Both the position numbers and the translations under genes were made by a program. A stretch of DNA of 36,107 nt from Chloroflexota bacterium. GTDB lineage: Bacteria > Chloroflexota > Anaerolineae > Aggregatilineales > Phototrophicaceae. The notes beneath the pieces were generated by a model. That model saw only the letters and a program-made list of their open reading frames with translations, did no database searches and had not been told where the DNA came from. How positions within the stretch are numbered: the first letter of the stretch is position 1; the number at the start of each line of letters is the position of its first letter. The DNA lies in the NCBI GenBank assembly GCA_009840575.1, contig VXNO01000056.1, positions 1-36,107 of the forward strand, read 5' to 3'. Positions 1-36,107 of this stretch are shown here, in pieces.

Positions 1-981
1 CACAGAAGGGGTCAAGCACAGTGTCGCCTTCGTTGGACGAGGCGCGGATGATGCGTTCCATGAGGGCGAGCGGTTTTTGTGTGGGGTAGCCGAGGTGTTC
101 AATACCTCGAGCTGCTGGGATATCTCCCCACAAATCCTGAATGGGTACGCCTTTAGCATCTGCTAAATACTTTTTGTATTGAAAAGGGCTTGTAGGAGTT
201 GCCTGGTACAAGAGGCCTTGATCATACATTGATTGCATATTCTGTTTTGTGTATCGCCAAGCTCTAGTTAGTCCTCGAAATTCGTATGGTCGATTCCCAC
301 CAGCCTCGTTTGTACACGGCAACAATCTATACCTGCCCTTTTTATCTGACTTGCTGTACATTTTTCTCAGATATTCTTCCTCGTAAGGTAAATACTGTAT
401 CCTATAGTCGCTTTTTCTTGAATGTGCGTACCAAAGAATAGTATCGTGAATCTTCCCCATATGTTTCTTTGCCAAATTGTGAGTGTCTTGCCGACGTTTC
501 CATATTATTTCATTCCGGAAATTCTTTTGCCCATAAATCGCATCCATCAGCAGCTTCAAATAGTGGCTCGCGGTCGGGTCACAATGCAGGTAGATGCTGC
601 CTGTATCCTTCAATACGCGCCGCATGGCTCGCAGGCGCAGAGCCATATTCAGCAGGTAAGACGCTAGGGATGTACCCTTCCTGCCCCCCCGCTCATCTGT
701 TCTACGTCCTGCGCGAACTTGATGATGGTGGCCAGCGGGCGGGTTCGCGGGTCGCGCTGCAGGTCATCCAGGGTCTCGGCGTCCTGGTCGCTCCACTTCC
801 AGATATCGACGAAGGCTTCGACCGGCTTGTGGTTTTTGTCTTTGCCTTTGAAAGGCAGGTTGTACTTCGAGTTGGAGTTAAAAGGCGGGTCGAGGTAGAT
901 GAGGTCGATGCACGCGTCGGGGATGGCGCTGCTGTCCTTGAGAATATCCAGGCAGTCGGCGGCGAAGAGGATGCGGTTCAT
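1..981 (-). CDS. Site-specific DNA methyltransferase (beta class, left copy), 3' end cut by the window edge, frame broken at a G7 run
   Basis: Probable adenine/cytosine-N DNA methyltransferase. The 105-residue opening frame (981 to 664) carries motif IV, DPPF, near residue 33. It stops just after a G7 run (684-690 on the plus strand). Reading -1 from there gives an open frame to base 1: SYLLNMALRLRAMRRVL, SIYLHCDPTASHY, RNEIIWKRRQ, then GYPTQKPLALMERII and the start of motif I (DPFC). The order motif IV, recognition region, motif I is typical of the beta class. Eight or five G in the run would restore one frame. The RBS lies in AAAGGATATTCGCC before the ATG. The right-edge copy is nearly identical in the N-terminal half but differs in the recognition region (plus 97-535 here). 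No restriction enzyme is seen beside it. Either phase-variable, translated by slippage, or a pseudogene. Confidence 0.85.
684..690 (-). repeat. G7 homopolymer at the frameshift point of the left methyltransferase
   Basis: On the coding strand the run follows AGC and precedes CAGGAAGGG. In the opening frame it reads Ser-Gly-Gly-Ala and ends at a TAG seven codons later. A -1 shift reads Gly-Gly-Gly-Arg-Lys-Gly and joins the conserved downstream part of the protein. The same run with the same length occurs in the right-hand copy. Confidence 0.85.
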
Positions 982-1070
982 GGCGAATATCCTTTCTTTT
1001 CTTTAATTCACCACAGAGGGGCGGGGCGGTGACTCGCCCTTAATACAACGATCGGTCCCGCAACTGACGA

Positions 1071-1301
1071 CTATGCCGCATAACTCAGGAACAGGGCGAC
1101 GGCAATGCCAAACAACGTTATCATCATGCCGATAACCGCGATTTGCGTTGCAATCACCCACATCACGATGAGCCTCGTCTGCCGCTCCATATCTGCTTTG
1201 CTTGCAAAATGCGGAAGCACTCTGTCTACAGTGGTTTCCACCCTTGTTACCCGCTCCAAAACTGACGATTTCTGTTGCAATGTATTCTCGACGCTCGCCA
1301 T
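1071..1301 (-). CDS. Small coiled-coil/transmembrane protein, function unknown
   Basis: This 76-residue protein has a hydrophilic N-terminal half with heptad-like spacing (LERVTRVETTVDRVL, then FASKADMERQTRLI) and one long hydrophobic C-terminal helix pair or single long helix (residues about 46-74). The layout resembles small DUF1640-like or phage-type coiled-coil membrane proteins, but I do not recognise a specific family. A weak GAAGAA ribosome site precedes the ATG. The plus-strand frame at 1105-1338 is its shadow. It lies between the left methyltransferase and glgX, inside the 16 bp inverted-repeat segment, so it could be cargo of that unit. Confidence 0.6.
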   Translation of the reverse strand: MASVENTLQQKSSVLERVTRVETTVDRVLPHFASKADMERQTRLIVMWVIATQIAVIGMMITLFGIAVALFLSYAA

Positions 1302-1387
1302 TGTTTGTTCTTCATTTATTGGTTTGCTCCAATTATAACTCGCGGCAGGGATTCGTCAACTTACCGATGCACCTGTGCGGCATAATC

Positions 1388-1437
1388 GGTCTACCCCACC
1401 CCCGGCCCCTCCCCGAAGCATTGGGGAGGGGAGCTAA
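1388..1437 (-). repeat. Dispersed G/C-rich palindromic intergenic repeat
   Basis: A perfect 9 bp inverted repeat, CCCCTCCCC (1406-1414) and GGGGAGGGG (1423-1431), encloses GAAGCATT. It is flanked by TCGGTCTACCCC, the reverse complement of the GGGGTAGACCGA end also seen in the repeat at 30447-30496. The loop sequence CCGAAGCAT is shared with the repeat at 6931-6958. It could also act as a transcript end between glgX and the small membrane gene. Confidence 0.6.
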
Positions 1438-1551
1438 GGCAGGCGGAATCGCGATTCTATATGGCTTTCGCTGTCTATGTGAATGCGCGGCGAAACCGTC
1501 CCGACGGGTCAGTGTCTGCGCGCCCCTCTGCGTCTCTGTGGTGAATTAAGC

Positions 1552-3627
1552 TCAGCGCCCCAGCAGCACGACCACCGAACGCGCGCCGATTTGCTGCGCC
1601 GATTGATCGAGCAGCGGCGGCTCTGTACCTGGCGCATAACTGTCCTGGGGCAGCGTCAGCGAGGTGTTGACAGCGCCATGCCAGCGAAGTCCGCGCGGCA
1701 GTCCGGGCAGTTGGAAGCGCGTCGGCAGCCAGTGCGCGTTCATGATGATGTAGACAAACTGCCGAGCCTTCGCGCCACAGAACAATAGCCCCAGCCGCCG
1801 ACTCTCATGCGACCAGTCGGGCTGCCAGAGCCGCTGCCCATGGTAGGACACGGTCTCCGCCGCGAAACCGCCCTCGGGCTTGGGCGCAGGCTGATGCCGC
1901 AAGTAATCAGCGCGCCGCAGCAGAGCTTGCGCCCTCCGCAGGTTCAGCAGGTTCTTCACAAAGCGCCACAAGGCTGGCTGCTTGTCCAGCGCCGCCCAGT
2001 CAAATTCGTTTAAGGCGCTGTCGTGGCAATAGCTGTTGTTGTTGCCGGCTTTGCTGTGCCCGTATTCATCGCCCATCCACAGCATCGGCAAGCCTTGGCT
2101 GACCAGCAGCAGGCAGAAGAAGTTCTTCTGCTGGCGGACGCGCAGAGCTTCGATAGCGGCGTCATCGCTTTCCCCTTCCGCGCCACAATGCCAGCTGTGG
2201 TTGTCGTCCGCGCCATCGAGGTTGCTTTCGCCGTTGGGCAGGTTGCGCTTTTGCTGGTAGCTGACCAGGTCGCGCAGGCTGAAGCCGTCATGGGCGGTGA
2301 TGAAATTGATGGAAGCGCAGGGACCTCGTTGTTCGTAGATATCGGGGGAGCCTTGCAGACGCGCCGCAATATCGCCGACCAGCCCGGCGTCGCCTTTGAC
2401 AAAACGGCGCAGGTCGTCCCGATAGCGCCCGTTCCATTCCGCCCAGCGCCCATAATCCGGGAAGCTGCCGACCTGGTACAAGCCGCCGGCATCCCAGGCT
2501 TCGGCGATTAGCTTGGTGCGCGCCAAGAGCGGATCATTCGCCAGCGCCTCCAGCAAAGGCGGGTCAGGGTGGGGATTGCCGGCGGTATCGCGGGCCAGAC
2601 TGGATGCCAGGTCGAAGCGGAAACCATCGATGTGGTACTCGCTGACCCAATGGCGCAGGCAATCCAGCAGCAGCTTGCGCACGACAGGATGCCCGCAATT
2701 GAGGGTGTTGCCGGTGCCGCTGAAATTATGGTAGCCGCCATCGGGCTTGAGCAGGTAATAGATGCTATTGTCGATGCCGCGGAAAGAAATAATGGAGCCC
2801 GTTTCGTCACTTTCAGCGGTGTGATTAAAGACCACATCCAGCCACACCTCGATGCCGGCGCGATGACAAGCCAGGACCAGCTCCTTGAGTTCACGGGCTG
2901 GGTCATCGCCAGCGGCATAAGCGGCTTTGGGCGCGAAGAAGCCGATCGGGTTATAGCCCCAGTAATTCACCAGGCGCTCGCCGGTTTCAGGATTGTGATT
3001 GCGGTTGTCTAATTCGTCAAACTCAAAGATGGGCATCAGCTCGATGCAATTGATGCCCAGCGACTGAAAATAGGGGATTTTCTCCATCAGCCCGGCGTAG
3101 GTGCCCGGCGCAGCCACATCCGCCCCCGCCGTGAAGCCGCGCACATGCAGCTCATAAACGACCAGGTCTTCCTGCGGGGTATTGAGTTGCCGGTCGTCTT
3201 GCCAGTCGAAGTCGCCGCAATAGGGACGAGCGCGATAGGGCGTGTTGGCATAGCGCTTGCCACGCCAGCTTTCCAGCCCGCCAATCGCCTTGGCATAGGG
3301 GTCGAGCAGGATTTGCTGCGCGTCATAGCGGTGCCCCCGCGCCACATCGTGAGGTCCATCCAGGCGGAAGCCATATTCGATTTTCGCAGGGTCCAAGCCC
3401 TGTACGACCATGGCATAGACATCGCCAGTGCGGCAGGCTTCCAAAAAAGGGATTTCGACCATCGGCTCATCCGCGCCGCGCTCAAACAAGACCAGGCTGC
3501 ACGAGGTGGCATGGCGGGAGAATAAGGCAAAGTTGATGCCGCCGGGCACGAGCGTCGCGCCAAATGGCAGTGGATTGCCCGGAGCAAACTGAAAGTCCCC
3601 CAGGGCGAAGGTACTGTGTGTGCCCAT
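1552..3627 (-). CDS. glgX: Glycogen debranching enzyme GlgX (isoamylase type, GH13)
   Basis: Hydrolyses alpha-1,6 branches of glycogen limit dextrins in the cytoplasm. An N-terminal CBM48-like domain (about residues 8-110, GNPLPFGATLVPGGINFALFS) is followed by a GH13 barrel. The catalytic Asp is in DGFRFDLASS (about 336), the Glu in IAEAWDAGG (about 374) and the second Asp in TAHDGFSLRDLVSY (about 446), followed by the GlgX/TreX-type NLPNGESNLDGADDNHSWHCG segment. The track start at 3780 adds 51 residues rich in Cys and Thr that do not fit the family. The ATG at 3627 (MGTHSTFALGDFQF) gives 691 residues, the usual length. It is divergent from the ABC importer; no other glycogen gene is in the window. 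Confidence 0.93.
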   Translation of the reverse strand: MGTHSTFALGDFQFAPGNPLPFGATLVPGGINFALFSRHATSCSLVLFERGADEPMVEIPFLEACRTGDVYAMVVQGLDPAKIEYGFRLDGPHDVARGHRYDAQQILLDPYAKAIGGLESWRGKRYANTPYRARPYCGDFDWQDDRQLNTPQEDLVVYELHVRGFTAGADVAAPGTYAGLMEKIPYFQSLGINCIELMPIFEFDELDNRNHNPETGERLVNYWGYNPIGFFAPKAAYAAGDDPARELKELVLACHRAGIEVWLDVVFNHTAESDETGSIISFRGIDNSIYYLLKPDGGYHNFSGTGNTLNCGHPVVRKLLLDCLRHWVSEYHIDGFRFDLASSLARDTAGNPHPDPPLLEALANDPLLARTKLIAEAWDAGGLYQVGSFPDYGRWAEWNGRYRDDLRRFVKGDAGLVGDIAARLQGSPDIYEQRGPCASINFITAHDGFSLRDLVSYQQKRNLPNGESNLDGADDNHSWHCGAEGESDDAAIEALRVRQQKNFFCLLLVSQGLPMLWMGDEYGHSKAGNNNSYCHDSALNEFDWAALDKQPALWRFVKNLLNLRRAQALLRRADYLRHQPAPKPEGGFAAETVSYHGQRLWQPDWSHESRRLGLLFCGAKARQFVYIIMNAHWLPTRFQLPGLPRGLRWHGAVNTSLTLPQDSYAPGTEPPLLDQSAQQIGARSVVVLLGR

Positions 3628-3633
3628 ATATGT

Positions 3634-3639
3634 AGTATA
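3634..3639 (-). promoter_or_regulatory. Candidate -10 box (TATACT) of glgX
   Basis: TATACT on the minus strand ends seven bases before the ATG at 3627, so transcription starting there would give a leaderless or nearly leaderless message. No Shine-Dalgarno sequence precedes this ATG, which agrees with that reading. No clear -35 box is visible. Confidence 0.35.
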
Positions 3640-3697
3640 GCGAGTATGTTGAAAAGTCCGCAGCGCGCCCAATTTCACCAGAGATTCTGATGAATCA

Positions 3698-3726
3698 TTG
3701 TAGCAAGCGCAGAAACAAGGCATACT
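3698..3726 (+). promoter_or_regulatory. Candidate promoter of the ABC importer operon
   Basis: TTGTAG and CATACT are separated by 17 bases in the 174 bp divergent gap between glgX and the permease gene. Matches to the -35/-10 consensus are partial, so this is only a candidate. Confidence 0.35.
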
Positions 3727-3801
3727 AGTAGCGAGGCAATGTATTGTACGAATGATTGCTAAAGTAGTGATGAACAACATTCCTGTTGGAAGGTGGGCAA
3801 C

Positions 3802-5010
3802 GTGAACCAGGCGGCGGGCACGAGGCTGGCGGCGTGGTTGAATCGGCTGGTGGATTTTGCGCCGGTGCTGATCGCCTTGCTGCTGGCGCTGCTGGTATCT
3901 TCCGTTTTGCTGGTGGCTTTGAATGTGGATCCGCTGTCGGCTTTCGGCTTCATGCTCGAGGGCGCTGTCGGCACCGAAAACGCCACCGCCGAGACCTTGG
4001 TGAAAGCCACGCCCATCTTGTTCGTGGCTATCGGCATTACCATCGCCTTCCGCGGCGGCATGATCAACATTGGCGGCGAAGGGCAGATGATCGCTGGCGC
4101 TTTGGCGGGCGCGACTATCGCGCTGGTACTGGGCGATGTCCGCGTTCCCGCCGACATGGCGAAGACGCCCGGCGCATTCGACCTTCTAATCGTTACCTGC
4201 TCGCTGGTCGGCGGCTTTTTGGCGGGGGCGCTCTATGGCGGGCTGGCGGGATTTTTGAAAGCCTACTTCGGTGTCAACGAAATCCTCAGCACCATCATGC
4301 TCAACCAGATTGCCGTGCAGATGATGAACTTCCTGCTCAATGGCGTCTTGTTGGACCCCGCCGAGGCTGGCTTCAACAACATCCCCAAGACAGCGCGGCT
4401 GGTCACGGCGGCGCAGCTGCCACGCTTGTCGCTGCCGCTGGGCGATCCCTGGATCTTCGACCGCACGCGCCTGCATTGGGGCTTGGTCATCGCTATTGCG
4501 CTGGCGGTCGTCATCTATATCTTCTTGTGGCGCACCTCGCTGGGTTATCGCATCCGCGCGGTGGGCGAGAACGAACGCGCCTCCAGCTATGCCGGCATCC
4601 ATGTCAAGCGGCAGATGATGCTATCGATGTTCCTGGCGGGCGGCTTCGCTGGCTTGGCGGGCGTCGTGCAGGTGCTGGGTTTGCAATACCGCTTGCAGAC
4701 GGACGGCTCGCCAGCCGGCTTCACGGCATCGGCGGGCTTTAATGGCATCGTGGCGGCGCTCTTCGGCGGGCTGAACCCCATTGGCGCTGTCCCTGCCTCC
4801 GCCTTCTTTGGCGGGTTGCTGGTCGGCGCGCAGAAGATGCAGCGCGAAATCGGCGTGCCAGCTTCTTTGATCACCGCGGTCAATGGCTTGATCGTCGTCT
4901 TCGTGGTCAGCAGCGAGATATTCATTCAACAGCGCAGCAAACGGCGCGTCAGCCTGCAAGAGACGCCGCCTGCCCTCGCCGATGAACCGACTACAGAGGA
5001 GGCGGGCTGA
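3802..5010 (+). CDS. ABC transporter permease, nucleoside/BMP type (YufP/NupP-like)
   Basis: Inner-membrane permease of the BPD_transp_2 family, about 402 residues, with many hydrophobic helices and the family-typical NIGGEGQM segment. The TATA-like GENERASSYAG stretch near the middle fits the cytoplasmic coupling region of these permeases. GGAAGGTGG (3787-3795) is well placed for GTG at 3802, so I prefer this start over the GTG at 3793 that overlaps the ribosome site. Its stop overlaps the next permease start by one base (TGATG). Together with the two permeases, binding protein and double ATPase it forms an importer; nucleosides are the likely substrate from the BmpA family relation, but the substrate is inferred. 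Confidence 0.9.
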   Translation: MNQAAGTRLAAWLNRLVDFAPVLIALLLALLVSSVLLVALNVDPLSAFGFMLEGAVGTENATAETLVKATPILFVAIGITIAFRGGMINIGGEGQMIAGALAGATIALVLGDVRVPADMAKTPGAFDLLIVTCSLVGGFLAGALYGGLAGFLKAYFGVNEILSTIMLNQIAVQMMNFLLNGVLLDPAEAGFNNIPKTARLVTAAQLPRLSLPLGDPWIFDRTRLHWGLVIAIALAVVIYIFLWRTSLGYRIRAVGENERASSYAGIHVKRQMMLSMFLAGGFAGLAGVVQVLGLQYRLQTDGSPAGFTASAGFNGIVAALFGGLNPIGAVPASAFFGGLLVGAQKMQREIGVPASLITAVNGLIVVFVVSSEIFIQQRSKRRVSLQETPPALADEPTTEEAG

Positions 5011-5960
5011 TGGGCTTGGACGATATTTTCACCGCCAGCGTCTTTGCCTCGGCGATCCGCCTGGCGACGCCCTACATCTTCGCGGCTTTGGGCGAGACCT
5101 TTGCCCAGCGCAGCGGCGTTTTGAACCTGGGCGTGGATGGCATCATGCTGATGGGCGCGTTTGGCGGCTTTTACGCGGTGCATCTGGCGCAGGAGGCTGG
5201 CGTCCTGGCTGAGCCTCTGGGCTTGCTGCTGGGCGTGCTGGTGGCGCTGATCGTGGGCGGGCTGATGGGCTTGGCGATGGCTTTCGTCAGCGTAACCTTG
5301 AAAGCCAAACAAGGCATCAGCGGTATCGGCGTCTATCTCTTCGGCTTGGGTTTGAGCGAGCTGCTCTTCCAGCAATTGGTGGGCACGCCCAAGTCCGTAG
5401 CCGGCTTCCCGCGCATCAGCTTCCCCGTCCTCACCGACATCCCCATCCTGGGCGAGATATTTTTTCACCATAACCTGCTGGTGTATGTGGCCTTTGCGCT
5501 GGTGCCAATCTCGGCATTTGTGCTTAATCGCACGACCTTTGGTTTGATGATCCGCGCAGTAGGGCAGAATCCGGAAGCGGCTGATGCCATGGGCGTCAGC
5601 GTGGCGCGCGTTCGTTATGCCACGACCACCATCGGCGGCATGTTGGCTGGCTTGGCGGGGGCATCGCTGTCGATCGCGCTCATCAACCTCTTTCAGCAGA
5701 ACCTCACCGCCGGGCAAGGCTTCATCGCGGTGGCGCTGGTCTACTTCGGCGGCTGGAGACCGCTGACGGTGGCGGCTGGGGCGATGCTCTTCAGCTTTGT
5801 CAACGCGCTGCAGCTGCAAATCAAGGTAATCGGCGCGGACATCCCATCGGAATTCGCTGTGATGGCACCGTATGTCATCACCATTATCGCCTTGGTCTTC
5901 GCCACCAAACGGCAGGAACAACCGACCGCGCTGACCAAGCCTTATGAGCGCGGTGAATGA
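5010..5960 (+). CDS. ABC transporter permease, nucleoside/BMP type (YufQ-like)
   Basis: Second permease of the importer, 316 residues, BPD_transp_2 family. LNLGVDGIMLMGAFGG near residue 45 corresponds to the conserved N(I/L)GVEGIMLMGA segment of YufQ-like proteins, and VGQNPEAADAMGVSV is the cytoplasmic coupling region. The start ATG overlaps the upstream stop (TGATG), with GAGGAGG just upstream inside the previous gene, so the two permeases are translationally coupled. About ten hydrophobic segments are visible. It presumably pairs with the first permease as a heterodimer. Confidence 0.9.
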   Translation: MGLDDIFTASVFASAIRLATPYIFAALGETFAQRSGVLNLGVDGIMLMGAFGGFYAVHLAQEAGVLAEPLGLLLGVLVALIVGGLMGLAMAFVSVTLKAKQGISGIGVYLFGLGLSELLFQQLVGTPKSVAGFPRISFPVLTDIPILGEIFFHHNLLVYVAFALVPISAFVLNRTTFGLMIRAVGQNPEAADAMGVSVARVRYATTTIGGMLAGLAGASLSIALINLFQQNLTAGQGFIAVALVYFGGWRPLTVAAGAMLFSFVNALQLQIKVIGADIPSEFAVMAPYVITIIALVFATKRQEQPTALTKPYERGE

Positions 5961-6032
5961 GTTATAGTTTTGTATCGGGCAATCTTTGCCCACAATGACC
6001 GCATGGCAATCAACCAAAAGGAGAACAACGCC

Positions 6033-6923
6033 ATGAAGAAAGCACTTCTGCTCACCCTTGTACTCGCCCTATTCGTCGGGCTTGTCCCTAGTCTGGCGCA
6101 AGATGATGTCTTTCGCGTCGCGGCGGTCGCGCCCAGCGCCACCAACGACCTCGCCTTCAGCCAAAGCATGTATGACGCGCTGATGGCGGTACAAATGCAC
6201 ATGGGCGAAGACGCCTTCCAGTTTGACTTCCAGGATGGCACCTTCATCGTCGATGATGCCGCCGTTGCCCTGCGGGAGTGGGCAGCCAGCGGCGATTATG
6301 ACCTCGTCATCGCGCATGGCTCGCAATTTGGCTCGGTCGTCGAAGAGCTGGCGGGGGAATTCCCGGAAGTTTCTTTCGCCTGGGGCACCGACTTCAACAC
6401 CTTCGGCATGGAAAATGTATCCGCGTATACGGCGGCGGCTGATCAAGGCGGCTATGTCAATGGCGTCATGGCGGGCTTGATGACCGAATCCGGCGTCATC
6501 GGCGTGGTTGGACCCATCGAAGTGGGCGATGCCAAGCTGTATGTAGACGGCTTTGTGGCTGGCGTGGGCGCATCCAACCCCGAAGCCACGGTCAATGTCG
6601 TGTACATCCAGTCCTTCAGCGATGTCCCGCTGGCCACCGAAGCGGCGGAAACGCATATCGCCAATGACGCGGACATTTTGACCGGCACCGCGCAGATGGT
6701 GGTTGGCCCTATTGCCATCGCGATTGAGAACGGCGCGCGCTGGTTCGGCACCCAAGCCAGCCAGGCGGAGCTTGCTCAAAACGCGGGCGTCGGCTTCCAA
6801 ATCTACAAGTGGGAAGTCGTCCTGATGGATATCATCAGCAACATCCAAGCCGGCGAGCTGGGCGGGCATTCCTATGAATTGACCTTGGCGAATGGCGGCT
6901 TGGTCATGGAGTTCAGCGGCTAG
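6033..6923 (+). CDS. BMP-family substrate-binding protein of the ABC importer, C-terminus apparently truncated
   Basis: Exported binding protein that would deliver ligand to the permeases. The ATG at 6033 follows AAAAGGAGAACAACGCC and gives a signal peptide, MKKALLLTLVLALFVGLVPSLA. The earlier track start lacks both. No lipobox Cys is present. Family features: the FRVAAVAPSATNDLAFSQSMYDAL opening, ADQGGYVNGVMAGLMT and GVIGVVGPIEVG. At 296 residues it is shorter than typical members (about 330-360) and ends abruptly at LANGGLVMEFSG, where relatives usually continue for a few dozen residues. The stop is followed at once by a G/C-rich repeat, so the repeat may have cut off the end of the gene. 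Whether the protein still folds is unknown. Confidence 0.85.
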   Translation: MKKALLLTLVLALFVGLVPSLAQDDVFRVAAVAPSATNDLAFSQSMYDALMAVQMHMGEDAFQFDFQDGTFIVDDAAVALREWAASGDYDLVIAHGSQFGSVVEELAGEFPEVSFAWGTDFNTFGMENVSAYTAAADQGGYVNGVMAGLMTESGVIGVVGPIEVGDAKLYVDGFVAGVGASNPEATVNVVYIQSFSDVPLATEAAETHIANDADILTGTAQMVVGPIAIAIENGARWFGTQASQAELAQNAGVGFQIYKWEVVLMDIISNIQAGELGGHSYELTLANGGLVMEFSG

Positions 6924-6927
6924 TTTT

Positions 6928-6962
6928 CTACCCCCTCCCCGAAGCATCAGGGAGGGGGAGTT
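6928..6962. repeat. Dispersed palindromic repeat directly after the binding-protein stop codon
   Basis: CCCCCTCCC (6931-6939) pairs with GGGAGGGGG (6950-6958) around a GAAGCATCA loop. The loop is shared with the repeat at 1388-1437. It starts within five bases of the stop codon of the binding protein and lies inside the importer operon. Confidence 0.6.
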
Positions 6963-6998
6963 AACTTAAGCAAACGCGAAGGTTTTGTCGGGTTTTCT

Positions 6999-7053
6999 CA
7001 GAAACAGAACTCGGCGAACCCCCCCCATTGATATGGGGGCCGAAGGGGTAGAC
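6999..7053 (+). repeat. Dispersed repeat with CCCCCATTGATATGGGGG core
   Basis: The stretch CTCGGCGAACCCCCCCCATTGATATGGGGG, with CGAAGGGGTAGACC after it, is nearly the same as the unit at 30447-30496. The CCCCC/GGGGG arms at 7022-7039 can pair. It sits between the binding protein and ATPase genes and ends just before the ATPase ribosome site. Confidence 0.65.
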
Positions 7054-7073
7054 CAGGCGAGGAGCAAACCACG

Positions 7074-8615
7074 GTGGAAAGCAAACTGCTGCCCACAGGG
7101 CACGCGCGCATCGAAAGCCTGACCATGCGCGGCATCGTCAAGCGCTTCCCCGGAGTGCTGGCGGCAGACGAGATCGACTTTGATGTCCGCTCCGGCGAGA
7201 TCCACGCGCTGCTGGGTGAGAACGGCGCGGGCAAATCCACACTGATGAAGATGCTCTACGGGCTTTACCACCCCGATGAGGGCGAGATCCTCATCAACGG
7301 CAAGCCCACCGCCATCAAAAGCCCCATCGACGCCATCCAGCACGGCATCGGCATGATCCACCAACACTTCATGCTGGTGCCTTCCTTGACCGTAGCCGAA
7401 AATATCGCGCTGGGCATGAAATCATCGCGCGGCTTCCAGCTTGACCTGGATGTCGTCAGCCAGCGCGTTCTCGAACTGTCGGATATCTACAACCTCAAGG
7501 TCGACCCGCGCTTGCCGATTTGGCAACTGGCTGTCGGCGAGCAGCAGCGCGTGGAGATTTTGCGCGCGCTCTACAAAGGCGCGGCTTTGTTGATCCTGGA
7601 CGAGCCAACCGCCGTGCTCACGCCACAGGAAGTCGATGGGCTATTCCGCATATTGAACCAACTGGCGGCGGATGGCCACGGGCTGGTATTCATCTCGCAC
7701 AAGCTGCACGAGGTGCTGGAGATCAGCCACCGCGTCACGGTGCTGCGGGACGGGCGGCGCGTCAACACCATCCCCACCAGCCAAGCCACGCGCCCCAAAC
7801 TCGCCGAGATGATGGTCGGACGACCTGTGCTGCTGGAATACGAAAAGAATGCGCCCAACCCGCGGGCGGAGCGGCTGGTTCTCCAAGGCGTCAGCGCCTT
7901 GAGCAACCGTGGTACGACCGGGCTGGATGCCGTCTCGCTGCAGCTGCGTGGCGGCGAGATTGTCGGCATCGCTGGCGTCTCAGGCAATGGACAACAAGAA
8001 CTGGCGCAGTGCATCACTGGCTTGCGGGAGGTAACGATAGGCAGCGTGACGGTCGATGGGAAGGATGTTACCAATGCGCCGCCATCAGCTCTGCACGCCA
8101 TCGGCTTGTCGTATATCCCCGAAGAGCGCATGATCGACGGCGTCATCAAAGAGTTCAGCGTCGCCGAGAACTATGTGCTGCAAGACCACGGCCACCCCAA
8201 ATACACCACCGCCCGCATCTTTATGCTCTTCAACAAGATCCGCCAAGCCTGTCGGCGCGCCATTCAGTTATTTGAAATCAAGACGCCCAGCACCGAGACG
8301 TTGGTAAAAAGTTTGTCGGGCGGCAACATCCAGAAGCTGGTGCTGGCGCGCGAGCTGGCGCGGGACCCCGGCGTGCTCATCGCGGCGCAGCCCACCCGCG
8401 GCGTCGATATCGGCGCGACCGAATACATTCACAAGCAACTGCTAGAAGAGCGCGACAAAGGCACCGCCATCTTGCTCATCAGCGAAGACCTCGATGAAAT
8501 CCGCGCGCTATCCGACCGCATCGCCGTCATGTACGAAGGGCGCATCGTCGGCGAGGTCCTCAATGAAAATGTCGATATCGAGCAACTGGGCTTGCTGATG
8601 ACGGGTGGTGGGTAG
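7074..8615 (+). CDS. ABC importer ATPase with two nucleotide-binding domains (YufO/BmpC-like)
   Basis: Energises the nucleoside-type importer. Domain 1 has Walker A GENGAGKST (about residue 48), signature LAVGEQQRVEI (about 152) and Walker B LLILDEPTAVLTPQE (about 172). Domain 2 has the degenerate P-loop GVSGNGQQEL, signature LSGGNIQKLVLAREL (about 414) and a Walker B variant VLIAAQPTRGVDIGA. This asymmetric pattern is normal for the RbsA/BmpC group, in which the second site is weak. The GTG start at 7074 follows GCGAGGAGC. The 513-residue length is normal. The gene is separated from the binding protein by about 150 bases of repeats, which may weaken operon continuity. Confidence 0.93.
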   Translation: MESKLLPTGHARIESLTMRGIVKRFPGVLAADEIDFDVRSGEIHALLGENGAGKSTLMKMLYGLYHPDEGEILINGKPTAIKSPIDAIQHGIGMIHQHFMLVPSLTVAENIALGMKSSRGFQLDLDVVSQRVLELSDIYNLKVDPRLPIWQLAVGEQQRVEILRALYKGAALLILDEPTAVLTPQEVDGLFRILNQLAADGHGLVFISHKLHEVLEISHRVTVLRDGRRVNTIPTSQATRPKLAEMMVGRPVLLEYEKNAPNPRAERLVLQGVSALSNRGTTGLDAVSLQLRGGEIVGIAGVSGNGQQELAQCITGLREVTIGSVTVDGKDVTNAPPSALHAIGLSYIPEERMIDGVIKEFSVAENYVLQDHGHPKYTTARIFMLFNKIRQACRRAIQLFEIKTPSTETLVKSLSGGNIQKLVLARELARDPGVLIAAQPTRGVDIGATEYIHKQLLEERDKGTAILLISEDLDEIRALSDRIAVMYEGRIVGEVLNENVDIEQLGLLMTGGG

Positions 8616-8660
8616 CGGCGGAATAATAACAGACGAGTCGAGTCGGTGGCTCGCCCGATG

Positions 8661-8690
8661 ACCCCCACCCCAAAAAATGCGGGCGGGGGC
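8661..8690. repeat. G/C-rich palindrome after the ATPase gene
   Basis: CCCCCACCC and GGGCGGGGG face each other around AAAAAATGC. It has the same style as the other intergenic palindromes and could end the importer transcript, though no T-run follows. TGGCTCGCCC just upstream resembles part of the 23927-23995 element. Confidence 0.45.
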
Positions 8691-8734
8691 TTAGTTCACG
8701 CAGAGTGTGATGGCTGCTGGCTTGGCGCTGCGAG

Positions 8735-9481
8735 CTAGCGGGATTTGGCGAATGTGGCTACATCATGCGACACGAGTTCAATGGACATTAGATTGCCGTA
8801 GAAGTCATAGCCGACATCAACGGCTCTCAACCATAAGACACAGGGCTCATCCAGGACGAAGGCGACGGAGGGACTCAAGAATTCTTCATACCCCGACACA
8901 CTGCCCGGATAAATCCCATATTGCATCCCGTTTGAGCCGGCGTGATAGCTGCAGCCCTGCGAAGCGTTGCCGGGTCTAATCTGCGCTTGGAAGTCTCCAT
9001 TGATAGCGGATCCGCTCCAACGTCCCGCGCCAAATGTCACCTCTTGCCAGTCGGCATTGAGCTGGATGGTTTTGACCTTGGTGACCCGACGGATATTCAC
9101 TGCACCGAAACCATAATCACGAATCTCGAAGCGCAAGTAACAGACATCGCCCAGTTCGAAATACCCCCAGGTGCTGTCATATGAAGCCAGCCTGAGGCGG
9201 TTGGCTTCGTCAACGGGTTCACCAGCATTGTGTCCGCCGCGGATGAAACAAGCCGGCGAGGGATTGTTGATCGCATACAAGTGGAAAATCCCATCGGGAT
9301 GCCCCGCCGTGCGCGGGTGCAGGATATAGGTGCCAGGCTCAAAGACCGCTTCGAACTGCCGCCCCTCTTTGAGATTGTTACGGATAACCAGCTTATTCAC
9401 TCTGTCTTGAGCCAGCGCTGGGCTCGCTAGCAGCATCAAGACCGCGGCTACGATGAGCCACACGATATTCTTTTTGAACAT
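8735..9481 (-). CDS. Exported protein of unknown function with four cysteines
   Basis: I do not recognise the family. The ATG at 9481 follows AAGGAAGCGAAACC and starts a clear signal peptide, MFKKNIVWLIVAAVLMLLASPALA, with cleavage before QDR; the track start ten residues earlier lacks a ribosome site. The mature part (about 225 residues) is rich in beta-type, aromatic segments and holds four Cys (SPACF, DVCYL, QGCSY, EPCVL), which could form two disulfides outside the cytoplasm. It appears monocistronic, between the importer and the DUF4230 array, on the opposite strand to the importer. Confidence 0.8.
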   Translation of the reverse strand: MFKKNIVWLIVAAVLMLLASPALAQDRVNKLVIRNNLKEGRQFEAVFEPGTYILHPRTAGHPDGIFHLYAINNPSPACFIRGGHNAGEPVDEANRLRLASYDSTWGYFELGDVCYLRFEIRDYGFGAVNIRRVTKVKTIQLNADWQEVTFGAGRWSGSAINGDFQAQIRPGNASQGCSYHAGSNGMQYGIYPGSVSGYEEFLSPSVAFVLDEPCVLWLRAVDVGYDFYGNLMSIELVSHDVATFAKSR

Positions 9482-9639
9482 GGTTTCGCTTCCTTTTGCG
9501 GAGGGCGGCATCCGCCAGCGTCCTGCGCTAGCCGATACCCGTGGGTAAAATGCAGAAGTGTAGTGCAGACTATAAACTGCAATTCATGCTTGTCAAGTGA
9601 AATTAAGTTTGGGAGTGGCGAATCTGCTGGATACGCTAG

Positions 9640-9805
9640 GATGCCGCACAGCTTCCAGCGCGACTTGCCAAAATTGCCTGATGGCATTGTATTCCGCCAG
9701 TTGCCGAATCACGCCTCAATCTTTCTGCGCGACGGTAAGCGAGGCTTCATTCCGGTCAATGTACTCGATGTTGCGGTTGGGACTGCTGATGACGGATGGT
9801 GGGTA
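9640..9805 (-). pseudogene. Decayed third copy of a DUF4230 C-terminal region
   Basis: Reading minus from about 9805 gives PPSVISSPNRNIEYIDRNE, then ASLTVAQKD, a TGA stop, then GVIRQLAEYNAIRQFWQVALE. This lines up with the intact paralogue's PPPVITSCRIEYI, SADWDTVRQLAQAEALTQFVDEM and the second paralogue's [13 protein letters not shown]. The expected Trp codon is TGA. The fragment starts right after the stop of the neighbouring frameshifted copy and has no 5' part. It fills most of the otherwise empty stretch 9482-9809; bases 9482-9640 hold nothing I can name apart from a short GGCGG/CCGCC hairpin near 9507. Confidence 0.7.
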
Positions 9806-10115
9806 GGGCTTATTCCCGCTTCCATGCGCCGTTCTCGTCCTTCACCCAGCCCGCTGGAATGATGGACTCACAAGATTGAGGCAATTCCGATTCGTCTTCC
9901 TGCGGCGCAAACTCCACACGAACGGGTCGGCTCGTCAATCCCCGGACAAAATTTGCAACGACATAGCCCGCTTCCTTTTCTGCGCGCGCAAGGATGCCGT
10001 TTTCTTTTGCGGCAGCGATGAAATTCTCCATTGCCCCGTGTTGCGCCAGCCGTCGCACAGTGTCCCAATTTGTGCCGCAAAGCGTGAATGATCCATCATA
10101 TTGCTTGATGTATTC

Positions 10116-10139
10116 GATGCGGCAGCTGATGCGGCAGCT
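10116..10139. repeat. 12 bp tandem duplication inside the frameshifted DUF4230 gene
   Basis: GATGCGGCAGCT occurs twice in direct succession, adding an extra SCRI to the restored reading frame. The intact paralogue has this motif once (TSCRIEYI). Confidence 0.8.
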
Positions 10140-10414
10140 TGTGATTCTGAGTGGGGCAACTGGATCGTATAACTGTCAGATATGCCCAGTTCTGGCGGCT
10201 CAATGTCTCTTTCGTCGATAGCGCTGAAATCGATGCCTGCCTCGATGACGCCGTAGGAAAAGTGATTTGCGCCGTGTCCGCACAAGTTGGCTATGTCGGC
10301 ATTGACAGACACTTCAACTTCTTGCCTTGCTTCCTCGCTAGCAGTCACCAGGATGCCAAGTTTCCTAAAGGTCCGATCCACAATTTCTTCTGGCGGAAGC
10401 GCTGTGTTTGTGGG

Positions 10415-10695
10415 CGTGGCGGTTGGCGGCGGCGTGTAGGTGGGATAGGGCGTATAGGTTGGTACTGGCGTGTTGGTCGGATAGGGCGTATAGGTCGGCA
10501 GTGGGGTGAAAGTTGGCGTAACTGTCGGCGTATTCGTTGGCGTGGATGTTGGAGTCGATGTTGGTGTATTGGTCGGTGTGCTGGTAGGAGTTGATGTTGG
10601 CGTGCTCGTGAATGTCGGCGTAGATGAAGGCGTGTTGGTGGCAGTGCTGGATGGCAGCGGCGTGTAGGTAGGATAAGGAGTGTATGTCGGAGGGG
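10415..10695. repeat. Low-complexity DNA coding for the Thr/Pro-rich linker
   Basis: Short degenerate units such as GTTGGCGT and GTTGGTGTA recur with changing third bases and encode TPTSTPT, PTYTPYP and similar stretches on the minus strand. It is a degenerate protein repeat, not a CRISPR array: there are no spacers of constant length. Confidence 0.8.
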
Positions 10696-10843
10696 GCGTG
10701 AAGCCACCGTCGATTCCAGCTTGGAAGACGATTCCAAAGCCAAACGCTAGCAGAAGTCCAACGAATATTGCGAGGCGACTTCGGTCACGATTGCTCTGTT
10801 TTGACACGGCGCGCTATCTCCTATGCGAAGTTTCTCCTGGTCA

Positions 10844-11587
10844 TCAACGCTGCTTCCATGCGCCATCCGCGCCCTTTTCCCAGCCTCCCGGCGTATAGGG
10901 CTGGCATGACTCTGGCAATTCCGGTTCGCCCTGTCGCGCGGCGAATTCAACACGCGCTTGTTTACCAGTTAATTCGCGCACAAAGTTGCCCAGATGCAAA
11001 TCCGCCTCCTCAGAAGCCCGTTCCAAGATGCCCTCCTCGACCATCTCGTCAACAAACTGCGTCAAGGCTTCGGCCTGCGCCAACTGACGAACAGTGTCCC
11101 AATCGGCCGACAGCAGGGTGAACGAATGCTGGTTTTGGGCGATATATTCGATGCGGCAACTGGTGATGACCGGCGGTGGCAAAGTCACCACATAGGTATC
11201 TTCCTCAATGCGGACACTATCTTTAGTGATAGCGTCAAAATCGATGCCGGCTTCAATCGCGCCGATGGCGATGTGATTGGCGCTATATCCACCTAAATTG
11301 AGGGGCAAACGCTGCACCTCAACTTTAATGTCTGTTTTGGCCACCTCCGAAGTAACCGTGACAAGCTGTCCGATGCCACTGATGCTGTTGACGATGGTAA
11401 TCGGCGAGCGCACATAAGCGGCGGATTCTGGGAATAAGACATCCCGCACATCGTTGACCGCGCCAATTACCCAGCCACCAACTATGACGCCAACGACAAG
11501 CAAGGCTATCGAGAACAAGTTCCTGCCTATAAATCTGAGCAATGCAACCATTCCAACCCCCAGCTTACGAACTGCTTTCTTGGACAA
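10844..11587 (-). CDS. DUF4230 family membrane-anchored protein (intact paralogue)
   Basis: 247 residues with one N-terminal membrane helix (about 23-45, FSIALLVVGVIVGGWVIGAV) and an extracytoplasmic DUF4230 domain: SISGIGQLVTVTSEVAKTD, GAIEAGIDFDAI, ITSCRIEYI, DWDTVRQLAQAEAL. The family has no well-defined role that I know. The TTG start at 11587 gives MSKKAV, matching the MSKQSN opening of the paralogue next to it, but its ribosome site is poor. ATG at 11551, after GGGGGTTGG, is the alternative. It is the first gene of a tandem family array with the frameshifted copy 36 bases downstream and a decayed fragment beyond. Confidence 0.85.
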   Translation of the reverse strand: MSKKAVRKLGVGMVALLRFIGRNLFSIALLVVGVIVGGWVIGAVNDVRDVLFPESAAYVRSPITIVNSISGIGQLVTVTSEVAKTDIKVEVQRLPLNLGGYSANHIAIGAIEAGIDFDAITKDSVRIEEDTYVVTLPPPVITSCRIEYIAQNQHSFTLLSADWDTVRQLAQAEALTQFVDEMVEEGILERASEEADLHLGNFVRELTGKQARVEFAARQGEPELPESCQPYTPGGWEKGADGAWKQR

Positions 11588-11663
11588 CCACTATACGGAC
11601 AGTATCATTTTGAGCTGCGCTGTCAATATTCCGCCCCTTTGCCATGCCCAGGATAGACTATGC

Positions 11664-11697
11664 CTCCCCCCGACTCTTCGGGGGAACTGAGGGGGTT
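11664..11697. repeat. C-rich/G-rich intergenic palindrome
   Basis: CCCCCCGA and TTCGGGGG pair around CTC, followed by AACTGAGGGGG. It belongs in style with the other palindromic intergenic repeats and lies in the divergent gap between the DUF4230 gene and the epimerase cluster. Confidence 0.45.
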
Positions 11698-11723
11698 GCC
11701 ACACCCCGCGCAGGCTATACAAT
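11696..11723 (+). promoter_or_regulatory. Promoter of the isomerase/dehydrogenase cluster
   Basis: TTGCCA and TACAAT are separated by 16 bases, both close to the housekeeping consensus, about 35 bases upstream of the first gene. No operator is evident beyond the adjoining G/C-rich palindrome. Confidence 0.55.
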
Positions 11724-11757
11724 AGTGAAATGATAAACTGACCACCGGGGAACACAA

Positions 11758-12627
11758 ATGAAAACAGCAACTGGCAATTTTCCACTGGGCTGGCGGCGGC
11801 GCAATTTTCGCTGGGAGCAAGACACCGCCAGCATGATCGCCTGGGCGCTGGAAAACAATCTGGAAGTCATCGACCTGGGGCAAGACGCCGACAAAGACGC
11901 CCGCGCCGTCATTGATGCCGGCTTGCGGGTGGGCAGCGCCGACCTCTGCGTTTGGCAGGCGATGATGTCGCCCGATGCCGGCGAGCGCCGGGCTGCCGTC
12001 GCCGAAAATGCCGATTACATCCAGCGCTGCGTTGATGCTGGCGTGAAGACCTTTTTCATCTGCATGATCCCGCAAGACCCCGCCCGCCCCCGCAGCGAGA
12101 ACTTCGCCTGGATGGTGGAGAGCTATGGCGAGCTGCGCGCGACCTTTGAAGCCAATGATGCCTACCTGGTCATCGAAGGCTGGCCCGGGCCGGGTTCGCT
12201 GGTCTGCACGCCTGAGACCTACCGCGCCTTCATTCAGCAAGTTGGCTCGGACAATATGGGCGTGAATTACGACCCATCGCATCTGCTGCGCATGGGCATT
12301 GACCCCATCCGCTTCCTGAAGGAATTCGTCGGGCATGTCTTCCATGTGCATGGCAAGGACTGTATGAACATCGATGAGAACCTGTACCAGTATGGCAACC
12401 TGCAAGAGGCGACTTTCGCCAAAGGCTATAAATACGGTGGCATGAACTGGCGCTACACTATCCCCGGGCACGGGCTTTCGGATTGGAAGATCATCTTGGG
12501 TATCCTGCGCGACAGCGGCTATGCGGGCTGCGTCAGCATCGAGCTGGAAGACCACTATTACGATGACACAGAAACCGAGCAAAAGCAGGGCGTCCTGCAA
12601 GGCGTGAAGTTCCTGGCGGGTTCATAA
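11758..12627 (+). CDS. Sugar phosphate isomerase/epimerase family protein (AP_endonuc_2 TIM barrel)
   Basis: Probable metal-dependent sugar or sugar-acid isomerase/epimerase in the cytoplasm. Metal-ligand positions of the xylose-isomerase-like barrel are visible in order: Glu in LVIEGWPGPG, Asp/His in NYDPSHL, His in FHVHGKD, and Glu in SIELEDHYY near the C-terminus. The 289-residue length is typical. The ATG follows CCGGGGAACACAA. Its stop is directly followed by the dehydrogenase start (GTG or ATG a few bases on), so the two are co-transcribed. The actual substrate cannot be read from the sequence; inositol, uronate or sugar-alcohol catabolism are all possible for this type of pair. Confidence 0.88.
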   Translation: MKTATGNFPLGWRRRNFRWEQDTASMIAWALENNLEVIDLGQDADKDARAVIDAGLRVGSADLCVWQAMMSPDAGERRAAVAENADYIQRCVDAGVKTFFICMIPQDPARPRSENFAWMVESYGELRATFEANDAYLVIEGWPGPGSLVCTPETYRAFIQQVGSDNMGVNYDPSHLLRMGIDPIRFLKEFVGHVFHVHGKDCMNIDENLYQYGNLQEATFAKGYKYGGMNWRYTIPGHGLSDWKIILGILRDSGYAGCVSIELEDHYYDDTETEQKQGVLQGVKFLAGS

Positions 12628-12633
12628 GTGACT

Positions 12634-13533
12634 ATGAATGACAAAATGCAAGTCGCGGTGGTCGGCCTGGGCAATATGGGCTTGGGCATGGCGAAGAATT
12701 TGCTGGCGGCGGGCTTCGCCGTGCGCGGCTGCGACCTGCGCGCCGAACGGGTGCGGATGCTGCGTGAGATGGGTGGCGATGGTGCCGACGACCTGAGGCA
12801 GCTGGCAGACTGCCACATCGTCTTCGTGATGGTGATGAGCGGCGAACAAGCGCTGGACGTCATTGCGGGGGCTGGAGGGCTGCGCGAGTGCCTGGCAAGG
12901 GAAGCGACCATCATCATCACCGCCACCATCGAGCCAGCCGACATGCGCAAGGCAGCGGTGGCATTGGCTGGCAGCGGCATTGATCTCATCGACAGTCCGG
13001 TCAGCGGCGGGCAATTCGGCGCGGAGGCGGGCACATTGACGATGATGGCAGCGGGAAATGCCCAGGCGCTGGAAAGGTGCCGGGCGGCGCTGGAGGCGGT
13101 CGGCGGGCAGATCTTCCATGTCGGCGAAGCTATCGGCATGGGGCAGGTGGTCAAAGCAGCGCTGCAAGCCTATATCGGCGTCAGCTTCGTGGGCATATTC
13201 GAGTCCTTGGCATTGGGCGCGCGGGCGGGCATCCCCGGCAAAACGCTCTTTGAAGTCTTCAGCAGCACGCATGTCGGCAACACGCCATTCTTCAAGAGCT
13301 GCGCCCAGTTGATCCTCGACCGCCAGTTTGAGGACACAGGCAGCCACATTGGCACCATGGTCAAAGACTTGGGCATCAGCATGCAGCTGGCGCGCGAAAA
13401 TAGCTTGCCGCTCTTTGCCACCAGCGCGGCGCAGCAACTATTCCAGGCTGGCATATCCTTGCACCCCGATGGCGACAATTGGAGCATCGTGCAGTTCTTG
13501 GAGAGCTTCACGGGAACTGAAGTGCGTTGGTAA
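12634..13533 (+). CDS. NAD(P)-dependent oxidoreductase, 3-hydroxyisobutyrate dehydrogenase family
   Basis: Beta-hydroxyacid dehydrogenase. A Rossmann fold opens the protein (VAVVGLGNMGLGMAKNL), followed by the substrate-binding DSPVSGGQFGAEAGTLTMM and the catalytic Lys region GMGQVVKAALQAYIG. The Lys is present, but the Asn that usually follows three residues later is replaced, which may mean altered substrate use. About 300 residues, as expected. Starts at GTG 12628, ATG 12634 and ATG 12646 are all possible; I chose 12634 as the first ATG, with low certainty because no site has a strong ribosome signal. Lies between two TIM-barrel isomerases, suggesting sequential steps on a sugar acid. Confidence 0.88.
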   Translation: MNDKMQVAVVGLGNMGLGMAKNLLAAGFAVRGCDLRAERVRMLREMGGDGADDLRQLADCHIVFVMVMSGEQALDVIAGAGGLRECLAREATIIITATIEPADMRKAAVALAGSGIDLIDSPVSGGQFGAEAGTLTMMAAGNAQALERCRAALEAVGGQIFHVGEAIGMGQVVKAALQAYIGVSFVGIFESLALGARAGIPGKTLFEVFSSTHVGNTPFFKSCAQLILDRQFEDTGSHIGTMVKDLGISMQLARENSLPLFATSAAQQLFQAGISLHPDGDNWSIVQFLESFTGTEVRW

Positions 13534-13617
13534 CTATGCCTGGGACACAGAGGGGATTATTGTCTGCCCGCCTATTGCATTAATGATGAGCGACCGTGTC
13601 ACGGGAGAGACAATAGC

Positions 13618-14481
13618 ATGGCGAAATTGGGCGTAATCACCGATGGTATCAGCCGTGACTTAGAGCAAGCGCTGGCAGTCATCAATGAAACGGGACTGGC
13701 TTGCGCCGAGTTGCAGTATGTATGGGACGGCGAAGTCGGCGACTTGTCCGATGCCCAGTTGGATCGCGCACAGCGGCTGGTCACGGCGCACCGTGTAGAA
13801 GTATCGTGCATATCGCGGCATATCTTTGGCGGTTTGGCGCTGGGCGAGTTGGAGACAGATTCGCCCGCCTACTTGGAAGAACTGGCGGCTTTGCGACGTT
13901 GCATTGACATGGCGGATGCCTTGGATTGCCGCTTGGCGCGCATCATGAGCTTTCGCAAGGAGATGATCCTCTTTGGGGGGCAGGGGGCGGAGCAGTGGGT
14001 GGTTTCGCGCGGGGCTTGGGACAAGCTGAAGGCTATGCTGTTGCCGGCGCTGGAAATCGCGGCTGAGCGCGGTGTGCGGCTAGTGGTCGAGACGGGCAAC
14101 AACGCCATGATCAACTCGGCTTGGCTGGCGCGCAAACTCAACGACGAGTTGAGCAGCGAGCAACTGAAAACACTTTGGGACCCCGCCAACAGCCTATATT
14201 GCGCCGAAAGCCCTTTCCCCGCCGGTTATGAGGCTTTGCGCGGCGTCTTGGGGCACATTCACATCAAGGATGTCTTGGTCGATATGCCCAGGGCGCGTGT
14301 CGATTGTGTGCCTCTGGGCAGCGGGCAGATGGCACCTTTCCTAGAGCAGATGGCCGCGGCTTTAGCTGCCGATGGCTATGCAGGCAGCGTGTCGCTGGAA
14401 TCCGTGTATCGTCCGCCCGGTGGCAGTTTCGCCGATGGATTTCGCGCGTCAATCGACAAGTTCAAAGCAGTCTTTGGCTGA
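13618..14481 (+). CDS. Second sugar phosphate isomerase/epimerase family protein
   Basis: 287-residue AP_endonuc_2-type barrel. Expected metal ligands are present: Glu in LVVETGNNAM, Asp in TLWDPANSLY, His in GHIHIKDV, and Glu in VSLESVYRPP. It is clearly divergent from the isomerase at 11758, so the two probably act on different intermediates. GGGAGAG precedes the ATG by about 8 bases. An 84-base gap separates it from the dehydrogenase. Its stop overlaps the start of the following membrane protein by one base (TGATG), which ties that gene into the same transcript. Confidence 0.88.
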   Translation: MAKLGVITDGISRDLEQALAVINETGLACAELQYVWDGEVGDLSDAQLDRAQRLVTAHRVEVSCISRHIFGGLALGELETDSPAYLEELAALRRCIDMADALDCRLARIMSFRKEMILFGGQGAEQWVVSRGAWDKLKAMLLPALEIAAERGVRLVVETGNNAMINSAWLARKLNDELSSEQLKTLWDPANSLYCAESPFPAGYEALRGVLGHIHIKDVLVDMPRARVDCVPLGSGQMAPFLEQMAAALAADGYAGSVSLESVYRPPGGSFADGFRASIDKFKAVFG

Positions 14482-16223
14482 TGACAACGCTTTCAGCGAA
14501 CATGCCGAAAACCTGGCGCGCAAACTGGCTGGCTCTCTGGCGGCGCGACCGTCTGCCGCTGCTTTTGCTGCTGCTGGCTTTTCTTGTGATGACCTACCCC
14601 TTCGCCCAGGCGATGAATCATACGTTGCCCGGTGGTGAAGTCGACACCCACACGGCGCTCTGGCAGAATTGGTGGCTGCGCGAGGCATTGCTGCAGGGGC
14701 TGGATATCAACCACAGCCAGCTGCTATTTCATCCGACTGGCCTTGATGTATCCCTGCAGCCGCGCCGCTGGACGAGCTTCCCGGTATGGATGTTGCTGTA
14801 CAGCCTGTTTGGTGACCCGCTGGCTTTCAACCTGACCGCGTCCCTGGGCATCCTCTTCAAAGCCTATGGCATGTACTTGGTCGGTTTGCTGCTCTTCAAG
14901 CGGCGGCTGCCGGCTTTGGTAGCGGGTGCCTATTTTGCCTTCAACTCGTACAGCCTGCGGGTGGCGCTGGAGCAGCCCAATACAGGCGCGACCGAGTGGA
15001 TCCCTTGGTTCATGCTCTTTTTCATACTGGTTCTGTTCCGTCTGCTGGCGGGCGCGGGCTGGCGGGATGTGCTGCCGCTGATGCTGGGCGCGGGCATCTG
15101 CTTCTCGCTGAACCTGTATATGAACCTGAAAATTGGCATTTTGGCGATGCTGCTGGGCGGCGGTTTTGCTCTGCTCTATCTGGGGGCGACAGGGCTGTGG
15201 CGGTCGCGGGATTGTTGGCTGGTGCTGATTTTGTTCAGCTTGACTGCGCTGGTGATTTGCGCGCCCCTGCTGCTGCCTGTGCTGGCAGATGATGATTTTG
15301 CAGCAGCGGTGGCGCGGCCCGTGCTCACGAAAAATCAGTTTGATATATTTTGGCAATGGTGGACGGCTGGCTTGGTCAGCTTGGGGCTGGCGCTGCTAGG
15401 CATGGTGTACATCGTCCGCTGGCGGCGCGAAGCGTGGATATGGTTGATACTGGCGTTGGTTTTTAACCTGCTGAGCATGGGACTCATCATCCATTTTCGC
15501 GGCGAGCCCCTGCCAATCTATTGGACGCCCTACCGATTGGTGGCGGATAATTTCTTCTTCCGCACCTTGAATTACCCGGCGCGTGTATACGCTATCTTTG
15601 TTTTTGCTTATGCGTTGATCATCGGTTTTGGTTTCCTTATGCTGCGCAACTGGCTGGGCGAGCGGCGCTGGGTTCCCCTCGCGCTGGCCTTGCTGGCGGG
15701 GCTGATACTGTATGATACGCGCATGTTCCCCGTGACACTGCGCGCCGAGATGCAATCGGATTATGTGGCGGCGCTGGACGAGCTACAACCGGGCGCTTTG
15801 ATTGATGTGCCCTTTAGCCGCCAAACCTCAAAATACTATATGTCTTTGCAACGCCACCATCTGCGCCCCATCGTCGAAGGCATGACCGCCCGCATGCCAC
15901 CGGATGCTTACAAGTATATTGCTGCCCACCCTGTCCTAGCCCCGTTTCGCTATTCACGGTATTTAATAGAAGGAGATCCGCCCAAGATTGAGCTGACCGC
16001 AGCGCAGTGGCAAGCTGGGCTAGACAATTTGGTCGTCGACGGCTTCCGCTACCTAGTATTGCACTACTATCTGCCGTCGAGGCTTACCTTATATTCGATT
16101 GAAAAGCCAGCCGACTGGGTCATAACGCTGTTTGCAGGGCAGCCAACCGTCTACCAGGATGACGAAGTCGCTATCTACGACCTGCTGGAGCTGGATGCCG
16201 ATGCCTTGGCTGTGGCGGGTTAA
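14481..16223 (+). CDS. Polytopic membrane protein, GT-C glycosyltransferase-like
   Basis: 580 residues with about ten or more hydrophobic helices in the first 430 residues, then a soluble C-terminal part. The first external loop has an acidic segment GGEVDTHTALWQNWWLREAL placed as in GT-C enzymes (dolichyl/undecaprenyl-phosphate-sugar users such as GT39 or YfhO-like proteins), but no signature assigns a family. The track start at 14304 lies inside the upstream gene; ATG 14481 overlaps that gene's stop by one base and is followed by a basic stretch and the first helix. A role in cell-surface glycosylation is inference only. Confidence 0.75.
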   Translation: MTTLSANMPKTWRANWLALWRRDRLPLLLLLLAFLVMTYPFAQAMNHTLPGGEVDTHTALWQNWWLREALLQGLDINHSQLLFHPTGLDVSLQPRRWTSFPVWMLLYSLFGDPLAFNLTASLGILFKAYGMYLVGLLLFKRRLPALVAGAYFAFNSYSLRVALEQPNTGATEWIPWFMLFFILVLFRLLAGAGWRDVLPLMLGAGICFSLNLYMNLKIGILAMLLGGGFALLYLGATGLWRSRDCWLVLILFSLTALVICAPLLLPVLADDDFAAAVARPVLTKNQFDIFWQWWTAGLVSLGLALLGMVYIVRWRREAWIWLILALVFNLLSMGLIIHFRGEPLPIYWTPYRLVADNFFFRTLNYPARVYAIFVFAYALIIGFGFLMLRNWLGERRWVPLALALLAGLILYDTRMFPVTLRAEMQSDYVAALDELQPGALIDVPFSRQTSKYYMSLQRHHLRPIVEGMTARMPPDAYKYIAAHPVLAPFRYSRYLIEGDPPKIELTAAQWQAGLDNLVVDGFRYLVLHYYLPSRLTLYSIEKPADWVITLFAGQPTVYQDDEVAIYDLLELDADALAVAG

Positions 16224-16293
16224 GTTGTGTGCGGCTGTGTAAGAATCTTGCGCGCCGCCTTGTCCAATCAAGACATACTCAGGAGAAAACCAC

Positions 16294-17154
16294 ATGGCGA
16301 TTCCCAAGCAAGTTTTCGGGCGCACGGGGCATCTCAGCACACGGACACTGTTCGGCGCGGCGGCATTTGCTGATGTTACACAAGACGAAGCCGACCGCAG
16401 TATGCAGTTGCTGCTTGATTACGGCGTCAACCACATCGATACCGCCGCCAGTTATGGTGACTCCGAGCTGCGGCTGGGCCCCTGGCTGGAGCGTTACCGC
16501 GACCAGTTCTTCTTGGCGACCAAAACAGACGAACGCACTTATGACGGCGCAAAAGCCCAGTTTGAGCGGTCGCTGCGGCGGCTGCGCGTGGACGAAGTCG
16601 ACCTCATCCAACTGCATTACCTGGTGGGGGAAGAAGAATGGCAAGTGGCCATGGGCGCTGGCGGCGCGCTTGAATACCTGATCGAAGCGCGCGAACAAGG
16701 CTTGGTCAAATACATCGGCGTTACCGGGCACGATGTCGCCATCGCCCGTATGCACCAGCGCAGCTTGGAACGGTTCGACTTCGATTCGGTCCTGCTGCCC
16801 TACAATTACCTGATGATGCAGAACCCTGTCTATCGCTCAGGCTTCAACGAAGTGCTGGAGATGTGCGCGGTGCGCAATGTCGCCGTACAGACCATCAAAG
16901 GCATCACCAGACGACCCTATCTAAGTGGGGAGCGCAGCCACGCCACCTGGTATGAGCCGCTCACCGATCAGCCGAGCATCGACAAAGCCGTGCATTGGGC
17001 GCTGGGCAATGAGCAGGTTTTTCTCAATACAGCCGGCGATATCGACATCTTGCCCAAAGTGCTGAGCGCGGCATCTCGCTTTGCCGGGCGCACACCCGAA
17101 GTCGACATGCAGGCGATGGTCGCTGAATGGGAGATGGTGCCGCTGTTTGTGTAG
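16294..17154 (+). CDS. Aldo/keto reductase
   Basis: NAD(P)H-dependent (beta/alpha)8 oxidoreductase of 286 residues. The catalytic tetrad is complete: Asp49 (NHIDTA), Tyr54 (ASYGDSE), Lys77 (LATKTDE) and His108 (LIQLHYL). CAGGAGAA lies 8 bases before the ATG. The C-terminal region ([19 protein letters not shown]) resembles the short AKR group that often accompanies 4Fe-4S proteins, but no cysteine cluster is present here. Convergent with cutC with only three bases between stops. The natural substrate is unknown. Confidence 0.92.
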
Positions 17155-17157
17155 CAG

Positions 17158-17895
17158 TCAGGCATCAGGTAGCGCGGACATGATCGCTCGTATCCGCCCT
17201 GCCGACGCCGCCCAGCGCAGATAATCATCGCCCTCGCCAAGCGACAGGCGCGGATGGCGATATTGCATCTGGCTTGCCACAGTCTCCCGCGCGGAGAAGT
17301 GAAACTCACGGCAACCGCTGATCCGGGCGATGTGGGCGATATTTCCCGCGTTGATGCCGCCGCCTGGCATGATGCTCAAGCGCCCCGCTGACTGCCTCTC
17401 TAACTGCGCGAGCAGAGACGCGCCTTCCCTTGCGTTGACCGCCTGCCCGGAGCTAAGCAAGCGCGTTATGCCCAGCCCCGCCAAGGTTTCCAACGCGGAG
17501 AATGGATCGCGGCACAGGTCAAAGGCGCGATGAAATACCACCGGCAGCGGCTGCGCAGCTTCGATCAACTGCGCCGTCCGCTCTTTATCGACCGATCCAT
17601 CCGCCGACAAGCAGCCGATGACCATAGCCGCGACACCAGCTCGGCGGGCAAAGTCTATATCGCGCCGCATCACGGCAATTTCGGCATCGCTATACAAAAA
17701 GTCGCCGCGCCGAGGCCGTATCAGCGCCGCGACCGGGATGTCCAGCCGCTGACAAGTCAATTCCAGCAAACCCGGCGATGGCGTTAACCCGCCACTGGGC
17801 AGGTCGGCGCACAATTCAATACGTTGCGCGCCACAGGCTTGGGCGGTCAGCGCGGATGCGAGCGAATCGACTGCGACTTCAAAGGTATAAGCCAT
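17158..17895 (-). CDS. cutC: CutC family protein (putative copper homeostasis/TIM-barrel)
   Basis: 245 residues matching CutC throughout: EVAVDSLASALTAQACGAQRIELC at the N-terminus, GGLTPSPGLLE, IRPRRGDFLYSD, VVFHRAFDLCRDP, RLLSSGQA and IMPGGGINAGNI. CutC has been linked to copper tolerance, but its biochemical activity is unsettled, so the copper role is historical rather than shown here. No copper transporter or chaperone gene is nearby. The ATG at 17895 has only a weak upstream purine stretch. It points away from the serine operon, sharing a divergent gap of about 220 bases. Confidence 0.92.
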   Translation of the reverse strand: MAYTFEVAVDSLASALTAQACGAQRIELCADLPSGGLTPSPGLLELTCQRLDIPVAALIRPRRGDFLYSDAEIAVMRRDIDFARRAGVAAMVIGCLSADGSVDKERTAQLIEAAQPLPVVFHRAFDLCRDPFSALETLAGLGITRLLSSGQAVNAREGASLLAQLERQSAGRLSIMPGGGINAGNIAHIARISGCREFHFSARETVASQMQYRHPRLSLGEGDDYLRWAASAGRIRAIMSALPDA

Positions 17896-18069
17896 GGGCT
17901 TGTCAGCCTAGCAGAACATGTTGCAGCGCAGAAGGTGAAGCAAGCAAGTCGGGGCAAATTGGGCATCCGTGTCGATTCATAGGGGCGAGGCGCTGCCTCA
18001 TCCACACCAGGATGCTTCGGGTAAGGACAGCAAAGCGCATTGCCCCTGTACCTCGCTGCTGCCCCTCAC

Positions 18070-18075
18070 TACAAT
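18070..18075 (+). promoter_or_regulatory. Candidate -10 box (TACAAT) of the serine operon
   Basis: TACAAT lies 45 bases before the aminotransferase ATG. A matching -35 box at normal spacing is not visible. The rest of 17896-18119 holds only a partial TAGGGGCGAGG repeat fragment near 17980. Confidence 0.4.
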
Positions 18076-18119
18076 CGCGGCAATCCTTACACAAATACGC
18101 CCGGGAGGAGCTACCGCCA

Positions 18120-19211
18120 ATGAACCGAGCCGACCACAAGCGCCTGTTTCTGCCCGGCCCAGTCGAGGTGCGCCCGACGATTCTGCAAGCGCAGGCAGCG
18201 CCGATGATCGGGCATCGCATGCCGGAGTTCGCCGCGCTTTTCGCCCGCTTGCAAACCAAGCTGAAGCGCGCCTTCTTCACGCAAAACCGCGTCTACATCA
18301 GCGGGTCTTCTGGCTCGGGATTGTGGGAGGGCGCGGTACGGTGTGGCATCCGCGCTGACCGCAAGGTCTTGCATCTGGTGGGCGGCGCATTCAGCGAACG
18401 ATGGGCGCTGGTCAGCCGCGCCAATGGGTTGCGGGTCGATTGCCTGGAGGTGCCCTGGGGCTGCGCGCATAGCCCCGACATGGTGGCGGAGGCGCTGGAA
18501 AAGCAGGCTTATGACGCCGTTTGCGCCGTGCACAATGAAACCAGCACCGGCCTAACCAACCCCATCCGCGAGATTGGCGAGGTTGTGCGCCAGCAGGCGG
18601 ACACGCTTTTCTTCGTCGACACCGTCAGCGGCTTCTTGGGCACAGAGCTGCGCGTCGACGACTGGGGCATTGATGTCGCGCTGACATCCAGCCAGAAAGC
18701 CTTCGCCCTGCCACCGGGCATCGCCTTCGCCGCCGTCAGCGACCGCGTTTTGCAACGAGCGCAAGGCATCAAAAATCGCGGCTATTATTTCGATTTCCTC
18801 ACCCTAGAAAAGTCGCTGCAAAAGAACAATACGCCGTCGACGCCGCCCATCGCGCTGATGTACGCGGCTGACGCACAGCTGGATGCCATCCTGACAGAAG
18901 GCATGGAAGCGCGTTGGCAACGGCACCGTGAAATGCGCGATGCGGCGCATGACTGGGCGCTGTCACGCGGCTTTGGCTTGTACGCGCAGGCCGGCTATCG
19001 CAGCGACACCGTGACCACAGTCGCTAATGCGCGCGGCATCGATGTAGCCGCCATGAACGCCTTTATGCAGCGCGAATGCGGCATCGCCATGGATACAGGC
19101 TATGGCAAAATCAAAGGCAAGACCTTCCGCCTGCCGCACATGGGCGATTGCGACATGGACATGCTGGATGAAGTACTGGGCGGGCTGGACGCTTTCCTGG
19201 AGAGCGCATAA
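18120..19211 (+). CDS. Class V aminotransferase, probable phosphoserine/serine-pyruvate type
   Basis: PLP enzyme of 363 residues. Opening LFLPGPVEVRPTILQAQAAPMIGHRMPEF is typical of the serine-pyruvate/alanine-glyoxylate group; the PLP Lys is in SSQKAFALPPG (about 193), preceded by FFVDTVSGFLGTE with the cofactor Asp. The GRSG-like SGSSGSGLWEGAV segment binds phosphate. ATG 18120 follows GGGAGGAG; the track start at 17778 is antisense to cutC and rejected. The stop overlaps the serA start by one base (TAATG), so this enzyme very probably supplies the phosphoserine aminotransferase step, as in other lineages where a class V enzyme replaces SerC. Confidence 0.9.
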   Translation: MNRADHKRLFLPGPVEVRPTILQAQAAPMIGHRMPEFAALFARLQTKLKRAFFTQNRVYISGSSGSGLWEGAVRCGIRADRKVLHLVGGAFSERWALVSRANGLRVDCLEVPWGCAHSPDMVAEALEKQAYDAVCAVHNETSTGLTNPIREIGEVVRQQADTLFFVDTVSGFLGTELRVDDWGIDVALTSSQKAFALPPGIAFAAVSDRVLQRAQGIKNRGYYFDFLTLEKSLQKNNTPSTPPIALMYAADAQLDAILTEGMEARWQRHREMRDAAHDWALSRGFGLYAQAGYRSDTVTTVANARGIDVAAMNAFMQRECGIAMDTGYGKIKGKTFRLPHMGDCDMDMLDEVLGGLDAFLESA

Positions 19212-20158
19212 TGCGTTTCCATGTGCTGGTGCCGGATACTGTTCATCAGAGCGCCATAGACCGCCTGCGCTCGCAAAAAAGCCTGCGGGTGAGCGCGCCC
19301 GGCAAATTGCCGCGTCCCGCCCTGCTGGAGGCGGTCGCCGATGCCCATGCGCTGATAATCCGCAGTGGCGTGACAGCCGATGCCGAGTTGCTATGCGCAG
19401 CCAAAGAATTGCGAGCCATCGCGCGGGCGGGCGTGGGCGTCGACAATGTAGACCTGGCAGCGGCAAAAGCGCGCGGCGTGGTGGTGATGAATACGCCGGA
19501 CGGCAACACCATCTCCACAGCCGAATACACCTTTGGCTTGATGCTGGCGCTGGCTCGGCATATTCCGCAGGGGCATGCCTCGCTGGCGGCTGGGCAGTGG
19601 GATCGCAAGCGCTTCAGCGGCGCGGAGCTGCGCGGCAAGACCTTGGGCATCGTGGGATTGGGGCGCATCGGGCAGGCGATTGCGCGGCGTGCCCAAGCCT
19701 TTGAGATGCGCGTCGTGGCGCATGATCCCTACCTGCCGCCCGGCATCGCGCAGACGCTGGGACTGCCGCTGCTGGCGCTGGACGAAGTCTATGCCCAAGC
19801 CGACTTTCTAAGCCTGCACGCGCTGATCAGCCAAGAAACTCGCGGCATGATCCATGCGAGCAGCATCGCGCGCATGAAAAAGGGCGTGCGCATCATCAAT
19901 GCGGCTCGTGGCGCGCTCATCAACGAAGCCGACCTGGCGGAGGCGCTGCGAAGCGGTCGGGTGGCCGGCGCGGCGCTGGATGTCTATGCGCAGGAACCAC
20001 CAGAGCCTGATAACCCGCTGCTGGGGCTGCCCAATGTGATCCATACGCCGCATCTCGCCGCCAGCACCACCGACGCGCAGGTGGTTGTCGCGGTCGAAGC
20101 AGCGCAACTGATTGTCGATTTTCTGCTGCATGGCAAAGCCGCCAACGTCTGCAACTGA
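19211..20158 (+). CDS. serA: D-3-phosphoglycerate dehydrogenase (no ACT domain)
   Basis: First step of serine synthesis, NAD-dependent oxidation of 3-phosphoglycerate. NAD-binding motif GIVGLGRIGQAIARR; catalytic Arg in INAARGAL (about 232), Glu in YAQEPPEPDNPL (about 260) and His in HTPHLAAST (about 280). At 315 residues it is the short type that lacks the C-terminal ACT or ASB regulatory domains, so no serine feedback through ACT is expected. Translationally coupled to the class V aminotransferase upstream. Other 2-hydroxyacid dehydrogenases look similar, but the partner gene favours serA. Confidence 0.9.
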   Translation: MRFHVLVPDTVHQSAIDRLRSQKSLRVSAPGKLPRPALLEAVADAHALIIRSGVTADAELLCAAKELRAIARAGVGVDNVDLAAAKARGVVVMNTPDGNTISTAEYTFGLMLALARHIPQGHASLAAGQWDRKRFSGAELRGKTLGIVGLGRIGQAIARRAQAFEMRVVAHDPYLPPGIAQTLGLPLLALDEVYAQADFLSLHALISQETRGMIHASSIARMKKGVRIINAARGALINEADLAEALRSGRVAGAALDVYAQEPPEPDNPLLGLPNVIHTPHLAASTTDAQVVVAVEAAQLIVDFLLHGKAANVCN

Positions 20159-20183
20159 TTCCGCATCGCAGGCAGGCAACTTC

Positions 20184-20213
20184 TTGCGCCGCCGCTGCCA
20201 TTGAGACTACTAT
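20184..20213 (+). promoter_or_regulatory. Candidate promoter of the TPR protein gene
   Basis: TTGCGC and TACTAT are separated by 18 bases, ending about 35 bases before the ATG at 20249. Only partial matches to consensus. Confidence 0.35.
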
Positions 20214-20248
20214 TATGGGCAATGACAACTGGCGAAAGAAGGTTGCCC

Positions 20249-21721
20249 ATGGTCAAGCGATTCCCGCTCGTAGCGCTCTGCCTACTCTTTATCCTCAGCG
20301 CAGCCCCATTTGCGCTTGCCGATGCTGATTGTGATGCCGATTTCTCTCACTATGCCCGCGCCGTCCAACTGCATGATATGGGCGATTATGCCCGCGCTCT
20401 GCGCTACTACAACTGCGCGCTCGCGGCGGATCCCGCAAATCCCACCATTCCTCTTCTGATTGAAAACCTGCGCGAAGACATCGCCAGCGCGCCCCATGCT
20501 TGGTCGACTGATGCCACCGTCTGCGACGCTAGTAGCGACCATGTTCAACTCGGGCAAAGCGCTTATGCCCGCGGCGACGAAGACAGCGCCCTGGCGCAAC
20601 TGCAATGCACGCTGCTTGTCAACCCGGGCGATGCCGAAGCCGCCGAGCTGATGGGGCATATCCACATCAACCGCGGCAACACGCACATCGCCAGATACTA
20701 TTATGACCGCGCCGCCACAGCCGCTCAAAAGCCCGCCCAGCCCGGCTTCATCATGCCCGACTGGCTGACTCCCTACGAAGTCGCGCCTGCCACCAACCAG
20801 CCTGCGCGCTCGCTCACGTTTTTCCCCCAGCGCGTCTATGTCCTGTCGCGGCTGACTATCCAACCGCCGCCGCCAGCTAGCCAAGACGCGGGCTTGGGAT
20901 TCGCGGATTACATCGACTTTGCCAATTGGTTCAGCAAACGCGGCGAATGGCAGCGAGTGGCAAAATCGCTGGCGCGCGCCCTGGAGCTGCAACCCTATCA
21001 TGATGATATTCGCTGTCGCCTGGGCATGGTCTATCAGTCGCTGGGCGATGACAGCGCGGCGCTGGCGCAATTCGACTATGTAATCTCCCGCGACCCCAGT
21101 CATATCTGCACGAGTGGGAACCGCCGGGCGATGCTGCGCGCAGCCAATGCCGCCCCACAAAATACCGCGTCCGCGCCACAAGAAGTCTCTCCCGCCCAGC
21201 CCATCGTGGAGCGCGCCTTGACTTACCACGATGCCAACAAGCTCTTCGCGGCCGCCAACACCTTTATCGAAGCGCTGGCGCTTGACCCCGCGCATCACCA
21301 GGCGCGCTGCGAACTGGCGACTATCTTCAGCGAATGGTCAAACTACGGACGAGCCCTGCGCGAGTTCGAGCGCATCCTGGCTCATCAGCCAGCGGATGCC
21401 TGCGCAATCGCGGGCCGCCTCGCCACAGTCGAGAAGCTGCTGGATATGTATGTGCCGCTGGTGGTGGAGGACTACTTCTATCATGCGCGTGAATACCTGC
21501 GCATCGACGCCTGGTCGCAGGCGCGTGAGGCGCTGGAGCTTGGCTTGACGCTTGAGCCGATGCGCCCGTATATGCGCTGTCAGCTGGGCATGGTCGCTTG
21601 GCAGCTCGGCGATACCAACTTCGCCTTGGCGCAATTCGACCGCATATTGATGAACGACAGCCAGGACGCCTGCGCCGCCTCAAACCGTGATGCGCTGATG
21701 CAAAGCCTGCGCGGCGAATAG
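20249..21721 (+). CDS. Exported TPR protein with five cysteine pairs
   Basis: 490 residues. ATG 20249 follows AAAGAAGG and starts a signal peptide (MVKRFPLVALCLLFILSAAPFALA) cut before DAD; the track start 16 residues earlier lacks these. The mature protein has TPR-like helix pairs, e.g. QLGMVAWQLGDTNFALAQFDRIL and AVQLHDMGDYARALRYYNCAL. It has ten cysteines arranged as five pairs, two with C-x27-C and three with C-x30-C, one pair per repeat unit, so each unit may be held by a disulfide. A poorly repetitive region (about residues 180-235) contains aromatic and Pro-rich sequence. Probably a scaffold outside the membrane; partner unknown. The next gene encodes an exported thioredoxin-like protein. 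Confidence 0.85.
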   Translation: MVKRFPLVALCLLFILSAAPFALADADCDADFSHYARAVQLHDMGDYARALRYYNCALAADPANPTIPLLIENLREDIASAPHAWSTDATVCDASSDHVQLGQSAYARGDEDSALAQLQCTLLVNPGDAEAAELMGHIHINRGNTHIARYYYDRAATAAQKPAQPGFIMPDWLTPYEVAPATNQPARSLTFFPQRVYVLSRLTIQPPPPASQDAGLGFADYIDFANWFSKRGEWQRVAKSLARALELQPYHDDIRCRLGMVYQSLGDDSAALAQFDYVISRDPSHICTSGNRRAMLRAANAAPQNTASAPQEVSPAQPIVERALTYHDANKLFAAANTFIEALALDPAHHQARCELATIFSEWSNYGRALREFERILAHQPADACAIAGRLATVEKLLDMYVPLVVEDYFYHAREYLRIDAWSQAREALELGLTLEPMRPYMRCQLGMVAWQLGDTNFALAQFDRILMNDSQDACAASNRDALMQSLRGE

Positions 21722-21793
21722 ATGTAAGGCTTTGGCAAGCATTTCGTTAGCCCAGCTTTAGCATTGGCGGCTAGGCTGGGCGCAATCATATAC

Positions 21794-21823
21794 AAAAAGG
21801 GCATACTGGGTATGCTCTTTTTT
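21794..21823 (+). terminator. Rho-independent terminator in the leader of the thioredoxin/NHL gene
   Basis: AAAAAGGGCATAC and GTATGCTCTTTTTT form a hairpin with a TGG loop and a T-run. It lies 72 bases after the TPR stop and only seven bases before the AGGAGG site of the next gene. It could end the TPR transcript or act as an attenuator. A looser inverted repeat, GCCCAGC/GCTGGGC (21750-21781), precedes it. Confidence 0.7.
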
Positions 21824-21841
21824 CCTATCAGGAGGATGTCC

Positions 21842-23857
21842 ATGAAGAAATTGACGCTCATCGCGCTGGCCTTGCTGCTTTTGACTGTCTTCGCGCAGGC
21901 GCAGCGCCCCCCCGAAGAAATATATGAAAGCGACTATATCGCGCCTGAGTTCCCGCCTGGGCTGGACTGGATCAATATCGACGAGTCGCTAACCGTCGCT
22001 GGCTTGCGGGGCAAAATCGTCATCCTCGACTTTTGGACCTATGGCTGCGTCAACTGCCTGCACATCATCCCGGTGCTGGAGCAGGTGGAGACCAAATATG
22101 CGAACGAAGTGGTGGTCATCGGCGTGCATTCCGCCAAGTTCGATAATGAGGGGCAGACCGAGAATCTGCGCCAGATTGTGCAGCGCTACGAGGTACATCA
22201 TCCGGTCGTCAACGACCACGAATTCGCCATCTGGCGCAGCTATGGCGTGAATGCCTGGCCCACCGTCGCTGTCATCAATCCGCGCGGCAACCTGGTCGTC
22301 CGCCAATCGGGCGAGGTGCCTTTCGAGGCATTCGACACCTACCTCACCGGCATGATTGAGTATTATGACGGGCTGGATGACACGATCATCGACCGCACTC
22401 CCTTGCAACTGGCGCTGGAAGGCGCGAGCGACCCGGGCACGCCGCTGCTCTTCCCCGGCAAGGTCTTGGCGGATGCCGCGGGCGGGCGTCTCTTCATCGC
22501 CGATAGCAGCCACAACCGCATCGTCATCGCCGCTATGGATAGCTATGAGGTGCTGGATATCATCGGTTCCGGCGCACGGGGATTTGCCGGCGGCAGTTTT
22601 GAAGACACGCGCTTCGATAAACCGCAGGGCATGGCGTTGGATGGCGACTGGCTCTACATCGCCGATGTCAACAACCACAGCATCCGCCTGGCGGATCTGG
22701 GCGCGCGCGAGGTTATCACCCTGGCGGGCGACGGCATTATGGGCCGCAGCCGCCACCCCTTCGGAGAAAATATCCCCAACCCGCTGGGCGTCTCGCTGCG
22801 CAGCCCCTGGGATGTCGAGCTGGATGATGCTGGCAGGCTGCATATCGCCATGGCCGGCACGCACCAACTGTATATCTACGAGCCGGGCAGCAATCGCTTG
22901 TATCCATCGGTCGGCAATGGGCGCGAAGCCAACCTGAACGGCGTCAGCCTGGCAAACAGCGAACTCGCCCAGCCCAGCGGCCTCTATTATGCCGGCGCGG
23001 GAAAATTGTATTTTGCTGACAGCGAAAGCAGCACCATCCGCCTGGCTGACTTTGAGCAGGACTTGGTCACCGTCGTCTCCGGCACCACCGAAAACAGCCT
23101 CTTCGATTACGGCGACATCGACGGTGAGCTAGGCGAGAATCGTTTGCAGCACGCGCTGGGTATCGAAGGCGCGCCCGATGGCAGCTTGTACATCGCCGAT
23201 ACCTACAACAGTCGCATCAAGATCATCCCGCCCGGCGAAACCCGCACGGGTACGCTCGCCGGGCTGGGTGGCGCGGGTGGCTATGCCGATGGACCAGCCA
23301 GCCAGGCGCAATTCGACGAACCCGGCGGCTTGAGTTATGCGGACGCCAGCTTGTACATCGCCGATACCAACAACCATGTCATCCGCCGGCTTGATTTGGC
23401 CGCTGGCACCGTCGACACCGTGCGTTTCCCAAATCCAGAAGCGCTGATTATCAATCCTGAGGCGCTGACTCTGCTGGGCGGCAACCAAAGCGATGATGAG
23501 CTAACGCGGCTGGAAACGCAGCAAGTCGCCGCTGGCGAGGGCGCGCTGACCCTGCAACTGAGCTTCGCCGATGCGCTGAAGATCAATCCGCTCATTGATA
23601 GCCAGTTTGCGCTTACGATGGATGGCGAGGCGCAGCTAGAGGCGGTCGTGACGGAGAATGTGCTCAGCCTGCCCATCCTGTTTATCGAGGGCGGCGGCAA
23701 CCTGCATGCGGAGTTGACGCTTTATTATTGCCGCGAAGGGGCGGAAGCGCTGTGCTACATTGAAAGCGCCCGCTGGGAGATTCCCTATGCAACGGCGGGA
23801 ACATCAGCGCAAAGCGAGATCCTGCTGGCGCGGCAGATTGATGCGCCGGAGCTATAA
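21842..23857 (+). CDS. Exported thioredoxin-like/NHL beta-propeller protein (NHLRC2-like)
   Basis: 671 residues. ATG 21842 follows AGGAGG with 6-base spacing and opens a signal peptide (MKKLTLIALALLLLTVFAQA). Residues about 45-180 form a TlpA/AhpC-type thioredoxin fold with the redox motif CVNC in DFWTYGCVNCLHIIP and the cis-Pro region YGVNAWPTVAVI. From about 190 to 550 come NHL-type repeats with LYIADTNNH and LFIADSSHNRI motifs, a beta-propeller; a C-terminal beta domain of about 110 residues has two more cysteines. This matches bacterial NHLRC2-like proteins, here exported. Its substrate is unknown; the neighbouring Cys-paired TPR protein is an attractive but unproven candidate. Confidence 0.9.
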   Translation: MKKLTLIALALLLLTVFAQAQRPPEEIYESDYIAPEFPPGLDWINIDESLTVAGLRGKIVILDFWTYGCVNCLHIIPVLEQVETKYANEVVVIGVHSAKFDNEGQTENLRQIVQRYEVHHPVVNDHEFAIWRSYGVNAWPTVAVINPRGNLVVRQSGEVPFEAFDTYLTGMIEYYDGLDDTIIDRTPLQLALEGASDPGTPLLFPGKVLADAAGGRLFIADSSHNRIVIAAMDSYEVLDIIGSGARGFAGGSFEDTRFDKPQGMALDGDWLYIADVNNHSIRLADLGAREVITLAGDGIMGRSRHPFGENIPNPLGVSLRSPWDVELDDAGRLHIAMAGTHQLYIYEPGSNRLYPSVGNGREANLNGVSLANSELAQPSGLYYAGAGKLYFADSESSTIRLADFEQDLVTVVSGTTENSLFDYGDIDGELGENRLQHALGIEGAPDGSLYIADTYNSRIKIIPPGETRTGTLAGLGGAGGYADGPASQAQFDEPGGLSYADASLYIADTNNHVIRRLDLAAGTVDTVRFPNPEALIINPEALTLLGGNQSDDELTRLETQQVAAGEGALTLQLSFADALKINPLIDSQFALTMDGEAQLEAVVTENVLSLPILFIEGGGNLHAELTLYYCREGAEALCYIESARWEIPYATAGTSAQSEILLARQIDAPEL

Positions 23858-23926
23858 GCCCTGGCACATCGCGCAGCAGAGATTCACCACAGAAGTAGGG
23901 CCAAGTAAGTCGTGAGAATGGAATCT

Positions 23927-23995
23927 GTAGGGGCGAGTCTTGGCTCGCCCAGAATCATCGCAGAAAACGGCGGGCGCCCCAAAGCTCGCCCCTAC
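23927..23995. repeat. 69 bp element with 11 bp terminal inverted repeats
   Basis: GTAGGGGCGAG (23927-23937) is exactly inverted by CTCGCCCCTAC (23985-23995), and inner GGCTCGCCC and GGGCGCCCC extend the palindromic character. This is MITE-like in form. Partial relatives occur near 1022-1041, 8645-8656 and 17980. A GATTCACCACAGAAG repeat fragment sits just upstream at 23880. Confidence 0.65.
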
Positions 23996-24020
23996 CTCAA
24001 CGTTTCGGGACAGGGGTAGG

Positions 24021-25007
24021 CTAGCGCGCGCCGATGGTGATGCTGCCTTCGCGCAATTCGCCGCCGCGCAGGAATGCGATAGCGACCGTCGCGCCCACTT
24101 TCATCCGCGTCAGCGCCAGTTGCAGCTCATCGATATCGGCGATGGCTTCATCGCCCAGTGCCACCAGGATATCGCCCACCAGCAAGCCCGCCGCTGCCGC
24201 CGGGCTGCCCGCTTCCAGCGAGACGACCAGCAAGCCCGTCTCTTGCTCTAGTGTGTTGATGATGGCATCGGGCAATTGCGCCGCCTGCGCCCCCACGCCA
24301 AGATAGCCACTGCGGATTTCCCCATCACTCAAGAGCGCCGCGACCAAGCTACGCAAAGTAGACAGCGGTACAGCCATGCCGATGCCGCCGCCGAAACCCG
24401 ATGTGAGCAAGCCGTGCACGCCGCCATCCGCGCCGAGCAAAGCGCCGCCGGAAAAACCCGGGTACATGACGAGATCCAACTGTAGCAGCCCCTCCGCCAG
24501 CGCGAAGCCACCCCACTGGCGCATTCGTCTGCGCCATTTGTCAGTCCGCCGGTGCGGTCGCTTGCCCTTGCCACTTTTCTGTAGAGCCATTCTCATTTTT
24601 CTACGCCGCTGACGGGTAGCCCGCGCTTGCACGATGCCGCTGACGATGCCGGCGCTGGCGCGGATGCGGATTGGCCGCGCCACAGCCACAGCCAGATCGC
24701 CGACGCGCAGGCTGTCCGCCGCTGCCCAATTCGCCGGTTGCAGCGCGCCCTCCACCCGCAGCAGCGCCAGGTCATTGCGCGGGTCGCGCCCGACCAATTG
24801 GGCAGCAACCTGCTCGCCAGCCGCCGTAGCGATTGTGATGTCCGCGTCGCTTTCCACGCCATGATGCGCGGTGATGACCAGGTCTTCCGCCCAGGCAATG
24901 CCACTGGCGGGCAAGCGGCGGCGCGCATGCACCGTCAGCACACTGTCGGCAGTGCCCGCCACCAGGTCAGCCAGGTCCTTCGAAAAGGTCTTCAGCGCTT
25001 CTGTCAT
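24021..25007 (-). CDS. HtrA/Deg-like trypsin-type serine protease with PDZ domain and a basic insertion
   Basis: 328 residues. The ATG at 25007 follows AAAGGAGAAAAG; the longer track start is rejected. The trypsin-like triad is visible: His49 (ITAHHGV), Asp79 (DPRNDLALL), Ser186 (YPGFSGGALL). A PDZ domain covers about 235-328 (SGYLGVG, AGSPAAAAGLLVGDILVALGD). There is no signal peptide or membrane helix, so it looks cytoplasmic, unlike most HtrA proteins. Residues about 129-164 are half Arg/Lys (18 of 36: QRRRKMRM, KGKRPHRR, KWRRRMR), an unusual insertion between the two beta-barrels of the protease that could bind nucleic acid or acidic surfaces. Divergent from the DMT transporter. Confidence 0.88.
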   Translation of the reverse strand: MTEALKTFSKDLADLVAGTADSVLTVHARRRLPASGIAWAEDLVITAHHGVESDADITIATAAGEQVAAQLVGRDPRNDLALLRVEGALQPANWAAADSLRVGDLAVAVARPIRIRASAGIVSGIVQARATRQRRRKMRMALQKSGKGKRPHRRTDKWRRRMRQWGGFALAEGLLQLDLVMYPGFSGGALLGADGGVHGLLTSGFGGGIGMAVPLSTLRSLVAALLSDGEIRSGYLGVGAQAAQLPDAIINTLEQETGLLVVSLEAGSPAAAAGLLVGDILVALGDEAIADIDELQLALTRMKVGATVAIAFLRGGELREGSITIGAR

Positions 25008-25149
25008 GCTTTTCTCCTTTGTATGATATATGCCTTGCCGCTCATTCTGCACCAAGCAGCCGCGCCGACGCATCACACCAATGGCGAGAAGCGCCTAGCA
25101 ATTTGGGTAGGTGCGCAAGAATCGGAGCGCTTATGTAATGCCCGTTTGC

Positions 25150-25155
25150 TACAAT
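25150..25155 (+). promoter_or_regulatory. Candidate -10 box (TACAAT) of the DMT transporter gene
   Basis: TACAAT lies 31 bases before the ATG at 25187. No clear -35 box. The same hexamer precedes several genes in this window. Confidence 0.4.
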
Positions 25156-25186
25156 CTCGGCGTATTCCTTGGCGAGAGGCGGAAGC

Positions 25187-26083
25187 ATGTCTTTGGTTCA
25201 ATTGACCGCGCTGTTGTCGCTGGGCGCGATTTGGGGCGCGTCTTACATTTTCATTCGCGTCGCGGTTGAGCCATTTGGCCCGCTCTTCCTGATGTTTTTG
25301 CGCGTCTTGCTGAGCGGGCTGATCCTGGTTGGTTATGCGCGGCTGCGGCGGGTACAGCTCAATATCCGCGGACATTGGCGGCAATTCCTGTTGCTGGGGC
25401 TATTAGGCTCTGCCTTGCCATTTAGCCTGATTGGCTGGGCGGAACTGACCGTAACAGCCTCCATGGCGGCTATTTTGATGTCGACCACGCCGCTATTCAC
25501 CATCTTCGTCGCGGCGATCGGTTTGGGCGAGCGACTGACGGCGGCAAAGTTGCTGGGCGCGCTGCTGGGCATCATCGGCGTCAGTATCACAGTGAGTGGC
25601 GCGGAAATGGAACTGACGCCCGATGTCATCGCGGCGACGTTGGCGCTGCTGCTAGCGACTTTGAGCTATGCCTGTGGCGGCGTCTTCGCCAAGCGCGCTT
25701 TCAGCGGCTTGAACAACCTGTCGATGTCTTGTGGGCAACTGCTGGGGGCATCGTTTGTGCTGACCCCATTTGCTTTTGCGAACCTGCCCGAGCATAGCTT
25801 GCCCGCGGAAGCCATCGGGGCGCTGCTGGCGCTGGCGGTCGTCTGCACCGCGCTTGCCTATCAGCTGTATTATTACTTGCTGATACACGCGGGCCCCCTC
25901 AACGCGCTGACTGTCACCTTGTTGATGCCGGTCTTTGGCGTGCTTTGGGGCGCGCTGCTGCTGGGCGAACATATCAGCCCGGGCATGTTGGCTGGGCTGG
26001 TCATCGTGCTTGGCAGCGTGGGGCTGGTGACAGGGATGCTCTCGCCGCGCCGACGCAACTTGCGGGGGACGCAGCCTGCTTGA
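25187..26083 (+). CDS. EamA/DMT family transporter
   Basis: Small-molecule transporter of the drug/metabolite superfamily, 298 residues with about ten hydrophobic helices in two EamA repeats. GAIWGASYIFIRVAVEPFGPL is the classical opening and VFGVLWGALLLGEHISPG the second-repeat signature before the last helices. ATG 25187 sits after GAGGCGGAAG; the TTG at 25169 is the ribosome-site region itself. The substrate is not predictable. Its stop is 20 bases from that of the convergent ferredoxin gene. Confidence 0.9.
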   Translation: MSLVQLTALLSLGAIWGASYIFIRVAVEPFGPLFLMFLRVLLSGLILVGYARLRRVQLNIRGHWRQFLLLGLLGSALPFSLIGWAELTVTASMAAILMSTTPLFTIFVAAIGLGERLTAAKLLGALLGIIGVSITVSGAEMELTPDVIAATLALLLATLSYACGGVFAKRAFSGLNNLSMSCGQLLGASFVLTPFAFANLPEHSLPAEAIGALLALAVVCTALAYQLYYYLLIHAGPLNALTVTLLMPVFGVLWGALLLGEHISPGMLAGLVIVLGSVGLVTGMLSPRRRNLRGTQPA

Positions 26084-26103
26084 GAGCAGACCGCGTCGCG
26101 AAA

Positions 26104-26457
26104 TCACATATTCAGCGCGTCATAGCCGGGGCCTTGCGTGAAGAAGTCGTAATTGGGCGCGATATCCGGCGTCAGGTCGATGATGTCGCCTTCTTCATGC
26201 TCGATGATGACCTTGGCATCGTGCGGCACCCGCTCTTGCCCTTCCATCATCTCGTAATCGGTCGGCACTTCTTCTTCGACGAAGATGGCTTCAAAGGGGC
26301 ATTCGGGGATGCAAGCGCCGCAATCGATGCAGGTATCCGGGTCGATGTAGAACCAGGGCCATTCGTTCTCGGGTTTGCCGCCGATGATGCACTCGACCGG
26401 ACAAACTTCAACACAAGCGCCATCGCGCAGGCACAAACTGGTGATGATATGTGTCAT
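26104..26457 (-). CDS. Ferredoxin family protein, two Fe-S cluster motifs
   Basis: 117-residue electron carrier. Cysteines C9, C15, C19 (CLRDGACVEVCP) plus C23 and the motif C43-x2-C46-x2-C49-x3-C53-P (CIDCGACIPECP) are arranged like the seven- or eight-iron bacterial ferredoxins; the C-x5-C-x3-CP spacing of the first motif matches the 3Fe/4Fe-type site. An acidic tail of about 50 residues follows (HEEGDIIDLTPDI). ATG 26457 follows GAGGAG; the 25 extra track residues are not ferredoxin-like. It stands alone, so its redox partners are not shown. Confidence 0.9.
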   Translation of the reverse strand: MTHIITSLCLRDGACVEVCPVECIIGGKPENEWPWFYIDPDTCIDCGACIPECPFEAIFVEEEVPTDYEMMEGQERVPHDAKVIIEHEEGDIIDLTPDIAPNYDFFTQGPGYDALNM

Positions 26458-26534
26458 GTTGGGTTTCTCCTCGCTCGTTTCATCAGGCTGGCTATCAGCG
26501 ACGATCTCGAGCCGCTTTCTTTCCCTTATCATTT

Positions 26535-26567
26535 ATGCTAGCGCAGAATGCCGCGCGTTACTAGCAT
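26535..26567. promoter_or_regulatory. 7 bp inverted repeat upstream of the ferredoxin gene
   Basis: ATGCTAG and CTAGCAT are perfect inverted repeats 19 bases apart in the gap between the ferredoxin start and tRNA-Arg. It might be an operator or a chance palindrome. Nothing else stands out in this gap apart from the TACAAT at 26621. Confidence 0.25.
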
Positions 26568-26620
26568 ATTCTTCGCAACTTGCCCCCAAATTCAAGGGTG
26601 ATTCGCTACGCCTATTTGGT

Positions 26621-26626
26621 TACAAT
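26621..26626 (+). promoter_or_regulatory. -10 box (TACAAT) upstream of tRNA-Arg
   Basis: TACAAT lies 15 bases before the first base of the tRNA, the expected distance. A -35 box is not clear. Confidence 0.45.
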
Positions 26627-26640
26627 TCGTCTCAGCTCAA

Positions 26641-26713
26641 GCTCCAGTAGCTCAGGGGACAGAGCATTGGTTTCCTAAACCAAGTGTCGCAGGTTCGAAT
26701 CCTGCCTGGAGCG
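26641..26713 (+). tRNA. tRNA-Arg (anticodon CCT)
   Basis: The 73-base cloverleaf folds fully: acceptor GCTCCAG/CTGGAGC, D-stem GCTC/GAGC, anticodon stem TTGGT/ACCAA with loop TTCCTAA, T-arm GCAGG-TTCGAAT-CCTGC, discriminator G. Anticodon CCT reads AGG. CCA is not encoded. The next base, 26714, is already the last base of the thrS stop codon on the other strand. Confidence 0.96.
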
Positions 26714-28495
26714 CTAGACCGCCACCGTCAGGGCTTTCGCCTGGATGTTGGCTTGCGCGGCAGCGGCAAAGCCCTCTACATCCAGCGCGCCGGCATCTAC
26801 ATCACCCCGCAAGCGCAGGCTCACAGTCCGCGCCGCTATATCACGGTCACCCACAACCAGCAGCCAAGGCACCAGCATGGCGCGGTGCTGACGAATCTTG
26901 GAGCGCATGTTGCGGTCTTTGGTATCGGCTTGTACGCGCATGCCTCGCGCTTTGAGCAGGGCGCTTATTTCCAGCGCGTAGTCATTGTGCGCCTCGCGGA
27001 TGGGGATGATGACCGCTTGCATTGGCGCGAGCCAGGGCGGGAATGCGCCGGCAAAATGCTCGATGAGGATGCCGATGAACCGCTCCAGGCTGCCGAAGGG
27101 CGCGCGATGGATCATGACCGGGCGCTTGCGGGTGTTGTCCTTGTCGACATACTCCAGGTCGAAGCGCTGCGGCAAGTTGTAATCCACCTGCACCGTGCCC
27201 AACTGCCATTCGCGCTTTAATACATCGCGCACGATGAAATCCAGCTTGGGACCATAAAATGCCGCTTCACCCGGCTCGATATGATAGGCCAGGTTCAGTT
27301 GATCACAAGCGCGGACGATGGCGGCGGTGGCGGCTTCCCAGAGCTCTCCATCGCCGACATATTTGTCGCTGGCTGGGTCGCGCGTGCCGATGCGGGCGCG
27401 GAAGTCCGCCATACCCAGCGCGCCAAAGACATCCTGGATCAAGCGCACAACGCCGATGAATTCGTCCAGCAGTTGGTCGGGACGCACGAAGAGATGCGCG
27501 TCGTCGACCGTGAAGCCGCGCACACGGGTCAATCCGCGCAGCTCGCCCGATTGCTCGTAGCGGTAGACCGTGCCAAATTCAGCATAGCGCAGCGGCAAAT
27601 CCCGGTAGGAGCGTGGCTGGCTGGTGTAGATGCGGCAGTGGTGCGGGCAGTTCATGGGGCGCAGCATGAATTCATCGCCATCCACATCGATGGGGCTGTA
27701 CTGGCTGTCGGCATAATAGGGATAATGCCCGGAGGTTTTATAAAGTTCGATGTTGCCCAGGTGCGGCGTGATAACGGGCAGGTAGCCGCGCTCGACCTGG
27801 ATATCACGCAGCCAGCGCTCCAACGTATCGCGCAGGGTCGTGCCCGCCGGCAGCCACAGCGGCAGCCCTTTGCCCACCATGGCGTCGATGATGAAGAGGT
27901 CGAGCTTCTCGCCCAAGGCGCGGTGGTCGCGCTTGGCGGCTTCGGCGAGTTGATTGCGGTATTCCGCCAATTCCGCGGGGCTATGCCAGGCGGTGCCGTA
28001 AATGCGCGTGAGCTGCTGGCGCTTCTCGTCGCCGCGCCAATACGCCCCGGCTGGCGGACGCAGCGAAATGCTGACGGCTTTGGGGTTGATATCGGCGGTG
28101 CTGGCGACATGCGGCCCACGGCACAAATCAGTGAAGCCGCGCTGCGTATAGACGGTCAGTTGCGCGCCATTGTCCGCCGCCAGCAAGTCGTCGATCAATT
28201 CCAGCTTGTAAGGCTGGTCGCGGAAGAGCTCACACGCTGCCTCTGGCGCGATTTCGCGGTATTGGAAGTCGTGCCTGCCCGACAGGATTTTGCGCATGCG
28301 CCGCTCGACCCATTTGATATCCTCAGCGCTGATGGGCTGCGGGAGGTCGAAGTCATAATAGAAGCCGTCTTCAATCGGCGGGCCAATGGCGGTCTTGGCG
28401 GTGGGGAAGCGCTCCAGCATCGCCTCCGCCAGGACATGGGCGGCTGAATGGCGAATTTTGTAGAGTTGGCTGTCTTCGTAACGGGCGTCGGACAT
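26714..28495 (-). CDS. thrS: Threonine-tRNA ligase lacking the TGS domain
   Basis: Charges tRNA-Thr and edits Ser-tRNA-Thr. 593 residues. The editing domain starts at once with H16-x3-H20 (RHSAAHVLAEAM) and includes DLCRGPHV; class II catalytic motifs follow, with zinc ligand Cys in RPMNCPHH (about 283), motif 2 YRYEQSGELRGLTRVRGF and motif 3 PVMIHRAPFGSLERFIGI. The C-terminal anticodon-binding domain ends near VSLRLRGDVDAG. The usual N-terminal TGS domain (about 60 residues) is missing and there is no room upstream for it. The ribosome site is weak (GCGAGATG). The gene end abuts tRNA-Arg, so transcripts from the two strands must meet or overlap. Confidence 0.96.
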   Translation of the reverse strand: MSDARYEDSQLYKIRHSAAHVLAEAMLERFPTAKTAIGPPIEDGFYYDFDLPQPISAEDIKWVERRMRKILSGRHDFQYREIAPEAACELFRDQPYKLELIDDLLAADNGAQLTVYTQRGFTDLCRGPHVASTADINPKAVSISLRPPAGAYWRGDEKRQQLTRIYGTAWHSPAELAEYRNQLAEAAKRDHRALGEKLDLFIIDAMVGKGLPLWLPAGTTLRDTLERWLRDIQVERGYLPVITPHLGNIELYKTSGHYPYYADSQYSPIDVDGDEFMLRPMNCPHHCRIYTSQPRSYRDLPLRYAEFGTVYRYEQSGELRGLTRVRGFTVDDAHLFVRPDQLLDEFIGVVRLIQDVFGALGMADFRARIGTRDPASDKYVGDGELWEAATAAIVRACDQLNLAYHIEPGEAAFYGPKLDFIVRDVLKREWQLGTVQVDYNLPQRFDLEYVDKDNTRKRPVMIHRAPFGSLERFIGILIEHFAGAFPPWLAPMQAVIIPIREAHNDYALEISALLKARGMRVQADTKDRNMRSKIRQHRAMLVPWLLVVGDRDIAARTVSLRLRGDVDAGALDVEGFAAAAQANIQAKALTVAV

Positions 28496-28574
28496 GCGGG
28501 CATCTCGCTGGCTGCTGGGCGTCTGGCGCTATTGTAAAGGACATTTCGCAGGCGGGTAGGGGAGAAGGCAGGGT

Positions 28575-28997
28575 TCAGCCGCTGAGCACCAGCACCTCAT
28601 CAATGACGGCTTGGGCGATTTCCTGGGTGGCGAAATGCTTTTCCTTGGTTGGCTCGTTGTCATGGGTGACGCGCGTGAACAGGCTCTCGAAGACATCCTG
28701 CGCGACCAGGTTATCGATTGTGTCTTCGATGATCTCCAATTGCAACTGCTCGACGATGATATGCGGCGTATCCAGCACGGCATAACGCACGGGCGGCGTC
28801 TCGGGGATAGAGCCGGTGGCCAGCCAGGTCAGCTGCAACTGGCGATGAATATAAGCGACAGTGGCGAAGAGCGCGGTATAGACCGTGCCGTCTTCCATGC
28901 GCACCAGGACATCGCAAGCGTCGCCATCTTCAAGCGGCTCGCAAAAGACCTCGTCGGGCACAATCATGATTTTTTCAACTGCGTCGGCTGGCGTCAT
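28575..28997 (-). CDS. Small acidic protein, function unknown
   Basis: 140 residues, strongly acidic, no signal or membrane segment. I do not recognise the family. The N-terminal half is beta-like (CDVLVRMEDGTVYTALFATVAYIHRQL) and the C-terminal half looks helical (EDTIDNLVAQDVFESLFTRV, EIAQAVIDEVLVLSG). A purine stretch GGATAGAGATAAG precedes the ATG. It is 79 bases upstream of thrS on the same strand and may be co-transcribed. The overlapping plus-strand frame 28611-29162 is a shadow. Confidence 0.75.
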   Translation of the reverse strand: MTPADAVEKIMIVPDEVFCEPLEDGDACDVLVRMEDGTVYTALFATVAYIHRQLQLTWLATGSIPETPPVRYAVLDTPHIIVEQLQLEIIEDTIDNLVAQDVFESLFTRVTHDNEPTKEKHFATQEIAQAVIDEVLVLSG

Positions 28998-29187
28998 TCT
29001 TATCTCTATCCCGTTTCAATAAGGGCTATTTCTATAGTGAAGGCATTGCTGTGTACGATTCAGCATAGCACATTGGCAGGCGATTGCAACGTTTTTCACA
29101 AAGTCGCGCCGCCAGCCGTCGCGATTTGCCTATACGATTCTGACACAACTGGCATAAAATAAGCCGACAACCCAGCGAGGCAGCCCC

Positions 29188-29985
29188 ATGTCCGAAGGCA
29201 AGCAGGGCCACCCTTTGTATCAGCAGCGCGCGCTGCCCTCAGAGCCCACGGAGAAGCGCAAGCCACCGCCCCGGCCACAGGCGGAAAGACCGTGGCTGAC
29301 CTATCTACTGGTGGGTTTGCTGGTCGCTATCTACCTGGCTGGCTGGCTGCTGCCCGAGCTGGGGGCGCAGTTGCTCTTGCAAGGCGCGCTGATCCCGGCA
29401 GCGGTCATCGACGGCGGGCAAGTCTATCGCCTGTTGACCGCTATGTTTTTGCACGCCAGCCCGGGGCATATTTTATTCAATGCTTATGCCCTGTATATTT
29501 TTGGCAGCGGCATGGAGCCGATCTTCGGGCGGGCGCGGCTGCTGCTGATTTATGTGCTGGGCGGCTTGAGCGGCTCGCTGCTGAGCCTGGCGCTGGGAAG
29601 CAACTGGTCAGTAGGCGCGTCGGGGGCGGTCTTCGCCTTGTTCACGGCGCAGGCGCTGCACCTGCACCAGCATCGCCGGCTGTATGTCGATGTGCGCGGC
29701 AAGCTGCGGCACATGCTCTTCCTCCTCGGCATCAACCTGCTGCTGGGCTTCCTGCCTGGCTCGCGCATCGATAACTGGGGGCATATCGGCGGTATGCTGG
29801 GCGGGCTGCTGCTGGCTTGGCGGATTGCGCCGCGCTTCCCGCCATTGACGATGCCCTTGCGCTCTTTGAAAGAGCTGGCGCGCAGCGATACCAACTCGTT
29901 GCGGTATCATACGCCTTTCGTCGTTCTTTATTGCGGCGGACTAATCGCCCTCACCGCGCTGGTCATCTTCGTTCATGGCGGCTGA
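29188..29985 (+). CDS. Rhomboid family intramembrane serine protease
   Basis: Cleaves membrane proteins within the bilayer. 265 residues with a hydrophilic, Pro-rich N-terminal tail of about 35 residues and six to seven helices. Catalytic Ser in VGASGAVFAL (about 144) and His in NWGHIGGMLGG (about 199); the HASPGHILFNAYALYIFGSGME segment matches the rhomboid HxxxxHxxxN region. GCGAGGCAG precedes the ATG. The last 45 bases overlap the convergent DUF2304 gene. Substrates are unknown; no obvious partner is adjacent. Confidence 0.93.
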   Translation: MSEGKQGHPLYQQRALPSEPTEKRKPPPRPQAERPWLTYLLVGLLVAIYLAGWLLPELGAQLLLQGALIPAAVIDGGQVYRLLTAMFLHASPGHILFNAYALYIFGSGMEPIFGRARLLLIYVLGGLSGSLLSLALGSNWSVGASGAVFALFTAQALHLHQHRRLYVDVRGKLRHMLFLLGINLLLGFLPGSRIDNWGHIGGMLGGLLLAWRIAPRFPPLTMPLRSLKELARSDTNSLRYHTPFVVLYCGGLIALTALVIFVHGG

Positions 29986-30321
29986 CTGGGCGAGCTGATA
30001 TTGCAATAAAGCGATTTGCTGCGCCGCTTCTTTGTTTTCGCGTGTCAAGCGCGTGATGACCATAGAAAAATACAATTGGATGAAGAGCAGGAAGAGCAGC
30101 GCTAACAAAAAAAGCAGATTGGTCGGGTCGAAGATATTCAGCGCCGCCGCCAGTTGATGCAGCAAGTCGCGCCAGATGCCCAGCGCCAGCATCACCACCG
30201 CCGTGCCCAGCCACAGCAGCGAATACTCCTCGCTGAGATGCCGCCGCCGCACCAGCTCCAGCACGACCACCAAGGCCACCAAGGCCGCGCCCACCGTGAA
30301 AATCATCGAGCGGTCGATCAT
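29941..30321 (-). CDS. DUF2304 family membrane protein
   Basis: 126 residues with three hydrophobic helices (about 5-22, 33-52, 66-88) and a C-terminal coiled-coil-like tail (TRENKEAAQQIALLQYQLAQ). YSLLWLGTAVVMLALGIW is characteristic of DUF2304 proteins, which often accompany glycosyltransferases of cell-surface synthesis. ATG 30321 follows AAGGAATGG; the longer track start runs into a repeat. The 3' end overlaps the rhomboid gene by 45 bases, tail to tail. No partner glycosyltransferase is immediately adjacent, though one lies 0.6 kb away. Confidence 0.85.
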   Translation of the reverse strand: MIDRSMIFTVGAALVALVVVLELVRRRHLSEEYSLLWLGTAVVMLALGIWRDLLHQLAAALNIFDPTNLLFLLALLFLLFIQLYFSMVITRLTRENKEAAQQIALLQYQLAQSAAMNEDDQRGEGD

Positions 30322-30351
30322 GGTTTCCATTCCTTGCCTGCCTCCGGATTT

Positions 30352-30395
30352 AGCCCCCCATCCCCAAGCCCTCACAAGGAGGGCAGAGGAGCTAA
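30352..30395. repeat. C-rich/G-rich intergenic repeat
   Basis: AGCCCCCCATCCCCAAGCCCTC is followed by AGGAGGGCAGAGGAGCTAACG. GAGCTAA at its end is shared with the repeat at 1388-1437. Pairing is imperfect. Confidence 0.4.
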
Positions 30396-30430
30396 CGATA
30401 ACTATATCGGCGTTTCTGTAGGAGGTTTCC

Positions 30431-30640
30431 TTACTTGAAGCAGCGCTCGGCGAAACCTCCCCCTATTGATATGGGGGGCGAGGGGGGGTAGACCGACTGG
30501 GGGCTAACCCGCCTGCTATCCAGCTTTTCTTGTTCCGCGGCGATGCGTTTGGCCAGCTTTCTTATGCTCTCTTGACTATTTTGTATTTCTCGGCGGGTTG
30601 CCTGTGTTGTTGTGGCGCGAGGGTGTAGAATCTGTCCCAT
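30431..30640 (-). pseudogene. Remnant of an IS481-type transposase N-terminus, running into a dispersed repeat
   Basis: ATG 30640, after AAGGAGCAAAAGGACGAATT, starts MGQILHPRATTTQATRRE, followed by IQNSQESIRKLAKRI. This matches the familiar start of IS481-family transposases (MGQILHG-x-ATTT, QxSQES, LAKRYGIN). Homology ends at about residue 36, where the helix-turn-helix should continue, and the C-terminus is encoded by the palindromic repeat at 30447-30496. It is about a tenth of a full transposase, so inactive. The earlier track start at 30694 has no support. Confidence 0.7.
30447..30496 (+). repeat. Dispersed repeat, second copy of the ATTGATAT unit
   Basis: TCGGCGAAACCTCCCCCTATTGATATGGGGGG, with CGAGGGGGGGTAGACCGA after it, closely matches the copy at 6999-7053. 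Arms CCCCC/GGGGG pair across the ATTGATAT centre. It abuts the transposase remnant. Confidence 0.65.
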
Positions 30641-30768
30641 AATTCGTCCTTTTGCTCCTTGGATACAGTACCAGTATAATCTAGGATTATACAACTAGCC
30701 ACTCTCTTGAATTTGATGTTGTTGACGGCAGTGTTTCAACTTGACGCGATTGCCCCGCGTCTGCCCCC

Positions 30769-30797
30769 TTGACAGCGTGCGCCAGCCTCGCTAGACT
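30769..30797 (+). promoter_or_regulatory. Promoter of tRNA-Phe
   Basis: A perfect -35 box TTGACA and TAGACT are 17 bases apart; transcription would begin about 12-14 bases before the tRNA. It would also drive the glycosyltransferase that follows without a gap. Confidence 0.75.
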
Positions 30798-30817
30798 GCG
30801 AAGCCGATAAGCATTCT

Positions 30818-30890
30818 GCCGAGATAGCTCAGTTGGTAGAGCATCGCACTGAAAATGCGGGTGTCCCCAGTTCAAGTCTGGGTCTCGGCA
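30818..30890 (+). tRNA. tRNA-Phe (anticodon GAA)
   Basis: The 73-base cloverleaf has acceptor GCCGAGA/TCTCGGC, D-stem GCTC/GAGC, anticodon stem TCGCA/TGCGG (one mismatch-free core CGCA/TGCG) with loop CTGAAAA, T-arm CCCAG-TTCAAGT-CTGGG and discriminator A. CCA is not encoded. The following bases are CACGAACAACC, and the glycosyltransferase reading frame runs through the tRNA. Confidence 0.96.
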
Positions 30891-30901
30891 CACGAACAAC
30901 C

Positions 30902-32077
30902 ATTCTGCTCATTTCGCGTTGCCCGCCATACCCCGCGCATCTTGGCGATCGGCTTATCCTCTGGCATCTGGCGCGCGAGCTGCACAAGCGCGGCATCAGC
31001 ATCGACTTGCTGGCGCTCTACGACCGCGCCGATGATCCGCAGCATATCGACAAATACCGCCCGTACTTTCGGCATATCCGCTTAATTCCCGAGCCGCCGC
31101 GCAGCAACCTGAGCTATCTGCGCCGCTTGCTCCTGCCTGGCGCGCGCTTTGCTAATCGCCCTGAGTCGAGTTTTTGTCCGCCGCTTTGGGGGGCAATCGC
31201 GGAATGCTTGCGCCACAACAAATATGACCTCGCGCATTGCTTCGGCAGTTTCACCGTCTATGAATATCTGCCGCTTTTTGCCCACCTGCCCAAGCTCATT
31301 ACGCCCTACGAGTCGCACAGTCTGTATCTGCGTTCCGCCGCGCAACAGGGCAACCTGCTCGCGCGCATCCGGCTGCCGCTGGCGCGGCGCTATGAACAGT
31401 TCATGTTCAGCCCCTACGACCGCACAGTCCTGATATCGGATGTGGACGCCGCCATGCTGCGCGACTTGCAGCCGGGCTTGCGCGTCGCCGTCATCCCCAA
31501 CGGCGTTGATCTGGCGCAATTCCGCCCGACCGCGAGCGACCGCGACCGCAACAGCCTTGTATTCGTGGGCAATTTCGCTTATGCGCCCAACCAGGACGCG
31601 GCGCGTCTCTTGATTGAGCGGCTGCTGCCGGCGGTGCGCGCGAAGCTGCCCGCGGCGCGATTGCAGTTGGTCGGCGCGAACCCGCCTGATTGGCTGCGCG
31701 AGCTGGCGAATGAACATATTGAAGTCACGGGTCGCGTCGCCGATGTCGCGCCCTATCTATCTCGCGCGGCTCTATTTGTCTGCCCTTTGCGCATCGGCGC
31801 GGGCATGAAGAACAAAGTGCTGGAAGCGCTGGCGATGGGTGTACCGGTCGTGGCCACGCCACTGAGCGTCGATGGCATCGCGGCGCGCCACCAGGAGTCG
31901 GCTTGGATCGCGCCCGTCGATCAACTGGCGGCGGCTGCCATTCGCCTGCTGCAAGACGAAGCGCTGCGGGTCAAATTGTCGCAGAATGGTCGCCAACTCA
32001 TCGAAGCCCGCTACACCTGGGCGCGGACGGCTGATGCTTATGCGCGGCTGTATGCGGAGATCTGCGCGGCGCGCTAA
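30902..32077 (+). CDS. Glycosyltransferase, GT4-type, start unclear (frame runs out of tRNA-Phe)
   Basis: About 390 residues of GT-B fold. N-terminal domain begins TILLISRCPPYPAHLGDRLILWHLARELHKRG, as in group 1 glycosyltransferases; the C-terminal domain has VIPNGVDLAQFRP, LVFVGNFAYAPNQDA, VTGRVADVAPYLSRA, the GAGMKNKVLEALAMGVPVVATP donor-binding segment and a sugar-nucleotide site. No ATG, GTG or TTG lies between the tRNA and this conserved start; the track uses TTG 30833 inside the tRNA. I list ATT 30902 as the first codon that fits relatives, but this is a guess. It may be 5' truncated by an event at the tRNA. The stop overlaps the convergent GH172 gene by four bases. Confidence 0.8.
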   Translation: MLLISRCPPYPAHLGDRLILWHLARELHKRGISIDLLALYDRADDPQHIDKYRPYFRHIRLIPEPPRSNLSYLRRLLLPGARFANRPESSFCPPLWGAIAECLRHNKYDLAHCFGSFTVYEYLPLFAHLPKLITPYESHSLYLRSAAQQGNLLARIRLPLARRYEQFMFSPYDRTVLISDVDAAMLRDLQPGLRVAVIPNGVDLAQFRPTASDRDRNSLVFVGNFAYAPNQDAARLLIERLLPAVRAKLPAARLQLVGANPPDWLRELANEHIEVTGRVADVAPYLSRAALFVCPLRIGAGMKNKVLEALAMGVPVVATPLSVDGIAARHQESAWIAPVDQLAAAAIRLLQDEALRVKLSQNGRQLIEARYTWARTADAYARLYAEICAAR

Positions 32078-33162
32078 ACGATCATCAACTGGTCGCGCTC
32101 CGGCAAGGGCGGGAAAGGCGCTTGCGGCAGTGTCTGATACCAATAGGCGACCGAGGCGATGTCGTCTTGCAGCGGCAGGTAGCGGCGATTGTAGCCCCAG
32201 CCCAGCGCTTGCATGGTAACGCGCAGGTCGGCATTGAAGCGGATGGGGTCGGTAATGTGCCAGCGATACATACCCATGCGCAGTTGGTGGCGATAATCGT
32301 TATCGCCGCGAATGACCTGATGAAAGCCGGCATAGGGCGTCGTAAAGGTTACATAGCCTTGATTGTGGCGCGGGCTGGGGTCGAAATTATAAGAACCGCA
32401 GAAATAATCTTCCGTGCCCGTGCCGCAGATGGTCGGGTGGTCATCGCCATCCAGGTAGAACTTCAGCTCGCCCTCGCCCCACCAGCCGTTGTTGTTCGCG
32501 CCCCAAGCCACATAAGTGCCGACATAATGCCCGCGCCCGCGAATGCCATCGACAATTGTGTACACTTCTTTGTAAGGCAAAGGATTGACACGCCGAAATT
32601 GCGCATGGAAATAAGCGGCATCTTCCGGCACTTCGGTCAAGGTGTAGTTGATTTGGTAATAGAGGGTCAGGTCTTCTTCGGCGATATTGCTGATGGTCAT
32701 GCGGCAATGGCGGCGGAAGGGCATCTCCCAATAGGAGTTGAAGGCGCTGCCCGGGTTGACGCAGATAGGCAGCGAAGAGACCTGGGCGTATTGCCCCCAG
32801 CCCACCGCGAAGAAATCGCCCAGCGGGCATTCCACTGAGGGATTTTCATTGCCATCCCAATAGATGCGCAGGATAATATAACGCCAGTTGTTGCCGGAGG
32901 GCGTCATCCACACCTGCTGGATAGCGCCAGGACCCGCGATATCGGCCATGGTGAAGGTCTCGCCGGACGCGATGCGCGCCGACGGCGACACTTTCCAGCC
33001 CTGCCCGAGGTCGCGCGCCGCCTGGCTGCCCGTGCCTTTGGTTGCCATGCCGCCCGCGCCTTTTGCGCCGCTGAAATTCTCCGCGCTGATGGAGCGAGTC
33101 CGCGCATTAGACAGGCGCGATAAATTGCCCAGGTGCATGCCGAGTCCATTGAAGCCGCTCAT
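32074..33162 (-). CDS. DUF2961/GH172 family glycoside hydrolase
   Basis: 362 residues. The GH172 family (formerly DUF2961) includes difructose-anhydride synthase/hydrolase and arabinofuranosidase-type enzymes. Visible hallmarks: IAGPGAIQQVWMT, PLGDFFAVGWGQYA, PFRRHCRMTISN, and the two expected catalytic Glu regions, WWGEGELKFYLDGD and ICGTGTEDYFCGSYNF. No signal peptide, so a cytoplasmic enzyme is likely. GAGGATTCG precedes the ATG. It follows the lipoprotein gene by 15 bases on the same strand and may be in one transcript with it. The exact sugar is unknown. Confidence 0.9.
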   Translation of the reverse strand: MSGFNGLGMHLGNLSRLSNARTRSISAENFSGAKGAGGMATKGTGSQAARDLGQGWKVSPSARIASGETFTMADIAGPGAIQQVWMTPSGNNWRYIILRIYWDGNENPSVECPLGDFFAVGWGQYAQVSSLPICVNPGSAFNSYWEMPFRRHCRMTISNIAEEDLTLYYQINYTLTEVPEDAAYFHAQFRRVNPLPYKEVYTIVDGIRGRGHYVGTYVAWGANNNGWWGEGELKFYLDGDDHPTICGTGTEDYFCGSYNFDPSPRHNQGYVTFTTPYAGFHQVIRGDNDYRHQLRMGMYRWHITDPIRFNADLRVTMQALGWGYNRRYLPLQDDIASVAYWYQTLPQAPFPPLPERDQLMIV

Positions 33163-33177
33163 GCGAATCCTCGCTGT

Positions 33178-33738
33178 TTATGGGGTAGGGGTCGGGCTGG
33201 TACTGTTAACCAGGTTGTCAAAATGCAATTGAAATACTTCGCAGACATCGCTGTGCGAGCCGACGTAGACATAGCTGATAGTATCGCCCATGTAGGTTAA
33301 TGAGCCAGCTTCCGCGCAGGGCTCGATGCTCACATTCTGGGCGCTGGCATTGCTCTCTTGCCCGCCCAGCGCGCAGTTGATGAGCTCCTGGTTGATGCGC
33401 GACTGGTTGATGACCATGGCTGCGCCGACGCGAGGTGCCATCAGGTTGGAGACGTCGCCTTGATAGAAGCGCGCGGCGATCGCGCCCCGATCCTGGAAGC
33501 ACTGCAAGATCTGCTCCAGCTTGGCCACAGCCGCCGTCACGCCAATCTGCCCGCCCATCATCGCTGCCCCGCCCAGCGCCGCGAACGCGCCATCAATGGT
33601 CGTGTCGACATCCGTGGCGCTGTATGCCGCCAGGTTGGGCAGCAAACGTTGTGCCGATGTGGCATCGTTGGCGACATTGCTGGTCTCGCTGCAAGCCGAC
33701 AGCAGCATGATGGCCATCAACAGGCAGGCCAGTCTCAT
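33178..33738 (-). CDS. Lipoprotein of unknown function
   Basis: 186 residues. A lipoprotein signal peptide with lipobox LLSAC (cleavage before Cys16) opens the protein. The mature part is mostly helical at first (AYSATDVDTTIDGAFAALGG, VAKLEQILQCFQDRGAI), with four further Cys (LQCFQ, INCAL, EPCAE, DVCEV), and ends in a short TPTP tail. No family recognised. It lies directly upstream of the GH172 gene on the same strand, 15 bases apart, so a joint role in sugar handling is possible but unproven. Confidence 0.82.
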   Translation of the reverse strand: MRLACLLMAIMLLSACSETSNVANDATSAQRLLPNLAAYSATDVDTTIDGAFAALGGAAMMGGQIGVTAAVAKLEQILQCFQDRGAIAARFYQGDVSNLMAPRVGAAMVINQSRINQELINCALGGQESNASAQNVSIEPCAEAGSLTYMGDTISYVYVGSHSDVCEVFQLHFDNLVNSTSPTPTP

Positions 33739-33890
33739 CCTATAGCATCTCCGACTGATAATTCTCGCTCACCTTCCACACATTCTAGCAGATATTTAGC
33801 TTCTGGCTCAGTGGACGGATGGAAATACGCCTGCCACCCAGATGATGTGTACACAGGGTTGTCGCCAGTCAAGTATTGCGGAGGATAACC

Positions 33891-34232
33891 ATGAAGCAGT
33901 TCGCCCAGTTGGTGATGATCGCCGTTCTGTTTGCCGCGCTCAGCGGGTCCACCTTGGCAGTCGAGCGCAACGATGAAGAGCCGATATTCTATCAGGCTTA
34001 CCATGTCGCTAATTGCAGTGTCTATGCCAGCGGCATAGGCGAAGTTAGCGCCACCTACCTGTATTATTGGGATATTGCGGCGCAGGCGAATCGGGTCGGC
34101 AGAATCATGCATGTCAGCCGCGACCTGAAGCCGGGCTATTTCGGCGGCGCGCGCAAGTCCCAGGCATCGGTGACCGTCGTGATACGGGCGCTCGCCAGTA
34201 TCGACACCTGGGAAAATACCTGCACAGTCTAA
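33891..34232 (+). CDS. Small exported protein of unknown function
   Basis: 113 residues. ATG 33891 follows GCGGAGGATAACC; the TTG used in the track overlaps that site. Signal peptide MKQFAQLVMIAVLFAALSGSTLA with cleavage before VER. The mature domain is beta-like (YHVANCSVYASGIGEVSATYLYYWD) and has two Cys, one near the start and one four residues from the end (ENTCTV), well placed to form one disulfide. No family recognised. Divergent from the lipoprotein gene. Confidence 0.8.
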   Translation: MKQFAQLVMIAVLFAALSGSTLAVERNDEEPIFYQAYHVANCSVYASGIGEVSATYLYYWDIAAQANRVGRIMHVSRDLKPGYFGGARKSQASVTVVIRALASIDTWENTCTV

Positions 34233-34368
34233 GCCAGTCGCGCGCGGACGCATAATCATCAGCCTCGTCAGTCCGGCGGCGGGGCTGTTGACATCGCCGC
34301 GGGTACTGTGGCAAAGTTCGCTTCTGTGAATTCAACGGTCGGCAAAACTCAAAGTGGGAAAAAGGCCA

Positions 34369-35181
34369 ATGAAACTGCTGCGATACGCGCTGGGCGACAG
34401 CGAACACATCGGCATCTTGAATGCGGGAGAAATCATGCGGCTCGGTGTCACAAGCATGACCGAGTTGATGGCAGAGGACGCGGCTTTTGTGGACACGGGC
34501 ATCATCGATACCCTAGCGGATGTTCGCATTCTGCCGCCGCTTTCCCCGGGCAAAATCCTGGCTATCGGCCGCAACTATGCCGAGCACGCCCGCGAGCTGG
34601 ACAATGAAATCCCGCCCGAGCCGCTGGTCTTCGCGGTCCTGCCCAGCGCCGTCATCGGGCAGGGCGATACCATTGAGTGGGAGAGCGCCATCACCCAGCA
34701 GGTCGATTGGGAAGGCGAGTTGGCGGTCATCATCGGGGCGGAGGCGCGCAAGGTCAGCGAGGCGGACGCGCTGGACTTTGTCTTCGGCTACACCATCGCC
34801 AACGATGTATCGGCGCGCGACCTGCAAACGCGCGACAAGCAATGGACGCGCGCCAAAGGCATGGATACTTTCTGTCCCTTGGGTCCCTGCGTGGCAACCG
34901 CAAACGACATCCCCGACCCGCAGGCTTTGCAAATTATCACGACTGTAAACGGCGAAGAAAAGCAAGATGGCAGCACCGCCGATATGATCTTCTCCGTGCG
35001 CCGGTTGATTGCGCATTTGTCGCGCGCATTCACCTTGAACCCCGGCGATATCATCCTGACCGGCACCCCCTCCGGCGTGGGCAAGGCGCAGAAGCCGCCG
35101 CAATTCCTGAGCGCCGGCAGCCACGTCAGCATCCGCATCGAGGGCATCGGCACACTGACGAATCACTGCCGCGAGATGTGA
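34369..35181 (+). CDS. Fumarylacetoacetate hydrolase (FAH) family protein
   Basis: 270 residues; hydrolase or decarboxylase of 2-oxo/1,3-dicarbonyl acids such as those in aromatic or sugar-acid breakdown. Family features: IAIGRNYAEHARELD, the metal-binding Glu region DWEGELAVIIG, YTIANDVSARDLQTRDKQWTRAKGMDTFCPLGP, and LNPGDIILTGTPSGVG. ATG 34369 lies after GGAAAAAGG; GTG 34354 is less likely. It ends 21 bases before the right-hand methyltransferase on the same strand, but the two need not be functionally linked. Short FAH proteins are hard to assign to one substrate. Confidence 0.92.
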   Translation: MKLLRYALGDSEHIGILNAGEIMRLGVTSMTELMAEDAAFVDTGIIDTLADVRILPPLSPGKILAIGRNYAEHARELDNEIPPEPLVFAVLPSAVIGQGDTIEWESAITQQVDWEGELAVIIGAEARKVSEADALDFVFGYTIANDVSARDLQTRDKQWTRAKGMDTFCPLGPCVATANDIPDPQALQIITTVNGEEKQDGSTADMIFSVRRLIAHLSRAFTLNPGDIILTGTPSGVGKAQKPPQFLSAGSHVSIRIEGIGTLTNHCREM

Positions 35182-35202
35182 ATTAAGAAAAAGGAAATCA
35201 AC

Positions 35203-36107
35203 ATGAACCGCATCCTCTTCGCCGCTGACTGCCTGGATATTCTCAAGGACAGCAGCGCCATCCCCGACGCGTCCATCGACCTTATCTACCTCGACCCGCC
35301 CTTTAATTCCAACTCGAAGTACAACCTGCCTTTCAAAGGCAAAGACAAAAACCACAAGCCGGTCGAAGCCTTCGTCGATATCTGGAAGTGGAGCGACCAG
35401 GACGCCGAGACCCTGGATGACCTGCAGCGCGACCCGCGAACCCGCCCGCTGGCCACCATCATCAAGTTCGCGCAGGACGTAGAACAGATGAGCGGGGGGG
35501 CAGGAAGGGTACATCCTTAGCGTCTTACTTGCTGAATATGGCAGTGCGCCTACGAGCGATGCGGCGCGTGTTGAAGGATACAGGCAGCATCTACCTGCAT
35601 TGTGACCCGACAGCCAGCCATTATTTGAAGCTGCTGATGGATGCGATTTTAGGTAAAGCTAATTTCGTAAACGAACTTATCTGGTATTACACAAATGCGT
35701 CACGCGGGAAGCGTAAGTTTGCAAAGGCGCACGATATCGTCTTCTGGTATAGCAAATCTCAAAATAACTTTGTGTTCAACCGAGACGATGTCTTAGTTCC
35801 ATTCCAAAGCGGGATGACAGAATGGCGCTATACGAAGGGCGGGCAGGCAGGGAAAGAGATGCCAAAAGGCAAGACTCCAGATGATGTGTATATTCTACCA
35901 TCACTAAACGCAATGGCAAAAGAACGCCTCGGCTACCCCACGCAAAAACCCCTCGCCCTCATGGAGCGCATCATCCGCGCCTCATCCAACGAAGGCGATA
36001 CCGTTTTGGATCCCTTCTGTGGCTGCGGCACGACGGTACACGCCGCCGAGGTCCTGGGGCGCAAGTGGCTGGGCATCGACATCTCCAAGTTCAGCACCGG
36101 GCTCATC
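35203..36107 (+). CDS. Site-specific DNA methyltransferase (beta class, right copy), 3' end cut by the window edge, frame broken at a G7 run
   Basis: Second copy, pointing outward like the left one. Opening frame of 105 residues with DPPF; stops at TAG 35518 after the G7 run 35494-35500. Reading -1 gives SYLLNMAVRLRAMRRVL, SIYLHCDPTASHY, a recognition region VNELIWYYTNASRGKRKF and following, then RLGYPTQKPLALMERII and motif I DPFCGCGTTVHAAE. The recognition region (about 35653-35924, 91 codons) is unrelated to the left copy's (about 146 codons), while the flanking parts are nearly the same. AAGGAAATCAAC precedes the ATG. Motif I and DPPF are intact, so a frame-restored protein should be active. 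The modification target cannot be read from sequence. Confidence 0.85.
35494..35500 (+). repeat. G7 homopolymer at the frameshift point of the right methyltransferase
   Basis: Same run, length and surroundings as in the left copy: AGC, seven G, CAGGAAGGG. Eight G, or a -1 slip on the run, would join the two halves of the protein. Confidence 0.85.

Follow-up and report, generated by a model that had tools for sequence, protein, structure and literature searches.

Can a TPR solenoid be stapled module by module with disulfide bonds once it has left the cytoplasm? Descriptions of natural TPR proteins do not usually include disulfides. The question is raised by a gene on a contig of a Chloroflexota bacterium, which was analysed over its full 36,107 nucleotides (hereafter the window) and which encodes an exported TPR protein with regularly spaced pairs of cysteines.

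Cysteine pairs and helices of the exported TPR protein

The gene starts with an ATG at 20249, preceded by an AGAAGG ribosome site, stops at 21719-21721 and encodes a product of 490 amino acids. The N-terminus of this product (MVKRFPLVALCLLFILSAAPFALADADC) corresponds to a signal peptide with predicted cleavage near the ALA/DADC junction. We rejected C28 as a lipoprotein cysteine, since there is no lipobox and the preceding residue is D or E in nearly all homologues. Only TPR families matched the protein above the Pfam cut-offs (TPR_2, E=4e-19 and 67.5 bits for a cut-off of 27; TPR_1, 5e-18 and 64.5 for 27.8; TPR_9, 1e-16 and 60.8 for 35), and by these curated cut-offs the protein is a member of the TPR family. 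The named TPR families of NCBIfam all remained below cut-off (PilW, 69.9 vs 154; PrsT, 57.5 vs 312.2; MamA, 48.8 vs 200). The nearest PDB chains were those of designed consensus TPRs and of O-GlcNAc transferase. A fold search of the PDB with the whole protein yielded generic TPR solenoids only and weak global superposition (TM ~0.2), which is expected of a protein built as a flexible string of modules. The features of the gene are as follows.

20249..21721, + strand: gene of the exported TPR protein, with its stop codon (open reading frame and translation, Pfam, Met start common to homologues)
20249..20323, + strand: signal peptide, residues 1-25 (MVKRF..FALA; from the sequence, with a hydrophobic N-terminus conserved in homologues)
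20330..20416, + strand: x27 unit 1, C28 and C56 at TPR positions -2 and 26 (both invariant in 25 aligned homologues)
20522..20608, + strand: x27 unit 2, C92 and C120 (kept or missing as a whole among relatives)
20948..21151, + strand: module 3, helices 234-247, 252-265 and 268-281, cap 286-301, with C256 (position 5) and C287 (position 2')
21242..21445, + strand: module 4, helices 332-345, 350-362, 366-379 and 384-399, with C354 and C385
21512..21715, + strand: module 5, helices 422-435, 440-452, 456-469 and 474-489, with C444 and C475

One cysteine, Cys11, lies inside the signal peptide. The mature protein has ten (28/56, 92/120, 256/287, 354/385 and 444/475), with pair spacings of x27, x27, x30, x30 and x30 in this order. 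These residue positions bear out an earlier note on this DNA, which had counted exactly ten mature cysteines arranged as C-x27-C twice and C-x30-C three times. Within the family, conservation is highest in the first x27 unit.

We modelled the protein with AlphaFold2 from 25 sequences (mean pLDDT 76.7, pTM 0.45). The model presents tandem antiparallel helix pairs of ~34 residues, with pLDDT of ~75-96 over most of the solenoid and low-confidence, disordered linkers at residues 162-214 and 302-307. It comprises nine TPR-like hairpins and four single cap helices (66-84, 286-301, 384-399 and 474-489). Because there are five cysteine pairs for nine predicted hairpins, the rule is one pair per module rather than one per repeat as previously proposed; about half of the TPR hairpins have no cysteine. 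Based on Pfam numbering and the predicted helices, the x30 cysteines fall at TPR position 5 and at position 36, i.e., position 2 of the next helix, and the x27 cysteines at TPR positions -2 and 26, i.e., ahead of helix A and within helix B. The second x30 cysteine thus belongs to the first turn of the next helix rather than to the end of helix B; the note had placed it just after the second helix. The note had also suggested that each helical pair is closed by its own disulfide. This description holds for the x27 units, in which the segment ahead of helix A would be tied to helix B of the same hairpin, and fails for the x30 units, whose bond would run from helix A to helix A' or a cap. In these units, the bond would connect position 5, in the first turn of helix A, with position 2', in the first turn of the helix that comes next, which is often a cap. 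Positions 2 and 5 are among the variable concave-face positions of TPRs (PMC1261162). In the model, the x30 staple would therefore span a whole TPR on its concave side and clamp it there together with the cap.

Conservation, gain and loss of modules

Within the genus, 32 of 34 genomes yielded homologues, the exceptions being G010 and G023, and a further scan of named genomes provided 26 loci. Outside the genus, the homologue search returned weak generic TPR matches only. When a profile of the x30 unit was compared with 400 Chloroflexota genomes, it matched only the source genome itself and, weakly, two other loci (E ~1e-10 to 1e-9); a quick look at the ORFs of these two loci found no regular cysteine pairs. 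As far as these searches reach, the cysteine-paired TPR family is confined to one genus.

The stapling idea of the earlier note came through a check for homologues that do not conserve the cysteines: x27 and x30 pairs hold 252 of the 261 mature cysteines of 33 non-redundant homologues. Random placement of the cysteines (2000 trials) left on average 10.5 of them, and at most 26, in such pairs, a comparison that serves as a yardstick and not as a p-value since the homologues are related. The pairing is far beyond chance. Six of the nine remaining cysteines form three x32 pairs in a single genome (G033), two belong to locus L063 and one to locus L044. The two unmatched cysteines of L063 (8001-9092) are located at an apparent frameshift in its last unit. 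In L044 (7965-9551), the partner of the lone cysteine has been replaced by Gly (RGELGM), which indicates that an unpaired cysteine can occur, at least in a MAG. Both the frameshift and the half-lost pair are found in MAG sequences and may be errors.

The number of pairs per homologue varies from two, in a protein of 273 aa, to 12, in one of 1492 aa. The largest (L036, 2937-7412, - strand) has 24 mature cysteines, with the three x32 pairs among its 12, and is encoded away from the thioredoxin-NHL gene described below in the largest genome of the genus (G033; 8.5 Mb). Several short homologues (L049, L053, L054 and L056) have an ORF that stops a little way past the third cysteine unit, suggestive of a loss of C-terminal modules. 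It could be argued that the disulfides run between different modules or between two chains and do not close the individual units: a protein that is secreted might become cross-linked as part of an assembly, and pairing within the unit is itself an inference. We consider this distinctly unlikely. The units vary in number independently, each adding an even number of cysteines; the relatives with two pairs possess one x27 and one x30 unit that are widely separated; and bonds between modules or chains would not need a fixed x27 or x30 spacing.

We also scanned the homologues with the x30 unit profile after masking its cysteine columns. This recovered 72 units that carried the full pair, a single unit lacking it altogether (L057) and another that had kept just one cysteine (L044). 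The degenerate unit of L057 (RDIRRELD...VDAPERS) has lost both cysteines by substitution and is the sole double substitution seen. Module changes were then counted on the tree of the neighbouring thioredoxin gene, from which L044 is absent. At least 14 gains or losses were observed and none of them split a pair: units 2, 3, 4 and 5 changed state at least 3, 2, 5 and 4 times, respectively, always pairwise. These changes alone do not prove bonding, since they are mostly whole-module deletions, which remove both cysteines whether bonded or not. On the sequences compared, each module carries a complete cysteine pair.

It is also conceivable that the cysteines are unbonded and owe their conservation to plain inheritance, the repeats being young duplicates, and the restriction of the family to one genus would fit such an origin. 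This explanation is highly improbable given that the units have diverged (to 19-75% identity with one reference unit) and yet retain an invariant Arg-Cys and an invariant second Cys, with no other invariant columns. In addition, the TPR proteins have diverged far more than the product of the neighbouring gene (38-77% vs 67-86% identity).

Disulfide formation and the thioredoxin-NHL neighbour

The source genome encodes VKOR (E=6e-24) and has five matches to the DsbA-like family Thioredoxin_4. We further compared cysteine parity across 486 kb of the genome, using a crude finder of genes and signal peptides on a sample that includes the TPR protein and its neighbour: an even number of cysteines was found in 20 of 24 cysteine-containing exported proteins vs 87 of 194 other non-membrane proteins (Fisher p = 4e-4). 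This excess supports the routine formation of disulfides outside the cytoplasm. The genome contains further exported cysteine-rich proteins, such as L139 (658 aa, 12 Cys) and L143 (562 aa, 8 Cys), without the x27/x30 pattern.

Each unit offers two cysteines and one invariant neighbour, the Arg ahead of the first, and could in principle bind a metal or a cofactor. The units present no conserved His or further Cys and no CxxC or CxxCH, and the protein is exported by an organism with disulfide machinery, which makes such binding very improbable. Judging from their sequence pattern, it is highly likely that the disulfides form inside each unit. Their formation would take place outside the cytoplasm, with the VKOR/DsbA-like system as the probable catalyst. 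Overall, we favour with good confidence the view that the protein is a Sec-exported, extracytoplasmic TPR scaffold of small modules, each locked by its own disulfide. The general proposal of the earlier note, that an exported TPR solenoid has a disulfide in each of its units, fits the all-or-none pairs, the export, the oxidising machinery and the conservation across the genus. With a staple of its own in every module, the protein could gain, lose or shuffle modules and still have no cysteine left unpaired.

Downstream of the TPR gene, two further features were identified.

21801..21823, + strand: terminator-like hairpin GCATAC-TGG-GTATGC followed by TCTTTTTT, between the TPR and thioredoxin-NHL genes (direct reading)
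21842..23857, + strand: gene of an exported protein with a thioredoxin-like domain (CVNC), an NHL propeller and a SOQ1-like C-terminal domain (Pfam NHL 2e-21, Thioredoxin_8 1e-16)

The hairpin was also flagged in its minus-strand version. The C-terminal beta domain of the neighbour contains a second cysteine pair, a conserved C-x7-C, and a model of this domain matched structures of SOQ1, a quenching protein of plants, in Foldseek (7djl, E=4e-9). This bacterial SOQ1/NHLRC2-like thiol protein is widespread in the order. Where the loci reach far enough, its gene is followed by HtrA, EamA and ThrRS genes. On the other side of the TPR gene, the aminotransferase and SerA-like genes found 5' of 20249 are not upstream in relatives, where in most cases a different set of upstream genes is conserved; this comparison of gene order indicates a rearrangement beside the TPR gene in the source lineage.

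The neighbour raises the possibility that the cysteine pairs act as a reversible redox switch, being reduced or reshuffled by the thioredoxin-NHL protein in a manner that alters the binding groove. This thiol protein, with its CVNC motif and second cysteine pair, is encoded directly downstream of the TPR gene in 26/26 named loci, and the x30 cysteines occupy positions that are counted as ligand-binding in TPRs. The association nonetheless has exceptions. In other families, the thioredoxin-NHL gene is widespread, with different neighbours and without this TPR gene; within the genus, the two genes of G033 are not adjacent, and in G023 the thioredoxin gene is present but no TPR match was obtained. 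The hairpin separates the two genes in the window, and the gaps between them measure ~45-200 bp by called starts. We therefore did not adopt a tight operon of the two genes and consider the redox switch unlikely. With non-absolute linkage and a hairpin between the genes, a functional partnership is possible but unproven, and the neighbour is a possible redox partner of the TPR protein. G023 was also rejected as a clean empty site, its upstream gene being unrelated to those at the other loci.

Sponge setting and comparison with known systems

A close relative, MPMG01 (bin20), presents 71-76% identity to the TPR protein over two matched segments and originates from the sponge Aplysina aerophoba (PMC5649159). 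Judging by their names, the MAGs labelled COS, CAR, RHO and APA match the sponges of another study (PMC8163846). Sponge symbionts are enriched in eukaryote-like repeats, TPR proteins included, and these repeats have been postulated to mediate contact with the host (PMC8163846, PMC6306507). On the basis of habitat and fold class, the TPR protein may have a role in host interaction. We tentatively suggest, as a possibility somewhat short of even, that the protein serves as a stable scaffold for binding, placed on the cell surface or beyond it, and that it plausibly does so in life with a sponge host. The more elaborate idea that the staples occupy the ligand groove of the TPRs and are acted on by the SOQ1/NHLRC2-like neighbour, making the protein a redox-gated, module-shuffled extracellular scaffold that sponge symbionts turn towards their host, is speculative and improbable.

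What appears to be new from the sequences is a genus-specific, exported TPR family that is in all likelihood stapled module by module; the fold itself was already known. Staples carried by each module, with both cysteines gained or lost together, would illustrate how a solenoid adapts to life outside the cytoplasm. Positions 5 and 2' would constitute a testable cassette for stabilising designed TPR proteins. More generally, the family suggests that one Chloroflexota genus, with sponge symbionts among its members, has an exported scaffold of its own that evolves fast.

Across the open-licence papers searched, we found no description of cysteine-paired TPR cassettes, and a search there for disulfide-bonded TPR repeats turned up only Sel1-like/Hcp proteins and P58IPK. 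The present protein resembles the eukaryote-like TPR proteins of sponge symbionts in that it is an exported TPR protein from a genus with sponge-symbiont MAGs. Canonical TPRs share with it family membership and helix pairs but lack the cysteine pair at positions 5 and 2', and the x30 pair was absent from the PDB chains among the unit-profile alignments listed. P58IPK/DNAJC3, a protein of the ER lumen, also has disulfides within the solenoid of a TPR domain that resides in an oxidising compartment. These are two only, Cys248-Cys258 and Cys313-Cys329, involving helices 12-13 and 15-16 (PMC3143134), and unlike the pairs described here they form no repeated cassette. HcpB and HcpC of Helicobacter are likewise exported alpha/alpha solenoids with one disulfide per repeat unit. 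The distinction from such HcpA-type, Sel1-like proteins that the earlier note had drawn was upheld: Sel1 was absent from the 19 Pfam matches of the protein (E up to 1), and Hcp proteins are built of Sel1-like repeats of 36-38 residues, whereas the 490-aa protein has TPR repeats with x27/x30 spacing. In terms of sequence positions only, the placement of its cysteines (5/36 or -2/26 in TPR numbering) also differs from that in Hcp proteins (PMC3851747).
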